The translations under genes and the position numbers were made by a program. A stretch of 64,000 nucleotides of DNA, taken from NCBI RefSeq assembly GCF_041154675.1, contig NZ_AP031322.1, positions 62,001-126,000 of the forward strand, read 5' to 3'. Origin of the DNA: Sulfurisphaera javensis. GTDB lineage: Archaea > Thermoproteota > Thermoprotei_A > Sulfolobales > Sulfolobaceae. The notes under the pieces are model-generated. The model saw nothing but the letters and a program-made list of their open reading frames with translations. It was not told the DNA's origin and did no database searches. This document shows positions 1 to 64,000 of the stretch, one piece after another. Positions within the stretch are counted from its first letter, which is position 1; every line of letters starts with the position of its first letter.

Positions 1-87
1 ATATTCAACCTTCAATATTTAACTCAATATCCTTTGTATATAGTAGTACCAGAAGGTGTATATTTATTGGAAGTAAGTCTAAGTTAA
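1..87 (+). CDS. C-terminal end of an unidentified protein (5' end outside window)
   Basis: An open frame enters from the left edge and stops with TAA at 85-87, giving 28 residues ending in VYLLEVSLS. It is hydrophobic and beta-like, but too short to identify. The following 130 bases hold no gene, only AT-rich sequence with TATA-like words. Confidence 0.45.
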   Translation: MFNLQYLTQYPLYIVVPEGVYLLEVSLS

Positions 88-195
88 TTATTTTTTACTC
101 ATATTTGTGGAAACATTAGTAGGTACGATAAGTTTTTAATCCATTCCTACATTGGCAGATAACAAAAGTTAGACAAGCCTTTTTAAGGGGTGAAG

Positions 196-204
196 TTTTT
201 AAAT
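196..204 (+). promoter_or_regulatory. TATA-like box before the structured RNA candidate
   Basis: TTTTTAAAT is the best archaeal TATA-like element here. A start about 25 bases downstream falls at 222-230, exactly where a 9-bp stem of the structured region begins. This supports transcription on the plus strand, but it is inference from spacing alone. Confidence 0.35.
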
Positions 205-225
205 CGTAATGAAGTCTTTATAAAC

Positions 226-500
226 TCCGGAAAGTCTATGTACAATAGGATCAATGTGAATAACAATATCTTTAATATAACATTGGTCTAAACTCTTTCC
301 GGAATTACTAGCGTGTCCTCCTAGAAAGAGAGGAAACTAAAAACGTATATTCCAAGGGGATAGGGATAATGGGCTGAAGACCTAGCCCGTAATAAACCAC
401 TAGATGAAATAGAGCGGAGTTCATTCCCTAAGGTGGTAAACCACAAACTTATGAACTGCCTTGATGAACCCTCGACCTTTAGGGTAAGGTCTGTACTGGT
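226..500 (+). ncRNA. Candidate structured non-coding RNA, family not recognised
   Basis: From about 305 on, this stretch is clearly GC-richer than the flanking intergenic DNA and folds readily. A perfect 9-bp stem pairs 226-234 with 295-303 and encloses a second stem, 252-257 with 280-285. Further hairpins pair 316-320/330-334, 371-375/384-388, 419-424/451-456 (itself enclosing 433-436/441-444 with a UAAA loop) and 474-479/486-491. The last competes with 468-472/481-485, so two alternative folds exist at the 3' end. Reading frames are short. A GAGGAAA word at 330-336 recalls RNase P conserved region I, but no matching ACAGAA-type region V is visible, so rnpB is not claimed. GC is lower than expected for a housekeeping RNA of a hyperthermophile. 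The strand is uncertain; plus is preferred because of the TATA-like box. Confidence 0.35.
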
Positions 501-507
501 AACTAAT

Positions 508-1816
<1,309 letters not shown>

Positions 1817-1824
<8 letters not shown>

Positions 1825-2290
1825 ATGCCGATGAACCTCTCTTTTGAACGCTTCCAAACTTCCTGTTAATCCTATTTATAACTAGAATACCAGCGTTTCT
1901 TACCATATAATAAGCGTTAAGGAATTCGTTTGGAGTTAAACCTTCAGAGTAAACTATTTTAGATATTTGTACTACTTCTGGGACATCAGAGTTAGGAGGA
2001 AGAACTGCAATATCTACACCCATTTTTAGTAACTCTTCAACTAAGTCAGCTAAAAAATCTCTCCTTTCTTCTTCCTTCATATTGCTTATTGCTGATTTAT
2101 GTGAAGGATGAATAAGTATTCCCATAGTAATAAGGTAAAAGGGAGAATCTTTATTTATCCTAACTATATCAACAACTGGAAAACCTTGAGGAGAAGAAGT
2201 TGAAATATGGTAATACTCCTTAGCCTCCGGTGGTTTCCTAATAATTAATCCTAGATCCTTAACAATTTTTTCTATCTCTTCATCTTCCAT
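1817..2290 (-). CDS. Conserved archaeal protein, DUF2299-like
   Basis: A 157-residue soluble protein with no signal peptide or membrane segment. It has an alternating charged and hydrophobic pattern, including a central beta segment (FYLITMGILIHPSH) and a C-terminal part (TPNEFLNAYYMVRNAGILVINR). The layout suggests the small archaeal DUF2299 family, recalled and not checked. It is the upstream partner of pyruvate kinase and overlaps it by 8 bases, so it is probably the first gene of a two-gene operon. No function is known to me. Confidence 0.7.
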
Positions 2291-2326
2291 AAAGTAAAAT
2301 AAACCTTCGAGTAAAAAATGTTTTTG

Positions 2327-2665
2327 CTAAAAGAACGTATGAATGACGTGAACAAATATAAAATTAAAATAAAGGAGCAAGGCTAAAAGAAAACCGAGAG
2401 ACAAAGTAAAAGAGTCAGACCAACTTAATGAAATTGTTATTCTATATATTAGAATAGAAATTAAAATCGATAATAGTAAAGACGGAAAAGGAGCTCCAAT
2501 AGAATATAAGAAAAGGTAGAAAAAGAAGATATTAAACAATGATGCAACGAAAATTCTAGTCATATAAAACGAGTTAGATATTAATCTAGTTATAATTGAA
2601 GTCACGACAGATAAAAATAAAAATAAAAGAATGAAATGTATTAAGATAAATACTGCTATATCCAC
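2327..2665 (-). CDS. Small multi-pass membrane protein, unknown
   Basis: 112 residues with about three to four predicted membrane helices (roughly residues 3-25, 38-57, 60-78, 88-110), few charges and no recognisable motif. It lies 36 bases before the DUF2299-like gene on the same strand and could be read with it. No family recognised. Confidence 0.55.
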   Translation of the reverse strand: MDIAVFILIHFILLFLFLSVVTSIITRLISNSFYMTRIFVASLFNIFFFYLFLYSIGAPFPSLLLSILISILIYRITISLSWSDSFTLSLGFLLALLLYFNFIFVHVIHTFF

Positions 2666-2760
2666 ATTATGTTATTGAGTAACAAATTTTAATTATTAAC
2701 TACTGCTTTTTAAACTTTTTTAAGATAAAGTTAATTAAGTTAATCTCTTTAACAAAAAAT

Positions 2761-3405
2761 ATGGATAAAAATTGGTTCTCCACACCTCAAGAAATTAGAG
2801 AAGGCATAAAGTATCTCTCAGCACATTTTTATCCAGTTAATTTAATGGAAAGATGGAAGATTCTGAAAAAGTTCTCATTTGAAAAAGCAAAAATAATAAC
2901 AAATTACTCTCTTCAACAAGTTATTGAGGAAATAGAACATTTTGATTTCTTTAAAGAATATTTTAAGGAAGATCCTTTAACTACTGTTAGGCTTCCCGAT
3001 TCATATATAAAGCTATTTGATGGATTAGTTGAAGATTTCCAAAATGAGAAATGGAAAGATAACGTTGCTACTAGATTTCATATGATAACTGAAGGAGTAT
3101 TAGCAACTGTAGGTTTAAAAATACTCAATGAGACTTCAAAGAAATATAACTTAATTGAATTTAATGAAGGAATAAAAAGGATAATTGAAGATGAAGCAAG
3201 GCATGTTAACTTTGGTTTTTCGCTTATAGAAGACAAAGAATATGCTGTGAGAAGAATAGAGGAACTTTTCCCATTAGCTATTCAGATAATTAAGGATGGC
3301 AAAGATAAAATTGAGTTACTAGGTTATAAGATAGACGATTTAATATCATTAATGAATGAACTAAAAAACGCAAGAATAAACAAAATACTTAGTAGAACTA
3401 ACTAA
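2761..3405 (+). CDS. Ferritin-like di-iron protein
   Basis: A 214-residue all-helical protein. Two ExxH motifs are visible, E57-H60 in a helix of the form VIEEIEH and E145-H148 in EDEARHVNFG, with a further Glu at 111 (TEG). This is the ligand pattern of the ferritin/ribonucleotide-reductase-R2 superfamily, so it probably binds two iron or an iron-manganese pair and does oxygen- or peroxide-linked chemistry. It is shorter than ribonucleotide reductase R2 and lacks other R2 signatures. Substrate unknown. It stands alone, with a TATA-like stretch before the ATG and an AT-rich 3' region. Confidence 0.65.
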   Translation: MDKNWFSTPQEIREGIKYLSAHFYPVNLMERWKILKKFSFEKAKIITNYSLQQVIEEIEHFDFFKEYFKEDPLTTVRLPDSYIKLFDGLVEDFQNEKWKDNVATRFHMITEGVLATVGLKILNETSKKYNLIEFNEGIKRIIEDEARHVNFGFSLIEDKEYAVRRIEELFPLAIQIIKDGKDKIELLGYKIDDLISLMNELKNARINKILSRTN

Positions 3406-3438
3406 ATCTTTTTTATTTCTATTACTAAAAAATTTATT

Positions 3439-3636
3439 GTGGAATCAGTTTTAATAAAACTCTTGGAAGAGAGACCAAAAAGTAGAGGTAGTAAAATAAG
3501 TGATAATGACTTAAAAAGATTAGCGAAGTTAGCTGAGGAAAACATAAAAATTATGGAAATCGTAGGTTGCTTTAACATTAAAGGGGAAGAAGTATATTGG
3601 AAGACCAACTGTATGGGTGGATCATATCAAAGTTAG
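3439..3636 (+). CDS. Small protein upstream of and overlapping a nucleotidyltransferase
   Basis: 65 residues from a GTG start, charged and mostly helical (LAKLAEENIKIMEIVGCF), ending in a strand-like EVYWKT. It overlaps the following nucleotidyltransferase gene by 40 bases in another frame. That is an unusually deep overlap and suggests translational coupling. It could be the antitoxin-like partner of a two-gene module, but no DNA-binding or HEPN motif is obvious. The start is uncertain. Confidence 0.45.
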   Translation: MESVLIKLLEERPKSRGSKISDNDLKRLAKLAEENIKIMEIVGCFNIKGEEVYWKTNCMGGSYQS

Positions 3637-4169
3637 ATGAATTGAAAGGAAGCGAGACTGATAGATTTTTAAAATTTCTAGCTATTTTGAATACTTTTAT
3701 GGAAGAAAAGAATCAAGGTAGAATTATAATAGTAGGTGGTTTTGCTGCAGAAATTTACTCTGGAAGAGGTTATAGGACTGGTGATGTAGACATAATAGTT
3801 GAAGGTAATGTTGAATTAATAAAGAAAGTACTTTCCAAAATTTCTGATGTAGGATTAAGGATAATGCTACCTAAAATAAGAGAAATATCTGAAAAAGGAA
3901 TTGATATAGTTTCTAATGTGTATAACAGAAAGAAAAGTCCATTAAAACTTATAATAGATGAAAGATATTGGATCTACATTATCCCCCCAGAAGAAGTAGT
4001 ACTAACTTACTTAGAATCATGGAAGTTTTGGAATAGCACCGAAGATAAAATTAAAGCTGTCTTAGTTTATTGTGCACAAAAAGATAAGTTAGATATAAAA
4101 TACCTAGTAGAAGAATCAAAAAGTAAAAATGTTTATGATTACTTTCTTAAACTTAATGATTATTGTTAA
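3597..4169 (+). CDS. Nucleotidyltransferase-fold protein (MNT/AbiEii-like)
   Basis: 190 residues. The N-terminal part carries the polymerase-beta-type nucleotidyltransferase signature [20 protein letters not shown], with the GG at 47-48 and the metal-binding DxD at 63-65; a conserved Arg-Thr pair precedes it. A C-terminal helical region follows (roughly 125-190). This arrangement is typical of stand-alone nucleotidyltransferases in toxin-antitoxin or abortive-infection-like pairs (MNT, AbiEii). The start used is TTG at 3597, inside the preceding small gene, with a GGGGAAG purine stretch upstream. Its 3' end overlaps the converging methyltransferase gene by 17 bases. Confidence 0.65.
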
Positions 4170-4755
4170 CTTCTTTTATTCCATAATAAAGAGCATTATT
4201 AGGCAAAAATGAATTTACAGAATATAAAAAATATTTTTGAGTTTTAAATCCACTAAATTCCATAAACTTTTTCAATTCCCACGGAAGATAGAGTCTGTAG
4301 TTTCTCCTAACTATTTTATTATTAATTTTGCTTTCTAATTTCACAAATCTTCTAAAGAAATATTTCGGTTGAACTAACCAAACAGTAACTAAAATATCTC
4401 CTCCTTGCTTTAAGCATCTATAACTTTCCTTAATTGCATTTAAAGGATCTTTTAGATGATGAATTGAGGCAATGTAAAGTAAAGACTCAAAAGAATTGTC
4501 TCTAAAGGGCATAAATTCCATGTCAGCTTGAACTAGATCTTCACAACCTTTCTTTCTTGCTTCGATAAGTTGTCTCAATGCAATATCTAGGCATACTGTA
4601 AATAATTTCCTATTCTTTAATGTCAAACAGTTCTGACCAGATCCACAACCAATGTCTCCAACAATTTTACCTTTAACGAAATTTAAATAAAGAAGAGGCT
4701 TTCTTCTATGAACAATATACTCATAAGCCTCTTTAGTCTCCTCTTTCTCATTCAC
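4153..4755 (-). CDS. Class I SAM-dependent methyltransferase, possibly Trm9-like
   Basis: A 200-residue Rossmann-fold methyltransferase. It shows motif [12 protein letters not shown], the acidic LDIALRQL strand, [10 protein letters not shown] (motif II region) and a SIHHL...[12 protein letters not shown] stretch. The HHL plus terminal Trp combination resembles Trm9/ABH8-type enzymes that modify the tRNA wobble uridine. A small-molecule or quinone methyltransferase cannot be excluded. It is transcribed away from the HypE-like gene, starts 31 bp apart. Confidence 0.75.
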
Positions 4756-4786
4756 ACTTTTAACTTTGTATTAAATCCTTAAATTC

Positions 4787-5815
4787 ATGAGGCTAGGAAA
4801 AATTGATGAAAAAATCTTCACTGAAATTATTTATCCTAATTTAGGCAAAAAACATAAAGAAGTAATCATTGAACCACAAAATGGAGTGGACACTGGTGCT
4901 ATTGATTTAGGGGATGGGAGAGTTTTAGTTGTAAAATCTGATCCAGTATTTATAGTTCCTCAGTTTGGATTTAGAAAAGCAGCCTGGTTCGCTGTACACA
5001 TTTTAGCTAGTGATGTTATGACATCGGGAATACCCCCTAGGTACGCTCTAATTGATTTAAACTTACCTCCAAAAATAACTGATGAAGATTTCAAGGAGAT
5101 GTGGTTAGGCATTCATCAAGCTTTAGAAGAAATAAACGTTATGGTGGTTGGTGGTCATACTGGAGTTTATGAAGGAACTGATTATCCTATGGTTGGAGGA
5201 TTTGCAATGATGGGTATTGGTGAAAAAGAAAAACTTGGAATGCCATCAAGAGTTAAAGTTGGGGATTATATAATTATGACCAAAGGACCAGCAATAGAAG
5301 CTACAGGCTTATTAACTAATCTTTATCCAGACTACTTTAAACAAAGACTTTCGCCAGAAGTATTTAAAGAAGCTTATGAAATGTATTGGAAGATGAGCTG
5401 TTGGAAGGATGGGTTAATTGCGTCAAATATAGGAATTCACTTAATGCATGATGCAACGGAGGGAGGAGTATGGAATGCCTTAGCAGAAATTGCTAGAGTT
5501 ACTAAAAAAGAATTAAGAATTTATGAGGATAAACTTTTTATAAATAGAGCTGTTAAAGAAGTAACTTCGTTAGTTAATATAGATCCTTGGATATCGATAA
5601 GTGAGGGAACAATGATAATAATTAGTGATAAGGGAGAAGAAATAGTTAAGGCATTAAATAGAGAAGGAATTGAAGCTGGTATAATTGGAGAAGTTAAAGA
5701 AGGAGAAGGAGTAACTTTAGTTAAAAAAGATGGAAGTAAAAGTAAAATTGAACAGCCTAAAGAAGATCCATTCTGGAGAGCTTTCTTCGATTTAGCAAAA
5801 AAAGCTCAAAGTTAA
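4787..5815 (+). CDS. AIR synthase-related / HypE-like protein
   Basis: 342 residues with the PurM/HypE/SelD fold. It has an N-terminal region, the ATP-binding stretch [20 protein letters not shown], then [20 protein letters not shown] and the C-terminal domain with [17 protein letters not shown] and a glycine-rich SEGTMIII segment. It lacks the C-terminal cysteine tail used by true HypE to carry the cyanide ligand; it ends LAKKAQS. No other hydrogenase maturation genes are near. It is probably an ATP-dependent enzyme acting on an acyl phosphate or carboxamide, exact substrate unknown. A sulfur-carrier gene follows after 24 bases, then a HEAT-like protein and an FAD oxidoreductase on the same strand, so a joint pathway is possible. 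Confidence 0.75.
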
Positions 5816-5839
5816 ATTTTTTGCCACTATTTATATACT

Positions 5840-6046
5840 GTGAAAGTTACTGTACAATTAGTTAGAGAAGGAAAAGAGATGATTGTTGAGTTACCAGATA
5901 AGGCTACAGTTAAAGATTTGTTAAAGAAGATAGGTTATAGAGTCCAAGGAAGTGTGGTAGTTAAAGATGGTTTACCAGTAGTGGAGAATGAGAGACTAAA
6001 TGATGGTGATACACTACAAGTCTTCTTAGCTGCTTCTGGTGGATAA
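5840..6046 (+). CDS. ThiS/MoaD-like sulfur carrier or ubiquitin-like modifier
   Basis: A 68-residue beta-grasp protein ending in Gly-Gly, the site that E1-like enzymes activate. Typical elements are MIVELPDKATVKDLLKKIG and the closing LNDGDTLQVFLAASGG. It could donate sulfur for thiamine, molybdopterin or tRNA thiolation, or act as a SAMP/Urm1-type protein modifier. The start is GTG. It is separated from the next gene by only 2 bases and lies in the HypE-like to FAD-oxidoreductase run. No E1-like gene is nearby. Confidence 0.85.
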   Translation: MKVTVQLVREGKEMIVELPDKATVKDLLKKIGYRVQGSVVVKDGLPVVENERLNDGDTLQVFLAASGG

Positions 6047-6048
6047 TA

Positions 6049-6714
6049 ATGGAAAAAATTGAAGATTTGTTAAAGAGAAAAAATGAAATACTTAGAAATC
6101 TTAAAAGCCCTAATAAGGCTATAAGGGAAGAGGCTTGGAAACAAATAAGTTATATTGTTGATACTGGAAATGGAAATTATCTTTCAAACTCACTAGGTTA
6201 TTTAAGGTCTTTACTTTGGAATAGACTTCAAGGGGTAAGAGATGATGCTTGGGCCCATTTACCAGTTTATAAGGCTCTTTTGGTTCAAGGGATAGAAAGA
6301 GCATTGACAGCAAATTCAGATAGAATAAAATGGTCTGCTTGGTCACATGTTTTAGACTTAATCCAGTTGGGAATTGTTGATAAGGCAAAGGTTATTGAAG
6401 AAAGAAATTCTTATTGGAGATTGTTAAGGAGTAGATGGGTAACAATAAGGAAAAAAGCTTGGCATTTATTTGTAGAATTAGTTAAGAATGGAATATTTTT
6501 GCATAAAGACAAGGAAAGATTTATGGATTTTCTTAAGCATAGGAAAGCTAGCGTTAGAATCTATGCATGGGAAGTAATACCACAACTGTTAGAAATAGGC
6601 TTCATAACTAAAGATGAAGTACTTCAGAATATACAATTTCTACAAGAATTAACACAAAAAGAAAGTAATGTTAAAAAACGAGCATTGAAAGTAATTAAAA
6701 GGTTAGGAATTTGA
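6049..6714 (+). CDS. HEAT-like helical repeat protein
   Basis: 221 residues built of about six helical repeats of roughly 37 residues. Each contains a basic/acidic residue followed by x-x-A-W or a variant: REEAW, RDDAW, KWSAW, RKKAW, RIYAW, KKRAL. The pattern is like armadillo/HEAT repeats, as in proteins that dock partners. No catalytic motif. It is sandwiched between the sulfur carrier (2-base gap) and the FAD oxidoreductase (4-base TTGA overlap), so it is translated as part of one operon and may scaffold the neighbouring enzymes. Family not recognised by name. Confidence 0.65.
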   Translation: MEKIEDLLKRKNEILRNLKSPNKAIREEAWKQISYIVDTGNGNYLSNSLGYLRSLLWNRLQGVRDDAWAHLPVYKALLVQGIERALTANSDRIKWSAWSHVLDLIQLGIVDKAKVIEERNSYWRLLRSRWVTIRKKAWHLFVELVKNGIFLHKDKERFMDFLKHRKASVRIYAWEVIPQLLEIGFITKDEVLQNIQFLQELTQKESNVKKRALKVIKRLGI

Positions 6715-7829
6715 AAGTTGCGATAGTTGGAGGAGGAATTGTAGGCTTATTTACTGCATATTATCTTTTGAGAGAAGGTGCAGAAGTAACAGTATTTGAA
6801 AAGGACTTTTTAGGAAGTGGTTCAATTCATGCTGCTGGGCTAATAGAACCATATAGGTTTGATAAAATTAACACTACTGGAATGATAATAAAGATGTTAA
6901 AATATATGACTAAGAGAGTTACAGTAGTTAAAAGCTTAAACAAAGCTTGGGTAATAGAACTACTAAAGAATATTAATAAAGAACCACCAGAAGAAGCTTG
7001 GAATATAATGAGAGAAATGGCTCAATTCTCTTTGAAGGAATACAAGAGACTTGCAGAAGAGAAAAATGACTTTGATTATGAAGAGTCTGGTTTACTTGAG
7101 ATTTATTCTGACAAAAACGAATTAGAAAAAGCATTAGTAGAAGAAAGACGAAGTCCTTTTAAGCCAAAAATTGAAGTTGCAGAAATTGAAGGCTTTGCTG
7201 GGGCTATATATTTCCCAGAGCTTTCAAAAGTTGATACTCATAAATTTATAGATAGGATGAGTAAAGAAATTGAAAAGGCAAAAGTAGTTAATGCTGAAGT
7301 AACAAAAGTAACTAAAGACGGAAAAGTGTTTTATTCTTCTAATGAAGAGAAATTTGACAAGGTAGTTTTATCAGCTGGGATTTGGTTAAAAGAAATTGGC
7401 TTACCAATTACTGCATTTAAAGGTTATGGATATAGAGTAAAGGGGGAAGTAAAAGTAAAATATCCATCAGTTTTAGCTGAATTAGGAGTTGCAATTGTGA
7501 AAAATTCTGATTTCATAAAAATTACTGGAGGATTTGATGGTGATTTTTCAAACGACTCTTCAAGGGCTGAACTTTTCCTTTCTTTCTCTAAGTCCATTGT
7601 AAACATTAATTACGTTTATGATCTTTACATGGGTTATAGACCATGCTCTCCAGATGGTTTTCCAGTAATTGGTAAAGTAGAAAACGTTGTTATTTCTACC
7701 GGAGCTTGTAGATTAGGTTGGAGTTATGGTCCAGCAATGGGTAAAACTACTTCTGACCTAGTTTTAGATAGAATTAATAGTGTTGGTTATCTTTCTCGAT
7801 TTATAAATGGAAGAAATTTAAGCCTTTGA
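6711..7829 (+). CDS. FAD-dependent amine/amino-acid oxidoreductase (DAO family)
   Basis: 372 residues. The N-terminus has the dinucleotide-binding fold VAIVGGGIVGLFTAYYLLRE followed by the acidic FEKD. Later come LSAGIWLKEIGLP and the C-terminal FAD contact region PCSPDGFPVIGKVENVVISTG. This is the D-amino-acid oxidase / glycine oxidase / sarcosine dehydrogenase superfamily. The substrate is unknown. Adjacency to a ThiS-like protein recalls ThiO of thiamine synthesis, but Sulfolobales are thought to use Thi4, so this is only a possibility. The start is TTG at 6711, overlapping the upstream stop. No signal peptide; cytoplasmic or membrane-associated. Confidence 0.85.
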   Translation: MKVAIVGGGIVGLFTAYYLLREGAEVTVFEKDFLGSGSIHAAGLIEPYRFDKINTTGMIIKMLKYMTKRVTVVKSLNKAWVIELLKNINKEPPEEAWNIMREMAQFSLKEYKRLAEEKNDFDYEESGLLEIYSDKNELEKALVEERRSPFKPKIEVAEIEGFAGAIYFPELSKVDTHKFIDRMSKEIEKAKVVNAEVTKVTKDGKVFYSSNEEKFDKVVLSAGIWLKEIGLPITAFKGYGYRVKGEVKVKYPSVLAELGVAIVKNSDFIKITGGFDGDFSNDSSRAELFLSFSKSIVNINYVYDLYMGYRPCSPDGFPVIGKVENVVISTGACRLGWSYGPAMGKTTSDLVLDRINSVGYLSRFINGRNLSL

Positions 7830-7845
7830 GTAATATCTAATTCAT

Positions 7846-8367
7846 ATGACTATAGTTAAATCCGAAGTAATTCGTAAGCTAATGGATGCTAAGAAATTTC
7901 TTTTAGATGGTTATATAGATGAAGGAGTTAAAATCGTCCTTCAAATCGTAAACTCATCACCAAAGAGTGACTACAACTGGTTCATATGCAACATCATAGA
8001 GAGTATTGATTGTAAGTATATGTTTCAAATATTAGATAAAATTGGAAGTTATTTTGACCTTGACAAGTGCCAAAACTTAAAGAGCGTTGTTCAGTGTGGC
8101 ATTGAAAACAACACTTTGAATGATCACGTAAGTAAGGCTTTAGACCTACTAGTATCTCAAGGAAAGAGAGATAAATTAGAAGAAATAAGTAAAGAGATAT
8201 TAAATAAAGATCAAGTAAGCCCAGCGTTATTAATAGCTTTAGCAAATGCTTTAAGGAAAGTGGGTGATGAAAGAGATGCCACAAATCTATTGTTAGAAGC
8301 TTGCAAGAAAGGAGATAAGGAAGCTTGTAATTCAGTTAATGCAATAACTGTTAGAAGCGTTATGTGA
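7846..8367 (+). CDS. Helical, Cys-containing protein, TPR-like, unknown
   Basis: 173 residues, all helical. Repeated A/L-rich helix pairs resemble tetratricopeptide repeats (LLIALANALRKVGDERDA). Six or more cysteines are scattered through the chain (CNII, CKYM, CQN, CGIE, CKKG, CNS), which is many for a thermophile and suggests disulfides or metal binding. It lies 16 bases after the FAD oxidoreductase on the same strand and overlaps the converging gene at its 3' end by 8 bases. No function known. Confidence 0.6.
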   Translation: MTIVKSEVIRKLMDAKKFLLDGYIDEGVKIVLQIVNSSPKSDYNWFICNIIESIDCKYMFQILDKIGSYFDLDKCQNLKSVVQCGIENNTLNDHVSKALDLLVSQGKRDKLEEISKEILNKDQVSPALLIALANALRKVGDERDATNLLLEACKKGDKEACNSVNAITVRSVM

Positions 8368-8713
8368 GATATTCAACGTTTAACTTTATCCCCACTCTCT
8401 TTTCTATCTCATATATCTTTACGCTTATTTCCTCATACACTTCTGGTCTTAACGTTTCAACCTTTATCTTTACATTATTTCCATTAATTTCAAAATATAT
8501 TCCAGATATTGAAGAAAGCTCCTCTTTTATTAGCTCTGCAACAGAAAAAACTCTCACATCCTTTATTTCCACTTTATTATATACAAAAACATTTATCTCT
8601 TTTCTTATTCTATCACCTTCAAGTTTTATTAAATTATCTTTTAATTTCTCTTTTAATTCTAAAAATTTTCTAGCTACTTCCTCATCAAATGGATTATTAT
8701 AAAGTTCTATCAT
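8360..8713 (-). CDS. Unknown small protein, third gene of the bax1 unit
   Basis: 117 residues, soluble, with a long charged helix near the N-terminus (EVARKFLELKEKLKDNLIKL) followed by a strand-rich part (INVFVYNKVEI, GIYFEINGNNVKIKVETL). No recognised motif. Its ATG overlaps the stop of the preceding gene by 4 bases, so it is coupled to it and to bax1 upstream. Confidence 0.6.
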   Translation of the reverse strand: MIELYNNPFDEEVARKFLELKEKLKDNLIKLEGDRIRKEINVFVYNKVEIKDVRVFSVAELIKEELSSISGIYFEINGNNVKIKVETLRPEVYEEISVKIYEIEKRVGIKLNVEYLT

Positions 8714-8976
8714 ACAACTCTTTTCAATGAACCCTTATATTTTTCCATGTATGATTTATATGCATTCTTTTCCATCAAAAGAATTGTTACATTTATAGAA
8801 TCAGTATGTTTATATATCTCATCAAGAACTTGAGTAACAATTCTCGCATTAGTTCTACAATCAGTGTCAGTAATTCCAATTAGATAGTAGCTACCATCAT
8901 CGTCAACGTAAGCTTCAACTTCTCCTTTAATTAATTCTGATAATTTCTTAGCTCCAGCTATAATTGCATCATTCAT
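8710..8976 (-). CDS. Unknown small protein downstream of bax1
   Basis: 88 residues, alpha/beta, acidic N-terminal half (EVEAYVDDDGSYYLIGITD), then a helix and INVTILLMEKNAY. It starts 3 bases after the bax1 stop and overlaps the next gene by 4 bases, so the three genes form one unit. Family not recognised. A role together with the Bax1 nuclease is inferred only from position. Confidence 0.6.
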   Translation of the reverse strand: MNDAIIAGAKKLSELIKGEVEAYVDDDGSYYLIGITDTDCRTNARIVTQVLDEIYKHTDSINVTILLMEKNAYKSYMEKYKGSLKRVV

Positions 8977-8979
8977 AAT

Positions 8980-10425
8980 TTAATTTATTTTTTCGTCCTT
9001 TATAACTATTGCGTCTGATATTCCAATCCATTTTAACTTATAACCTAAGTACTCTAACACCTCCACAATGTAATCCCCATATTTAAACCTTAACTCGTTT
9101 AGGCTCTTATTGTTAAAATCTTCTTTTTTCAGTTTTTCCAAGATCTCATTTTTTACGTAATAATTCTTAAGGAAAATATAGCCTGGAAATGTTTTCAAAT
9201 TTCTTCGTATTATTTCAACTGGAAGAGAAAGCTCTTTTGCAATGTCATTTAGACTTATTATTTCACCAGAAATTGTATAATCAACTTTAACGTTTTCCAG
9301 ATACTTTTCCTCTAATTGTTTTAGCCACTTGTAAACTTGCGATATGTCAACTTTCCTCTTGTAAGTTATCACATTCATTCCACTAAATTTCTCTTTACCT
9401 AGTTCTTCGTTGAGTAAAACGAGAATTGGATCCTTAACCTTTTTCAATTTTTCTAATTTTTCTTTTATATACTCTTTAGTCCAAAAGCCTACAATTTCTA
9501 TATATACTCTCAAATTTCCTTTTTCTACTAAAAAATCTGGTATAAACACTTTATTATCTACTATCAAAGGTTCAGGTTCCCTAACTATCTTCCAACCCTT
9601 TGCCACATTAACAAAGTCCTTGTAAAATTTCTCCTCAACATTACTATCAAATCTTTTCTCGTCTATTATTAACTCTTTCATTTCTTTAAAGTTAGAAAGA
9701 CTTAACTTGTAAATCCTCTTAACTTTCTTTCCTAGAACTAACTCTGCCTCAATCTTCCAATTTTGTGAGGAAACAATAAAAGGTAAAAGGACAGCTAAAT
9801 TCCTTCCATATTTTTCAGTAAGTTTAACAAGCGTAGCTGGACCTAAGAACTCAAATCTTAAAGGTTTATCATAAGCAAAATACATTAAGCCTAACCATTT
9901 AGCCCTCCTTATAATTTCTTTCCAGTTCGAAGATACATAAACTGTCATTTTGTAAGCTTTAAAAAGTAAAGTCTGTAAAAGAGAAAGGTTATACCATTTA
10001 ATTAAATCCTCTGGAGTGATAATTGGAGCTTTAATAATTTTCTTTTCCTCATCTAGATCTGAAAAGACATACCTCATTACGTCAACTCCTAACTCCTTAC
10101 TTACCTTCTGAACTATTTCCTCCCTTTCTTTTTCATCTATAATTGGCCCATATTTGAATAACTCTCTTCTTATTTCTATTGGTGGAATATGAGAGTCTGC
10201 CTCAAATTCACATAATCTAGTTAACAATTTCACAAATCCACGAACTAACTTGTGATCATAAATTTTCTCTAAATAATCTGTTTCCTCCTCAATTTCTCCT
10301 AATTTCTTTCCAGTCTTAAAAAGGGAGATTATTTCATTTGCTAAGTCTAAATCTTCTTTAGTAGCAAAGCTTGGTATTACCTCATTCTTAATTATCGTAA
10401 ATCTGGCTAATTCCCAAGGTAACAC
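8980..10425 (-). CDS. bax1: Bax1, XPB-associated nuclease (DUF790)
   Basis: About 481 residues. Bax1 is the archaeal structure-specific endonuclease that binds the XPB helicase and cuts DNA in a nucleotide-excision-repair-like reaction. The chain has the family features: an N-terminal domain starting LPWELARFTIIKNEVIPSF, a nuclease core with IPDFLVEKGNLRVYIEIVGF (the D...E-x-x-G restriction-like motif, around residues 300-320), and a C-terminal DNA-binding part. The start is taken at the GTG at 10425, just before the conserved LPWEL. The frame stays open to 10479, but that would overlap xpb. It is transcribed away from xpb with a 31-bp gap; two small unknown genes follow it. Confidence 0.85.
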   Translation of the reverse strand: MLPWELARFTIIKNEVIPSFATKEDLDLANEIISLFKTGKKLGEIEEETDYLEKIYDHKLVRGFVKLLTRLCEFEADSHIPPIEIRRELFKYGPIIDEKEREEIVQKVSKELGVDVMRYVFSDLDEEKKIIKAPIITPEDLIKWYNLSLLQTLLFKAYKMTVYVSSNWKEIIRRAKWLGLMYFAYDKPLRFEFLGPATLVKLTEKYGRNLAVLLPFIVSSQNWKIEAELVLGKKVKRIYKLSLSNFKEMKELIIDEKRFDSNVEEKFYKDFVNVAKGWKIVREPEPLIVDNKVFIPDFLVEKGNLRVYIEIVGFWTKEYIKEKLEKLKKVKDPILVLLNEELGKEKFSGMNVITYKRKVDISQVYKWLKQLEEKYLENVKVDYTISGEIISLNDIAKELSLPVEIIRRNLKTFPGYIFLKNYYVKNEILEKLKKEDFNNKSLNELRFKYGDYIVEVLEYLGYKLKWIGISDAIVIKDEKIN

Positions 10426-10456
10426 ATAAATTATATGTAAATGAAATATTAAAAGT
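10426..10456. promoter_or_regulatory. Divergent bax1/xpb promoter
   Basis: The 31 bases between the two start codons are almost pure A/T. TATA-like words lie about 25-30 bases before each start (around 10428-10436 for xpb; around 10448-10454 on the other strand for bax1). The two core promoters therefore overlap and both transcripts would be leaderless. Co-regulation by mutual exclusion is possible; inference. Confidence 0.5.
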
Positions 10457-11776
10457 ATGGTATATTTAAGATACTTCAAAGGATTAATATTATCTGATGC
10501 TTTTGCACCTGGAATGAAGTGGAGTGATGAATTAAAAGCTTACACTTCTTTAGCTTATAAATATAGAGAAATAAGGAAATATTTTTTAGATAAAGGAGTT
10601 CAATTAGAGGAGAACGTTATAGATGCTTTACCATTTCCTTTGATAAAAGATAAAATTCAACTTAGGGATTACCAAGAAGAAGCGATAAAAGCTTGGATGA
10701 AGGAAAAAAGAGGCATAATAGTTTTACCAACTGGTGCTGGAAAGACTCAAGTTGCTTTAAAGATAATTTCGTTATTGAGAGTTTCAACACTCATTATAGT
10801 ACCTACGATTGACTTGATTAACCAATGGAGAGAAAGAATTGAAAAATACCTTGGTATTTCCCCCGGAGTAATAGGAGGGGGAGAGGATTCCTTGAAAGGA
10901 ATTACTGTGATAACTTATGACTCAGCATATATTAGGGCTGAAGAATTAGGTAACAAATTTATTCTGTTAATCTTTGATGAGGTTCACCACTTACCTTCAG
11001 AAGGGTATTCAACTATGGCACAACTTTTTGCATCTCCTTATAGACTAGGATTAACCGCTACGCCAGAAAGAGATGATGGCAAACATGAACTTTACCCAAT
11101 ACTCGTAGGTCCAGTAGTTTATAGGAAAAACTTTGAGGAATTGGCTGGAAAGTATATAGCTAAATTTAGGATACAAAAAATTTACGTATCTTTAACAGAT
11201 GAGGAGAAACAAAAATATAAAGAACTTAGGAAAAAATTAAAAGATTATCTTGATTCTAGAGGATTAAAGTTACAAAGCTTAGATGACTTCCATAAATTAG
11301 TTAAACTAGCTGCTAAAGATAAAGAGGCAAGAGAGGCATTATTAGCGTGGCACGAATCATTAAATATAGCAGTAAACTCCGTCTCTAAGATTGAAAAATT
11401 AAGAGAAATTTTAAACGAATTCAAGGATGAAAAGATCATAATATTTACGAGAGATACACAAATGGCTTATGAAATATCTAGAAGATTTTTAATACCAGTA
11501 GTTACCTACAAGACAAATAAGGATGAAAGAGAAGAAATCTTACAAAAGTTTAGAGATAATATATATAGAGTTATTGTAGCTTCTACGGTTTTCGACGAAG
11601 GAGTAGATGTTCCAGATGCATCATTAGCCGTAGTTTTGGGTGGATATGGAACTAAAAGACAATTTCTACAAAGATTAGGAAGAATATTAAGAAAAAAGGA
11701 GAAAGAAGCTTTAATGATAGAAATAGTAACTAAAGGTACAGCTGATTATCGATTAAGTAAGAAAAGAAGAGAATAA
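10457..11776 (+). CDS. xpb: XPB helicase (archaeal XPB-II type)
   Basis: A 439-residue superfamily 2 helicase/ATPase, the archaeal counterpart of eukaryotic TFIIH subunit XPB, which unwinds damaged DNA and works with Bax1. Motifs in order: LRDYQEEAI, Walker A PTGAGKT (about residues 91-97), DEVHH (about 174), LTATPERDDG containing the RED-like motif, IIFTRDTQ, ASTVFDEGVDVPDA and QFLQRLGRILRK. A long charged insertion after the RED region corresponds to the thumb. It lacks the large N-terminal extension of eukaryotic XPB. The neighbouring bax1 supports the XPB-II assignment. Confidence 0.93.
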   Translation: MVYLRYFKGLILSDAFAPGMKWSDELKAYTSLAYKYREIRKYFLDKGVQLEENVIDALPFPLIKDKIQLRDYQEEAIKAWMKEKRGIIVLPTGAGKTQVALKIISLLRVSTLIIVPTIDLINQWRERIEKYLGISPGVIGGGEDSLKGITVITYDSAYIRAEELGNKFILLIFDEVHHLPSEGYSTMAQLFASPYRLGLTATPERDDGKHELYPILVGPVVYRKNFEELAGKYIAKFRIQKIYVSLTDEEKQKYKELRKKLKDYLDSRGLKLQSLDDFHKLVKLAAKDKEAREALLAWHESLNIAVNSVSKIEKLREILNEFKDEKIIIFTRDTQMAYEISRRFLIPVVTYKTNKDEREEILQKFRDNIYRVIVASTVFDEGVDVPDASLAVVLGGYGTKRQFLQRLGRILRKKEKEALMIEIVTKGTADYRLSKKRRE

Positions 11777-11817
11777 TAGTTTCAAAAGTTTTTATTCTCA
11801 AAATCATAATTATTCTT

Positions 11818-12006
11818 ATGGATGACATTCTAAAAACTATGGCTAAATACGGGCCAATGCAGCTAGCAATTGCAATGATTATGGTAGGAGTAGCAATAAA
11901 CCTAGAACCTTTAACCATTATAGGAGGAATACTATTAGCCATAATGATAGGATTTTTGATAAAGGATTATAAAAGTAAAAGAAATTTAACCAAAAAAAGC
12001 ATCTAA
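11818..12006 (+). CDS. Small two-helix membrane protein
   Basis: 62 residues with two hydrophobic helices (about 13-31 and 34-48) and a basic C-terminal tail (KDYKSKRNLTKKS). A TATA-like element (AAAATCATAATTATT) precedes the ATG. It overlaps the converging primase-like gene by 21 bases. No family known. Confidence 0.5.
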   Translation: MDDILKTMAKYGPMQLAIAMIMVGVAINLEPLTIIGGILLAIMIGFLIKDYKSKRNLTKKSI

Positions 12007-13248
12007 GCCACTCCTTTTACCTTTTATAACTTTTTCAATAAATTGATCCCTAACTGGCAAGTATACTTGTTCATAAAATTTCCTTTGGTTCATTAGAACG
12101 TCTTTTGAAAATGAAGAAACGTATTTTACTGCAGCATCCCAAGCTTTATCATAAGGAATTATTGGGTCTATTTTTCTTGCTATTTCTTTATCATAATCCT
12201 CTGGAGTTTGAGGCTTATCACCAATAATAAAATACCCAGTCTCTCTGTCAACATAAACTTGCTCACCCCCTATATCTTTTAGCTCTTTATTACTCTCTAT
12301 TACTTCCCTAGGAACCTTAAGTCCATGTTTTGGAGTGTAGTTTTTTCCATAAAACTTTGCCCAAGCGTAAAATATAGCCCTATTCAAACCAAATGATTTT
12401 GCTTTATTTAAGTCTCCATAAAGAAGATAATATCTTACAGCTTGAAGTAAACCCATAACTTGAAATCTTCCTATTTTTCCTTCTATTTTCTCTTCTTTTT
12501 CAGCTTTAACTCCAATGTGAGAAGGTTCAGTATACTCAGCCAAAGCTTTTATTGCTAAATCTTCAGCTTCATTTTCTTCAAAGTTCTTCCATACACTTTC
12601 ATGCTTATAAGAATCGGGATTTGCCCAATCTAGATTGAACTCATGAAGCTTATTAGGAGAAAAGCACACAGCAACATAATTTAATTCTTTATGTAAGGAT
12701 AAAGGAGATGTGAAGACTCTCTTATCATCTATTAAGTCATCTATTTTCAATACTCCTCCAGATTCTTCAGATAGTTTTTCAATTTGATCTTTTACTCTCC
12801 TCAATACATATTTTACAATTGCATGGGAAATCCTAACTGGGTCTTCACTTTTTGGTAAAGCGTTTTCATTAATTCTTACATGAACTCCTTCACCACTCCA
12901 TAATAAATATACTGATTTGGTGACTTTCTCCTTATCAAGAAAAGAAATAATTATCTCAGCAGCCTTTATGGCATATTCCCATTTGTCAATTTTTGTGTCT
13001 ATATCAAAGAAGGGAGTATACTTTTCTATTTCTAGTTTATCCAAGTCCCTATATGTTGCTGCTGTAGCATAAAATGTTCTTGCATTATAAATTTTTGCTA
13101 ATCTAGCTACATCATCTGGTTTATTTATTTTTAAAGGTCTTTTTGTAATATCATACCTAACGAAAGTTTTACCATAAATTGCAACCCATCTGTTTTTACT
13201 AAACTCAAAGATCTCTTGTTTAACTTCAGGTTTATCATAATGATTCAT
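11986..13248 (-). CDS. Archaeo-eukaryotic primase-like protein (PriS paralog)
   Basis: 420 residues. The N-terminal half shows AEP-superfamily motifs: FDID at 81-84 (catalytic metal-binding DxD) and SGEGVHVRI at 118-126 (the SGxGxH motif), followed by IDDLIDDKRVFTSPLSLHK, which fits the third motif and the nucleotide-contacting region. No zinc-binding cysteine set of the true small primase subunit is visible. The long C-terminal half (about 230-420) is helical and unknown. It is probably a second AEP in the genome, used in primer synthesis, translesion synthesis or repair. It stands alone with its own promoter. Confidence 0.7.
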   Translation of the reverse strand: MNHYDKPEVKQEIFEFSKNRWVAIYGKTFVRYDITKRPLKINKPDDVARLAKIYNARTFYATAATYRDLDKLEIEKYTPFFDIDTKIDKWEYAIKAAEIIISFLDKEKVTKSVYLLWSGEGVHVRINENALPKSEDPVRISHAIVKYVLRRVKDQIEKLSEESGGVLKIDDLIDDKRVFTSPLSLHKELNYVAVCFSPNKLHEFNLDWANPDSYKHESVWKNFEENEAEDLAIKALAEYTEPSHIGVKAEKEEKIEGKIGRFQVMGLLQAVRYYLLYGDLNKAKSFGLNRAIFYAWAKFYGKNYTPKHGLKVPREVIESNKELKDIGGEQVYVDRETGYFIIGDKPQTPEDYDKEIARKIDPIIPYDKAWDAAVKYVSSFSKDVLMNQRKFYEQVYLPVRDQFIEKVIKGKRSGLDAFFG

Positions 13249-13307
13249 TTTAACCGTAAAATAATTTCTACCAAAAAAATATAAATAAGATTAACAACTC
13301 TTATTTG

Positions 13308-14144
13308 ATGGACAGCGTAGACAAAAAGATTATTTTATCACTCTTCAAAGACGGTAGAATTTCTCAAAGAAAAATAGCAGAGGAAGTTGGTTTATCAGCT
13401 ACTTCTCTCAACTATCGTTTTAATAAACTTCTTGAGGATAAGATTATTAAATCGTTTTCCCTTTACGTTAATCCTAACTTTTATGGTAAGTTCGTTGCAA
13501 GAGCAAGCTTTAAAAATTCGAAAGATTTTGACTCTAAGTTTGTGAATGTTAAAGTTAAATGCCTAGAAGAAGAAAACGTGTATGAAATAGAAGGAACTTC
13601 GGTAAATGATCTACAAGATAAGATATCTTATATGTCAAAGGAATTAGGAGAATATAGTATGATTTACATTCCGGAACAAAATCCTCAAAAACCCTCAGGA
13701 GTTGATATTGAAATTGTAAAGACGCTTATAAAAAATCCAAGAATGGATATTGGTGAAATCGCTAAAGAGATTAACATTCCTTCAAAAACAATTTTACGCA
13801 GATTAAATGCTTTAATTAATAAGAATTTCATTAGAATAATTCCTATTATTGATATAAGTAAAAGTGATATTATCGTATTTGGTGTTTTTTCACGAATAGT
13901 TAATAAAATGGAATATTTAAATCAATGTGAGTTTCTAAGGTTTACTGACGGTGAAAGAGGTATTGTAGTATGTGCAGTAGATAGTTTAAAGACTGCTGAA
14001 AGTTATGTGAATCAAATAAGAAAACAGGATGATAATGCAAAAATTATGATTGCTACGGAATATGAAATAAGAAATGATAATGCAAAAGAAGAATTAGAGA
14101 AAATAGAAAAACAAGCAATTTTAAATAACATGGAAGACAGCTAA
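13308..14144 (+). CDS. Lrp/AsnC-like regulator with two helix-turn-helix domains
   Basis: About 278 residues. It starts with an AsnC-type winged helix (DKKIILSLFKDGRISQRKIA...SATSLNYRFNKL), has a beta-rich middle part, and then a second winged helix (VKTLIKNPRMDIGEIAKEIN...KTILRRLNALI at about 130-175). This tandem layout differs from ordinary 150-residue Lrp proteins. The last third could be the effector domain. A TATA-like AAATATAAATAAG centred about 25 bases before the ATG at 13308 supports this start over the TTG at 13305 and suggests a leaderless mRNA. Target genes unknown. Confidence 0.75.
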   Translation: MDSVDKKIILSLFKDGRISQRKIAEEVGLSATSLNYRFNKLLEDKIIKSFSLYVNPNFYGKFVARASFKNSKDFDSKFVNVKVKCLEEENVYEIEGTSVNDLQDKISYMSKELGEYSMIYIPEQNPQKPSGVDIEIVKTLIKNPRMDIGEIAKEINIPSKTILRRLNALINKNFIRIIPIIDISKSDIIVFGVFSRIVNKMEYLNQCEFLRFTDGERGIVVCAVDSLKTAESYVNQIRKQDDNAKIMIATEYEIRNDNAKEELEKIEKQAILNNMEDS

Positions 14145-14662
14145 TTCTTCTTCCTTTCTGTTATTAAGAACATTATATAAAGAATAACTGGAATTAAAGA
14201 TAACCAAAATAGAATTGTAGGATAGGATTGTATTAACATCGATACAGTAGCCCCTTGATATTGAGTAGTTAATGTCTCCTGTCCAATTATTAAAAAAGGA
14301 TAATTAATAGACATTCCTATACCTTTACTTACAAGGTAATCAACCACAAAATAAATTATCACGGGATCTAGCAAGTAAAATATTGGTAACCAGAACATTG
14401 TAGAGTAACTGTATTTCTCTCCCTTAAAAATCAATATAATACCATATATAAGATTCATTAAAACATAAATTCTAAGAGCGTTTAAGAGAATATTTAGCAC
14501 TTGAGCAATTACTAAATTTTCTCCAAGCATTATAAGGTTTATTTGGAATGGAGAGTCGTATATTTGAAATATTCCACCCACACTATAATACCACCATGGT
14601 AAAGGAATAATATCTATTAAGATAGAAACAATGAAATAACTTAATAAAATTGGATACTTCAT
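14141..14662 (-). CDS. Membrane protein, unknown
   Basis: 173 residues with about four membrane helices (roughly 5-25, 55-80, 90-112, 148-168) and a large extracytoplasmic loop. No motif recognised. Its ATG overlaps the stop of the preceding gene by 4 bases, so the two are a coupled pair, perhaps a two-part envelope complex. Confidence 0.6.
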   Translation of the reverse strand: MKYPILLSYFIVSILIDIIPLPWWYYSVGGIFQIYDSPFQINLIMLGENLVIAQVLNILLNALRIYVLMNLIYGIILIFKGEKYSYSTMFWLPIFYLLDPVIIYFVVDYLVSKGIGMSINYPFLIIGQETLTTQYQGATVSMLIQSYPTILFWLSLIPVILYIMFLITERKKN

Positions 14663-15057
14663 AGAGTTGTCGCCTCAATAACTGTTGTTTCGAGTATTCT
14701 TAACTTTATAGTAATAGTTTCATTTTTATTGTTAATATTATTAACTAAATTTGAAAAATTAGTTATAATTAATGTCACATTTTCAGACATATGAGGAGGG
14801 ACAACCGCAATTTTATTCAAATAAATATATTCTCCAGATACATTACATATTATTATTGAAACGTTTAAAGGATTTTTAACATTTATAATCAGTTCACTTT
14901 TATTAAAAGAAATTATAGAAACCTTTAAATTGTTGGTAATATTACTTAGAGAATTTATCTGACTAACACCATTCTGAAAACTACTTTGTAATGTAGGAAA
15001 ATAAAGAATAATAAATAATATCGCTAATACAATTCCAATAATTTTTCCCCAATTCAC
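14659..15057 (-). CDS. Membrane-anchored extracytoplasmic protein, unknown
   Basis: About 132 residues from the GTG at 15057: one N-terminal membrane helix (GIVLAILFIILYFP), then a beta-rich extracytoplasmic domain with many Asn-X-Ser/Thr sites (NIT, NVS, NLS-like), as usual for glycosylated Sulfolobales surface proteins. The frame stays open to 15183, but this would overlap the divergent DMT gene, and the hydrophobic anchor fits better right after the GTG. Coupled to the following membrane protein by a 4-base overlap. Confidence 0.55.
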   Translation of the reverse strand: MNWGKIIGIVLAILFIILYFPTLQSSFQNGVSQINSLSNITNNLKVSIISFNKSELIINVKNPLNVSIIICNVSGEYIYLNKIAVVPPHMSENVTLIITNFSNLVNNINNKNETITIKLRILETTVIEATTL

Positions 15058-15096
15058 GGTAATTTTAATACCACAATAACATAATAAATTTATTAG

Positions 15097-15909
15097 ATGA
15101 TTAAAAGGGGATTTTATGACCTTGTCATTGCTTCTGCACTGTGGGGAACAATAGGAATAGCAACGCAAATAGGATATGAACATGGTGCCAATGTATTTCA
15201 GATAATTCTCTTTAGAAGCTTGTCTTCTTCTTTTCTCATTTTTACAATCTTTAATAACTTTAAAAGAATTCTTAATAGAATTTCATTTATTATGGGAATA
15301 GTTACTATAATTTTTTATGAAACATATGTTTATAGTGTTAATGTTTTAGGTGCTTCTCTTTCGGCTGTTTTTTTATATACAGCACCACTTTGGGTTTTAC
15401 TTGCCTCTAAATTTTTCCTAAAAGATAAAATCACTATCAGAAAAATTCTCTCTTCCTTACTAGTTATAATAGGAGTTTATTTTATTTATTTTTCTAAAAT
15501 ATCTATAGTTGATATTGGATGGGGTTTAGCCTCTGGCTTTACTTACGGATTATTAATAATTTATTCAAGATTTATGCAAAATAAAGATTTTAGTGATAAA
15601 GAGATATTAGCCTCACAAGCTATATGGAGCTTACCATTTTCATTTTTCTTTTATTTACTCTCACCCAATCTAACATTTTCGTCAATCTATACTGGAATCT
15701 ACTTAGGAATAGTAGCTACATTCTTAGCTTATATTTTCTTTTATAGAGGAATGAGGAGAACTGACTCTATAACAGCTTCAGTAGTTTCTTCACTGGAGCC
15801 AGTTTTTACGATCATTTTCGCAATGATTATTCTTCATCAATTTTTAACAACGTTACAACTTTTTGGTTCAATAATTATAATATTTAGTTCTATATTAATA
15901 TCTTTTTAA
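15097..15909 (+). CDS. EamA/DMT-family transporter
   Basis: 270 residues with ten predicted membrane helices in two EamA repeats, typical drug/metabolite transporter length. Signatures include ASALWGTIGIATQIGYEHGA near the N-terminus, AVFLYTAPLWVLLASKFFLKD in the first repeat and SVVSSLEPVFTIIFAMIIL in the second. It probably exports an amino acid or other metabolite through the cytoplasmic membrane; substrate unknown. Single gene with its own promoter, facing the divergent pair on its left. Confidence 0.85.
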   Translation: MIKRGFYDLVIASALWGTIGIATQIGYEHGANVFQIILFRSLSSSFLIFTIFNNFKRILNRISFIMGIVTIIFYETYVYSVNVLGASLSAVFLYTAPLWVLLASKFFLKDKITIRKILSSLLVIIGVYFIYFSKISIVDIGWGLASGFTYGLLIIYSRFMQNKDFSDKEILASQAIWSLPFSFFFYLLSPNLTFSSIYTGIYLGIVATFLAYIFFYRGMRRTDSITASVVSSLEPVFTIIFAMIILHQFLTTLQLFGSIIIIFSSILISF

Positions 15910-15937
15910 AAAAGAGTATTGATTTACTTTTTAAAAG

Positions 15938-17095
15938 TTAACTTAAAATTATTTTATCATTCCAGAACATTTTAAAGAACAATACTGTAGAGATCATTAC
16001 TGGTATTACTAAAAGAGTTATAGCTAACGTTAATCCAATAAAAATCGCTGCAAAACCTACAATTGCTGGAACAAGAAGGAATAAGATATTGTTGTATGCC
16101 AAAAAGTAAGAGTTGACGGCGTTTCTCTCTTCTATTCTGGTAGCCCTACTTATCATTATAGTTGACATAGGAAATATTGAACCATGGGGTATTCCTAACA
16201 AAGCGATAACAACTAAAAACAATTCATATGATGGAGCATAAAGTATTCCTAATAATCCTACAATTGTTATAAGTATTGAGATAAGCAAAGGCATTCTCAA
16301 GTTAGTAAATGGTCTGATTGTCATTGAAAGTCTTGTTAAGAAAGACAAAATGTAAAATGGTAAAAAGACAGAGTAAGCAACAAAGTTAGATAAATCGAAT
16401 CTCTCTTTAGCTAGAATTGCTAAGAAGGTTGTAAAGGCAGCAAAGGGAACATTATAAGTAGTTATTGATAGAATAGAAGCAATTAGTCCTTTATTTTTTA
16501 TTGCTGTAACACCAGATTCTTCCCTTTTGACTTCTGGGAATTTGATATTAAAAGATACTATAGTCCCTAGAATTGCTAATGGTAAGAACCATAGAAATAT
16601 TTGCCTATAATTGAACATAGTAAGTAAATAGGATTCTAATGCAGGACCAATAATTAAACTTAAACTTAAGCTCGTTGAATATAAGGATAATAATCTTTCA
16701 GCTGATCTTTTATCCTTAGCTAAACTTGCTGCAGTAATTAAATTAGGCATTATAAAACCAAAGATTAACCCAGCAACAGCTGAGATTATCCAAATAGTAA
16801 GTACGGTTGAATAGGCGAACAATATTAATGAGATAGCAATGATCATATTTGAAGCTATGAAGATCTTTCTTCTAAATTGAGCATTTAATCTAGGATTTAG
16901 AAAAGATGTCGAAATAAAAGTAAATGCAAACATTACAGTAGACAATAATCCTACTATCGAATCCGGTAAAGAGAGCACATATTTTCCGAGTAAAGGCACT
17001 GTAGTTGTTACCATATTGTTTACAGATCTTGCTGATACTGTCATTAAGACGAGTATAATTGAAGCTAGAATTAAATTATTCCTACTCTCAGTCAT
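15938..17095 (-). CDS. MFS transporter, 12-helix type
   Basis: 385 residues with about twelve membrane helices. It has MFS features such as the loop after helix 2 (LNPRLNAQFRRKIFIASN, a variant of the G-x3-D-R-x-G-R-R loop) and IISAVAGLIFGFIMPNLITAASLA around helices 4-5. Probably a secondary exporter; substrate unknown. It converges with the DMT gene, with 28 bases between the stops. Confidence 0.8.
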   Translation of the reverse strand: MTESRNNLILASIILVLMTVSARSVNNMVTTTVPLLGKYVLSLPDSIVGLLSTVMFAFTFISTSFLNPRLNAQFRRKIFIASNMIIAISLILFAYSTVLTIWIISAVAGLIFGFIMPNLITAASLAKDKRSAERLLSLYSTSLSLSLIIGPALESYLLTMFNYRQIFLWFLPLAILGTIVSFNIKFPEVKREESGVTAIKNKGLIASILSITTYNVPFAAFTTFLAILAKERFDLSNFVAYSVFLPFYILSFLTRLSMTIRPFTNLRMPLLISILITIVGLLGILYAPSYELFLVVIALLGIPHGSIFPMSTIMISRATRIEERNAVNSYFLAYNNILFLLVPAIVGFAAIFIGLTLAITLLVIPVMISTVLFFKMFWNDKIILS

Positions 17096-17248
17096 TGCAA
17101 AACTTAATAGTTAGGTGTCAAATTTAAGCTTTAATTATTACTTTTTAAAATTTTTTAAAATAGATGTTATTTTTGTCATTAAAGATTCGTGGTAGTAGCA
17201 TTAAAAGTACTTTTTCTCACTCAGAAATTTAATGGTTTAATCAACAAG

Positions 17249-17797
17249 ATGCATATGCCAGTAATAATATTTCTTATAATAATCGCGTTAGCCCTCTCTC
17301 ATGCTCTTGAGCCAGATCATATAGTCACTATGAGATTAATGAAAAGTAAAAAGGAATATGCTATGTTTGGATTATCTCATGGTATAGGTTTCGCTATTAT
17401 AGCCATTCCATTAGTCTTAATTCTCTCTTTTTTTCCTTTCTTGGAAATTGTAGGAGATCTAATAGGACTAGCTTTTGCATTAATCCTTCTTTACTCAGAA
17501 ATCATTGGTAAAGAGATCGAACTTAATGTATCTAAGAGTTTTGGTTCTGGGATATTGCAAGGTGCTTTTGCAATTACTCCATCAAAAATCGTGGTTGCTA
17601 TATTAGCTTCTGAGGTAGGCTTACTATTAGGCTCTCTTTATGTCTTTACCTTTGTAGTAATTTCTTCATTAGCAATCTTTCTAGTTGGTTTTTCACTTTC
17701 CTATTTAAACTTAAAGAAGGATATAAGTAGAATAGTCAATATCTGCATTGCGTTAGTTGCAACTATTTATATCCTTTTTAGTATACTAAAATTATGA
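17249..17797 (+). CDS. NiCoT/UreH-like nickel-cobalt transporter
   Basis: About 182 residues with six membrane helices. The first helix contains SHALEPDHI, the H-x-x-x-x-D-H metal-selectivity motif of nickel/cobalt permeases (NiCoT, RcnA, UreH). A second helix has a His (GLSHGIGF). The ATG at 17249 is preferred because the motif-bearing helix follows at once and a TATA-like AAATTTAATGG lies before it. A GTG at 17189 would add 20 residues. The next gene overlaps its stop by 4 bases (ATGA). Together with the nearby Opp/Dpp/Nik-like ABC genes this suggests a metal or metallophore theme; inference. Confidence 0.7.
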   Translation: MHMPVIIFLIIIALALSHALEPDHIVTMRLMKSKKEYAMFGLSHGIGFAIIAIPLVLILSFFPFLEIVGDLIGLAFALILLYSEIIGKEIELNVSKSFGSGILQGAFAITPSKIVVAILASEVGLLLGSLYVFTFVVISSLAIFLVGFSLSYLNLKKDISRIVNICIALVATIYILFSILKL

Positions 17798-18165
17798 GCT
17801 CAATAGAAATAGTTTACGAGCCTTATAAAAAAATTATAGTCCATGAGATAATCGAATTTTCTTTTGAAGATCTAATATCTGAAGTTCTAATGCAAACTAG
17901 AGCATTAGGAGGAACTTCGATACCAACAATAAATTGGTGCGAAGGAATAGCATTTATAGCAACTCCTTTCCCACCAACTGAAGATATAGTAAGAGAAATG
18001 TTAGCTGGAAATATACATTATGCTGGAGTTATATTTGCAAGAAAAGATTCTTTTGAACCAGAGATAAGAGGAAGTTTCGGAGTTATAAGATTAGTTAATA
18101 GGTGTAACAATCCTAATTATAAAAAACTAGCTGAATATTTAAAATCATTTTCTAGGCGAATATAA
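17794..18165 (+). CDS. Unknown small protein coupled to the NiCoT-like gene
   Basis: 123 residues, soluble, with a conserved-looking core (LGGTSIPTINWCEGIAFIAT) and two cysteines. No family recognised. Its start overlaps the NiCoT-like stop by 4 bases, so it is translationally coupled and may help metal uptake or delivery. Its 3' end overlaps the converging ABC gene by 21 bases. Confidence 0.6.
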   Translation: MSSIEIVYEPYKKIIVHEIIEFSFEDLISEVLMQTRALGGTSIPTINWCEGIAFIATPFPPTEDIVREMLAGNIHYAGVIFARKDSFEPEIRGSFGVIRLVNRCNNPNYKKLAEYLKSFSRRI

Positions 18166-18942
18166 CCAGCAAAAAACCTCATTTTGATTTATAATTGCCC
18201 TTGGAGGAAACAAAGAAACGCATATCCTAAATAGTTTCCTATCTTTTTTTACAAATTCACAATAGTCATGAAAAGGACAGCCTCTTAATGAAGGTTCTCC
18301 AACATAACTTACCTCAACTCTTTCATTATTTTTCCCAATAGAAAGAATTGATTTTTTCAAAGTCATAGAGTATGGATGATAAAATTCTTTACTTTTAATT
18401 GAATATTCTAATAACTTCCCTCCATAAATGACATAAACCCTCTCACATACATCAATAAATTCCATATTACTAAAGAAGAAAAGTACTGCAAAATCTAACA
18501 AATTAGCTGTTTTAATTATTAATTTTATAGCTTGACTTTTAAGCTGTTCCTCAAACGTTTCCATGAAATTTTCAACTAGAAGTAACTTTGTCTTACCAAA
18601 TGCAACTTGTGATAATTCAAGCTTAAATTTTTCAAATTCAGTTAAATCAGTAACTTTTCTTTTTTTATCTAAACCAAGAAAATTCAAGATAAACTCATTT
18701 CTTTTGCCAAACTTTTTCTCATATAAACTTAGAACCTCTGATACTGAGAGAGGAACGTTTATTCTATATTTAGGGATAATCCTAATATATCTACAGTTTA
18801 TTTTCCTTAATATAAGTTCCTCTATTTCATCCTTATCCTTCCCAGAATTTCCTACTATGCAACTTATCTTGTTTATCTCTAAGTCTATATTAGAAATATA
18901 ATTACCATGAAGATTAGAAATTACCAAGGGTAACCTAGACAT
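18145..18942 (-). CDS. Opp/Dpp-type ABC ATPase subunit (F-like) with lost catalytic motifs
   Basis: 265 residues. The overall layout is that of DppF/OppF, including the C-terminal oligopeptide-ABC tail (HPYSMTL, then cysteines in LRGCPFHDYCEF). However, every ATPase motif is altered: Walker A reads GNSGKDKDE instead of GxxGxGKS/T, the signature helix reads LTEFEKFKLELSQ instead of LSGGQ, Walker B reads LLLVENF instead of a D-E pair, and the switch His is Asn (FFSNME). It should bind ATP poorly and not hydrolyse it. Overlaps the upstream ATPase gene by 22 bases. Fourth gene of a right-to-left operon. Confidence 0.75.
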   Translation of the reverse strand: MSRLPLVISNLHGNYISNIDLEINKISCIVGNSGKDKDEIEELILRKINCRYIRIIPKYRINVPLSVSEVLSLYEKKFGKRNEFILNFLGLDKKRKVTDLTEFEKFKLELSQVAFGKTKLLLVENFMETFEEQLKSQAIKLIIKTANLLDFAVLFFFSNMEFIDVCERVYVIYGGKLLEYSIKSKEFYHPYSMTLKKSILSIGKNNERVEVSYVGEPSLRGCPFHDYCEFVKKDRKLFRICVSLFPPRAIINQNEVFCWLYSPRK

Positions 18943-19760
18943 TTTACATACCTCTCTCCAAGATTAACCATTTTTGGTTTTGTGAGTCTGCACTTATAAG
19001 TAGAATATTTACAATTTTTACTATAAATGCAACCTTCTCCTACAAGGTTCTCCTCCTTTAAATTTCCCTCAATTAAGTCAATAGTATAAGGATGATAAGG
19101 ATATTCTATTACATGATAACCTTCTTCTACAACTTCTCCACGATATAACACTGCAATATAATCTGCTAATCTTGAAATAACTGCAGGATCATTATCAAAA
19201 ACAATTAGATTTATATCAAAAGTTTCTTTCAAATCTATTATACTATTAACAAGGAGTCCTATCTCTATCTCATTCAAGTTATATTCAATATCGTCTATAA
19301 ATAAGTATTCTGGCTCTAGGAATGAGGCTAAAGCCAAAGCAACTTTCTTTAATTCCAATGACCTTAGTTGATGAGGATAACTGTAAAGGATTTCTTCCCT
19401 TATATTTAATACTTTAAATACTTCCTTTGCTGTTTCAAGTATTAATTCCTCATTTTCCATATCATGACTGATTCCGATTTCAATAAAGTGAGAAGCTATA
19501 TCGTAAATTGGATTAAATAATTTCATTGGATCATAAAATACTACTGACAATTTTTCCCAATACAATTTGTCACCCTTACTCATTATATCTACATCATCGA
19601 GCAGGATTTTGCCAGAAGCTTTTGTTAACTTAAAAGTAGCGTTGATTACTTCTTCTTTACCACTATCTCTTTGTCCTAATATTCCAGTATCTTCCTTTAT
19701 CTCTAGTGTGAAACAATTTAATTTACCTTCTACGGTAAGGCATTCGTATTTTAGAGTCAT
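18921..19760 (-). CDS. Opp/Dpp-type ABC ATPase subunit (D-like) with lost catalytic motifs
   Basis: 279 residues, DppD/OppD-like, with the typical tail (HPYTIDLIEGNL and a Cys cluster CIYSKNCKYSTYKC). Walker A is GQRDSGKEE: the Lys is kept, but Ser/Thr is replaced by Glu. The signature reads HQLRSLELKKVALA in place of H-x-L-S-G-G-x. Walker B YLFIDDIEY has no clear Asp-Glu-Pro, and the switch His is replaced (VFDNDP). Base composition and frame look healthy, so this is a conserved but catalytically altered protein rather than a pseudogene. Third gene of the operon; it begins directly at the end of the DppC-like gene. Confidence 0.75.
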   Translation of the reverse strand: MTLKYECLTVEGKLNCFTLEIKEDTGILGQRDSGKEEVINATFKLTKASGKILLDDVDIMSKGDKLYWEKLSVVFYDPMKLFNPIYDIASHFIEIGISHDMENEELILETAKEVFKVLNIREEILYSYPHQLRSLELKKVALALASFLEPEYLFIDDIEYNLNEIEIGLLVNSIIDLKETFDINLIVFDNDPAVISRLADYIAVLYRGEVVEEGYHVIEYPYHPYTIDLIEGNLKEENLVGEGCIYSKNCKYSTYKCRLTKPKMVNLGERYVKCLGYPW

Positions 19761-20531
19761 TTAAATTCTCCTCATTTCATCTGCTAATAATTGAAGAAGA
19801 ATAAGCAAAATTCCTCTAAATATTGCAGGAATTAAAAACAACCACCAATCTGGAATTAGATGTGATGCTGTATTTAATAAAGTAGTTAAAGTAGGATAAT
19901 TTGGATCTCCAACACCTCCAATAACTCCCATAGCTGTATAAGTTGATATTCCGTCAATAGCTGAAGGAATAACTAACTGAAAAACTTGCTTCTTACCTAA
20001 AACAATAAAGCCCAATTTTAAAGGAACTTTTCTAATCATTACTCTTAAAGAGGAACCTATAGACCTTGTGTAAATCGTTTCAGCTATTTGCCTAGCATAA
20101 AGTGGCCAACCAGTTAAAGCAACAATTATTGCAGTTATAAAGAAATTGGCTTTTAACGAAACTCCAGTTGGAATACCATAAAATAAAGCAATAGAAAGGA
20201 GAAATGGTAATCTTGGAATTGAGTTTATTGAATCGGAAATTCTAACCATTAATGTTCTAATTTTCCCTCCTAATATTCCTGCAGTTATACCATAGGTAAC
20301 TGAAATTAAAGTTTCTATTAACCCTACTATGCTTCCGAACAGTAGAGTATTAATTATTGCTACCGCATTAACGTTTATCATATTTCTCCCATCAATGTAA
20401 GTTCCTAGAGGATAAGCTAAGTTTGGAGGAGTTAAAGGTTTTCCTTTTGGTAATTGATAAAATTCCAAGAAAATACTCGTAAAAATTAGAAAGAAAAATA
20501 AACTTAAAATAATATAAAGTCTTATCATCAT
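19761..20531 (-). CDS. DppC-like ABC permease subunit
   Basis: 256 residues with about six membrane helices. An N-terminal helix is followed by the [11 protein letters not shown] segment (compare LGTDELGRD in DppC), then the ABC-permease loop region around [17 protein letters not shown]. The classical EAA-loop Gly is shifted ([13 protein letters not shown]). It would form the membrane channel with the DppB-like protein. Its start overlaps the dppB-like stop (ATGA). Confidence 0.8.
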
Positions 20532-21760
20532 CTTGTCACCCTAGGATCTAAGATGCCATATATTATATCTGTGAGAAGATTTGAAAGTAAAGCTATTGTA
20601 GAATAAAGTATCATAATTCCTTCTATTACCTTATAATCACCATGTTGAACAGCTATTTTAGCTAGTTCACCTAATCCAGGCCATAAGAAAATGCCTTCAA
20701 CGAGCATTTCAGCTAAAAGCATTTCAATAAACGCTGAGGAAATAGAAGTCAACATTACAACGGTAACATTCCCCAATAAATGCCTATAGATAAGGATATT
20801 CTCCTTTAATCCCTTATAATTTGGAGGTAAATTCTTAACGTTAATTAGTAGTCTATTTGTAAAAATCCCTATATAAGGAAAGAATAACGATATAAGTGGC
20901 ATAAAGAGATAAGAGAATAAGTTACTTTTTGGAACACCATATGGAAATATGTTAAAGAAGAAATGAAAGAGATAAATTATAATAATTGATAAAACCCATG
21001 AAGCTAAGGCTGTCCCTATATATTTCCATTTATCTATTATAGATCTTAATGTCTTATTAGTAATTCCATATATTGATAGAAAAGCACTTAGGTAAACTGT
21101 TAACGCAAATGAAATACCTAGCAATAAAGAAGTATAAGAAAGGGCTGTTAAGACTAAACTAGTAACTGAAATACCAAAATAAGAGCTAATACCTAGATTA
21201 AATGTTAATATTCCCTCAATAGTTTTGAATAAACCTCTGCCATGAAGATACTCAAGAACAATTATTACAGCTATAATAAGACTCATTGAAATAATGAAGC
21301 TTGAAAATCTTTTTAATGAGTATCTATATAGAGATCCACCTACAGCATATCCTTTAGTCAACTCTTCTCCAAGTATGCGTGATTGAAAGAAAAGAGTAGT
21401 ACCTTTAAATCCAATGAATGTTCCGGTTAAAATCAAAAATAGTGAAAAAGGAGAAAGGTAAGCATAAGGTTGCACATAACCAGAAATTATATATACGTAG
21501 TTTGTAGTTTGATTGAAATAATAAGTAGATACATTATGTAGATGTATTGGTTCGTTGTTAAACGTTATAATTGTAGCGTTTGGTGGGCCATAAACTAAAA
21601 CTGACCAGTAATAATTTTGCCAATCGGAAGGAGGAGTTGCAATTTTGCTTACATTATAAGATATAAGATCAATTCTTTCTGATTCAATCGAAATGTATGC
21701 AATTATTAAACCTAATAAAAGAAGTACTATAGAAATGTAAAGTAATTGTAAACTTCTCAC
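20528..21760 (-). CDS. DppB-like ABC permease subunit with N-terminal extension
   Basis: 410 residues, about 80 longer than usual DppB. An N-terminal helix (8-27) is followed by an extracytoplasmic part with N-x-S/T sites (about 28-100) and a second helix; the typical permease core comes after this. The C-terminus is diagnostic: [20 protein letters not shown] and the closing [13 protein letters not shown]. Start codon GTG. First gene of the four-gene operon. No solute-binding protein gene is adjacent, so either one is encoded elsewhere or the extension plays that part. Confidence 0.8.
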
Positions 21761-21867
21761 ATGTTAAGCTATTTTATATGCCTTATAAGCTTGAGCATAA
21801 GTAAGAATCGTTATTATTAATTTTTCAAAAAACATGATTTTTATAAATCTTACTCTATTTTTGAAAA

Positions 21868-23340
21868 TTAAACATTTAAGTATTTTTCTTTTAAGTATTT
21901 TATAAGATCATATGGATCATAACTCTTCCCAAATGCTTTCCTAAGCAAATCCTTTGGAGAATATATAGCACCATATTTACATAGTTTCTCCTTAAGCCAT
22001 GTTTTCACGTTATCGAAGTCAGCATTTCTAACATTCTCCTTTAAGTCTTTATAACTTGAGTATATCATCCCAGCAACGACATTACCTAAAGTGTAAGTGG
22101 GGAAGTAACCAATAGACCCTTGCGACCAATGAATATCTTGTAAAACTCCTTCACTGTCATTTTTGGGTCTTATTCCCAAATATTTATCCATAAACTCATT
22201 CCATATTTCAGGTAATTCTCCAACTTTTATTTCATCAGACAATAATTTCTTCTCTATTTCATACCTTAAAGCAATATGAAAGTTATAGGTAACTTCATCA
22301 GCGTCAACCCTTATTAGACTTGGCTTAATAGTATTAACATATTTGTAGATTTCCTCTTCATTATATCTTTTCACGAAATCTAAATATTTTATAAGTATAG
22401 GATAAATGACATGTATGAATTCCTTACTTCTTCCTATTATATTTTCCCAAAATCTTGATTGAGATTCATGAATTCCAGTGGATGCTCCCTGAGCTAATGG
22501 TGTCATTTCCAAATTTTTATCTATTAGTAACTCATATGTAGCGTGACCGCTTTCATGAATAACTGAGTATATAGTTTCCTTGAAGTCTTTCCCCTCATAT
22601 CTTGTGGTTATTCTAACATCGTTTCCAGAAATTCTAATAGTGAATGGATGTGCTGAAATATCTAATCTAAAGGAATCCTCTGGCATCCTTAAAATTCGAA
22701 TAATCTCGTTGTTTATTTTTTCCATGTCCTTAACATCATATTCAACTTCTTCAAGTGGGTGAGTTTCTGGAAAATAATTCTTTTCTCTCACCTTTGTGTA
22801 TATATCCTTTAAGTTTGGTAATAATACATTAAAGATAGAATCTCCATCATCAACAGTAAAACCTTCTTCATATAAATCTAAAAGTGCATTATAAGGATGT
22901 TTCTCGTAACCTAAATACTCTGCAACCTTTCTCTCTAAATCAACAATTCTCTCTAAATATGGTTTAAACTTAGAAAAATCAGAGGATTTTTTAGCCTGCC
23001 TCCACACGATCAAAGCTTCTGAAGTAACTTTATCTAGTTCCTTTATGATTTCTATAGGTACTTTTACATAATATTTTATTTCTCGATTTAATACACGTAT
23101 AAATCCTTTTTCCTCATCAGAAAGATTTTCCTTACCTTCATATTTTTGAACTAGATTGTAAAGCTTTAAGTATTGATCCTTGATTAATTCACTAAACGTT
23201 CCAATAACCTCACCTCTTATACTAGCATCAGCAGGAGGCATATACGTTTCTCTATCCCAACCCATTAGACTTAAAGCATAGTTTAAGCTCCAGATCTTTT
23301 TATATTCTTCATAAAGATCCTTTATATTTTCGAATGGCAT
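21868..23340 (-). CDS. Carboxypeptidase Taq (M32 family metallopeptidase)
   Basis: A 490-residue zinc carboxypeptidase that removes C-terminal amino acids from peptides in the cytoplasm. The active-site HExxH is present as HESGH at 262-266, followed by the third-ligand region GIHESQSRFWEN about 30 residues later. Other family stretches are MGWDRETYMPP near the N-terminus, IRVDADEVTYNFHIALRYEIE and DIHWSQGSIGYFPTYTLGN. Full length. It sits next to the Opp/Dpp-like operon (108-base gap, same strand), which would fit peptide use, though the link is inference. Confidence 0.95.
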   Translation of the reverse strand: MPFENIKDLYEEYKKIWSLNYALSLMGWDRETYMPPADASIRGEVIGTFSELIKDQYLKLYNLVQKYEGKENLSDEEKGFIRVLNREIKYYVKVPIEIIKELDKVTSEALIVWRQAKKSSDFSKFKPYLERIVDLERKVAEYLGYEKHPYNALLDLYEEGFTVDDGDSIFNVLLPNLKDIYTKVREKNYFPETHPLEEVEYDVKDMEKINNEIIRILRMPEDSFRLDISAHPFTIRISGNDVRITTRYEGKDFKETIYSVIHESGHATYELLIDKNLEMTPLAQGASTGIHESQSRFWENIIGRSKEFIHVIYPILIKYLDFVKRYNEEEIYKYVNTIKPSLIRVDADEVTYNFHIALRYEIEKKLLSDEIKVGELPEIWNEFMDKYLGIRPKNDSEGVLQDIHWSQGSIGYFPTYTLGNVVAGMIYSSYKDLKENVRNADFDNVKTWLKEKLCKYGAIYSPKDLLRKAFGKSYDPYDLIKYLKEKYLNV

Positions 23341-23406
23341 AATAAAGTTCTTGCTTACTAGTTTAAATGAATTAGCCTTATAAACAATAGATATATCTTT
23401 TTAATT

Positions 23407-26400
23407 ATGTTTAATGGTCTCGCTAATTTTATTGTGAAAAGATGGTACGTAGTTATAGCAATATGGATTGTTTTGATAATCCTATCTGCACCTCTTTCAT
23501 CTCTTTTCTTGAAATCAGTTAGTTATCAAGTTACAATATCTGTACCAGGAAGTACATCAGCAAAAGCAGAACATATAGTTGGAAGCTATTTTAAACTTCT
23601 TGGAGCTTCAGGGTCAAATGGAGTTCTTGTTATAGAGGGAAACGTAAGTAAATATTCGACTTTTTTAGCTAACTTAACCTCTTATGGAAATATTTCTTTA
23701 TATAACTTTTATACTATAGAGAAAAGTATATTAAATCAGACCTTAGTAAATATTGGGCCAAAAGTAGAGAACTTAACATCAGCTTTACTTAATATCAGCA
23801 AAAATGAAGAAAATACAAGTCTAAAATTACAAAATGAATACCAGAATCTAACATCAGAAATAGCTAAACTTGAACAACTACATAATGGGACAATTAAAGT
23901 AGAGAATGAGTTCATAAATATAAGTAATACTTTAAACTCTACTGCACTTAAAATCCATGAACTACATAACAGTCTAGTAGAGAATTATTCGACATTCATA
24001 AAGATTCATGAAGGGGAAATTCAAACAAATGAAACCATATATAATCTATCCAGATTCTTATTCATCCCAGTATCAGCATTCTTACAAGTATGGAAAGTAG
24101 CATATAATCAAACTCACAATGTTTTATTATCTAATGAAATTGCTTATGAGAAAATATATTCACAATTGCCGAATCAAGAAGAAAAAGATTACTTTACTTT
24201 ATTCTACCATTATTGGAACAATAGTGAAATAACACCCCTTAATATTTATGAAGTTGCAGATGAGTCAATTTATAATGCATCTGAGCATTTCTTTAACGTT
24301 ACTCAATTCGAATTTGTTGCATTTACTTTACATTATATAAATATAACAAACTTCAACAACGTAACAGTCATAGAAGAGACTACAGTAAAATACTTTAATA
24401 TAACCTATGATGTTCCTATTGAATTAGGAGAAGAGTTACTTACACAAAAGCCATTTTCTGTGTTAATTTCATTATACTCAGAAAAAACTGGCTTACCTTC
24501 AGCGTTCTTAGAAGAAGTATACAATTCAACGAACTTTAAGGAATTAGCTCTTAATGAAATTCTTAATAAAACAAACTCTACGGTAGAGAAAGAATTTGTT
24601 CAATGTGTTTATTCGAACCTAACGTTAAACCCAGAGGTTTTTGCAATAAATTACATAGCCTCACATTATAACGTAAGTAAGGAACTAGTTTCAAATATTC
24701 TAAGTTTTAATACTACAGAAAATTACATCAATTATCTCTCTAGCGTAGCTTCCAATAAAACAAACCTACCTTCTTGGTTGTTTATAAACCTTTTAAAATA
24801 TGATAACGTAAGCAACTTAACTGCATATCTATTCTCATCACATCTAACTAAATTATCTCAACTATTGCAGAAAAGTAACTTAACTACTACCAAACTTGCA
24901 TTTATGTTACAAACTAATATCAGCATTAGGAATTTAGCCATAGAATTGATAGTAAATTATGCTAATTTCTCTCCTATACTCACTGTAAATAAAACTGATT
25001 TAATAAACGTTTTAGCGAATAATTTTACAATCTATGATCTTTTAAAAGACAATAATTTCCCGATTGAACCAATACAAAATATTACTGATAACTTGTATAC
25101 CTCTAACATGTTCCTTATCTTTATGAAAGGTAATTTTACATATAAAGAGGCAGAGAATTTCCAAAATTATATTCAACAAAAATTAAATGTAAAGACTTAT
25201 TTAACTGGAGGAGAGCCTATTAACTATCAATTAAAGAAAATCGCATCAGAGGCCTATTCAATAGCAATTCCAGTTGGTATAATTCTTGCAATAATATTAG
25301 CTGGAATTTACTTCAGATCCTTCGTAACAGCATTTATACCATTAACAATCTATATATCAGCCTATTTAGTAGCTTCAGTATTTCTCTGGTTAATTGTTAT
25401 TAAAATTTTGAATATAACCGTAAACTTCTTAACACCAAGCGAAGTTCTTCTGTTAGCTTTAGGTTTAGGTACGGATTATGTAGTTTTTATTGCAAGCAGA
25501 TATATTGAAGAGAGAAGAAAAGGCAAAAACAAGGAAGAGGCTGTACATGAAGCTGTAAAATGGGGTGGAAGGGCTGTAACTATTACTGCATTAATTGTTA
25601 TGCTATCTTTCTTGTTTATTTACATCTATAGAATTCCGTTCTTTTCTGATACTGCAATCTCAGATATGCTTGCAGTAGTGATAGTTTGGTTATCAGCAAT
25701 TACGTTATTCCCAGCAATATTAAGAGGAGCTGGAGACAAATTATTCTTCCCAAGAAAGTTTAACAAATCTGAAGTAAAGAAAGTTAAAATCAAAAGACCA
25801 GCTTTATATGTTGGAGTTATCTCTGCAATAGTTATTATTTCAGTTTTCATTGCATCATTTACTCCATTAACTTTAAACGTCTTAGCGTTATTACCTCCAT
25901 CTCAAGCTACTCAGGGAGTTACTATTCTAAGTACTCAATTTAAGTCAGCAAACATTTTCCCAATATATGTGGTAATTCCATACAATGGAACATTTAACCA
26001 AACAGCCTATAATTATGCCGTACAAATTTACAAGGAACTATCAGCTATACCAGGTGTGACAGCTGTTGATTCTCCAGTATCACCTTATGGAGGACTTATA
26101 AATTCCAGCCAGTTATCAGCTTACAATTATACTCAATATTTCTCTCATGGCTATATGTTATTCGTAGTTAATCAAAAGTATCAGCCGTTTTCAAATCAAG
26201 CATTCCAAATTGTACAACAGATAGAGAAAGAAATTAAGAATGGCTATGTAGGGGGAGGACCAGTTGATGCATTCAATATATATAATTTTGTAAGAACTAA
26301 TTTCTTTATAATTGTTGCAGAAATTTCAATAACTATGTTTATTTTATTGTATATAATGACAAGATCATTAGCAGTATCTGGAGTAATTATATACATAATA

Positions 26401-26820
26401 TTATCTGCTGTTGCTATAACATTAGCTTTAGAGAGATTAATATTCACGTCAACCTTAGGTTACTCAATATTTGCTGTAGTACCAATATTTCTAGTCTCGA
26501 TAATTATTGGCATAGGAATGGATTACAACATATTTCTCGTTGCTAGGGTTCACGAAGAGTTAGAAAAAGGATCTAATATGGAGGAGGCCGTAGAAACTGC
26601 TGTCAGTAATTTAAGAGTTACTATCGCATTCTTAGGCTTAATATTTGCTGGAACTTTAGGTTCCTTAATGCTTGTTAAAGCTTCAATACTACAAGAATTA
26701 GGATTTGCATTTGCTGTTGCCGCCATATTGGAAACAACTGTATTATGGGGATACTTAGCTCCTTCATTATTGATCTTACTTTATAGAAAATTCAAGATAA
26801 GACCTAAACTTATAGTATAA
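23407..26820 (+). CDS. Large MMPL/RND-superfamily membrane protein
   Basis: 1137 residues. One N-terminal helix (about 12-32) is followed by a huge extracytoplasmic domain (about 35-610), helical and dense in Asn-X-Ser/Thr sites. Five to six helices follow with the RND motif [13 protein letters not shown], then a second loop and helix set with [13 protein letters not shown]. The two GxxxDY motifs are the proton-relay type of MmpL/HpnN proteins. It is probably an exporter of lipids or envelope components. The first loop is far longer than in bacterial MmpL, which suggests a specialised surface role. A TATA-like ATAGATATATC lies just before the ATG. The UbiB-like gene follows after 17 bases and is likely cotranscribed. 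Confidence 0.85.
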
Positions 26821-26837
26821 AAGGCAATATTTCTTTT

Positions 26838-28307
26838 ATGCTTAGGGAAATTCAAGTTATAATTAAACTTGCACCTAGAGTTCTTAAACTTAGAGAATTT
26901 AGGCAAAGAGAGCTTAAGGGAGAAAAAGTCGATGAAGAGGAGATGAGAAAAGAGGCTAAAAAACTATTGAATGCAATACTTTCTTTAGGACCGGCATTCA
27001 TAAAATTAGGACAAGTATTATCTGTTCATTCCGATGTTTTGCCAGAACCATACTTAAAAGAGTTGTCTAAATTGCAAGATGAGGTTCCTCCTGCACCATG
27101 GGAGGAAGTAGAACCTATACTGAGGGAGGATTTAAAAGAGAAATTTGATGAATATGAAGTTAACACAACTCCAATATCGTCAGCGAGTATAGGTCAAGTA
27201 TATTTAGCTAAAGAGAAGAAAACTGGAAAAACAGTAGTAATAAAAGTAAATAGGCCTAGAATAAGAGAAATAGCTGAAAGAGATATTAAAGTTATACAAT
27301 CGTTACTACCTCTAACGAGATACCTTTTTGATGAATCATTTTATGAGAGCCTAAAAGCGATTGTAAATGACTTTAGTAAAAGAATATTTGAAGAAATGGA
27401 CTTCACAAAGGAAGAGTTTTACATGAGAAAACTAAGGGAAGAATTAGAGGAGTTTCCGGACGTTAGGCTTCCTGAACCATATTATGCAACTAAAAGAGTC
27501 TTAATTATGGAATACTTAAAGGGATATAAGATAACTTCAGAAGAGGCAAAAAAGATAGTCCCACCAAACTATTTAGCTTATAAAGTGTTCAGAACGTTTA
27601 TGATACTCCTTTTAACAAAAGAATATTTTCATGCTGATCCCCATCCAGGGAATTTAGCTGTTGATGAGAAAGGTAATTTAATTCTTTATGATTTTGGAAT
27701 GATAGGAAGAATGGATAAGGAGACAAGAAATAGATTACTAAGGGCTTATGCAGCTTTAATTAGGCTTGATGCAATAGGTTTGGTTAAGGTTCTAGAAGAG
27801 TTAGGAGCTATTCAGCCTGAAGCAGACAGAGAAATTTTGGCAAAAGGAATAGAACTTTTCTTGAAGACTTTTGAGGGAGTTAGTGCAGAAACGCTAGAAG
27901 TTGAAACTTTCCTTAATGCGGCAAATGAAGTATTTTATCGATTCCCGTTAAAAATACCAGAAAAGTTAGCAATATACATAAGAATGACTTCTGTACTTGG
28001 AGGTACTTGTACTCAAATTGATCCAGAATTTAATTTCTTTGTAAATCTTCAAAAACTGATTGAGGAAGAAGGCTTACAATGGAGCGCTATGTTTGATGAT
28101 ATGAGAAATACTTTGCAATCAGCAATAAAAAAATTTAGATTATCTTTATTAGAGAAACCAATAGTTCCTAATAAGAAAAGTGAAAATAGAGGAAGTATTA
28201 TTGGCTCTCTTATTGTAATCCTTGCAATTATATATTACTTATTTTCACATGACGCTATAGTATCAATCCTAATAGGAATGTTTGCCTTAACAATAAGTAG
28301 AATATAA
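26838..28307 (+). CDS. ABC1/AarF/UbiB-family atypical kinase
   Basis: 489 residues. Family motifs: KLGQVLSVHSDVLPEPY (the KxGQ motif), SSASIGQVYLA (Ala-rich nucleotide loop in place of a P-loop), VVIKVNRP (Lys), FEEMDFTKE, the catalytic loop HADPHPGNLAV and LYDFGMIG (DFG-like). The C-terminal 40 residues hold membrane helices. UbiB-type proteins are linked to quinone biosynthesis or lipid handling at the membrane. In Sulfolobales this could mean caldariellaquinone, which is inference. Placed 17 bases after the MMPL gene. Confidence 0.9.
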   Translation: MLREIQVIIKLAPRVLKLREFRQRELKGEKVDEEEMRKEAKKLLNAILSLGPAFIKLGQVLSVHSDVLPEPYLKELSKLQDEVPPAPWEEVEPILREDLKEKFDEYEVNTTPISSASIGQVYLAKEKKTGKTVVIKVNRPRIREIAERDIKVIQSLLPLTRYLFDESFYESLKAIVNDFSKRIFEEMDFTKEEFYMRKLREELEEFPDVRLPEPYYATKRVLIMEYLKGYKITSEEAKKIVPPNYLAYKVFRTFMILLLTKEYFHADPHPGNLAVDEKGNLILYDFGMIGRMDKETRNRLLRAYAALIRLDAIGLVKVLEELGAIQPEADREILAKGIELFLKTFEGVSAETLEVETFLNAANEVFYRFPLKIPEKLAIYIRMTSVLGGTCTQIDPEFNFFVNLQKLIEEEGLQWSAMFDDMRNTLQSAIKKFRLSLLEKPIVPNKKSENRGSIIGSLIVILAIIYYLFSHDAIVSILIGMFALTISRI

Positions 28308-28317
28308 CAAAAAGAAC

Positions 28318-28689
28318 TTATTCAATCTTTATTGCTGTAGTCCCAGCTATAGGAATTCTAATTGTCAAAATTCCATTCTCATATTTTCCAGTAATCTCAA
28401 CATCTTTAGCTACATTGTAAGGTAATCTAATGACTTTTCTAACGTATTTAGGTCTTTGAGTTAAGTACTTTACACCAGGCTCAGAAATTTCCCTCTCAGC
28501 TTCAATAATCAATTCGTTTTGCCCACTTATTCTAGCCTTAATTTTCTCTTTTGGAAAACCTGCAAGATCAGCAATAACAACTAAATATCCTCCTTCTTCA
28601 TACATATCCACTGGAGGATAAACTAACTCATAAAATCCTCTGCTTAATTCTTCACTTCTTTTCTGAATTTCTTTTCCTAAATAATACAT
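28318..28689 (-). CDS. hsp20: Small heat-shock protein Hsp20 (Hsp14.0-like)
   Basis: About 123 residues. Small heat-shock chaperone that forms oligomers and holds unfolding proteins. The alpha-crystallin domain runs from VDMYEEGGYLVVIADLAG to GKYENGILTIRIPIAG, and the C-terminal I-x-I anchor is IKI. The start at ATG 28689 (MYYLGKE) matches the S. tokodaii Hsp14.0 N-terminus as I recall it; an ATG 9 bases upstream is possible. It converges with the UbiB-like gene. Confidence 0.95.
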   Translation of the reverse strand: MYYLGKEIQKRSEELSRGFYELVYPPVDMYEEGGYLVVIADLAGFPKEKIKARISGQNELIIEAEREISEPGVKYLTQRPKYVRKVIRLPYNVAKDVEITGKYENGILTIRIPIAGTTAIKIE

Positions 28690-28863
28690 AAAGGACATTT
28701 ATCTCACCTCTTCCTCCTCTTTAAGAACCATACTAGAATTTTATATATTGCGTACCATTTAAGTAGTCTTTTCATAGATATATCTACTTATCCCAGATTA
28801 ATATATTTTTACACTAATGGCTTAGTAGTTAAAATTTAATTTTTTCTTATAGTTAGAAATCTT

Positions 28864-29250
28864 ATGAGCGAAAAGATTAATACATCAAAAAAGATTCTTT
28901 CACTACTCTTAGACACTTTTAGCAAAAAGGAAAAAGAAAGATTTTACCGGTGCGTTATTAACAAATTATATGGTTCATTTGACGTTTATGCTGAAAAGTT
29001 TTCTATGTTCTTAGCAGATAAAATAGAGGCAAAAGGAAATCTCATTAAAGGAAGAAATGGAAATCTATACATTGAAGGAAATAGGATTATATACGAAATA
29101 GGGAAAGTTAGAGTGTTAATTAATGCCAATGAGAATTTGCAGAGTTTGGATCCAGTTACTCTCGAAACTTGGATATTAATACAAGTATTAAACTTAGGTG
29201 AGGGTCCTATTAACGTTAAAAACATAAAAGTTAGCTTACAGAGTGATTAG
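28864..29250 (+). CDS. Unknown protein, Sulfolobales-type
   Basis: 128 residues, soluble, helix-rich N-terminus (KKILSLLLDTFSKKEKERFY) and a beta-rich C-terminal half (GNLYIEGNRIIYEIGKVRVLI). No motif recognised. It has its own TATA-like stretch upstream (AATTTAATTTTTTC). Isolated between Hsp20 and a decayed region. Confidence 0.55.
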   Translation: MSEKINTSKKILSLLLDTFSKKEKERFYRCVINKLYGSFDVYAEKFSMFLADKIEAKGNLIKGRNGNLYIEGNRIIYEIGKVRVLINANENLQSLDPVTLETWILIQVLNLGEGPINVKNIKVSLQSD

Positions 29251-29254
29251 AAGT

Positions 29255-29590
29255 AGCTCTTTACAATTTCTTAAGCTAATTTCATCAACTTATTAGAAGC
29301 TAAAACTTCATCTGCATTTATTCTAAACTTATTAATTAGCCTATAGTACCCCTTGCACTTCTTATCCTTTCAATAGCTCTATTTTTTCACTTCTACAAAT
29401 CTAACCTTTCTTAACTTCATATTTTTGGTTTTTCCAAAATTACTATTTCAATCGGAGAATAAGCTAAGATAATTCCCTTCTTAGCTAACATTTCTCTAAT
29501 AGTATATTTATTTTTTCCTTAATATTTTCACTGAAAGTATAAATCTTCAAACTTAAATCTCTTTCTAATTACTTAACGATTTTAAATAAA
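29255..29590 (-). pseudogene. Decayed two-gene remnant
   Basis: This 371-base gap carries no intact gene, but minus-strand frames read protein-like pieces broken by stops and shifts: SLKIYTFSENIKEKINI, then in another frame IREMLAKKGIILAYSPIEI, then IERIRSARGTIG, then FRINADEVLASNKLMKLA near the end. The order and spacing suggest one or two small genes, possibly a nucleotidyltransferase/HEPN-like pair, degraded by several indels. The family guess is weak. Confidence 0.35.
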
Positions 29591-29621
29591 ACTATTTTAT
29601 CTTGCAACTGGTAATTAACGT

Positions 29622-30485
29622 ATGTTAGGAAAATTAATTTACGAGAACCTCCAAAAATACGGTTTCCCTTATCCTATTGACAAACATATTTGTTCTTCAT
29701 GGGCAAAGGATATTCCTAAACAAAGTTCAACAATTTTATATACTTCTTGCATGTATCAGACAGCATCTTTAAGTGAAATTTACTCAAAATTCATTCCTTA
29801 TGCTGAAAAACTATCAGCTTTCTCGTTTTTAGGAAAATACATAAAACCTAAGAAGGAGGAACTAGATAGAGCGTATAAAATACTAAATAGAATAGTACAA
29901 CTTTTAAAAAGAAATGGAATAGAATTTGGTTATCTTTATGAAGAAGAACCTTATAGTGGAGCTATTCTTCTAGAATTAGGTTTTTTAGATGAGTTTTCTG
30001 CTTATGCGAAATCCGTATACAAATTCTTTAAAGAGAAAGGAATAAAAAGAATTATTACCGTGGATCCTCATACTCATAATGCTCTTACAAGGTACCAAGA
30101 ATTTATTGATAAGATGGATATTGAGGTAGTAAATTATCTTGAATTAATCAAAGATGCCAAAGCAATAAGTGATATTACTTTTGTTGTTCATGACTCTTGC
30201 TTATACTCAAGGTTCTTAAATCTGAGAGATAAATATAGAGAGATCATCGAAAAAAGCGGAATAAAGACAATAGAAGATGAGTTGGTTACTGGAAATGATA
30301 CAGCATTCTGTTGCGGTTCTCCGATTAAGCCAATTAATCCAGAGTTAAGTGATAAGATTGCAAAAGCTAGAGTACAACAGCTAACTAAATTGAGTAACAA
30401 CATTTTAGTAGTTTGTCCAATGTGCTATGCTAATCTTTCTAAACATCATGAAAACATAAAGGATTTGACTGAGGTGATTGAATGA
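29622..30485 (+). CDS. lutA: LutA-like Fe-S oxidoreductase subunit
   Basis: 287 residues of the CCG-domain family (LutA, GlpC, HdrB). It has CMYQTASL near the start and the Cys-Cys-Gly cores [10 protein letters not shown] and CPMCYANL at the end, which hold a special iron-sulfur cluster. With LutB it would oxidise L-lactate to pyruvate, probably with quinone or another membrane acceptor. The second gene starts inside its stop codon (ATGA overlap), confirming an operon. No LutC gene is adjacent. An HdrB-like role cannot be excluded. Confidence 0.8.
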
Positions 30486-31627
30486 ACCAAGAGTGGGATA
30501 TTGCAATTCAGAGAACAATAAATAATAATGTTCCCAGAGTATCTAAGATACTAAAAGAGCATCAATATATTCTAGAATTAGCTAAAAAATTAAGAGAAGC
30601 GAAATTGAAGATACTTTCTAATTTAGAGGAATATATTGAACAGACACTAGAGTCAGTAAAAAGAACTGGTGGAAATGCTTATTTTGTAAAGGATCCTAGT
30701 GAGGCAAGGGAATTGGTAGGAAAAATTGTAGGTAAAGGGAAAATTGTAGTTTTTGGTAAATCAATGGTTGCTTATGAACTAGGAATTAGAAAGTATTTAG
30801 CCCAATTAGGTAATGAAGTTTGGGAAACTGACTTAGGAGAGTTTTTAATACAATTAGCTGATGAACCTCCTTCACATATAATTGCCCCAGCAATTCATAT
30901 GACGAAGGAAAGAGTTGCTAAACTTTTAAAGGAAAAATTGGGTTTTGACGTTTCTGAAAACTCAACTCATGAAGAATTAGTCCAAAAAGTAAGGGAATTT
31001 CTAAGAAATAAATTTCTTTCAGCTAATGTAGGAATAACTGGAGCAAATGCCGTTGCTGCTGATGTAGGTTCAATTGTCTTAGTTGAAAATGAGGGAAACA
31101 TTAGGATGAGTACTGTTGTACCTCCCGTACATATTGCAATTGTGGGAGTTGAAAAGATCGTTCCAACATTAGAAGATGCACTAAATGAGGCTTTAGTTCA
31201 AGCAGCTTATGCTGGTTTATATCCTCCAACCTACATTAACGTAACTTCTGGTCCTTCGTCTACCGGAGATATTGAAATGAAAAGAGTTTCTCCAGCTCAT
31301 GGTCCTAAAGAATTTCACCTGATTTTAGTTGATAATGGAAGAATAAAAGCTAGTAAAGATGAAATACTTAGGGAAGCACTTCTCTGTATTAGATGTGGGA
31401 GATGCCATCTTCATTGCCCAGTTTATAGGGTTTTAGATGGAATGTGGGGAGATGCTCCTTATACTGGACCTATGGGGGCTATGTGGTCTTATATTATTTA
31501 TGGCGATGGGAAACCAGCTACTTACTGCACTCATTCTGGTAATTGCAAAGAAGTATGTCCAATGAAGATAAATATTCCTAAAGTCCTTGAGTATATAAAA
31601 TATTTGGAAAATAAGAAACAATCCTAG
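30482..31627 (+). CDS. lutB: LutB-like Fe-S protein with LUD domain
   Basis: 381 residues. The LUD domain fills the first 290 residues ([32 protein letters not shown]), then a ferredoxin-type segment: [12 protein letters not shown] is a complete four-Cys motif. The second motif, [12 protein letters not shown], has Ser where the second Cys is expected, so the second cluster may be 3Fe or have another ligand. The protein is shorter than bacterial LutB of about 470 residues. Cotranslated with lutA. Confidence 0.85.
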
Positions 31628-31658
31628 AAAATTTTTTAATTACTCCTCTCAATCTATT

Positions 31659-34133
31659 ATGATGAAAAGGCAAATAATACTTTTAACCCTTCTATTACTT
31701 TCATTTCTACCTAATTTCTCTTCAATGTTTGTAACTCACACTATTTCACAACCTCAAAAAGCAATAACTGTAGAACCACTGGGAATAACAGCTAATGGAA
31801 ATTTCTTATATGTAACTACTTCTAATGGAATTCTTACTTTAACACTAAATCTCACAATAGTTAATTTTACTCAAATTAATGACCCAGTAATACCTCTAGT
31901 TGTAGGAAACACAATATACGTTACAAACTCAGAAAATAACATAGTGTCTTTAATACAGAATGGGAAAGTAATTAGTAACATTACTATAGGCAGTAACTTT
32001 GAGGCAATTAATTCTGGTCCTTCTCTTCCGAGGATGTATTACGGATATGGCATGGCATATGATCCAAATGATAATTTACTTTATATTGCAGATAGCAATT
32101 TAGGGTATGTAGTTACAATAAATACTATCAATGGAAAAATTAATTACATCTATGGATTTTATGAACCAACAGATGTTATATACGATCCAAATAACGGGAA
32201 CTTATACGTTTTGGATTTTTATAATTTCGAAATTTCCATAGTTAAAGGTACAAATGTTGTTGGCCAAATTAACGTTAAATTACCACCTGCTATGGGAATA
32301 ATAGTTAATAATACGCTTTACTATACGTCGTTTGACTATAGTTACGTAGTTGCATATAACTTAACTTCTGGAAGCCAAACGTGTATACCAGTTGGAAATA
32401 ATCCGTATTTCTTAACTTATGATCCACAAAATGGTAACGTTTACGTTAGTGAATTTGGCTCAGGAGGAATAGCTGTTATACATGGAACTAAATTAATAGA
32501 AAATTACTCAATAGGATCACAGCCTGCTGGTATTTTGTATTATGATGGATTGCTGTATGTAGTACTTTATGGAAATAATGAAATTGAGGCCTTAAATCCT
32601 AATAATATGACTGTTGTATATTCATTACCTTTAACAATAACCTATACGGATGTTATAAGTTATAATGGAAACCTTTACATAACTGAATATTATAACGACA
32701 AAATAATTGAAGTAAATTCTAGTGGAAAGATTATAAACCAACTACTTTTGAATTCAAATCCATATAGCATTACTGAAGTAAATAATATATTATACGTAAC
32801 TTGTCCAAATTCAAATAGAATACTAGAAGTTTCACCATCACTTTCCATTATCGGATATATTAAAGTGCCAGATCCCACATGGATTACCAGTTATCAAGGA
32901 AACCTGTATGTTACAAGTTTCAGTAAAAATCTCTTATATGTTATCTGCCCAAATGGTTTTAACTTAACGATAAGAACTGGAAATGGTCCTTCTTTTGTTA
33001 CTGTTTATGAAGGTAAAGTAATTATTGCTGATGAGTTATCAAAACAACTTACAATATATTATGATGGTCAAACAAAAGATATTAACTTAACATTTTCGCC
33101 TTTAGGTATAATTGGTTATAAAGGTTATATTTATGTTATTGGAAATAATGAGATAGAAATTTTCAATAATAACTTTAATGTTGTAAATAAAATATTCATT
33201 ACAGAACAAATAATACCATTTTCTTTCCCTCTATTTTATGACGGAGTAATTTATAACAATTCAGTGTATATAACTTATGGAAAGACTATCGGAGTATTTA
33301 ACGGATCACAAGAAATAAACGCTTATAACTTTAACAACATTGTTACGGGGATTGCCGTTTTAAAAAATAACATATATGCTATCTCTCCACTATCATCATT
33401 ATACATTCTATCTCCACCACCATCTTACTTACTCACTATTAAAGAGTCTGGCTTACCTAATGGAACAAAATGGGGAATACAAATAAACGGAACAAGCATC
33501 TATTCATCAGATTCAGTAATTACACTTAATCTTACTGAAGGAATATATAATCTAAAAGTTTTAAATGTGACGTATTATTACTCTAATTTCAGCTTTAAAG
33601 AAATAAATGTTAGCAATAATCTCACAATTTATATAACCTTCTATCCAATAAAGTATAACATTACATTTCATGAGGTTGGTTTACCTAATGGAACAAAATG
33701 GGGAATACAAATAAACGGAACAAATATAACTACAAATCTCTCTACAATTAGTTTGAAATTACCTTATGGAAAATATTCATATAAAGTATTATTACCTAAA
33801 GGTTATAACACTTCTACTTTGGCCGGGAGTTTTACAGCGAACAATACCTTAGTAATATCCATAATATTTTATCAAATAACGACAAAAAGCAATATAACGA
33901 CTACAACATCTACAACAACAAGTTCTACTACTAGTACCGAAACTACAACATCTACAACAACATCAAAGACGACAACAACTCAAACTTCAACATCTCAGAA
34001 AAGCATATCTATTCAAACAAAAATACCAACTATAACATCTACTCATAATAGTTCGTTTATAAAGTATATAGGTATAGGCATTATAATAGTATTAGCGATA
34101 ATAATTGCATTATTAGTAATTAGAAAAAGTTAA
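31659..34133 (+). CDS. Secreted beta-propeller surface protein with Thr-rich stalk and anchor
   Basis: 824 residues. Signal peptide (about 1-33), then a large domain of YVTN/NHL-like beta-propeller repeats with recurrent NGNLYV/YDPNNGN motifs (about 35-580). Two copies of a small Ig-like module follow, each with GLPNGTKWGIQINGT (about 595-670 and 671-745). A Ser/Thr-rich stalk (about 746-795) and a C-terminal membrane helix (YIGIGIIIVLAIIIALLVI) finish the chain. It would stand on the cell surface, through or above the S-layer, heavily glycosylated. The two modules share an identical 43-base DNA stretch, suggesting recent duplication or gene conversion. Start: first of two adjacent ATGs. Confidence 0.75.
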   Translation: MMKRQIILLTLLLLSFLPNFSSMFVTHTISQPQKAITVEPLGITANGNFLYVTTSNGILTLTLNLTIVNFTQINDPVIPLVVGNTIYVTNSENNIVSLIQNGKVISNITIGSNFEAINSGPSLPRMYYGYGMAYDPNDNLLYIADSNLGYVVTINTINGKINYIYGFYEPTDVIYDPNNGNLYVLDFYNFEISIVKGTNVVGQINVKLPPAMGIIVNNTLYYTSFDYSYVVAYNLTSGSQTCIPVGNNPYFLTYDPQNGNVYVSEFGSGGIAVIHGTKLIENYSIGSQPAGILYYDGLLYVVLYGNNEIEALNPNNMTVVYSLPLTITYTDVISYNGNLYITEYYNDKIIEVNSSGKIINQLLLNSNPYSITEVNNILYVTCPNSNRILEVSPSLSIIGYIKVPDPTWITSYQGNLYVTSFSKNLLYVICPNGFNLTIRTGNGPSFVTVYEGKVIIADELSKQLTIYYDGQTKDINLTFSPLGIIGYKGYIYVIGNNEIEIFNNNFNVVNKIFITEQIIPFSFPLFYDGVIYNNSVYITYGKTIGVFNGSQEINAYNFNNIVTGIAVLKNNIYAISPLSSLYILSPPPSYLLTIKESGLPNGTKWGIQINGTSIYSSDSVITLNLTEGIYNLKVLNVTYYYSNFSFKEINVSNNLTIYITFYPIKYNITFHEVGLPNGTKWGIQINGTNITTNLSTISLKLPYGKYSYKVLLPKGYNTSTLAGSFTANNTLVISIIFYQITTKSNITTTTSTTTSSTTSTETTTSTTTSKTTTTQTSTSQKSISIQTKIPTITSTHNSSFIKYIGIGIIIVLAIIIALLVIRKS
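33453..33723 (+). repeat. Exact 43-bp direct repeat inside the propeller gene
   Basis: Bases 33453-33495 and 33681-33723 are identical over 43 positions, 228 bases apart (in frame). They encode the core of the two Ig-like modules. Third-position identity throughout means the copies arose, or were homogenised, recently. Confidence 0.9.
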
Positions 34134-34137
34134 GAAA

Positions 34138-35424
34138 TTAATCTGGTTTATATATTATTTTTATTTCTTGATCTGGCAAGTACTGGTTTTGAGTTTTTAG
34201 CACAAGAAACACGGAATATTCTTTACCTGGCTGCAAACCCATTGTTACTATTTGATCAAACTTTACGAATACTTGATTATATCCAGGCTGTAACATTTGT
34301 GGTTGCATATTAGTTACTGGATATGGTAAACTGTCAAATCTAACTGAGATTATATATAATTGCTTTTTAGAAAAAATATTAAGAAAAATAGAACCATCTG
34401 CCTTCATTACACCAGAACCAGAAATCTGTGAAGGTTCTGCGGATAAATTTGATGAGGGAGATGCATAATTGTACTGTTGAGTAGGCAAGTTTTGTTGAGG
34501 CGTTACTTGCGTAGTATTAACATATTGAGACTGTTGAGGACTACTTGGATATTGCTGTTTAGGTTGCTTATAAGACGATTGTGTATAAGGTTGTTGAGTT
34601 GCCATTTGATTTTGTGTAAATTGGGAAGGTTGTTGAGTAATATTTTGTTGATAACCTTGGATGTATTGGCTTCTTTGATATGACATAGATTCTTTTGGTG
34701 GTTGAGATAAAGGATACTGTGGCTGAGTTTGTGGATTAATTGTTACACGCTGTTGATTAGGTAAATTACTCATAGGTAGATTAGGATTATACTGAACTCC
34801 ATACTGAGGTACAGTGTACTGTGGTTGATAGTAATATGATTGAACATTGTATGATTGGTTATAAGTCTTTAAAGCCCTTGACACTCCTATAAATAAAAGT
34901 ATATAGCCAAAATAAGACAAAATAACTGATAAAATAAGAATACCTCCGTTTTTTATTGCATTATTATTGAAAGATTCTCCAAACTTCTTTATTGTAATGC
35001 CTAACATCACACTTCCCACAATACCAAATATTAATGCTAATCCTTCAAAGGCTAACCAAGTCAAAACTGTTATAGTGTTTAAAGCTGATACAAATGCTGA
35101 TAACAATACGGCAACATTTCCCATTAGCAAAAATACGGAAGCAATAGCATTCATGGAAGCTCCTAAAACCGACGCTATGTTTAATTGTCTCAATCCTATT
35201 TTCATTCTATAAAATGCTGCAAAATTTAAAATTCCTATAAATATTCCACTTAAAACAAAAGGTGAAAATATTGATAGTGGAATCCCGTTTACTGTTATAT
35301 TAATTGAGGGATATATCTTGAAAAGTAAGGAGATATACCATACAACAACTCCTAGAATCAGAGAAATAGTAATTGTTAACGAAGATATATTTAAACTTCT
35401 TAATCCTGTATTTAAATTATTCAT
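34138..35424 (-). CDS. DUF973 membrane protein with long Gln-rich linker
   Basis: 428 residues. The N-terminal 180 residues hold about five membrane helices of the Sulfolobales DUF973 type. A low-complexity linker rich in Gln, Pro, Tyr, Ser and Asn runs from about 185 to 335, and a C-terminal beta domain (about 336-428: KADGSIFLNIFSKKQLYIIS...LQPGKEYSVFLVL) ends the protein. Function unknown. The neighbouring frameshifted gene is a paralog with the same C-terminal domain and a much shorter linker. Stop lies 2 bases from the propeller gene stop (convergent). Confidence 0.7.
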   Translation of the reverse strand: MNNLNTGLRSLNISSLTITISLILGVVVWYISLLFKIYPSINITVNGIPLSIFSPFVLSGIFIGILNFAAFYRMKIGLRQLNIASVLGASMNAIASVFLLMGNVAVLLSAFVSALNTITVLTWLAFEGLALIFGIVGSVMLGITIKKFGESFNNNAIKNGGILILSVILSYFGYILLFIGVSRALKTYNQSYNVQSYYYQPQYTVPQYGVQYNPNLPMSNLPNQQRVTINPQTQPQYPLSQPPKESMSYQRSQYIQGYQQNITQQPSQFTQNQMATQQPYTQSSYKQPKQQYPSSPQQSQYVNTTQVTPQQNLPTQQYNYASPSSNLSAEPSQISGSGVMKADGSIFLNIFSKKQLYIISVRFDSLPYPVTNMQPQMLQPGYNQVFVKFDQIVTMGLQPGKEYSVFLVLKTQNQYLPDQEIKIIYKPD

Positions 35425-35460
35425 AAACTTCTATACGCATACAGATAAAAAACTTTTATG

Positions 35461-36320
35461 CTATGTGAAGGTCAAATATACTTTTATCATCTGTCCATTA
35501 CTTAATACCAACGTTACTGTATATATATTTCCCTTTATAAAACCAGATAAGGGAGGAAATTGAATAGTAACATTATTATTTCCTTGATTAAGATTCTGTG
35601 GAGTTATACTAGATCCTCCGACTGAAATTGTAGTATTATCTATAGAAGCACTGACTATTTGTAAAGGCATAGAAGCATAGAGAGTAAAATTAGCTTTTCC
35701 ATCAGCTGTTAAAGTTCCTGTACCTACTTGATAAACTTGGATAATTTGTTGGTACGGAGTCGGTTGAGGACTTGGAGGATAAAATTGCTGAGGAAAGGCT
35801 CCTAGTTTTCTGAGCACTTCATCAATGCTTATGTAAGTCAATATCCATCCTATGAAGTTAATTCCAGGTATCATAATAAGTATACCGCCTACCCACATTA
35901 AATCTGCCTGATAAAACCTACCTAAATTATAAATTGATAAACCTATTAGAAGGCCAGCTATAAACTCTAAAATTGCGCCTATTGCTATAATTATGCCAGC
36001 AAAAAGACCAAGAGCAAATCGTAAAGTAAAAATTGATATTATTGCTAAAATACCGCCAATAAATAGAATAAGATAAGCCCAAGGTAGTAAATTAGCTCCA
36101 GTAATACCGTTTCTAACATCTTTTCCAGTCTGTAAAAAATCATTAAATGCATCACGTAATTTAGGTATAGCAAATGCTAACAATAATACAAAAGTTACTA
36201 TTGTGATTCAGCTGCAATGGTCGACACTATACCAACGAATCCAATAACCTCAGCAATTATAAACCATAAGGAAGCATCTTTTAACTTATTAAGGGCAACT
36301 GAATCTGGATTTACTGCCAT
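35461..36320 (-). pseudogene. DUF973 membrane protein interrupted by a frameshift
   Basis: The main frame (35461-36183) encodes four membrane helices and the C-terminal beta domain (GTLTADGKANFTLYASM) but lacks a proper N-terminus. The missing part is present just upstream in another frame: an ATG at 36320 begins MAVNPDSVALNKLKDASLWF and runs 40 residues to a TAG at 36198-36200. A single-base deletion near 36205-36210 explains the break: one added base restores continuous reading into TIVTFVLLLAFAIPKL. A TATA-like TTTATTATAAGG precedes the ATG. Either a recent pseudogene, a sequencing error, or programmed frameshifting; no slippery run is evident. Confidence 0.75.
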
Positions 36321-36405
36321 GTATTGCTATTCATTTTACCTTATAATAAAATTTCTTGAAAGTAGAATGACACACTTATTGCATAGCTTAATTTAGTGAG
36401 GTTTG

Positions 36406-36565
36406 GATCTCATCTCGAATTTAATTCTCAAAACCCTTGGATTTCATAGGAGTCGTGATTACTCAATTATTCTTCTCCATCCCTTTCGCGGAAAACACCG
36501 TAAAGAAAACCCGCACATCTTACGCTTTCCCCCACTATTCGAGAATCTACATCTAGGGTGAGATC
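36406..36565. repeat. Interrupted inverted repeat enclosing a structured stretch
   Basis: GATCTCA-TCTCGAAT (36406-36420) is matched in inverse order by ATTCGAGA (36537-36544) and TGAGATC (36559-36565), with 14 extra bases in the right arm. The enclosed 116 bases are GC-richer than the surroundings and hold further possible pairs (GGAAA/TTTCC, CGTAA/TTACG). It could be a MITE-like element or an RNA. Lies in the 520-base gene-free gap before the 4-hydroxybutyryl-CoA dehydratase gene. Confidence 0.45.
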
Positions 36566-36679
36566 TTAAAAATGTTGATATAGAGTATTTAAACTTTAAC
36601 GGAAATAGTTTTCAACGGCGTTAAGTCTTATTGCTTCTAGTAATGATGAGGTGATAATTGTGTCCCTTTATAGAGACTA

Positions 36680-36735
36680 AAAGATAAAATTTATATGAGC
36701 TTAAGGGTTAAAAATTGTAAAAAGATAAAATTTAT
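36680..36735 (+). repeat. Two 15-bp direct repeats upstream of 4-hydroxybutyryl-CoA dehydratase
   Basis: AAAGATAAAATTTAT occurs at 36680-36694 and again at 36721-36735, 41 bases apart (about four helical turns). The spacing would put two bound proteins on the same DNA face. Position is 110-165 bases before the ATG. AT-rich, so chance is possible. Confidence 0.4.
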
Positions 36736-36844
36736 GACTTTATAACAACAAAAAAAGTCATGGTTTTGATTTACCTAAAATTGTTAAATTCGTAAACTAG
36801 AAACATATACTAAAGTTTAAAAACTTTAAATCACATATACTCCT

Positions 36845-38356
36845 ATGGGACTTAGAACTGGAGAACAATACCTCGATTCCATTAAGGTTAGAAATAAAGC
36901 GGAAATTTATGTAATGGGAAAAGAAGTCAAAGATGTAACTACTCATCCTTTCTTAAAACCTTCTATTATGGCATTTAAGGCAACTTTTGATGCAGCTTGG
37001 GAAGAAGATACTAAAGATTTAGGAAGAGCTTGGAGCCCATTCATAAATGAGGAAATAAATAGGTTTAATCATATCCATAGATCTCCGGAAGACTTAGCTG
37101 CTAAAGTTAGATTATTAAGAAAATTGAGCCATAAAACTGGTGCTTGCTTCCAGAGATGTGTAGGTTGGGATGCATTAAATACGTTATGGATTATGACAAA
37201 TATAATGGCACAAAAAGGTAAAAAAGAATATAAGGATAGATTTGTTGAATATCTCAGTTACGTTCAAAAGAAAGATTTAGCACTTGCTGGAGCGATGACA
37301 GATGCAAAAGGAGTAAGAACATTAAAACCTCATCAACAACCTAACAAAAACGCTTATGTTAGAATTGAAGAAGTTACTAAGGATGGAATTTACGTTTCTG
37401 GTGCTAAAGCTAACATTACTGGTGTTGCTGCAACAGAAGAAATTGTAGTCTTACCAACTAGAGCGATGGGACCAGAAGATAAAGATTATGCTGTTGCATT
37501 TTCAATTCCAACTGATACTGAAGGAATAAAGATCATTGTAGGAAGACAACTGAATGATGCTAGAAGGCTTGAGGGAGGAGATATTGATGCATTACCTTAT
37601 TTCTATAATCATGAAGGTTTAATAATTTTCGATCACGTATTTGTGCCTATGGAGAGAGTATTCTTAATGGGCGAATATGAGTACACTTCACAATTAGTTG
37701 AAGTGTTTTCAGCCTATCATAGACAAGGATATGGTGGATGTAAAGCTGGTTTAGGAGATGTTATAATCGGTGCTTCAATGAATTTGGCTAAGCAATTAGG
37801 AGTCGAAAAAGCCTCTCACGTCCAAGAGAAATTGACTGAAATGATATTCTTAACTGAGACAATGTACTCAGCTGGCATCGCTGCTAGCTTAAATGCTGTA
37901 AAAGTTTGTGATAATTGTTGGTGGGTAAATCCAATGCACGCTAACGTAACTAAACACTTAGTTGCTAGATTTCCAGCACAAATCTCACAATTATCTATAG
38001 ACATAGCTGGAGGAATAATAGGAACAGCGCCAAGTGAATGGGATCTAAAGAATCCGAAATTAAAGGAATATATAGCAAAGTATTTACAAGGAGTTGAAGG
38101 CTATACTGCTGAAGATAGATTGAGAATGGTTAGACTGCTAGAGAACGTGAGCCTTGGTGTAGCTTTCCAGATAGAGTCAGTTCACGGTGCTGGAAGTCCT
38201 GCAGCACAACGTATAATGTTCAGTAGATTATACGACTTAAATTATGCTGAGGAAATAGCTAAAAGGTTAGCTGGTAAGAAGACTGACTTGAAATTTAAGC
38301 CTAATGCAGAACCTTGGAGAGACAGCGAAACTGAAAAATTAGCTAAAAGCAAATAG
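36845..38356 (+). CDS. abfD: 4-hydroxybutyryl-CoA dehydratase
   Basis: 503 residues. Cytoplasmic radical enzyme with FAD and one [4Fe-4S] cluster that converts 4-hydroxybutyryl-CoA to crotonyl-CoA in the 3-hydroxypropionate/4-hydroxybutyrate CO2 fixation cycle. The cluster ligands are visible: C101 and C105 in [10 protein letters not shown]292 and C299 in [12 protein letters not shown], matching the Clostridium aminobutyricum pattern of two Cys, one His and one Cys. The flavin-binding acyl-CoA-dehydrogenase-like part holds [22 protein letters not shown]. Full length. Monocistronic, with a long upstream gap containing repeats; a TATA-like TTTAAAAACTTTAAAT lies about 25 bases before the ATG. 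Confidence 0.95.
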
Positions 38357-38400
38357 GAATAGTAGTTAATTTTTTTATTTTTCCCATTTTTGTTCTTTTC

Positions 38401-39840
38401 GTGTTCGTTAGGAAAACTAGTGGGCTATTAAAGGAGTTAAATTCTCTTGATGTTACTTTACTTAATTTATCTTTCATGGGTGCAATTGCTGGCCTTAATT
38501 ATCCACTTTATGTGGCAATGTCTATTCCTAATGCAAGTTGGATTATAGGAGTATTGTTAGGAGCATTAATGACATTACCCCTCGTAATAAACTATTATCT
38601 TATTTCTACAGAATATAGCAGAGCTTCGGCAGATTACGTTTTCGTTTCAAGGAATCTAAATGGCTTTTCTGGAGTTTTAATGGCAATATCGCTTTTTGTG
38701 AGCTTTGTTATGGGATTTCCAGTTTTAAGTATGTTAGAGGTTATTTACGTTATAATTCCCGGACTGCAAAGTATAGGATTTGTAATAAATAATCAAAGCC
38801 TAATAAATTTTGGATATGCAATACTTAATAGTCCGACATTATTATTTTTGCTCACTATCTTCTTTTCCTCTTTAACATTTTTACTATCTCTCTCAGTAAA
38901 AATTTACTTTAAGACAATTAGATACTTAACCTTTGCTGAAATTATCAGTACTGGCTTAATCATATATTCATTGTTCCATTACCACTCAAGTTCAGATCCT
39001 TTATATCATATAAATTTTACACAAACTGTAGCATTAAGTCAAATTATGATACTTAGTTACTTTGCCTTTGTAAATGCTCCTGCATATTTTGCTGGAGAAG
39101 TTAAAAAACCAAGAAAAGCAATGTTTTATGGTTACATTATAAGCTGGCTACTTAACCTAATTATAAGTATTATAATAGTTTTATCAATAGAGTTCTCTAT
39201 AGGTAAAATTAATTATCTTAGTATTGAAAGTAAGGGATGGAGTTTTCCAATAATACCAAATAGTTTAATTTCTTTTGCTTCAGTGTCTTTCCCTTACGCT
39301 CCTATAGTTTATGTTATTTTTATAACCTCATTAAGTTGGTATATGCTTTATGCATTGCAAAATTTCGTTATGTCTTCAAGGCTTCTCTTTTCTCTTTCAT
39401 TTGATAGAATATTACCCGCATTCTTTTCTGATGTTTGGAAAGGAACTCCTATTAAGGCCTTAATCTTTTCTTTTGGCCTTTCTTTAATATTTTCGTGGAT
39501 AGAAGTTTATCAAGGATATTCAATTAGCTTTGCGATTGATGGCGTTTGGTTTATATTATGGAGTTATCTTTTAGTAAGCATAGCATCAATAAAGAAGTAT
39601 AAGATAATTGGCATATTATCAACAATCTCAATGTTCTTTACAGTCTTCTTTACCTTATATTATGGATTTATAAACAGCTCTTTTGGAAATTTAATATTTC
39701 AAGGTAATACAACATTTGACATATTTACAATTATTTTACCACCAATTACAGCAATTATAATCTATTCAATAGTTAAAAAATACAGAGAAAGAGAAGGTAT
39801 TGATATTTCGAAAATATTTAAAGAAATACCACCAGAATAA
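38401..39840 (+). CDS. Amino acid permease (APC superfamily)
   Basis: 479 residues with about twelve membrane helices. Helix 1 shows the glycine-containing break (NLSFMGAIAGLNYPLYVAM), and helix 6 to 8 contain NAPAYFAGEVKKPRKAMFYG, the conserved APC loop. It probably imports amino acids with protons; substrate unknown. Start codon GTG. The stop region overlaps the converging gene by 23 bases. Confidence 0.85.
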   Translation: MFVRKTSGLLKELNSLDVTLLNLSFMGAIAGLNYPLYVAMSIPNASWIIGVLLGALMTLPLVINYYLISTEYSRASADYVFVSRNLNGFSGVLMAISLFVSFVMGFPVLSMLEVIYVIIPGLQSIGFVINNQSLINFGYAILNSPTLLFLLTIFFSSLTFLLSLSVKIYFKTIRYLTFAEIISTGLIIYSLFHYHSSSDPLYHINFTQTVALSQIMILSYFAFVNAPAYFAGEVKKPRKAMFYGYIISWLLNLIISIIIVLSIEFSIGKINYLSIESKGWSFPIIPNSLISFASVSFPYAPIVYVIFITSLSWYMLYALQNFVMSSRLLFSLSFDRILPAFFSDVWKGTPIKALIFSFGLSLIFSWIEVYQGYSISFAIDGVWFILWSYLLVSIASIKKYKIIGILSTISMFFTVFFTLYYGFINSSFGNLIFQGNTTFDIFTIILPPITAIIIYSIVKKYREREGIDISKIFKEIPPE

Positions 39841-40306
39841 GCAATGAACCTAACACATAAAGAATATCAGCAACAATTTCTAAGTAAAAACTGCTTATAA
39901 CTCCAACAAGAAATATTATAGCAACAATTTTTAGTATATCTCTCTTAAATGTTGAGGATAATCTATAATTTCCCAAAACTAATGCAGTTAAAATCCCAAT
40001 GTCCACAAATAGTGCACCAACAAGTACCAGAGTTAATCCTAATAGGTGAACTACTAAAATATACGATACCGGAATCCCCACAATTATGCCTAAATATCCT
40101 AAGATCATCAAATATGCACCAGCATAAGGTATTCTAAACTCTTGCCTTGAGATTAAAGCCTTAAATTCCTTTCGTAAAAAGAAAGATGCTGTAAACCCAA
40201 ATACAAATGCTATTATTGATATAATAATTTCATTAAAGTAAAAATCAAGAAGAGAAAGAATTCCATAAATAGTGTAAAAAACTGAAAAATATTTAAGAGA
40301 CCGCAT
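39818..40306 (-). CDS. Membrane protein, third gene left of cbsA
   Basis: About 162 residues with five to six membrane helices and almost no loops. The ATG at 40306 (MRSLKYFSVF) with AGGTAA upstream is preferred over one at 40339 that would overlap the previous gene. No family recognised. It ends the three-gene unit that runs away from the cbsA promoter. Confidence 0.55.
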   Translation of the reverse strand: MRSLKYFSVFYTIYGILSLLDFYFNEIIISIIAFVFGFTASFFLRKEFKALISRQEFRIPYAGAYLMILGYLGIIVGIPVSYILVVHLLGLTLVLVGALFVDIGILTALVLGNYRLSSTFKRDILKIVAIIFLVGVISSFYLEIVADILYVLGSLLILVVFL

Positions 40307-40311
40307 AAAAA

Positions 40312-40713
40312 TTACCTGGAACAAACTCTCATAAAGCAATAAAGGTATCCAACTAACATCGAAGTCAATGCTAAAGATACCTCAAATCCATAAAGCATAA
40401 CTCTCGTAAAATCATCGTTAGTTGTTAGTAAATATCCTAAACCAGACAAACCAGCTATTACAATTGAAGTTAAATTACTTAAAGCAATGAATTTTGGAAA
40501 TAGTAATCCAGTCCTATAAGCTAATATATATAGATAAAGTGCAAGCCCACCAGTAACGACTGCAAAAATTAAATGCATGATAAGTACTTCTTCTGACATA
40601 TTAGTCTTTAAGTCACCATTATCTATTAATGCTCTTGTTAAACCAAGAGAGAATGTGATAAATAGTATTACAATGCTAAATATTGAGTATTTATAAACTT
40701 GTTGAGGATTCAT
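40312..40713 (-). CDS. Membrane protein, second gene left of cbsA
   Basis: About 133 residues, four membrane helices, with two membrane histidines: one in MHLIFAVVTGGLALYLYILA. This resembles small haem or quinone-linked membrane proteins, but no clear family match. The ATG at 40713 (MNPQQVYKYS) follows a purine-rich stretch; the upstream alternative at 40770 lies deep in the preceding gene. It overlaps the preceding gene by 23 bases. Confidence 0.55.
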   Translation of the reverse strand: MNPQQVYKYSIFSIVILFITFSLGLTRALIDNGDLKTNMSEEVLIMHLIFAVVTGGLALYLYILAYRTGLLFPKFIALSNLTSIVIAGLSGLGYLLTTNDDFTRVMLYGFEVSLALTSMLVGYLYCFMRVCSR

Positions 40714-41269
40714 TTTCTTTAACCACCTCTTCTTCGCAACATATTTTATCTCCAAAAGGTATTTCTCCAAGCTTTAATCTTAATGCTAATGAGGATTCTA
40801 AAAGTGCAGATTGTATATTTTCTAATAATTTATACCATGCTAGATTAGGACTATCATCCCTAATCTTAATTCCTAGTTCATAGGCAATCTGCTTTAATGA
40901 AGGAATGCAATTATTCAAAACAGAACAATTTCCACAAGTATAAGTTGAATTATAATAATCAAAGTATATGATTTGTTTCTTATTTGTTATATACATAATT
41001 CCTTCTTTAAGAGATACTGATTTTCCATTTATAGAATAAGGAATCACTGCTTTAAAGGAAATAGCATTATCTAAAAGCAATCCCATTTTTCTTAATTTAT
41101 CTACTATAAAATAAAAATAACTTTTACTAATTTCTTCTCCTCTTTTATCACTACTTAAAACTCTTATATACACTTCATCCCTTAACTTTGCAAAGTTGTC
41201 TTCTCTGAGTAATATTATATCGTTAGAAATTATAGGCCTAGTAACATTAACAACTCTAAGCAAACACAT
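40691..41269 (-). CDS. Cysteine-containing protein divergent from cbsA
   Basis: 192 residues, soluble. The N-terminal half is helical with strands (YFYFIVDKLRKMGLLLDN). A compact Cys cluster CGNCSVLNNC (about residues 133-142) and a later CC pair (about 177-178) could bind zinc or an iron-sulfur cluster. A TATA-like AATATAAAC lies 30-35 bases before the ATG. It is transcribed away from the cytochrome cluster, a position often used by local regulators, but no standard DNA-binding domain can be recognised, so a regulatory role is only a suggestion. Confidence 0.6.
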   Translation of the reverse strand: MCLLRVVNVTRPIISNDIILLREDNFAKLRDEVYIRVLSSDKRGEEISKSYFYFIVDKLRKMGLLLDNAISFKAVIPYSINGKSVSLKEGIMYITNKKQIIYFDYYNSTYTCGNCSVLNNCIPSLKQIAYELGIKIRDDSPNLAWYKLLENIQSALLESSLALRLKLGEIPFGDKICCEEEVVKENESSTSL

Positions 41270-41335
41270 ATAATGAATTATCCTTTTACATGTTTATATT
41301 CCTAAAATTAATAAAAAACCACCTTAACGATTAAC

Positions 41336-41348
41336 AATGTTAAACATT
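41336..41348. promoter_or_regulatory. 13-bp perfect palindrome in the cbsA divergent region
   Basis: AATGTT-A-AACATT is a perfect 6-1-6 palindrome between the two divergent starts (41269 and 41461). It lies about 35 bases upstream of the TATA-like word of the leftward gene, and 59 bases before the AGTCCAACG site. A plausible operator for a dimeric regulator; AT-rich, so not proven. Confidence 0.4.
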
Positions 41349-41406
41349 TTTGGAATAAAGTTAAATATTTAAATCACTTTGAGAATAAAAGTAAATTAAG
41401 ATAATG

Positions 41407-41415
41407 AGTCCAACG
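41407..41415 (+). promoter_or_regulatory. AGTCCAACG site, cbsA promoter
   Basis: First of three identical 9-bp words in the respiratory cluster. A TATA-like TTTAT (41424-41428) follows after 8 bases and the ATG used for cbsA (41461) lies 45 bases after the site. The arrangement matches the soxL2 and soxN promoters, which argues that the upstream ATG at 41404, whose codons 2-4 would be this word, is not the real start. Confidence 0.6.
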
Positions 41416-41460
41416 CTTAATGTTTATCAGTTGAATAGTAAAACTAATTATTGTGATAAA

Positions 41461-42858
41461 ATGAGTATAAAGCCTTCTCCTAAGTTAACATTAGGTGTAA
41501 TTTTAGCTATTTTACTATTAGGAGTATTGTTAGCAGTAACAAATACACCAATGGCACAAACATCACCACAAATACCAGTCTATAAAGTAGTAGGAACAGC
41601 AGACATTTCTAATCCTGGCTCAGCATCTTATTGGCAAAAAATACCATGGATAAACATATCATTAACAGCTAACATTCCTCAAGCTCCAACTTCTGGTTTA
41701 ACTCACTACATTCTAGTAAAAGCTGCTTGGAACGGAAGCTGGATATTTGTCCTTGTTAGATGGTATGCTCCTAACCCAGCATTTGGTGCATGGTCTGCTG
41801 CTGCTGGAGCATTATACCCACCAGCCTCTGGTCCCGGGCTATTTAGACAAATAATTCTAACACCCGGTACAACATACACTATTGAAAAGAATTATACTAA
41901 CTATGTCTCAATTATTAATGGTAAGACTGTACAAGGAAGACTTGTACTTAATTATTCTGGAATATTACTTCCTACTCCTAATGGAACACAAATAACTGTC
42001 TTATCTAACGGTTCAATTATACTATGGCACTCATTAAGACCAATGGAAGATTTACTTTATAGTGATGGTATGTTTTATGGATATTATACTAACTCAACTT
42101 GGTACTATCCAGATAGAGTAGCAATGATGTGGTATATGGGTAGTGTTGTTCCACCAAGTAAAGATGGAATGAATATAGGTGGTAAATACCCTGGACAAGT
42201 TTTTGATGGAGTCACTTTTAAAGATGCTGGTGGTTCATTAGCTCAACCAGGCGGTGCAGCTAATATTTGGATGTGGGTATCTGGTGCTACTTGGAATAAC
42301 TCTACATATGATCCCGCATTCAAAGTAAACTTATGGCAAAACAAATCATTAACCGGATTACCTTATGTAGACCCCGGAAATCATGGATTTGCTGTACCAC
42401 TATACACAAATAACACTAACATGTATGAGGTAGACTGTGCTGGAATATGGTATACCCCAGTTGCTTCTAGTGGATTAAATGGCTCATTATTCTTCATATG
42501 GACTGGGGCTACATATAGCAATGGTTATTGGACAGTGGAATATGCAAGACCTTTAGCTGTTCCACCTAACTATGCAAAATGGATGCCTAACATAAGTGTA
42601 GGAAACACTTATTATGTAGCCTTTGCAGTATGGCAAGGAAAATTAGGTGAAACTCTATTTGATAAATCAATAACATCTTCATTCTTAACATTGCAATTAG
42701 TCACTTCACCACCACCTACTACTACAACAACAACTACCAGCGTTTCTACAAGCACATCTTCTCCCTCTATTCCTTCGACAACAGTTGATGTTACTGTAGC
42801 TGGAGCAGTTATAGCTGTATTAGCACTTGTTATACTATATGTGGTGTATAGAAGATGA
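41461..42858 (+). CDS. cbsA: CbsA, glycosylated mono-haem-type cytochrome b558/566 subunit A
   Basis: About 465 residues. Extracytoplasmic haem protein of the Sulfolobales bc1-like cluster, known from S. acidocaldarius as a highly glycosylated cytochrome. It has a signal or anchor helix at the start ([18 protein letters not shown]), then a large domain with [22 protein letters not shown] and many N-x-S/T sites (NIS, NGS, NYT, NST), and a short Thr/Ser stalk and C-terminal helix ([18 protein letters not shown]). Start chosen at 41461 because of the promoter site and because the signal helix then starts near the N-terminus; the ATG at 41404 would add 19 residues. cbsB overlaps its stop by 4 bases. 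Confidence 0.88.
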
Positions 42859-43793
42859 GCATATTTTCGTCCTTAGAAAAAGACATTAAATATTTTTTTA
42901 TAATTTTAGGTGTTTCCTCATTCTTTCAATTTATGTTTTCTGAAGCCTTTATATTTCCTTCAGCCTTACCAATAAAAATACCAGCTGAATCAATCTTATT
43001 AAGAATAGGAGATATCTCATTTTACATATTTTTTATTTCTCTAATAGTTATTTCGCTAATCCTATCTAGCAAGATAAGGGCTCTTCTTCCACTATCTCTA
43101 ATCCTTATAATTTCACCATTTTTAGCTATATTTGAGGTTAATTATCAAATATATTATGGTATTGAAATTTTCATTATAGTTATCTCATTTGCTGTAATCA
43201 TAGAAACTATTCTTAAAAGTAGCTTAAGATCAATATTATTAATTCCTTCAGCCATCCTAGTTATTATTGGCCTTATTGCGTCATTCCTTATTGATTTCTT
43301 GCATACTTCTTTATTCATTAGCTACTTAAACATTTTCATTATTTCATCTATATTTTTCCTAATTTACGCAATCTTATGGGGGAAAATAATCAGCAAAAGA
43401 AGTATTATTGCATATATAGTTGGAATAATAAGTATGTATCCCTTTATAATGTTCGCTCATGAGATTAGTACTAATCGTTATGTTGAGATGCTAATGGAAA
43501 TGATACTTCCATCTGCTTTAGGAATAACAATTTACAACCCTACTCACATTTTGTATTTAACTTATACTCTATCAATTATTGCCCTTTCAATAATTTCAAT
43601 TATTATTAAGGGAAATGGTGCAGCTGGGATAGGATATTTTCTTATAATAACTACTGTATTTTTTGGGACATATGGATATCTTTTACTATTTTATATGATG
43701 GTACCCACTATAGGATATGTTATAATGAACTATAATGAAATGAAAGAGAAAAGAATAATTGACTATTTCTCAAAAGTTATTCAAAAATCTTAA
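42855..43793 (+). CDS. cbsB: CbsB, hydrophobic partner of CbsA
   Basis: 312 residues with about nine or ten membrane helices and little else. CbsB is the membrane subunit that goes with CbsA in the alternative bc1-like complex. Identification rests mainly on its position between cbsA (4-base ATGA overlap) and soxL2. A His in a helix near 202 (FAHEIS) could be a haem or quinone contact. No own promoter. Confidence 0.8.
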
Positions 43794-43828
43794 ATTGATG
43801 TAAAAATTTAGATTTTTTAAGATTAATT

Positions 43829-43837
43829 AGTCCAACG
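43829..43837 (+). promoter_or_regulatory. AGTCCAACG site, soxL2 promoter
   Basis: Identical to the sites before cbsA and soxN. The TATA-like ATTATATG (43845-43852) follows after 7 bases and the ATG is 46 bases after the site. Lying just upstream of TATA/BRE, it is well placed for an activator. Confidence 0.6.
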
Positions 43838-43883
43838 GGCAAAGATTATATGCTTCATAACATAAATTATTCTTTGTGATATC

Positions 43884-44864
43884 ATGATAAAAATAAGGCT
43901 TGGTGACAAAGAAGAGAAAAGTATACTAAGTTATTCTGACTTAGTCTTTATTAAGAGACTTTTAGCAAAGATGAGAGATCCAAAAACTAAGTTTGATTCT
44001 AGAGAGTTTGTAAATAAAGGAGAAGACTACTTATTTAATTATGTAAATAAAAATGTCGGAAGTGTTGATGAGAAAAGAAGGAAGTTTCTAAAAGGATTAA
44101 TTTTTGGAATAGCAGCTGCAACAATCGCTGGCATCATACCAGGGGTTGAAGTAATTGTCCCGCCTACTATTACAGCAGTATCTGGTTTTCCAAAATCTCT
44201 TTTAGTTGATTCTTCCGGAAATCCAATAAAAGCATCCGAATTACCAGTTAATAGTCCTTATATACTAATCTTTGAATACCCAATGACTGGAGAACCAAAC
44301 TTCCTTCTTAACCTTGGAGATTCTTCTGGCAAGCCAGTTGAAATCCCTCCAACCAAAGTTACAGTACCCCAAACTGGAGATACATATGATTTTCCAGGAG
44401 GGGTTGGTCCAAATAAGTCAATAGTTGCTTATAGTGCAATTTGCCAACACTTAGGTTGTACTCCACCATATATTCACTTTTATCCACCACAATATGTTAG
44501 TCCTTCACAATTAACGGCCCCAGAACCTGACCAATTAACAGCCCAGGCATTATTAGCTGCTAAGCAAGCAAAAGCTCCAGCTATAATTCACTGTGATTGC
44601 CATGGTTCAACCTACGATCCTTATCGTGGTGCTGCTGTATTAACTGGACCAACACAAAGACCTCTACCCACTGTAGTTTTAGAATGGGACTCTAGTACTG
44701 ATTACTTATATGCTATTGGCTCAGTAGGTGTGGCAGTATATCCTAATGGAGCTAATGGTGTTCCTTCTCAGAATCCAAAAGACGATTTAGATAGTAGTTT
44801 TGGATCCCCTGTAGGAGACAAAACTACAGTTAAGCAAACTGAAAATCCGTTCAGTGGAAGCTAA
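43884..44864 (+). CDS. soxL2: SoxL2, Rieske iron-sulfur protein
   Basis: 326 residues. Electron-carrying [2Fe-2S] subunit of the bc1-like complex on the outer face of the membrane. A 60-residue charged N-terminal part precedes a twin-arginine-type anchor (RRKFLKG then GIAAATIAGIIPG at about 70-88). The Rieske ligands are in CQHLGC (about 186-191) and CDCHGS (about 237-242), separated by a longer loop than usual. A conserved proline-rich GPTQRPLP loop follows. The Tat signal fits export of a folded cluster protein. It has its own promoter with the AGTCCAACG site. Confidence 0.95.
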   Translation: MIKIRLGDKEEKSILSYSDLVFIKRLLAKMRDPKTKFDSREFVNKGEDYLFNYVNKNVGSVDEKRRKFLKGLIFGIAAATIAGIIPGVEVIVPPTITAVSGFPKSLLVDSSGNPIKASELPVNSPYILIFEYPMTGEPNFLLNLGDSSGKPVEIPPTKVTVPQTGDTYDFPGGVGPNKSIVAYSAICQHLGCTPPYIHFYPPQYVSPSQLTAPEPDQLTAQALLAAKQAKAPAIIHCDCHGSTYDPYRGAAVLTGPTQRPLPTVVLEWDSSTDYLYAIGSVGVAVYPNGANGVPSQNPKDDLDSSFGSPVGDKTTVKQTENPFSGS

Positions 44865-44952
44865 TCTTCTTTTTTCCTAATTATAACATATTTTTCCTAA
44901 TTTATTATAATTATTGACTAAAATTCTTTATGTCATATTGTTCTTAAAAATC

Positions 44953-44961
44953 AGTCCAACG
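44953..44961 (+). promoter_or_regulatory. AGTCCAACG site, soxN promoter
   Basis: Third copy. The TATA-like TTTTTTAATAT (44970-44980) follows after 8 bases and the soxN ATG is 36 bases after the site, compatible with a leaderless transcript. No further copy was noticed elsewhere in the window on reading either strand. Confidence 0.6.
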
Positions 44962-44997
44962 TTAAATCCTTTTTTAATATCTAACTAATTTTATTAT

Positions 44998-46485
44998 ATG
45001 AGTGATAGAGTATCAAATTGGTTCAAAGAGAGATTAGGATTAGATGATTTACCATTTTTCAGAACACCAGACTATATGTATAAAGTGAATTTCTGGCTAG
45101 GAGCATTAGTAGCGTCAGCATTTATTTATACAGTAATATCTGGATTAATACTACTTCTTTACTATAACCCAGACGAAGGATATCAATCTACGCAATTTAT
45201 TATCCAACATGTCCCTTATGGTTCAGTAGTACTTTATAGCCATTTATATGGAGCATATGCAATGATCATATTAGCTTATGTGCATATGTTTAGGAATTAT
45301 TTTGCTGGAGCCTATAAGAGACCTAGAGAATTATTATGGATAATTGGAGTTCTTATGTTAGTATTAACTTTAGGTACTGCATTTTTAGGTTACAGCTTAA
45401 TTGGCGATGCTTTAGCGACTAGCGCAGTAGATGTAGGAGCTGGTATAGTATCTTCAGTTCCCGGATTATCTAGTTTTGTCCCTATACTGTTTGGAAACTA
45501 TGATGCTGGCCAATATGAAAGAGTATTAGCATTACATATAATATTTGCAGCATTAATTGGAGTATTATTCGTATTTCATTTCTTCTTAGCTGAACATTAC
45601 GGAATGATGCCATCAAGAAAAGAAAAGTCAAAAGCTCCAGCTGTCTATACAAAAGAAGAATGGATGAAATTTAACCCATGGTGGCCGAGAAACTTTGTTT
45701 ACATGATATCTTTAGTTTTCTTAACATGGGGTTTCATATTAGTGATTCCAAACGCACTTGCATATTTAAGTGGATTACCTCAACAACTTAATCCATTTTT
45801 AAATCCAAAACCAGCACCACCACCAAATTCACCAGCCGCAGCCCATATAACAACCTATCCTCCATGGTTCTTCTTATTCCTATACAAAATGGCTGACTTT
45901 ACTTCTAATGTAACAGTATTTTTACTGTTTAGTAGCATTATACCATTAGTTTATCTAATCTTAGTTCCATTCTTAGACAGAAGCCCAGAACTTCACCCAC
46001 TTAAGAGAAAAGTATTTACTGGTATTGGAATACTAATGATTACGTATTTAATACAAAATACTATATGGGGAGATCTAACTCCTGGCGTACCAATACCATT
46101 TAAACAGCAAGTTATTGCATTTTTACCACCAGCTGTGATAGTAGCTATAGGAATGTACTTACTCCCATCTCCTAAAGAAGGATCAAACAACAACACATCT
46201 ACTCAAGTAACACAGCAAACAAATATTACCAAGATGATTAATAACTTTCCAAGCTTGCCTATAAAGGCTCTAGGAAAAGTAGAAGTTTCTATGGAGAGAA
46301 AGAAGACTCTTGCCGAAATCCTCATATCTATATTATTCATAATGGCTGTTATATTAACTGCACAGATATGGACAATTCCATCAACTGGTCCAGCATCTAA
46401 TTTATTCGGTATTGATTTAGGATTAATATTTATTATGCTGGGAGAAGCAATATCATTATATCACTACGTGGTGTATAAGAAATGA
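44998..46485 (+). CDS. soxN: SoxN, cytochrome b of the bc1-like complex
   Basis: 495 residues with about ten to twelve membrane helices. The two haem-b pairs are visible: H82 with H96 and H180 with H194. The quinol-site PEWY motif of ordinary cytochrome b appears as PPWF in TYPPWFFLFLYK. After the standard core comes a hydrophilic segment (about 395-440) and two extra C-terminal helices. It oxidises quinol and passes electrons to SoxL2 and CbsA. The odsN start overlaps its stop by 4 bases. Confidence 0.95.
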   Translation: MSDRVSNWFKERLGLDDLPFFRTPDYMYKVNFWLGALVASAFIYTVISGLILLLYYNPDEGYQSTQFIIQHVPYGSVVLYSHLYGAYAMIILAYVHMFRNYFAGAYKRPRELLWIIGVLMLVLTLGTAFLGYSLIGDALATSAVDVGAGIVSSVPGLSSFVPILFGNYDAGQYERVLALHIIFAALIGVLFVFHFFLAEHYGMMPSRKEKSKAPAVYTKEEWMKFNPWWPRNFVYMISLVFLTWGFILVIPNALAYLSGLPQQLNPFLNPKPAPPPNSPAAAHITTYPPWFFLFLYKMADFTSNVTVFLLFSSIIPLVYLILVPFLDRSPELHPLKRKVFTGIGILMITYLIQNTIWGDLTPGVPIPFKQQVIAFLPPAVIVAIGMYLLPSPKEGSNNNTSTQVTQQTNITKMINNFPSLPIKALGKVEVSMERKKTLAEILISILFIMAVILTAQIWTIPSTGPASNLFGIDLGLIFIMLGEAISLYHYVVYKK

Positions 46486-46772
46486 TAAGCGTAGGGTTTT
46501 ACTATAAAATTAAAAAAGGACATGAAGAAGAATTTGAGAAAAAATTTAATGAGGTAGCTCAATATCTATCCAAATTCCCTGGATTTAAAGGAGCAAGGCT
46601 ATATAAAAGCGTAGATGATCCATCAGAATATTTAGTATATAGTGAATGGGAGGATTTAGACTCTTATAGAAAATTCATAACCAGCATGGCTTACAAAGAA
46701 ACTGTAGAATATGGTAAGACAATAATTGAAGGTAGACCCACTCATAAGGTATTTCAACAAGTTAATTCATAA
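46482..46772 (+). CDS. odsN: OdsN, small ABM-domain protein of the cytochrome cluster
   Basis: 96 residues with the dimeric alpha/beta-barrel (antibiotic biosynthesis monooxygenase) fold: GFYYKIKKGHEEEFEKKF, FPGFKGARLYK, DPSEYLVYSEWEDL. In related Sulfolobales it is the last gene of the cbsAB-soxLN cluster, with unknown biochemical role; a haem- or quinone-related task is possible. ATGA overlap with soxN. Confidence 0.85.
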   Translation: MISVGFYYKIKKGHEEEFEKKFNEVAQYLSKFPGFKGARLYKSVDDPSEYLVYSEWEDLDSYRKFITSMAYKETVEYGKTIIEGRPTHKVFQQVNS

Positions 46773-46847
46773 TTTTTTAAAATATTATTTTTTTGTTAAT
46801 ATTGGCAAAGTTTTTAAGTTCATAATACAATGTATTTTTGAAGATAT

Positions 46848-47291
46848 ATGAAAATAACCATTGGGGAAATAATAGGCATATTGTTAATTTTAGCAGGACT
46901 ATCACTAGGATTCCTGTCAGCAACACCAGTGACATCAAGTCACTTAACATTAATTTCACCTTCAACAATCTCAAAATACTTGGGAAACTCATGGAGTGTA
47001 AACTATGAATACGTAGGATCTGGATATTATTCTAAGATACCTTTATTACAACAGTATAAGAACTCTCAAGTTGTTTATGAGAACTTAACTGATTCATTAG
47101 GAGATCAATTAATTATATTATATGTTTATCCTTATCATGGTTCAAGTACCATTTACACTAATGGTTTTACTGTATTATATACGATAAATAAAGGCAACGC
47201 TTATGTTATGATAAGTTATATTGGTAACTCCACTGAAGTTTCGTTATCTCAAATAGAAAGTTTAGGCAATTATATTCTAAGTACTGAATAA
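46848..47291 (+). CDS. Membrane-anchored extracytoplasmic protein, unknown
   Basis: 147 residues: one N-terminal helix (IIGILLILAGLSLGFLSA), then a beta-rich outer domain with few N-x-S/T sites (NLT, NST). A TATA-like GTTTTTAAGT lies 30-40 bases before the ATG, so it is transcribed independently of the cytochrome genes. Family unknown. Confidence 0.6.
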   Translation: MKITIGEIIGILLILAGLSLGFLSATPVTSSHLTLISPSTISKYLGNSWSVNYEYVGSGYYSKIPLLQQYKNSQVVYENLTDSLGDQLIILYVYPYHGSSTIYTNGFTVLYTINKGNAYVMISYIGNSTEVSLSQIESLGNYILSTE

Positions 47292-47321
47292 TTTTTTATT
47301 AGCAAAAGTAGAAAGAATAAT

Positions 47322-48380
47322 ATGGTAAATTATTTTCCTTATCTTTTAAATTATTTGTCAACCCAAGAAAATTTCCCATTAGATGCCGTAATACCAGAAC
47401 TGAAACCATTATACTCTTTTGCGAATGCATATAAATATGCTTGCTTAGGAAACTTACAACAATCAGCATTCTTTCTTCAAGGAGCTAAAGATTCACCATT
47501 CATTAATCCATATTCATTAAAACAACATAAACTTACAAATCCATCTTGTTATGATAATCTTTTCTTATCAGTAAACAACTATTTCTTTCCTTCGGATATA
47601 GCAAAACACGCTTTAAATGCTATTATCTTAGAAACTAAAAACTACATTAATCCAGACTCCAATTTTGTCGAAAATGGAAATAAATTAGCTAGGGAAGAAA
47701 TAGATAAGGCATTGTCTTTCAACCCTAACCCCGTCTACAAATTTTATAAGGCTTTCATCTCAAGAGATTTTGATAATAATCATTATCAACTTATAAAAGA
47801 ATATTATAAACATATAGAAAACAATTTCCTTAGTTATTATCAACCACTTTTTGATTTAACGTTTTATCATTTATCATTTCTAAACATTAGTGATGTTTCC
47901 TCAACAATGGTAGCACTCGTATCAAATTTCATAGCTTATAACGAGATAGATTTACTATCTGAAGGAGTAAGTAAGATTTCTTCTCATTTACCTCTGAATC
48001 CCTTAGCTTTTACTGACTTATACTTCGCTTCAAGAGATTTAGCTAAACTTATTGAGATAATTTCAACTTCCTACTCATTTACGTTAGAGCAAAGCGATCA
48101 TGCAACTTCAAAATCTATTCCCTCAATTTTAAAAGCTGAAAAGGAATTAGAAAAACATGGAAGACAAAGACAAACAATTGCATTAAGAATTATGCTGAAA
48201 TATATTAAAGATAGAAATACGGAAGAATTTTACAAAGAGTATTATATTATGAGACAAATACATGATGTAGCATTTAAGGACTATCTTTATTATTTATACA
48301 AGGGTAGTAGAAGAGAAATACAGAAAGAATTATGCAAATTAGAAAAAGAAGAACTTGCTGAACTTTGCAACTTTACTTGA
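47322..48380 (+). CDS. Unknown helical protein, Sulfolobales-type
   Basis: 352 residues, soluble, helical, rich in Tyr, Phe and Leu. Helix-pair rhythm (NAYKYACLGNLQQSAFFLQG, YKFYKAFISRDFD) suggests a TPR-like superhelix. No catalytic motif. It follows the previous gene after 30 bases and may be cotranscribed. No family recognised. Confidence 0.6.
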   Translation: MVNYFPYLLNYLSTQENFPLDAVIPELKPLYSFANAYKYACLGNLQQSAFFLQGAKDSPFINPYSLKQHKLTNPSCYDNLFLSVNNYFFPSDIAKHALNAIILETKNYINPDSNFVENGNKLAREEIDKALSFNPNPVYKFYKAFISRDFDNNHYQLIKEYYKHIENNFLSYYQPLFDLTFYHLSFLNISDVSSTMVALVSNFIAYNEIDLLSEGVSKISSHLPLNPLAFTDLYFASRDLAKLIEIISTSYSFTLEQSDHATSKSIPSILKAEKELEKHGRQRQTIALRIMLKYIKDRNTEEFYKEYYIMRQIHDVAFKDYLYYLYKGSRREIQKELCKLEKEELAELCNFT

Positions 48381-48506
48381 TAATCAATTATTAATCCGTG
48401 GAATTATTAAAATCTTTTAACATACTTAATCCTCTAAATTATCATTACAAATTCTAAAACTATTATAAGGTAAATTTTTTAGGTTCCGAACTAACTACAC
48501 TCCGCA

Positions 48507-49919
48507 ATGAATACTAAATTAGTATTACTTGTTTTATCTTTAGGTACTTTGATGGCAGCAGTCGACACAACAATAGTACTTTTAGCGTTACCAACTATTA
48601 CAATTGATTTAAACACAAACTTACTTACTTCCATATGGGTACTATTAGCTTACTTACTTGTTCTAGCAATATTAACAACACAAACTGGAAGAATAGGAGA
48701 TATATTTGGAAGAAGTAAAATTTACAACCTTGGTTTCATAATTTTTACCGTAGCTTCAGCTTTAGCTGGAGCCTCTACGAACATTTATGAATTAGAAGGA
48801 TTTAGAGTATTGCAAGCTATTGGTGGTGCAATGCTTACAGCAAATAGTAATGCAATAATTGCTGATGTTTTTCCTCCTCAAGAGAGAGGCAGAGCTTATG
48901 GTATAACCTCATTAGGCTGGAATATAGGAGCACTTTTAGGAATAGTTTTAGGAGGAATTTTAACTACATTCTTTGGATGGAGATTTATATTTTACATTAA
49001 CGTCCCCATAGGAATAGTTGCAGTAATAATTGGGTTAAAGAACATTAAAGATGTAAACAAAGTGAAATCTTCTTTAGATATCTCTGGAGCAGTCATTCTA
49101 GGTATATCATTAACCCTCATTTCCCTATCCGTAATGTTTATAGCAGCAAATGGGTATTCTATGGAATATCTAATAGAACTTATTATCGGCTTACTTCTAA
49201 TTCCCGTCTTTATATTTAATGAAATGAAAGTGAAAATGCCAATGATAAACGTGTCAGTATTTAAAATAAGACTCCTTTCATTTTCATTAATTTCTAGCTT
49301 CCTCCAAGGAGTAGGTGCATTAGCTTTAACTTTTTTACTAATAATGTATTTACAAGGCGTAAGAGGACTATCACCTTTAGATTCTTCCCTTTTACTAACT
49401 CCAAGTTACATAATTGCAAGCATTTTAGCACCAATAATGGGAAAAAGAGCTGACAGAACTTCTCCAAGTTTAGTAGCTGGAATAGGATTAATCTTTATCT
49501 TTATCTCACTCTTACTCTATTATTTCCTTTTAACGCCAAATATGCCCTTATATGATATTCTTTGGATATCAGCAATTACTGGCATAGGTTCAGCAATGTT
49601 CTGGCCTTCTAATGCTGCTGCAATTATGTATTATGCTCCTAAACAATATTACGGTGCCGTATCTGGTGTTTCTAGAACTTTGGGAAGTATTGGTACTGTA
49701 TTGAGTTATGTAATGAGTATTTCCGTATCCACCTTAGTTATTCCTAGATATGTAGCGTTTGAAATACTTTTAGGTACTAATGCTTTAGATCCTAAGACTG
49801 GTGCAGACTTTGTTAATGGATTACACTTTGCTTTCTTAATTTCAGCAGTCATAATAATAATAGCTTCTGTATTCTCTCTTGCTAGTGGAATAAGTAAGAC
49901 AAAAACAAAAACAAACTAA
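48507..49919 (+). CDS. DHA2-family MFS exporter (14 helices)
   Basis: 470 residues with about fourteen membrane helices. Diagnostic stretches: MAAVDTTIVLLALPTI in helix 1, QTGRIGDIFGRSKIYNLG in the loop after helix 2, FRVLQAIGGAMLTANSNAII in helix 4 and INVPIGIVAVI after helix 6. It belongs with EmrB/QacA-type proton-driven drug exporters. Single gene; substrate unknown. Confidence 0.9.
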   Translation: MNTKLVLLVLSLGTLMAAVDTTIVLLALPTITIDLNTNLLTSIWVLLAYLLVLAILTTQTGRIGDIFGRSKIYNLGFIIFTVASALAGASTNIYELEGFRVLQAIGGAMLTANSNAIIADVFPPQERGRAYGITSLGWNIGALLGIVLGGILTTFFGWRFIFYINVPIGIVAVIIGLKNIKDVNKVKSSLDISGAVILGISLTLISLSVMFIAANGYSMEYLIELIIGLLLIPVFIFNEMKVKMPMINVSVFKIRLLSFSLISSFLQGVGALALTFLLIMYLQGVRGLSPLDSSLLLTPSYIIASILAPIMGKRADRTSPSLVAGIGLIFIFISLLLYYFLLTPNMPLYDILWISAITGIGSAMFWPSNAAAIMYYAPKQYYGAVSGVSRTLGSIGTVLSYVMSISVSTLVIPRYVAFEILLGTNALDPKTGADFVNGLHFAFLISAVIIIIASVFSLASGISKTKTKTN

Positions 49920-49959
49920 TTTCGAAAAAACTTTTATACTTACTCTTGTATTTACTATT

Positions 49960-50868
49960 ATGATTACAGTTAATAATCTTTATAAAAACTATGGAAAATT
50001 TCCGGCACTAAAAGGAATATCCTTTGAGGTTAACAATGGTGAAATTGTAGGTTTTGTCGGATTAAATGGGGCTGGGAAAAGCACTACTATTAAGATCTCT
50101 GCTGGTGTAATTTTACCTACTAAGGGTGATGTTGAAATTGATGGTTATAGTGTTACTAAAGATAAGAAAAAAGCAGTAAGAAATGTGGGATGGGTACCAG
50201 AATTACCAATTTTCGAACCTAACGTTAAAGCATTAGATTATTTTGTTTACCTCTCAGGATATTACGGAATCTCAACATCCGAAGCAAGAAGTATTGGTAA
50301 GAAACTATTTGCTGAACTTGGTTTATCCGGATGGGAAAATACAAAACTAGATAATTTTTCTCAAGGAATGAAGAAAAGATTCGCATTAGCTGTTTCCTTA
50401 GTGTCAAACCCTAATAACTTTTTATTTGATGAAGTATTAAATGGACTAGATCCCCAAGGAATACAATTTTTCAAGGAATTAGCATTAAGACTTAAAAAAG
50501 ATGGAAGAGCCATTCTATTTTCCTCTCATATACTTTCTGAGGTAGAAAATTTGGCTGATAAAGTTGTTTTTATTCATAAAGGTAAAATAATAGGCATTAA
50601 GAAAATAGAAGATTTAAGGAAACTAGTTACAAGAAAAGTTATTAAAGTTGTTGTTAACGACCCTAATAGTGCATTAAAAGTTTGTGAAAAATACGGAAAA
50701 CCTACCCTGATAAACGGTGAAATATTCATAAATGACTTTGAGGGAGACATACCTTCGTTAGCAGTTGACTTAAAACCTTATGGGGTCGTGGAGATAGGTT
50801 ATCTTAGAGAGAACCTTGAAAACGTATTCTTTCAACTTATTTCTGAATATGAAAAGACTTATCAATAA
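49960..50868 (+). CDS. ABC transporter ATP-binding protein
   Basis: 302 residues, CcmA/DrrA type. Walker A GLNGAGKST (about 33-41), signature FSQGMKKRFALA, Walker B FLFDEVLNGLDPQG and switch His in FSSHILSEVENLADKV are all intact. A C-terminal extension of about 80 residues follows, as in exporters of the DrrA group. Its permease is probably the next gene or lies elsewhere. Confidence 0.9.
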   Translation: MITVNNLYKNYGKFPALKGISFEVNNGEIVGFVGLNGAGKSTTIKISAGVILPTKGDVEIDGYSVTKDKKKAVRNVGWVPELPIFEPNVKALDYFVYLSGYYGISTSEARSIGKKLFAELGLSGWENTKLDNFSQGMKKRFALAVSLVSNPNNFLFDEVLNGLDPQGIQFFKELALRLKKDGRAILFSSHILSEVENLADKVVFIHKGKIIGIKKIEDLRKLVTRKVIKVVVNDPNSALKVCEKYGKPTLINGEIFINDFEGDIPSLAVDLKPYGVVEIGYLRENLENVFFQLISEYEKTYQ

Positions 50869-50898
50869 TTTAATTAGTATTGGTACATTATTACATAT

Positions 50899-51498
50899 AT
50901 GAACGCTGTTAGTGCTATTGAAGAACTATTCTCCAACTATAAACTAATTATTTTAACTTTAATAGTTGCTATAATAGGGGGAGTAATTACTGGGATAATT
51001 TCGCTAATTTTTGGTTTTAGCTTATCGGTTTCTTCTATACTTGGACTATATTCACCTTTTAGTTTTATTGAAAGACTTATAATCCTACTAATAGTTGGTA
51101 TATTTTATATGTTAGCATTAGCTATTTCAGTATATGCTTATAAAAGGAGATGGGATATATCCATGGCTTTTTCAAACTTATCAATCTATTTATCAGATGT
51201 TATAATCGCAGGCATAGCAATTGGCTTAGTAATGTTCATTTTCTCTTTCATACCAATAATAGGTACACTGATTGAAGCATTTGTTTTCATGGGCTTATCA
51301 TTAAGCTTTTCTATTTCAGAAAGAGGAAGAAAAATTGTTGATTCGATGGAAGACGGATTTTCATCAGTATCAAGAATTCTATCTAAAGATCCTTTATCCC
51401 TTCTGATTTTATATATTGCCTCAATACTTTCTCTTATACCTATACTTAATATTATTACAATACCATATGTTGCTATTTTATCTACAATGTTAACTTGA
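50899..51498 (+). CDS. Membrane protein after the ABC ATPase
   Basis: 199 residues with five or six helices, two of them very long, and a central cytoplasmic segment (SERGRKIVDSMEDGF). The pattern is reminiscent of DUF4013-like proteins rather than classical ABC2 permeases. It lies 30 bases after the ATPase gene and may be its membrane partner, though a TATA-like element sits in the gap. Its 3' end overlaps the converging gene by 9 bases. Confidence 0.55.
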   Translation: MNAVSAIEELFSNYKLIILTLIVAIIGGVITGIISLIFGFSLSVSSILGLYSPFSFIERLIILLIVGIFYMLALAISVYAYKRRWDISMAFSNLSIYLSDVIIAGIAIGLVMFIFSFIPIIGTLIEAFVFMGLSLSFSISERGRKIVDSMEDGFSSVSRILSKDPLSLLILYIASILSLIPILNIITIPYVAILSTMLT

Positions 51499-51810
51499 TC
51501 CTATTATTTTTAAGATTCTTTCATAAAGATCCTTATTTTTACTCTTTACAATCTCTTCATTAATTTTCCTTATAGCATTAATTATTTCGGTTGGATTTGA
51601 AAGCTCATGTTTGCCTAAGGGAGATTCAACATAAGCTTTACCGTTCTTTATTACAATCTGAATCTTACCTAGTTGGCTTCCTATTGCAACCTCATAACTT
51701 ATCTCTTCTGCAATTCTTAACTCATCTTGATTAACATTAACAACAATCCAGCTACCTTGGTAACAAAAACCTACTCCGTCTTTCCTAACCTCAACTCTTC
51801 CGAATGACAT
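51490..51810 (-). CDS. Unknown small protein
   Basis: 106 residues, soluble: an N-terminal beta-rich part (GRVEVRKDGVGFCYQGSWIVV), a central strand pair (IQIVIKNGKAYVESPLG) and a C-terminal charged helix. It is divergent from the next unknown gene with only 37 bp between starts. No family recognised. Confidence 0.55.
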   Translation of the reverse strand: MSFGRVEVRKDGVGFCYQGSWIVVNVNQDELRIAEEISYEVAIGSQLGKIQIVIKNGKAYVESPLGKHELSNPTEIINAIRKINEEIVKSKNKDLYERILKIIGSS

Positions 51811-51847
51811 AGTTTAATATATTTTCCCAAAGTTTAAATATTTATCA

Positions 51848-52228
51848 ATGACAAAATCAATAATCAAAACTAATGATAAAATTCTAATAGAGGTTAATAA
51901 AAGAGGTATAAATGCCATTTTGGTTAATGGAGAAATTAAGATTGGTGAATATGATGGAGTAGATTTTAAAGAAAAAGAAATGAAACATGAGGAATTTGTA
52001 AAAGAGATCGTAATGAAAGTTAAAGATCTTATGCAATCTTGTAACTTCGTTCTTTCAATAGTTATGTCAGACATGTTTTATGTGAAGTTTCTTTATGACA
52101 ACAAGGAAATTATTGCATTTATCTCAGAAGATGGAGAAGTTACATACAATACAGAGATTAACATACCAGATGAGATTAAAGTTAAATTATATGATTGTGT
52201 AAAGGGATTTAAGGATATATTTCTATGA
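51848..52228 (+). CDS. Unknown protein coupled to a zinc-ribbon membrane protein
   Basis: 126 residues, soluble alpha/beta, with repeated strand hairpins ([37 protein letters not shown]) and two Cys. The next gene starts inside its stop (ATGA), so both are translated together. Family unknown. Confidence 0.55.
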
Positions 52229-52938
52229 AAGTATGTCCTAGATGCGGATACGAAAACCCAGATAATACAGAGTTTTGTCTTAAATGTTATTATCCTTTAT
52301 TTGTTCAATCTGTTCCTTCTAATAAAACTAATACAAATAATAAAAAGATATGTCCTAGATGCGGACACGAAAACCCACCAGATGCTCTGTTCTGTGAAAA
52401 GTGCCATTATCCACTATTCCAAATCAGAGAAACAAGTATAGAAGAGCCCGTAATGGAAAAGTTAAAGAAGGAAGAGTTAAAAATAACAGTCTTTAATTAT
52501 CTTTTGATTTCTTCAATATTTTATATAATTAGCATGTTAGGTTTTTCATTTTTCCCTCATTATATGAGTATAGTTAATTTAATTTCAACAATATTCTTAT
52601 CTTTATCAATACATGATAGTAAAGTAAAATGGTACTATTACCTTGTAAACTTATCCCCCTTAGGAATATTTTTACTTAGTATAAATCCTATGGTAGGTTA
52701 TTTTATTTTCTCGTTAGGAGGAGTTATAATAAGCGATTATATAAGAGTTCTTTACGTCCTAGAAAAAGATGAAATCTTTAGAATTGCTGGATTAATTTTA
52801 ATTATTGGTTATATTGGAGGCTTACTCTTCATTATTCTATATGATATGATAATACCAGGATTCTTAGTTTTAATAATGGAAAGCATAAGAAGAATTAGAG
52901 AAGGTAAGAAGAAAAAAGAAATCTCACTTCCTTCTTAA
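52225..52938 (+). CDS. Double zinc-ribbon membrane protein
   Basis: 237 residues. Two near-identical zinc ribbons stand at the N-terminus (CPRCGYENP...CLKCYYPL at about 3-25 and CPRCGHENP...CEKCHYPL at about 40-62), each CxxC-x(n)-CxxC. About five membrane helices follow (roughly 88-105, 110-130, 137-155, 160-178, 195-222) and a basic tail. Zinc-ribbon plus membrane domain proteins are common in archaea, function mostly unknown. The two ribbons look like an internal duplication. Confidence 0.75.
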
Positions 52939-54561
52939 TACCAAAACTAATCCTACTATTATTAAGACTATAGCGATTCCTACACCTATGTATAATATAT
53001 TATTGGATGAGGGAGATGATGTAGGTGTTGGAGATACTAATGGTGATGGCGTAGCGGTTGATGTAGATACTGAAGAAGATGAGGAAGTTGAAGTCTGAGT
53101 TGTTGAAGTAGATTGAACTTGTGCATTATTATAAACTACATAGTAAGTAGTTGAAGGGTCATCGAATACTTCAATTTTACCGTTACTCACGAAGTAGTTA
53201 GAGGAATTTAATTGAATAAATTGCCCATTAACTACTTTATACACTGTAACTGCTGAAGTGTTAATCATTAGGCTTACGTTAAAGAGAATATATTGTGATG
53301 ATGTATTAATAATTACTTCTTGAGCTTTATAGACTTTTCCACTTATGCTAGCTGTAGTGTTAATTACTGCACTAGGTTTAACTAAAGTAACATTTGCAGT
53401 TTCATTTGAATGCGTTACTACTATAAATTTAGAAGTAGTATTTAGAGAGACTAAAACTAATACAGCAGTTTCATGATGTACACTAACTATATGAGTAAAG
53501 TTCACATAGGCAGTTGAAGATACGTTTCCCTCACTATTAGCTGTTATTATTACTTCATTTCCGTTTAAGTATGTTTCTCCTACAAATTCTGCATGAACAG
53601 GTTTAACTCCTTGAACCTCAACAATTTTTATTTCTGAAAACTCAACATTTCTTTCATGATGAATAGCTAAAAATCCGAAAGACCCTGATCCATTAACGTT
53701 TACAAGATGTACATATCCTAAGACTGTACCATTAGTACCATAAAATTCAATAGTTTCCTCACTTATGCTTAATTTTCCTCCACCCATTATACCTTGATTT
53801 ACTCCTACTCCTAGACCTTTCCAAACCAATGCTGGAGTTAATGTGCCATTAAAATATGCTACTGTAACTATGTATCCAGATTCATTATTCCATGAAGTTC
53901 CATTATAATTTACACTCATAAACAGTGGCGAATATCTCTTTGGAATTTGAGTTTGGATTGAAATTTGGCCACTTGATGTTGAAGATATTGATGCAGTATA
54001 ACTCATTAAACTTAAAGTAATATCCTTTGTTATACTAGAATTCTCTTTTATGCTCAGTGTCACATTTGAAATTGATGTACCATTAGCAAATTGTAAAGTT
54101 ACAATTCCAGTTCCGTTAATATAAGCTAAAGCATTTATTGTAGAGTTTGCTTCAGCAAGTCCAGCCCATACTAACTGAGCTTGACCAGCACTATATACTA
54201 TAACTCTTATTAAGTTTGGAATTGTAGTCATTACACTTATTGTATTATTTGTATTTGCAGTAACCTTTACTTCTCCGGAATATGTCTTTAGGCTTCCGAA
54301 AGTTAATAGGTACGTAGTTCTATTATATGTTGCATGTAAAGCTTGATTATTTCCAATAATAGTATTATTATATACTAGCGATGAAACCGTATAATATACT
54401 ACACTAGAGTTAAATAACATCCCTTTAATTCCGCCAGTTGCATAAACACTATCATACCTTGAATAGTAAATATGAATCGTTGGAGTACTTGCTGTTGCTA
54501 AAGATATGAATGAAAAAATTGGTAAAATTATTGCTATTAAGAGAAATATTCCCTTTTTCAT
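52924..54561 (-). CDS. Stalked surface protein A (paralog of the gene at 58570)
   Basis: About 545 residues. Signal peptide ([21 protein letters not shown]), a long beta-rich outer region full of N-x-S/T sites, a Ser/Thr-rich stalk (about 480-520) and a C-terminal anchor helix ([20 protein letters not shown]). Start: the ATG at 54561 with TATATAG about 28 bases upstream is preferred over the TTG at 54573. The outer region is clearly related to the second stalked protein downstream: [26 protein letters not shown] recur there in the same order. Together with the MMPL gene 73 bases upstream on the same strand it may form an envelope export or assembly module. Confidence 0.75.
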
Positions 54562-54633
54562 CAAACTTATCAACTCGTTTCAACTATATAAGTTTGTTAC
54601 GTAGAATAATCAAACGATTTAGAAAAATTCTTT

Positions 54634-57156
54634 TTATTTAGTCTGTTCCACTTTTTTTACTAGAGAGAATTTCAGAATTGCAGGATAAATTATAGTTCTA
54701 ACTATAAATGTATCTAGAAGAGCAGCAATTGCTATCGCTAATCCCAATTCTTGTATTGATTTCACTGGATTTATAGCTAAAGCACCAAATGAGAAAGCTA
54801 AAATAACCCCTAAAGCTGTCACAGTCCCTGCAGACATTGATAATCCCTTTACCACTGGATCCTTTTCACCCTTCTCAATCTCTTCTCTTACTCTAGAAAG
54901 AATAAAGATACTATAGTCATTTCCTAAACCCATCATTAGCACATAGACAGCAATTGGAATTAAGAAAAGAATGCCAACATCCCTTGAAACTCCGAAACCT
55001 AAGTAAATTAAAGTTAAAGATGACACTATAGTTAGTATTATACTTAAAGCAACTCCAACTCCTATCTTTACCGAACGCATAAATATAGAAACAATTATAG
55101 CTAAAACAATTGGCAATAGTATCATTAAAGTATTATAATAAGGAAACAAATAATTCATAAAAGCCAAGTAATCAGCTGTAGTCCCTCCAACGTAAGCATT
55201 ATTATATGAATTAGCAATATTCTCAATTTCCTTAACTAAATTATAAGCTTGCATACTATCATATTTATATGAAGGAATTATAGTAACTAACAGAGTTTTG
55301 TTATTATTACCAACATTAGCCTTATACATACTCAGAATTGAAGGAGTAATAGTACCATTAAAGTTAGGTGGAACAGGACCAAAGACCTCAGATATTCCTT
55401 GAAGCTTTTCAACTTGTGCTTCAAACTTTCCTACCTCAATTAAATCTTTCACAGTTATCGGATGAGAGTAGTTAAACACTACTAAAATTGGATTTAAATA
55501 ATTATCACCAAATGCATTATTAATTACATTAAGACCTTGAACTGCTGGTGTGTTTGGTAAATATGATTGGAAATTTAAATTGAGTGGAGTAGTAAAAACG
55601 TAAAGACCAGCAATTATACCTATAATTAGAGCTAACATAAAGACTATCCAAGGCTTAGAAGTAGAAGCTTTTGCAACTTTTTCAAACCTAGGTTTAACCT
55701 TAAACTCTTTAGATGGCCAGAAGGTCCATTTTCCCAATCCACCATAAATCAATGGAAGAAGAGTCACTGCTATTGCAACAGCAAAAGGTACTGATAAGCC
55801 AATAGTTAACCCCCATTGACCAGCAAATGGTATAAAAGTCATTGAAAGGAAAACTAAAGTTACTGTAATACCACTAATAAGTATTGCTTTACCCGAAGTT
55901 TTCACCGATATTTCTACAGCCTTCCATTTATCTATTCCATGACTTAATTCTTCTCTAAAACGTGATAACAAGAATACACTATAATCCGTACCTACACCCA
56001 TTATTACGGCAATCATTGGCTCAACTACTTGGAAGTCAATCTGTTGTTTAGTTATTATACTAACAAGAGTAACCATTCCTAAACCAGAAAGAATTGAAAG
56101 GCTTATAGTTATTAATGTAACTAAAGGTGCTAAAATACTTCTGAAATATATTGCAGTAACTACTAACAGAAAAGCGAAAATCAAGATAAACGTTATAGCA
56201 TCATAAGTATTTTGTATGTTAGAAAGATCTACGAAGACTGGAGTTTCCCCAGTAATATAATAAGTTCCGTGAAATACATTACTAATATCACTCTTTATTT
56301 GAGGAATAATAATCTCATCAGCATATGTTCCGTTAGGATAAACATATGTTGCCGAATACTTAGTATAAATTAAGAGAACATCAACATTATTCTTTGAATA
56401 AACTGCTAAAAGAGAAGAAGGAGGCTTTAATAATTTAAAGAACTTTTGTAGTTCAGTACTTAACACGTTATTAATACTTTTAAAAAGTAACATAGAGACA
56501 ATAGAAGAAGATATGTTGAGAGCTTTAGATGTAGCATTAGGTAATTGCTGAGTTATATTACCAGGCTTCATGAAAGCTAAGGCTATGAGTTGTGTTTTAT
56601 TTAAAGTTGAAATGCCAGAATCAAAAGCTAAAGTAAAATTATGCGTAGATACAAATGTTTTAGCAAATGTAGAATAAAAGGATGAATAAGAACTCGGCAT
56701 TCCTTTCTCTGCCTCACTTAAAGCCAAAGTTTCATTATGAGTTAAATTAAGATAAAACACAAACTTCTGAGGAAATACATATAATGCATATGCACTTTCA
56801 TTAAGTAATTCCCCAGTTTCATTAATAACTTTCCCTAAAAAAGTAGCATAGCTTATATACACATTAGGAACACCACTTACATTAGTTACCAGTGGGATTT
56901 GCAATATTTTCTCTTCTATTAGATAATCCTCATAAGGAGTAGAATTAACTAAAACTATATCAATAGAGTTATTCCCACTCCCCGAAGGAAAATATTTACT
57001 TAGTAATTCAGTCGCTACATAAGCTTTACTATTAGAAGGTAAAGTAACATTTTCATTATAAGAAAGGTGAGTAAAAGATTGTGAGGCTAAATACATTGAA
57101 AATAAGAGAATAAGAATCCAAATAGCAACTGTTAAAACTATTCTTTTTCTATTCAT
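54634..57156 (-). CDS. MMPL/RND-superfamily transporter
   Basis: 840 residues, twelve membrane helices in two halves, each with a large outer loop. RND signatures: GVGTDYSVFLLSRFREEL in the first half and GLGNDYSIFILSRVREEI in the second, with the Asp-Tyr of the proton relay. The size and layout are those of typical MmpL-type lipid or terpenoid exporters, unlike the 1137-residue homolog at 23407. It is followed on the same strand by stalked surface protein A, likely one transcript or neighbouring promoters. Confidence 0.9.
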   Translation of the reverse strand: MNRKRIVLTVAIWILILLFSMYLASQSFTHLSYNENVTLPSNSKAYVATELLSKYFPSGSGNNSIDIVLVNSTPYEDYLIEEKILQIPLVTNVSGVPNVYISYATFLGKVINETGELLNESAYALYVFPQKFVFYLNLTHNETLALSEAEKGMPSSYSSFYSTFAKTFVSTHNFTLAFDSGISTLNKTQLIALAFMKPGNITQQLPNATSKALNISSSIVSMLLFKSINNVLSTELQKFFKLLKPPSSLLAVYSKNNVDVLLIYTKYSATYVYPNGTYADEIIIPQIKSDISNVFHGTYYITGETPVFVDLSNIQNTYDAITFILIFAFLLVVTAIYFRSILAPLVTLITISLSILSGLGMVTLVSIITKQQIDFQVVEPMIAVIMGVGTDYSVFLLSRFREELSHGIDKWKAVEISVKTSGKAILISGITVTLVFLSMTFIPFAGQWGLTIGLSVPFAVAIAVTLLPLIYGGLGKWTFWPSKEFKVKPRFEKVAKASTSKPWIVFMLALIIGIIAGLYVFTTPLNLNFQSYLPNTPAVQGLNVINNAFGDNYLNPILVVFNYSHPITVKDLIEVGKFEAQVEKLQGISEVFGPVPPNFNGTITPSILSMYKANVGNNNKTLLVTIIPSYKYDSMQAYNLVKEIENIANSYNNAYVGGTTADYLAFMNYLFPYYNTLMILLPIVLAIIVSIFMRSVKIGVGVALSIILTIVSSLTLIYLGFGVSRDVGILFLIPIAVYVLMMGLGNDYSIFILSRVREEIEKGEKDPVVKGLSMSAGTVTALGVILAFSFGALAINPVKSIQELGLAIAIAALLDTFIVRTIIYPAILKFSLVKKVEQTK

Positions 57157-57330
57157 ACATTTAACTTTGAAAAAGGCTTACTTAAAACTTTATCACAAAA
57201 CCACGATAGTAGCATAATAAAAAGAAAGTGTCCTACCCATTCCAATGAGTTTTAAGCTAATTTTAGGACTTTTATAACTCAATGATGATAAAAAACTTAC
57301 CTAACTTAGTAACGTTTCAACCGAATATGA

Positions 57331-57651
57331 GGTCCAAACCCCCCTTTCGTTTTTAACAGAAGTGAAGCAGAAAGAATAGGGCTAGAACTCCAAAAGCTTG
57401 ATAATGAAGTTTATGGTCCAGGTGAGTTAAGTGAAACTACAAAGGAATCTGGTAATTTTTACTTCATTTTGTATATATCTTCCCAACATAGTCTAAAAAT
57501 AGCTGAAATACTGCGAATTTATGTTGTTAGGTTTCACTTAATCTTATGCTTTTCAAGTCAAGGAAATCGTTTTATAGGAATTAAGAACGAGAATCCTTAC
57601 ACATTAACTTGTCTAAGAACATTACATATTATCTATGATGTGAAACTATGA
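57331..57651 (+). pseudogene. Unidentified gene remnant before tRNA-Gly
   Basis: The 538-base gap between the MMPL gene and the tRNA holds no good gene. One frame is open from 57331 to 57651 without a proper start; its first part looks protein-like (SEAERIGLELQKLDNEVYG), while the rest (SSQHSLKIAEILRIYVVRF and on) does not. A broken gene is the simplest reading. The stretch 57160-57330 shows only AT-rich sequence and a C-run (CCCCCCTTTCG). Confidence 0.3.
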
Positions 57652-57694
57652 AAGAAAAACATAAATACATAAATTCATTTTTATATGTTGCAGT

Positions 57695-57770
57695 GCGGCC
57701 GTAGTCTAGCCTGGATTAGGACGCCGGCCTGCCACGCCGGAGGTCCCGGGTTCAAATCCCGGCGGTCGCA
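57695..57770 (+). tRNA. tRNA-Gly (anticodon GCC)
   Basis: A 76-base cloverleaf. The acceptor stem GCGGCCG pairs with CGGTCGC (one G-U), discriminator A at 57770. The anticodon stem CCGGC/GCCGG holds the loop CTGCCAC, so the anticodon is GCC. The T-arm is CCGGG-TTCAAAT-CCCGG. No intron, CCA not encoded. GC is very high compared with the genome, as expected for a stable RNA at high temperature. The 3' half doubles as the integration site of an SSV-type element. Confidence 0.97.
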
Positions 57771-57961
57771 CTGAAGGGGGACATCCCCTTTACTTTCATT
57801 TTCAATTTTTCATAAGCTTCTACGACCTTATCTAAAGGACCAACGTAAGTTTCCCTTATCTCACCATTCACGTTCTCTAATTTGTAAACATAATACCGGC
57901 CTTTTCTTTCCCTTATAATCATGTCACCATATTTATATCTCGTTTTTTCTTTAGGGGACAC
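57752..57961 (-). pseudogene. int(N): N-terminal fragment of an SSV-type integrase at tRNA-Gly
   Basis: 69 residues from a GTG at 57961. The sequence [20 protein letters not shown]...[17 protein letters not shown] matches the N-terminus of the fusellovirus SSV1 tyrosine integrase as I recall it. The frame runs into the tRNA and stops in the T-loop (TGA, 57754-57752). In SSV integrases the att site lies inside the gene and encodes a [10 protein letters not shown] stretch: here that peptide is readable across the tRNA 3' half but in another frame. A GDVPLQCD piece resembling SSV1 GDTPLQAD is in the third frame. So at least two indels follow the KMK position, and the fragment is decayed. The element would extend to the right. 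Confidence 0.85.
57774..57790. promoter_or_regulatory. GC palindrome just after tRNA-Gly
   Basis: AAGGGG-GACAT-CCCCTT is a 6-5-6 palindrome beginning 4 bases after the tRNA. It resembles the palindrome at the other end of int(N). It may act in tRNA termination or be an element-borne protein site. Confidence 0.35.
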
Positions 57962-57968
57962 CCCTAAA
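57950..57968. promoter_or_regulatory. GC palindrome overlapping the int(N) start codon
   Basis: TTTAGGGG-ACA-CCCCTAAA is a perfect 8-3-8 palindrome containing the GTG start of int(N). A protein bound here would block int expression, so it is a possible operator of the former element; inference. Confidence 0.4.
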
Positions 57969-58188
57969 ACCCCACTCCTAATTTTACGTTTGCCAATTTT
58001 AATTTATAAGCTATTGGCAACCCGTAAAAGTTGCCATTCAAATACGTTAAATTGAAAGAAATCGGCAAAAAATCCTTACTAGTAAGAAAAAATGTCTTTT
58101 TATCACGCTTATAACATAAAATCAGGCCTCCATCTTTATCAGAAATAATAGTATATATGTAATATTTAGTATAGGAGTAGGAATACAT
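57964..58188 (-). CDS. Small ORF upstream of int(N), possibly element-derived
   Basis: 74 residues on the same strand as int(N), ending 2 bases before its GTG. It is rich in Tyr, Lys and Phe ([18 protein letters not shown], then [20 protein letters not shown]), beta-like, and without recognised relatives. The arrangement of a small gene directly upstream of the integrase would fit a virus or plasmid gene. It overlaps a plus-strand remnant, so only one of the two is likely real. Confidence 0.35.
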
Positions 58189-58467
58189 GTTGATAATAAA
58201 TACTATGTAGCTTATGCCACTTTTCCAGGATTGTATCTTGCAAGTGTAGTGTACGTTACTCCTACAACAACTACGACAACGTCAACAACACCACCTACTT
58301 CTACAACTACCACAACGACACACACTGCAACAACACAATCTACTACAAAAAGTCCAACAACCTCAGCCCCATCTACTACAACCTCTCCATCCACATTACC
58401 AATAGTAGCAGTTATAATAATTCTTGTAATAGTAGTTTTAATGATAGTATTCTTAAAGAAAAAATGA
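58120..58467 (+). pseudogene. C-terminal stalk and anchor of a lost surface protein
   Basis: An open frame of about 115 residues without a credible start (it opens right after a TAA at 58117). A short beta-like segment (VDNKYYVAYATFPGLYLAS) is followed by a nearly pure Thr/Ser/Pro stalk and a C-terminal helix (LPIVAVIIILVIVVLMIVFL) with KKK end. This is the tail of a stalked surface protein whose outer domain is missing, perhaps cut off by the integrated element. Confidence 0.55.
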
Positions 58468-58539
58468 AATAAGCATTTTCTTTTTTGTAATTTCAAACTT
58501 AGAAATTGAAAAATGGCAATTTTTTCTCCCTTTCAAAAA

Positions 58540-58549
58540 CTTTATAATA
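58540..58549 (+). promoter_or_regulatory. TATA box of stalked surface protein B
   Basis: CTTTATAATA lies 20-30 bases before the ATG at 58570. This decides the start: the upstream ATG at 58513 would be inside or before the promoter. The mRNA is probably leaderless. Confidence 0.5.
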
Positions 58550-58569
58550 TTCTCCCCCTACTCTACCCT

Positions 58570-60357
58570 ATGAAAAAAAGTCTAATCATATTAGCAATCT
58601 TACTTTTACCATTCCTAATTATTCCAACAACTTCATCTCAAGCACCTTCAAGTGAAACCTTTGTTTTTTCAAACTTTAACACTACTTATGTTGGTTTATA
58701 TCTAAATATGACTCATCACGGATTTTTAACTTCACAATCTCAAAGTTTTATTTTAGGAATACTTAATGTGAGTAACTACACTGTGGAGTACTCAAACTAT
58801 TTACCAACTACAATAACATACAGTGAGGGTATAAACACTTGGCTAATAACATTCTCTTCCCTCAATACATTCAGCGGAAATATTGAAGTTGATGTTACAA
58901 ACGGTGTTGAAATTCAAGTTACATCACAAATTCCAAATTTAGTAAGAGTGATAAGCGTTAGTGGAAAATTTGCTACAGTAATTTGGGCAGGAATTTACAC
59001 ACCAGGTGAAACTATAAAGGGTTATGGGTTTATTAACGGAACCGGAGATTTAATCTTACAATTTGCTAACGGTTCAGCTTTATATAACTTAACAATTCCA
59101 GTAGAAGAGAACTACAGTAATGTCATTTACGAGTCAATAAATCTCTACGAGATAGAGAATGTAATAAACATATATTCATCATCTTCATCTTCACTATCAT
59201 ATTCTTTAGCTTTACCTCACAGATACATGGGTTTCAAGACGTCATTACACGTAAGTAATGAAACAGCAAAGATGATAGAAAAATATAATAACACAGTACT
59301 TGATATATACTCAACTCAAACTCCTGCAATAATGTGGGGCGGTAGTGTTGAATCGTTATTCTTCACCAGCGTTCTAGTAAACCTAACTTTCCTTAATGAG
59401 ATGTATCAATTTTATCACATGTTTAAGGCTAACGTTAACGTTTCTGGTTATATAGCTGTAGGTTATGGGATTAACGGAAGTAAAGTAGGTGGTATTATAG
59501 ATTTATATGCAAATGGCTATGCTAACGTGACAGTAAGAAATTCATTTATGACATCTGAAATGAGCGGTTATGCTACAATATCTCCATTTTACTCACTATT
59601 TGCATTAGAAATTTACACTAAGCCCTCTCAATTAGTTACAGTCAAACAAGTTTTCATTCACGGATTAGAAGTTTTTGTTGGAGTAACACAAAATGGAAGT
59701 ATAGTAAGTACTGAGCATATAATGTTTACTCACGAGGTTTACCAAGGAAAACTTATGTTAATAGGAAATTCAACACTTAACTCTTACCTAGTTTTATTTA
59801 ACAACAATAGCATATACAACGTTTCAGTAGGACAAGTTGTTGAGGAAAACAATGTAACTGTAAATTACAATTCAACACTGCATTATGCTGAGGTAATTTA
59901 CGTTTTATATGTTGGTAATTACACAGTCTTCAATGTAAGTGTACATGGAGTAGTTATTGCTGTATTAAATGCAAATATGCAACCAATAAATTCTGAAGAT
60001 TACTTCATGGTAGGGAGTAACTTGACAATTTTTGCTGACCCAACATCAACTTACTATGTGGTTTATCAACAAACCGTACCAACGACAACAACTAGCACAA
60101 CAACAATAAGCTCTACAACCACTACATCTAGTACTACATCATCTACAACAACCACCTCGACCACTACTTCTACAACCACTACAAGTTCAACATCTTCTGT
60201 AATACCTAGCACCTCCTCAACTATACCAACATCTCCTCCTACCTCGTCAACACCTCCTTCCTCTACTTCGACATCGACTTCATATCTAACACCAATAATA
60301 GCTATTGTTATCGTAGTAGTAATAATTATAGCTGCTGTTGTAATATTGAAAAGATAA
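58570..60357 (+). CDS. Stalked surface protein B (paralog of the gene at 52924)
   Basis: About 595 residues. Signal peptide MKKSLIILAILLLPFLIIP, a beta-rich outer region dense in N-x-S/T sites, a Thr/Ser stalk of about 75 residues and a C-terminal anchor (PIIAIVIVVVIIIAAVVIL) with KR end. Shared blocks with surface protein A in the same order: ITFSSLNTFSG, SQIPNLVRVI, VIWAGI, NGTGDLILQFANGS and, before the stalk, ADPTSTYYVVY ([11 protein letters not shown] in A). Likely a member of a Sulfolobales family of S-layer-associated glycoproteins. It may lie inside or beside the integrated element. Confidence 0.75.
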   Translation: MKKSLIILAILLLPFLIIPTTSSQAPSSETFVFSNFNTTYVGLYLNMTHHGFLTSQSQSFILGILNVSNYTVEYSNYLPTTITYSEGINTWLITFSSLNTFSGNIEVDVTNGVEIQVTSQIPNLVRVISVSGKFATVIWAGIYTPGETIKGYGFINGTGDLILQFANGSALYNLTIPVEENYSNVIYESINLYEIENVINIYSSSSSSLSYSLALPHRYMGFKTSLHVSNETAKMIEKYNNTVLDIYSTQTPAIMWGGSVESLFFTSVLVNLTFLNEMYQFYHMFKANVNVSGYIAVGYGINGSKVGGIIDLYANGYANVTVRNSFMTSEMSGYATISPFYSLFALEIYTKPSQLVTVKQVFIHGLEVFVGVTQNGSIVSTEHIMFTHEVYQGKLMLIGNSTLNSYLVLFNNNSIYNVSVGQVVEENNVTVNYNSTLHYAEVIYVLYVGNYTVFNVSVHGVVIAVLNANMQPINSEDYFMVGSNLTIFADPTSTYYVVYQQTVPTTTTSTTTISSTTTTSSTTSSTTTTSTTTSTTTTSSTSSVIPSTSSTIPTSPPTSSTPPSSTSTSTSYLTPIIAIVIVVVIIIAAVVILKR

Positions 60358-60769
60358 AGTGATGAAAACCTCTGGTCTCTGAAAAAGTAACTAGAAAGCA
60401 TAATAATGCTAAAATAATTGAAGGTGATGCATTCAAATCAGGTAATTATTGGAAAAGAATCAGAGAACGTTTATTACAAACACTTAAATAAACTCAAATT
60501 TTTTAGTTTTGTTCAAAAGATTTTTGACCTTTCCTTCAACACTTCTTTAGGATAGGGAATTGAGAACAGATGTTTTTAAACGCGATTTAATTGAGTCCTA
60601 TCGACCAGGCTATGTTTACTCCTAAATGCTGTTGATCACGTTGCATATAATCCAAAATAACAACCATAAATGTCCATCTCTATAAAATTTTCATAAGTGT
60701 ACATTCTGTCGCTATAAAAAAGGGACTGTCTACTCTTGTAATTTAAATTAGATCGAACGCGGAATATGT
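60358..60769 (+). pseudogene. Gene-poor stretch with a coding remnant
   Basis: After the surface protein gene, one plus-strand frame reads TRKHNNAKIIEGDAFKSGNY followed by WKRIRERLLQTLK and a stop at 60489-60491, without a start. It looks like the C-terminal end of a larger enzyme, perhaps a transposase or another mobile-element protein; identity unknown. The rest (60492-60769) shows no coding sense, only a GATAGG/CCTATC pair about 50 bases apart. Confidence 0.35.
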
Positions 60770-61813
60770 TTATTCCAATTTACTCATTAACTCCTTAACC
60801 TTTTCTGCATGATTTTTCCAATGAAGAGACTTAGCTATTTCCCAAGAGTTTTTACTAAACTCCCTCCTTAAGTTATCGTCATTAAGGATCTCATTTATTT
60901 TGTCAACCGCTTCAGTCCAATCTTTAACAACAAAACCATTATCCTTAATTAACTCCTTACTCCCTAAGCCATCATTAACAATAACAGGCATTCCACTTGC
61001 CATTGCTTCCAAAACTCCTAAGCCAGGACCCTTTTCATGATAACCAAACCTTATAAAAACAGAAGCCCTATCGTAAAGCTTTTGCAAATCCCCCTCTGGC
61101 AAAGGACCAGTAACCATGACTTCTGGATATTTTCTCTTGAACTCATTCATCAGAGTATCATCAACCCATGAACCAGCCATAATTATTTTACCTTTAATCC
61201 TTTTCGCAATCTCACCATAAATTTCTGGCTTCCTTCCCTTATCCCAAAGAGAAACTGTTAAAACAATGTTTTCCCTTTCAACGTTTATTTTATCTTTAGG
61301 ATAACATCCTGGATAAACAACCTCAGATGAAAAACCATGTTCTTCCATAATTTTCTTGTTCCAGTAACTATTTGTTATGATTATTTTACTCTCTTTTAAA
61401 ATCTTTTTCTCTAGCATCTTGGGAAAAGTCCACTTTACTCCTTGATTATCTAAAGAAGTCTCATGAATGTAAACAGCATAATCCTCTCCATAAGACTTTT
61501 TCCTCAAATACCCAGTTAATCCGGCAAATTGATCATGAAAAAGAGAAGGTCCTTTAATCAAATCCTTAGCATTAATTATCCTATCAAGATCTACAGTTGC
61601 CTCACTCCCTCTTTGTTTAGCATAGATAGAAGTTAGAAAAGTATAAATCCATTTAGGCTTACCTTCAAATAGTACTTGAAGATCCACGTTAGAAAGGTCA
61701 TAATTTGTCTTTTCCCTTCTATAAACAATAAGCTTTGCTGGAATAAGTTTAGCCTCTTCCAAAGCAACTCTAGTAACCCCACCTTTCCAAAGAATCCTTA
61801 AAACAATATTCAC
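60770..61813 (-). CDS. Glycosyltransferase family 4
   Basis: 347 residues, GT-B fold. The C-terminal nucleotide-sugar-binding half has GIIMAGSW-like strands (KGKIIMAGSW), GPLPEGDLQKLYDRASVFIR and the family signature GLGVLEAMASGMPVIV with the conserved Glu. The N-terminal acceptor half includes KWTFPKMLEKKILKESKIII. Such enzymes build N-glycans or exopolysaccharides; given the many glycosylated surface proteins nearby, a role in protein N-glycosylation is plausible. Start codon GTG. Confidence 0.85.
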   Translation of the reverse strand: MNIVLRILWKGGVTRVALEEAKLIPAKLIVYRREKTNYDLSNVDLQVLFEGKPKWIYTFLTSIYAKQRGSEATVDLDRIINAKDLIKGPSLFHDQFAGLTGYLRKKSYGEDYAVYIHETSLDNQGVKWTFPKMLEKKILKESKIIITNSYWNKKIMEEHGFSSEVVYPGCYPKDKINVERENIVLTVSLWDKGRKPEIYGEIAKRIKGKIIMAGSWVDDTLMNEFKRKYPEVMVTGPLPEGDLQKLYDRASVFIRFGYHEKGPGLGVLEAMASGMPVIVNDGLGSKELIKDNGFVVKDWTEAVDKINEILNDDNLRREFSKNSWEIAKSLHWKNHAEKVKELMSKLE

Positions 61814-62039
61814 TTGATAAACTTAGAACAAGAGATATATTTATTTTAGTTTAGTGTAGTTGATTAGAATACGTTAATAATGTCGTCAATTAGTATTTAT
61901 GAAGATTGAAAGAAAAAGATTTTAACTAGGTTGCAAAAATATTCTAAAAATAATTTATATCTTAATGATACTTATATAAGTACGCAAAATTTTTGGCAGA
62001 AAGATTTATTACTGAACGTTATGGATGCATTCGTGATTA

Positions 62040-64000
62040 CTACTTTTTAATCCATTGTAGCTTCCTCAGTTTTATTCCTATCAAAGCTAATCTTCTCTGA
62101 ACCTTATCTAAAACAAATCCTATTCCTATTGGCATTAAAATTGAAACTAAAGCATATGCATCATCCACCATTAATTTGCCTTGCAATGTATCATAAATAA
62201 CAATTCCTTTTCCTCCAGTATAATAAAGGTTAAAGTTCGATACGTTTTTTGGTTCGCCAAAATTAGATCTCCAAAATGGAGAATAAGCAAAAGTTAAGAA
62301 TACATATTTATAACTTGAAGGTGAAACTTGAATTTCAGTGTTTGAAATCCACTTATATTCAGCAGGCTTTAACACTTGAGTTAAATTCATAGAAGTTATT
62401 GAGATATTATCAACGTTTGTATAAAAAACATAAGAGGAGTTTAAGTTAACCTTATATAAATACAAAGGACCAAAAGCCTTAACGAATTGGAATAAATGAT
62501 ACTTTTCTCCTAACAGATTTAGATTTGTTATGTAAGGTTTTATAGGCAAATAAAGTATTCTAATGAAAGAGATATTAGTCCCTGCATCACCTTCTATTAC
62601 AATATATTTTACGTTTAATAAATAAAGTATATTTGTTATAACCACAATTGAGCCTTTAAATGCTGGATCAGATAAGTTAATAAAGTAAAGTAAATAATTT
62701 AATTTATAGTAATCAGAATAGAAATAATAACCAGAATAAATACCTCCAACTATTACTGGATGTTTTGAATAGTAAAGATAAATGTTATTTCCATAATACC
62801 AAGATGTGGAATACCACCCATAACAAACTGTAGGGAAAACAGCAATAGTGAAATCTCCTTGTTGAGAATTCAAATACTGAATCAATTCAAGGTAATAATT
62901 AGGAACAGATATTCTTTCAGAAAGCGAACCGCTAGCCACGGGGAAATTAAAGATGATAAAAATTAACAAAAGCAAAGCAAATACTTCCCTTCTATATTTG
63001 TTTGGAATAACAGATGGTATTAGGAGAGAGAGAAATAAGCCAGCAAAAGTCTCAGTTGCGAATTGTGTAGTCCTTAACACTGCAAAGAAACCGTTAGTTA
63101 AAACAGCTTCCTTTACAAGAGGATAAAATGGCGTATAAATTACAGAATCAAATCCAACAATTATGATTAGTAGAAGGGAAAAGAATTTCAAATCTTTGTT
63201 TTTAGCAAAGATAAAAGAAAGTAAGACGATAAAAGAAACTAAGACGATAAACAACAAATTGTAAGAAATAGGAGTAACACTAGGCATAAGGGAAGAAAAA
63301 GATTCTATTAATGGAGTTGAGGATTCATGAATTATTTCAGCTAATGATGAATTTGTAATATTAGAAAAGTGAGGAATTTGAACAGATGCATATGGTAAAA
63401 CCCAGTAAAGTTGCGAAACTGTGTAAAACAGAATTATTAAGATAGCGTGAAATATCCTTTTCCTTAGAAAGTAAATAGTAAGTAATGTAAAACCTAACCA
63501 AGCAATGGGGAAAATCTCTCCAGATGAGGCTAATAAATAAGTAATGATTACAGTAACTATTGGAAAACCTACCTTATTTGATATCTCATTCTCACCGTAT
63601 AACATTAAATAATAGGTTAGTAACGGTAAGAGAAAATAAATAATAGTTTGACTCCAAAATATGTAAGGTGCTTCAATAAATCCCTCATAAATATACCAGT
63701 TAGTTAAGTAAATTATTAAAGATAGAAGAGAGGAAAGATAAGAATAATATCTTAAAGCTAATTTAAATAAAAAGACAGAACCTATAATTGTCAGTATGGT
63801 AGATAACACTTCTTCTCCCAAATTACCTAGAAAGGAAAAAGGAACAAAGATTAAGTTCACCCATGCAGTAGATGGAACCACTGGAACAAAACCATATGGA
63901 TAATTTGTGTAAGCCGTTAAAACCCCTTGAATAAGATAATTTACGTTAACACCATTAGCCAATAAAATACCTTGATCACCAGCGTAAATAGGCAAACCCC
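62040..64000 (-). CDS. Large multi-pass membrane protein, glycosyltransferase-like (5' end outside window)
   Basis: At least 653 residues; the frame continues past the right edge. About eleven to thirteen membrane helices in the first 380 residues, a long outer domain with YNKL/N-x-S sites (about 385-610) and a last helix. Tandem long helices with aromatic loops, then a soluble outer part, are typical of polyprenyl-phosphate-dependent glycosyltransferases (GT-C) and of AglB-like or YfhO-like proteins. No clear catalytic motif is visible in the part present. It is next to a GT4 gene on the same strand, which supports a glycosylation role. Confidence 0.6.
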   Translation of the reverse strand, partial: GLPIYAGDQGILLANGVNVNYLIQGVLTAYTNYPYGFVPVVPSTAWVNLIFVPFSFLGNLGEEVLSTILTIIGSVFLFKLALRYYSYLSSLLSLIIYLTNWYIYEGFIEAPYIFWSQTIIYFLLPLLTYYLMLYGENEISNKVGFPIVTVIITYLLASSGEIFPIAWLGFTLLTIYFLRKRIFHAILIILFYTVSQLYWVLPYASVQIPHFSNITNSSLAEIIHESSTPLIESFSSLMPSVTPISYNLLFIVLVSFIVLLSFIFAKNKDLKFFSLLLIIIVGFDSVIYTPFYPLVKEAVLTNGFFAVLRTTQFATETFAGLFLSLLIPSVIPNKYRREVFALLLLIFIIFNFPVASGSLSERISVPNYYLELIQYLNSQQGDFTIAVFPTVCYGWYSTSWYYGNNIYLYYSKHPVIVGGIYSGYYFYSDYYKLNYLLYFINLSDPAFKGSIVVITNILYLLNVKYIVIEGDAGTNISFIRILYLPIKPYITNLNLLGEKYHLFQFVKAFGPLYLYKVNLNSSYVFYTNVDNISITSMNLTQVLKPAEYKWISNTEIQVSPSSYKYVFLTFAYSPFWRSNFGEPKNVSNFNLYYTGGKGIVIYDTLQGKLMVDDAYALVSILMPIGIGFVLDKVQRRLALIGIKLRKLQWIKK

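Follow-up and report, generated by a model that had tools for sequence, protein, structure and literature searches.

The window, by which we mean the whole stretch of 64,000 nucleotides of Sulfurisphaera javensis DNA that was analysed, carries on its minus strand an operon that is by descent an Opp/Dpp (PepT) ABC importer. It combines two homologous permeases with two ATPase subunits (NBDs), all of the Opp/Dpp family:

18145-21760, minus strand: four-gene operon B-C-D-F; four intact, closely packed open reading frames
20528..21760, minus strand: DppB-like permease gene, 410 aa (BPD_transp_1, Opp2B, AF2 structural match to E. coli DppB)
19761..20531, minus strand: DppC-like permease gene, 256 aa (Opp2C, profile hits to OppC/DppC)
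18921..19760, minus strand: DppD-like pseudo-ATPase gene, 279 aa (ABC_tran, NikD)
18145..18942, minus strand: DppF-like pseudo-ATPase gene, 265 aa (AF2 fold match to E. coli DppD/DppF)

Neighboring genes overlap by 4 nt (B/C), abut (C/D) or overlap by 22 nt (D/F), and both reading frames and junctions agree with the original prediction of an intact, tightly overlapping four-gene operon. Permease B scored above the BPD_transp_1 cut-off (47.8 bits vs 26.4) and matched Opp2B at 2e-24, while residues 144-410 of its AF2 model superposed on E. coli DppB (VIA Z 21.7, rmsd 3.2, 264 aligned). Permease C had no significant Pfam match and was assigned through NCBIfam Opp2C (7e-12) and through profile matches to E. 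coli OppC and DppC. The best profile match of both C (4e-12) and D (3e-54) was M. tuberculosis OppABCD (8j5q-8j5t). D also exceeded the Pfam ABC_tran cut-off (29.0 bits vs 25) and matched NikD at 5e-25, which is under the NikD cut-off. The AF2 model of F (pLDDT 85.8) has the predicted fold of a full-length DppD/DppF, including the C-terminal tail, with E. coli DppD and DppF tied as structural matches (VIA Z 22.9, rmsd 2.8, 255 aligned, and VIA Z 22.8).

Of the host's family, the Sulfolobaceae, 31 genomes were surveyed and 17, from 5 of 11 genera, carry the operon; the C permease used as its marker was absent from all 378 other genomes sampled across the phylum. A tblastn search of plasmids with C returned 153 records, all below 60% identity, and the 20 of these that were listed had 26-36%. 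Intermediates outside the family were sought at seven of the eight best-scoring outside C loci, leaving out the sixth (G345). Six of these seven carry a pair of NBDs. GxxxxGK[ST] matched all 12 of those NBDs, 11 of them clearly (the match in the second NBD of L064 lies near the N-terminus), and LSGG occurred in 10 of 12, being missing from the second NBD of L069 and of L070. At the seventh locus, L065, the contig stops ahead of any NBD.

ATP sites and cysteine tails of D and F

The features of the two ATPases, all on the minus strand, are as follows:

19653..19676, minus strand: residual Walker A in D, GQRDSGKE (Lys in 17/17, Glu in place of Ser/Thr in 16/17)
19533..19535, minus strand: Q-loop position of D, Tyr instead of Gln (Gln in 0/17)
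19341..19370, minus strand: signature region of D, LSGGQ replaced (both Gly missing in 17/17)
19290..19307, minus strand: Walker B of D, YLFIDD (Asp retained; Asp also at the catalytic-Glu position)
19191..19193, minus strand: switch-His position of D, Asn (Asn in 16/17, Ser in 1/17)
18939..19031, minus strand: four-Cys tail of D, C244/C250/C257/C274, gaps 5-6-16 (invariant in 17/17)
18829..18852, minus strand: degenerate Walker A of F (residue table of 17 rows)
18619..18648, minus strand: degenerate signature of F (residue table of 17 rows)
18568..18585, minus strand: degenerate Walker B of F (Glu in place of Asp, Asn in place of Glu)
18370..18378, minus strand: HPY motif of F, residues 189-191 (invariant in 17/17)
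18169..18279, minus strand: four-Cys tail of F, C222/C228/C241/C258, gaps 5-12-16 (invariant in 17/17)

We scored the catalytic residues in 17 D and 17 F rows against eight canonical control NBDs, all of which keep the full catalytic set. No complete ATP site was found among the 17 D and 17 F rows. In the window, D and F are both changed at the Walker A Ser/Thr, the Q-loop Gln, the signature glycines, the catalytic Glu and the switch His. Across orthologs, the Ser/Thr after the Walker A Lys occurs in no D row and in a single F row (L039 keeps Ser), while the Q-loop Gln, the signature Gly pair, the catalytic Glu and the switch His are each present in 0 of 34 rows. The competent site of a functional type I importer (Walker A and B with Glu, Gln and His, plus LSGGQ in trans) is lacking. 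ABC transporters with one degenerate site pair a dead composite site with a working one, whereas here both are dead. From these residues, the operon's own subunits very probably hydrolyse no ATP. The claim that both ATPases had lost their catalytic motifs was borne out for the Ser/Thr, signature, catalytic Glu and switch His, but not for the Walker B Asp, which stays in the D of the window and in 13 of 17 orthologs. Loss of the Q-loop Gln had not been part of that claim and was also found in both ATPases.

Aspartate occupies the catalytic-Glu position in 17/17 D rows. Since M. tuberculosis OppD has DD at this site as deposited (8j5s), the Asp of D is alone no proof of death. Together with the Walker A Lys of D and its Walker B Asp, this precedent is what would speak for an importer still powered by ATP through non-standard catalytic residues. 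We regard this as extremely unlikely, given that signature, Q-loop, switch His and the permeases' coupling sequences are lost together. Thermoanaerobacter DppD (4fwi), the best sequence-profile match of F (1e-17, VIA Z 22.4), shares the Cys tail but keeps the usual residues at the ATP site of the aligned chain, and M. tuberculosis OppABCD differs from the operon in having fused NBDs with signature and switch His as well as a substrate-binding protein. Loss of catalytic residues in a retained transporter is also known from heterodimeric ABC transporters, although in the MsRv1273c/72c type (PMC12038006) one of two sites is impaired rather than both.

The Walker A Lys is conserved in 17/17 D and 11/17 F rows, so nucleotide could still be bound without hydrolysis. 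In D, Lys35 (17/17), Glu36 (16/17) and Asp157 (17/17) are conserved, which suggests a site that has been re-shaped and is not drifting. These residues favor a nucleotide-sensing gate, in which D, and perhaps F, would bind nucleotide through the Walker A Lys without hydrolysis and thereby open or close the B-C pore. Against such a gate, the Q-loop Gln, both signature glycines and the switch His are gone in 17/17, the ATP site of F has no invariant residue, and the N-terminal region that holds the A-loop aromatic in canonical NBDs is, by eye, shorter in D and F. We consider the gate rather unlikely.

All 12 invariant columns of F, which has 265 residues, fall within its C-terminal 87 (p 9e-7 by a hypergeometric test, for a range picked post hoc). 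Both D and F have an oligo_HPY C-terminal tail with four Cys in 17/17 rows each, as had been noted for the window; it was recognised by its residues, the Pfam oligo_HPY scores (D 23.2, F 15.0) being under the cut-off of 27.1. The HP of the D tail motif is also strongly maintained. According to the E. coli DppABCDF study (8z1v-8z1z; PMC12136057), Cys 284/290/297/315 of DppD, with gaps 5-6-17, are [4Fe-4S] ligands, the ligand Cys are required for DppBCDF assembly, and the clusters are redox-labile. M. tuberculosis OppD likewise carries an Fe-S domain. Spacing varies within the operon family: the middle gap of F is 12, or 10 in two rows, vs 6 in E. coli DppF, and the D ortholog L050_D has gaps 4-6-10. 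From the Cys pattern we think it likely that D and F are Fe-S scaffolds.

Intactness and selection bear on whether these genes are decaying pseudogenes. Such decay would account for the many motif losses, and conservation is lowest in F: its identity between G000 and G001 is 0.67, vs 0.74-0.80 for the other three, and its dN/dS reaches 0.28 in one pair. However, all four reading frames are intact in 17/17 ortholog sets across five genera, the four tail Cys are invariant, and dN/dS was well under 1 in all six pairs compared (B 0.03-0.12, C 0.04-0.17, D 0-0.10, F 0.06-0.28), of which two had dS of 1.4-1.9, near saturation. Canonical NBDs from one of those pairs gave 0.017-0.132. Because the motif losses recur in 17/17 sets and dN/dS is low in 6/6 pairs, simple decay is rejected, leaving it scarcely any probability and upholding the view that these are not pseudogenes in decay. 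The degenerate state of the ATP sites in D and F is old and selected. In the tree, the D rows form one clade and the F rows another, divergent copy included, but long branches (degL050_F, degL050_D) make the placement of this G020 copy less certain than its support value.

Permeases and the search for a binding protein

The original prediction had called the permeases normal, which did not hold: besides the missing Pfam match of C, the EAA motif is gone from B and C and the scoop of B is apparently deleted. It had also noted an extra outer segment in DppB, which we located in the N-terminal part.

21332..21760, minus strand: N-terminal extension of B, residues 1-143, with an outer beta-rich domain between two helices (AF2 and structural alignment)
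21473..21679, minus strand: outer beta-rich domain of B, residues 28-96 (AF2 model, conservation)
21167..21244, minus strand: short TM1-TM2 link of B, residues 173-198, the canonical scoop site (profile and structural match)
20780..20854, minus strand: degenerate EAA/coupling region of B, residues 303-327 (pattern absent in 17/17)
19962..20087, minus strand: region of C without EAA coupling motif, residues 149-190, variable in sequence (pattern comparison)

The extra part of B lies ahead of the helix matched structurally to canonical TM1, and the AF2 block of residues 11-120 is modelled at pLDDT 87-94. Dpp/Opp B chains, in the eight best rows, align with the B model only from residue 144-153 onward, and E. 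coli DppB is without this addition. Its outer domain has no Pfam match and includes the invariants A41, P43, W52, P60, Y88, Y90 and G94. By structure, TM1 of B is helix 144-172. By profile, the TM1-TM2 link spans 7 positions vs 36 in OppB, with the TM1 piece of that alignment not significant. MAFFT instead aligns the first helix of B to the TM1 of canonical chains, in which case the outer domain would be an enlarged scoop. The scoop of B appears to have been deleted, depending on which helix is TM1.

Neither permease retains the EAA/coupling sequences of a functional type I importer. With patterns derived from the same 12 canonical controls, the EAA pattern was present in 12/12 canonical C and missing from the EAA region of 17/17 operon-family C, and the coupling pattern of B was present in 12/12 canonical B vs 0/17, though KGL and RH remnants are retained. 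The pore-forming parts are nevertheless strongly maintained, B and C keeping the permease fold and many invariants, e.g. GVGDPxxPTLTT in C.

Importers that share an ATPase are known, and the genome encodes six canonical oligo_HPY ATPases, which invites the idea that one of the three complete Opp/Dpp systems encoded there lends the complex a canonical ATPase pair. The coupling sequences are docking sites for any ATPase, and their loss from both B and C makes borrowing unlikely. Furthermore, the dead D and F remain beside B and C at 17/17 loci, and residues 77-99 of D, after the Q-loop position, hold 7 of 21 core-invariant positions (p 0.002, range picked post hoc). We therefore find very little probability in a borrowed motor, and the earlier suggestion that another ATPase drives the channel is disfavored by the lost coupling sequences and the retained dead pair.

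No solute-binding protein gene lies next to the operon, as originally noted; the nearest SBP_bac_5 match in its own genome is ~76 kb off. We searched for SBP_bac_5 across the whole family, and in none of the 17 genomes that carry the operon did a listed match fall on the operon's contig closer than 60 kb, one weak match in G005 being unplaced. An unlinked binding protein may still serve the complex. The nearest of the matches listed were at ~64 kb (G005), 75 kb (G014), 76 kb (G000) and 92 kb (G019), with those of the remaining operon genomes farther off or on other contigs. One binding protein of the own genome stands away from canonical operons, at 2.503 Mb. It was rejected as a partner: orthologs at 72-74% identity are confined to G016, G007 and G019, and among these the operon occurs in G019 alone. 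In G008, G004 and G028, orthologs at 53-68% contain a stop. A downstream gene of 655-668 aa beside F at one Metallosphaera-group and one Aramenus locus was also rejected, reading as a Hel308-like helicase (two sequences, by eye). In E. coli, ATPase activity of Dpp depends on DppA, so joint loss of binding-protein docking and ATP sites fits a single functional change.

Possible functions of the complex

On balance, we favor a Dpp-derived complex whose ATPases are predicted Fe-S scaffolds of an ATP-independent conduit or receptor. B-C-D-F would have departed from the ABC transport cycle, with D and F as pseudo-ATPases still carrying [4Fe-4S] clusters and forming a structural, possibly redox-sensitive floor that clamps B and C. 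B-C would act on a small solute without ATP, either conducting it or binding it as a receptor, and the outer domain of B may stand in for the binding protein as a lid or recognition element. The E. coli complex shares the B-C-D-F plan, the structural matches of F and B, and the tail Cys that are [4Fe-4S] ligands; in contrast, it has working ATP sites, coupling helices, a scoop and DppA (PMC12136057), which here are absent or were not found. Among the matches listed in the open-licence PMC literature, we found no account of a Dpp complex with both ATPases dead. Solitary ECF S-components offer a further parallel. BioY, part of an ATP-driven importer, is thought to function without its ATPases; it has no NBDs whatever, whereas the operon retains dead ones.

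Earlier, the pair had been proposed as a non-hydrolysing regulator or gate. The 17/17 losses and low dN/dS sustain the non-hydrolysing part, while the choice of gate, channel or receptor is conjectural. We see about even chances for a putative conduit rather than a pure receptor. If the complex transported nothing and acted as a receptor or in signalling, the outer domain of B would sense either a metal or another ligand, which the Fe-S pseudo-ATPases would relay inward. The conserved outer domain, the lack of an energy source and the redox-lability of the E. coli clusters would suit such a role, but the permease fold and invariants kept by B and C speak against it, and no output domain was seen. 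As a specific alternative, we judge it unlikely.

ABC transporters are defined by their ATPases, and an importer family with dead motors would separate, in nature, the structural role of the NBD from its motor role. It would open to test whether the pore of an ABC system works in the absence of ATP, and which roles Opp/Dpp Fe-S domains have besides assembly, a matter the E. coli authors left for further work (PMC12136057). Within the Sulfolobaceae, annotations as 'peptide ABC transporter permease' may hide a complex outside the ABC cycle. PMC12529230 lists msed_1382 / STK_16490 as an ordinary peptide permease with a VWA gene as its neighbor, and from synteny we infer that it is the operon's B gene. 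A 'peptide:nickel transport system' is named among sulfur-responsive genes in PMC11323534; it could not be tied to the B-C-D-F locus, and a link to sulfur oxidation was set aside.

Returning to the favored ATP-independent complex, we tentatively raise, as a doubtful extension, that it is an ATP-free device of thermoacidophiles, either a redox-gated, Fe-S-clamped channel or a carrier driven by a gradient. In these organisms the proton gradient into the cell is large and could substitute for ATP. A count of buried conserved ionisable residues gave no clear support for proton coupling: 13 (9+4) of 523 columns, or 2.5%, was not clearly above the 17 (10+7) of 836, or 2.0%, in a control of 19 orthologs of a canonical system, which are longer and less diverged than the operon family. 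Residues in hydrophobic context that are specific to the family, defined as present in at least 16/17 operon-family rows and at most 1/12 canonical rows, are E170, H266 and E380 of B and E73, R107, D193 and R239 of C. These seven would be the first candidates for such a device.

The operon and its distribution

The operon consists of four intact ORFs that abut or overlap each other, encoding two permeases and two ATPases:

20528-21760, minus strand, B (DppB-like permease), intact ORF, 410 aa
19761-20531, minus strand, C (DppC-like permease), intact ORF, 256 aa
18921-19760, minus strand, D (DppD-like ATPase), intact ORF, 279 aa
18145-18942, minus strand, F (DppF-like ATPase), intact ORF, 265 aa

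B passed the Pfam cut-off for BPD_transp_1 and D that for ABC_tran, the oligo_HPY match of F was sub-cut-off, and C had no significant Pfam match. The top NCBIfam matches were Opp2B, Opp2C, NikD, and OppD, each far under its own cut-off. Among solved structures, the profiles built from B and C orthologs matched only Opp/Dpp permeases (4/4 and 5/5 distinct sequences, respectively, at E up to 1), and Opp/Dpp ATPases were the top matches of the D and F profiles.

When 60 relatives were searched with D, 16 genomes had a close ortholog (E 6e-71 or better) and G020 a divergent one; reading of the loci showed all four genes at one locus in 17 genomes. The C profile matched 17 of 31 family genomes (E 5.5e-99 or better; next match 2.3e-15), and the operon-carrying genomes are spread over 5 of the family's 11 genera. 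From the names of matched records (Metallosphaera yellowstonensis, M. javensis, Candidatus Aramenus sulfurataquae, and Sulfolobus sp. UBA167), we infer that this family is Sulfolobaceae. In a phylum sample of 398 genomes (20 of the family, 378 others), the best non-family C match was 2.2e-24, and the loci read outside the family had ordinary ATPases wherever readable. The G020 copy (L050, 7308-10900) is strongly diverged over the whole operon, equally dead, and has the four cysteines. At L039 of G029 (8469-11050), F is inverted relative to B-C-D, on the opposite strand, yet still conserved, implying that co-transcription is not strictly required.

ATP sites and selection

We counted ATP-site residues in 17 D and 17 F rows, using ordinary (canonical) nucleotide-binding domains as controls, 8/8 of which retained every residue listed.

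ATP-site residues retained; F positions rest on a difficult alignment, with gaps in Walker A of three rows
Residue, D, F
Walker A Lys, 17/17, 11/17
Ser/Thr after Walker A Lys, 0/17, 1/17
Q-loop Gln, 0/17, 0/17
Signature glycines, 0/17, 0/17
Walker B Asp, 13/17, 0/17
Catalytic Glu, 0/17, 0/17
Switch His, 0/17, 0/17

The motif loss first noted in the window is conserved among orthologs: the Q-loop Gln, signature glycines, catalytic Glu, and switch His are absent from every row. A changed Walker B Asp-Glu, originally noted in both ATPases, holds for F; in D the Glu is changed in every row, and most rows retain the Asp. The D site has conserved residues of its own (Lys35 17/17, Glu36 16/17, Asp157 17/17), and the F site has no invariant residue across 17 rows.

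dN/dS (NG86) for six genome pairs
Pair, B, C, D, F
G001-G003, 0.084, 0.120, 0 (no amino-acid change), 0.153
G001-G002, 0.091, 0.172, 0.082, 0.074
G002-G003, 0.116, 0.145, 0.085, 0.070
G006-G015, 0.124, 0.079, 0.098, 0.280
G014-G021 (dS 1.4-1.9), 0.033, 0.047, 0.035, 0.056
G025-G023 (dS 1.4-1.9), 0.034, 0.044, 0.028, 0.056

dN/dS was low (0-0.280); six canonical nucleotide-binding domains of G001-G002 gave 0.017-0.132. All D rows fell in one clade of the tree and all F rows in another. Given these values and clades, the dead ATPase state is old and maintained.

Elements lost, gained, and kept

Among the SBP_bac_5 matches listed for 31 genomes, none lay <60 kb from the operon on the same contig in the 17 carriers, with one weak G005 match lacking placement. 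The S. javensis genome has matches in four genes, three of which adjoin its three canonical ATPase pairs; the fourth was rejected as the operon's partner because its distribution does not track the operon. This fourth gene (L054, 6718-8553), SBP_bac_5-like, is not beside any canonical ATPase pair, and its matches in G008, G004, and G028 carry a stop. An EAA-like coupling pattern, derived from the canonical controls themselves, was present in canonical B and C (12/12 each) vs 0/17 family B and 1/17 family C, that match being outside the EAA region.

In E. coli DppB, the scoop is described as residues 32-62, entering the DppA cleft (PMC12136057). Superposition of the B model on DppB begins at residue 144 (Z 21.7, 264 aligned), so the TM1-TM2 link of B would be short; the profile alignment gave the scoop stretch 7 positions in B vs 36 in OppB, its TM1 piece not being significant. 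In the model, the part gained by B comprises a helix at the N-terminus, an outer domain rich in beta structure (28-96), which had no match in a Pfam search, and another helix. Of five models, the best was confident in this N-terminal part (mean pLDDT of the five, 79.6 to 50.0). In the MAFFT alignment, by contrast, the first helix of B is aligned with canonical TM1, which leaves some chance that the outer domain is an enlarged scoop.

Four cysteines are invariant in D (17/17; gaps 5-6-16 or 5-6-15 in 16 rows, 4-6-10 in one) and F (17/17; 5-12-16 in 15 rows, 5-10-16 in two). Their E. coli counterparts, [4Fe-4S] ligands, are reported at 284/290/297/315 in DppD (5-6-17) and 293/299/306/323 in DppF (5-6-16), where oxidation or Cys-to-Ser change in either subunit makes the complex fall apart (PMC12136057). 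With ranges picked after seeing the data, 12/12 invariant F columns lay within the last 87 residues (p 9e-7) and 7/21 core invariants of D within residues 77-99 (p 0.002), with no enrichment in the D tail (7/28, p 0.38). Along its length, the model of F fits the Opp/Dpp ATPases of E. coli and M. tuberculosis.

Since ATP hydrolysis by E. coli DppBCDF is reported to require DppA (PMC12136057), the joint loss of linked binding protein, coupling, and catalysis may be read as a single exit from the ABC cycle. Selection maintains the pore together with one face of D and the presumed cluster ligands, which suggests that the complex would be ATP-independent, with D and F as putative pseudo-ATPase Fe-S scaffolds. 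Several family-specific titratable residues in hydrophobic context suggested proton coupling, which we do not claim: counted the same way, conserved titratable residues numbered 9+4 in the family vs 10+7 in 19 orthologs of a canonical system, a control that is less diverged and has more columns.

Neighboring genes

17189-17797, plus strand, membrane protein, 202 aa, containing HALEPDH
17794-18165, plus strand, 123-aa protein, no significant family
21868-23340, minus strand, M32 carboxypeptidase, upstream neighbor of the operon

A ChIP peak of AbfR1 in M. sedula is reported as intergenic between msed_1382 (permease) and msed_1383 (VWA) (PMC12529230). This order resembles the divergent B/VWA order at four Metallosphaera-group loci (L040-L043; VWA read by eye in one), hinting at regulation. 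The HALEPDH stretch of the 202-aa protein, which had no match in a Pfam search, resembles NicO/RcnA nickel-cobalt exporters by eye. The 123-aa gene is convergent with F, overlapping its 3' end by 21 nt, and its product is 90-92% identical across three same-genus genomes. The M32 carboxypeptidase is directly upstream in the same orientation in the four genomes of group g1; at the two g9 loci it is found at a distance of some kb and on the opposite strand.

Follow-up and report, generated by a model that had tools for sequence, protein, structure and literature searches.

A conserved nine-base promoter element shared by the genes of a bc1-like respiratory complex in Sulfolobaceae, and a candidate regulator family linked to it

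The window analysed here, a stretch of 64,000 nucleotides from the archaeon Sulfurisphaera javensis, carries the genes of a bc1-like complex and, divergent from the first of them, the gene of a candidate regulator. Since cbsB overlaps cbsA, the two genes presumably share one transcript; with the equivalent overlap of odsN and soxN, the single complex is divided among three transcription units, i.e., cbsAB, soxL2 and soxN-odsN. Each unit is preceded by the same nine-base word, AGTCCAACG. The features are as follows.

40691..41269, minus strand: regA, candidate regulator of 192 aa, divergent from cbsA, with C2, an SKSY helix and a CxxCx5C motif (from its family, invariant positions and a structural model)
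41407..41415, plus strand: AGTCCAACG site of the cbsAB promoter, kept in 21 of 22 genomes of eight genera (in G013 the cbsA copies lie elsewhere, with sites)
41420, plus strand: conserved BRE adenine of the cbsA promoter (column +13 of the 64-site alignment described below)
41423..41429, plus strand: TATA-like element of cbsA, TTTATCA (columns +16 to +22 of that alignment)
41461..42858, plus strand: cbsA, with a PF09459-type haem b domain; start corrected to 41461
42855..43793, plus strand: cbsB, overlapping cbsA by 4 bp
43829..43837, plus strand: AGTCCAACG site of the soxL2 promoter (window count and cross-genome conservation)
43845..43851, plus strand: TATA-like element of soxL2, ATTATAT (spacing and 64-site alignment)
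43884..44864, plus strand: soxL2, Rieske protein (PF00355)
44953..44961, plus strand: AGTCCAACG site of the soxN-odsN promoter (window count and cross-genome conservation)
44969..44975, plus strand: TATA-like element of soxN, CTTTTTT (spacing and 64-site alignment)
44998..46485, plus strand: soxN, cytochrome b (PF13631/PF00033)
46482..46772, plus strand: odsN (PF03992), overlapping soxN by 4 bp

Behind odsN lie two genes of 147 and 352 aa (window 46848-48380), for which a Pfam search gave no match.

These three are the only copies of AGTCCAACG in the window, where ~0.06 would be expected; in 100 dinucleotide shuffles, the count never came to three. A T/A-rich, TATA-like element starts 7-8 bp past the word at cbsA, soxL2 and soxN, and the end of the word is 45, 46 and 36 bp, respectively, from the start codon. 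The first-pass annotation had described this word before the TATA elements of three promoters and judged a chance recurrence very unlikely; its positions and spacing are confirmed here, and the shuffles bear out its judgement. It had also moved the cbsA start to 41461. A longer, mechanically called cbsA ORF (from 41404, ATG-AGT-CCA-ACG) has a beginning that coincides with the word, and 15 of 23 relatives, all three congeners among them, have an in-frame stop between the word and the cbsA start codon; both observations support the later start.

We compared the cbs cluster with that of 26 further Sulfolobaceae genomes. In 21 genomes, representing seven genera, AGTCCAACG or a variant differing by one or two bases (AGTCTAACG, AGTTCAACG or AGTCCAATT) precedes all three genes, always in the same position and on the same strand; in a 22nd genome, from an eighth genus (G020), the word is missing before soxN only. 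The word is thus kept across genera in orthologous promoters, where its absence would, for the first-pass annotation, have been a refutation. Within the genus of the window (g1), entire upstream regions are similar. Between genera, little is still alike besides the word and the core promoter, i.e., the BRE and TATA positions. Across the three promoters of nine representative lineages, the word occurs within one mismatch in 24 of 27, while the best score of any 9-mer in 40 shuffled promoter sets was 10. Three deep-branching genomes (G004, G005 and G022) have cbs-type genes with no site in the standard placement, and distant cytochrome b loci outside the Sulfolobales have no site in a promoter context. 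One of the three (G005, locus L123) has an exact, inverted ATAATCAGTCCAACG upstream of cbsA, near 4482-4490 on the minus strand, between cbsA and a divergent PEP carboxylase-like gene.

Alignment of 64 sites gave the consensus T[CA]ATn-AGTCCAACG-nnn[AT]A-nnn-TTWWW; its A at +13, in the BRE region, is near-invariant, and positions +17 to +22 form a TATA-like, T/A-rich stretch. With its constant spacing to BRE and TATA, the site is therefore a DNA element located immediately 5' of the BRE. The 64 sites thus share the placement of an archaeal upstream activating element, adjoining the BRE on its upstream side with unchanging distance to the TATA box, and, as expected of such an element, they are common to functionally related genes and kept in their orthologs.

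Genome-wide specificity was assessed by pattern searches with reversed-word controls. The host genome (2.57 Mb, one contig) has eight exact copies of AGTCCAACG and one of the reversed word. Four of the eight are placed as in promoters, at cbsA, soxL2, soxN and a fourth gene, regB, discussed below; the remaining four fall within genes or behind them. When core-promoter spacing was added to the exact word, 31 genomes of the family yielded 61 matches (reversed controls, 5) and 147 genomes of the class yielded 45 (reversed controls, 6). All but one of the 45 class-wide matches are in Sulfolobaceae, and 42 are at cbsA, soxL2, soxN, extra cbsA copies or regB, so the scatter over unrelated positions that the first-pass annotation would have taken as refuting its proposal is not seen. 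Two genomes hold many copies of the word, with promoter spacing in only 4 of 26 (G002) and 6 of 20 (G003). In the genus of the window, most sites with one mismatch elsewhere fall within genes or run antisense to them, and no conserved promoter site is among them; therefore, we claim no wider regulon there. In a single genome (G011:C10:27924, L189), a CoxG/SRPBCC-like gene is preceded at 46 bp by a copy of AGTCCAACG with good TATA spacing. This gene, like other genes with a site in one genome only, was set aside as a regulon member, since the site is not conserved.

The sites also follow the genes through rearrangements. Where cbsAB is inverted and apart from soxL2 (G001), each gene retains its own site, and sites are likewise retained where cbsA has been relocated (G013) or duplicated (G013, and as a broken copy in G003). 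In G013 (L108, L247 and L245), the cbs cluster is broken and cbsB persists only as fragments; a match to AGTCCAACG plus TATA remains ~10 kb upstream of soxL2, at the place expected for cbsA; a cbsA copy, intact and with a site of its own, lies ~1.5 Mb away. In another genome (G009, L118), two tandem cbsA copies have near-identical promoters, both with the variant AGTCCAATT. Taken with its recurrence in the window, we consider AGTCCAACG near certain to be a cis-element of respiratory promoters.

Members of the regA family are present in 30 of 31 Sulfolobaceae genomes; the sole exception (G024) also lacks a soxN ortholog. Another genome (G015) has lost soxN and retained both regA and regB. In 19 of 26 genomes, no more than 17 kb separate the cbs genes from a family member, which is often their immediate neighbour, and in nine genomes it is within ~0.6 kb; in the seven others of the 26, the members are distant from the cluster. 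The genome that we take, probably correctly, to be S. acidocaldarius (G023) has a single member, just behind odsN. The promoter of regA itself has no site. By contrast, its paralog regB (G000:C1:346.3 kb) is downstream of the fourth promoter-placed AGTCCAACG of the host genome. Indeed, in genus g1 and in G002 the regB promoters contain AGTCCAACG; in G003 the word is TGTCTAACG, and in g7 it is AGACCAACA, AGACTAACG or AGATCAGCG. These words are 43-50 bp away from the start, at the TATA spacing of the cbs promoters, and the promoter of one family member in G019 has ACTCCAACG. On a matrix trained on cbs promoters, the regB and G019 sites score about 10 to 27, compared with 2.9 for the 99th percentile of shuffled promoters. 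No known DNA-binding family was found among the neighbouring genes tested. Because the family recurs near the cbs genes and, as regB, under the site, it is the best candidate for the regulator of the site. Distant relatives occur in two other archaeal families (f7 and f29), mostly matching the cysteine-rich half of the protein.

Family and site also come together at another respiratory complex. In G003, a site outside the cluster precedes a gene for cytochrome bd subunit I (PF01654, E 4e-75). Cytochrome bd (cydA) genes are present in 11 of 31 genomes, and for nine of the 11 the divergent neighbour is a regA-family member of a subgroup that we call regC, or a remnant of one in G003. Eight of these nine cyd promoters contain AGT[CT]CAA[CT]R, exactly or with one base changed, and ~22 bp upstream of that site, in the opposite orientation and facing the family gene, is GTA[GA][GA]ACY (TAGGAC in the weakest case). 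Family and site are thus linked in three settings: the cbs neighbourhood, the regB promoter and the regC-cyd intergenic region. In the host (G000:C1:2320500-2323429; L225, L294), two family members lie just upstream of a cytochrome bd gene, whose promoter has AGTCTCACG facing an upstream GTGAGAACG, possibly a diverged site pair.

Positions S48, S50 and Y51 do not vary among 51 family members, and conservation is at least 90% at C2, K49, C112, C115 and C121. The family thus has four conserved cysteines of the kind that serve as ligands in Fe-S regulators, although the cyd-linked subgroup has lost the CxxCx5C motif. Profile searches with the 51 members gave no Pfam or NCBIfam family above the cut-off (Lrp, TrmB, ArsR, MarR and XylR-type families included); the best recurring weak match, below the cut-off, was the MCM_C winged helix (E 0.0057, 5 members). 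An AlphaFold2 model of regA (pLDDT 90, pTM 0.82) has an N-terminal domain (pLDDT 89.5) with a helix-helix-helix-hairpin order, and a search of the PDB with the whole model and with this domain gave no match at E <= 0.001. HlyU, SrnR and ArsR were among the insignificant fold matches of the N-terminal domain (E above 0.5), and we claim no membership in the ArsR/SmtB-type winged-helix group. There was also no profile or fold match to the FNR/CRP family, with its cNMP-binding beta barrel and C-terminal helix-turn-helix. DNA binding by the regA family is plausible from the predicted helix order and weak winged-helix hints. The CxxCx5C motif together with Cys2 suggests a redox or oxygen signal received via an Fe-S cluster or zinc, and we regard redox sensing by the family as a lead.

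The first-pass annotation had proposed a dedicated activator that coordinates the bc1-like complex. Conservation, spacing, specificity and persistence through rearrangements strongly support a dedicated binding site that coordinates the complex; that its factor would be an activator is suggested by the position of the site. We propose that AGTCCAACG, with its looser 5' extension T[CA]ATn, would be the upstream site of a dedicated regulator of respiratory quinol-oxidising complexes in Sulfolobaceae. Placed directly upstream of the BRE at a set distance from the TATA box, it would cause cbsAB, soxL2 and soxN-odsN to go up and down together. The binder would most likely be a member of the family encoded divergently from cbsA; regB, a paralog under the site, may provide feedback, and the regC subgroup would govern cytochrome bd from a divergent gene via a related pair of sites. 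The simplest role for a protein bound there would be to help recruit TFB/TBP, and the position just upstream of the BRE makes activation the likely sign. We put the probability that the regA family binds the site and co-activates the respiratory quinol-oxidising complexes at about two in three, and the family as binder, taken by itself, has similar odds. The analysis shows the site, with its conservation, spacing and specificity, and the link in location between family and site; binding, sign and signal are what we infer. In a broader version, a new archaeal family of transcription factors would carry an Fe-S or zinc site, sense redox or oxygen and, via AGTCCAACG-type sites, match the expression of the competing bc1-like CbsAB-SoxL2-SoxN and bd complexes, its paralogs cross- and autoregulating; this version is tentative and less likely than not.

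The site could instead be regulatory and bound by an unlinked factor (e.g., of Lrp, TrmB or MarR type), with the regA family being co-regulated respiratory accessory or sensor proteins. This we consider unlikely, if still deserving attention. The linked proteins have no fold or family match to DNA-binding proteins, a gene under a site need not code for its binder, and in seven genomes the family members are remote from the cbs cluster. On the other hand, the family turns up next to both cbs and bd, complexes unrelated to each other, and usually in the divergent arrangement that is frequent for regulators; the site is in the members' own promoters or in the shared intergenic region; and the tested neighbouring genes offer no known DNA-binding family in its stead. 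A different possibility is that the word is an extended core-promoter element for the basal machinery, such as a BRE variant of one TFB paralog, which would be consistent with its abutting the BRE region in a single orientation at fixed spacing. It is nonetheless very improbable: a basal element would not be limited to a handful of genes per genome, nine conserved positions far exceed a BRE, and both the inverted copy 5' of cbsA in G005 and the oppositely oriented partner GTAGGACY in cyd regions fit a separate DNA-binding protein. That the recurrence reflects chance or recent duplication of promoter DNA has a negligible probability. Conservation within g1 alone does prove little, since whole upstream regions are alike there, but the cross-genus alignment, in which only the word, BRE and TATA positions are alike, already refutes this explanation, and shuffled and reversed controls are far lower.

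The sign of regulation is a separate question, independent of the identity of the binder. Archaeal repressors usually act over the TATA box or the start site, whereas AGTCCAACG is upstream of BRE and TATA and covers neither. Activating precedents occupy the same position (PMC5817253). A repressor that turns the complex off in conditions that do not require it could nevertheless account for the decrease of the genes under nutrient depletion and overfeeding (PMC6335949; PMC11486757), and the upstream motif of the ups study is also found at down-regulated genes (PMC5817253). Overall, repression seems a minority prospect, and activation appears more likely. In S. acidocaldarius, the five cbs genes fall together under both conditions (PMC6335949; PMC11486757), with values of -1.6 to -2.1 for saci_1858-1862 (PMC11486757). 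Such joint change is as a common site predicts. Both studies describe a cluster that moves as a block and name no regulator (PMC6335949; PMC11486757). Among the papers searched, none gave a dedicated regulator of Sulfolobales respiratory complexes, and the matches listed for the exact word were unrelated (the 2003 description of the cbs-sox cluster was outside the scope of this search). Since the site is short and specific and the candidate family small, with a single copy in the genetically tractable S. acidocaldarius, the question can be tested directly.

Known archaeal elements offer close parallels in placement. The Ara box, AACATGTT, is positioned like AGTCCAACG and differs from it in sequence, pathway and protein. 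In the XylR regulon of Saccharolobus and Sulfolobus, this short sequence adjoins a weak BRE on the upstream side and activates sugar genes (PMC5817253, PMC8578740). In the ups promoters of S. acidocaldarius and S. tokodaii, a non-palindromic hexanucleotide, ANTTTC, is upstream of BRE/TATA at about -44 to -38; it serves several separately transcribed promoters of one system, its mutation abolishes activity and its binder was unknown in that study (PMC5817253). The ups motif is AT-rich and occurs before 214 genes (PMC5817253). AGTCCAACG is likewise non-palindromic, upstream of BRE/TATA and common to several separate promoters of one system, but it is a different word, contains G/C, is limited to few respiratory genes and, unlike ANTTTC, has a proposed partner protein family. 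As for that family, the nearest analogy is with FNR-type and other bacterial Fe-S redox regulators, which are also cysteine-bearing and encoded beside respiratory genes. The cysteine spacing of E. coli FNR is CxxCx5C plus one distant Cys. The Fe-S loop of MutY also has the spacing of the regA family, and a relationship to it was set aside because the weak match (E about 0.7) is not significant. The regA family differs from FNR-type regulators in that no sequence or fold relation was found and in acting, as proposed, on an archaeal basal machinery. If its cysteines hold a cluster, the family would represent an archaeal counterpart, based on an unrelated protein, to the control of respiration by FNR-type regulators.
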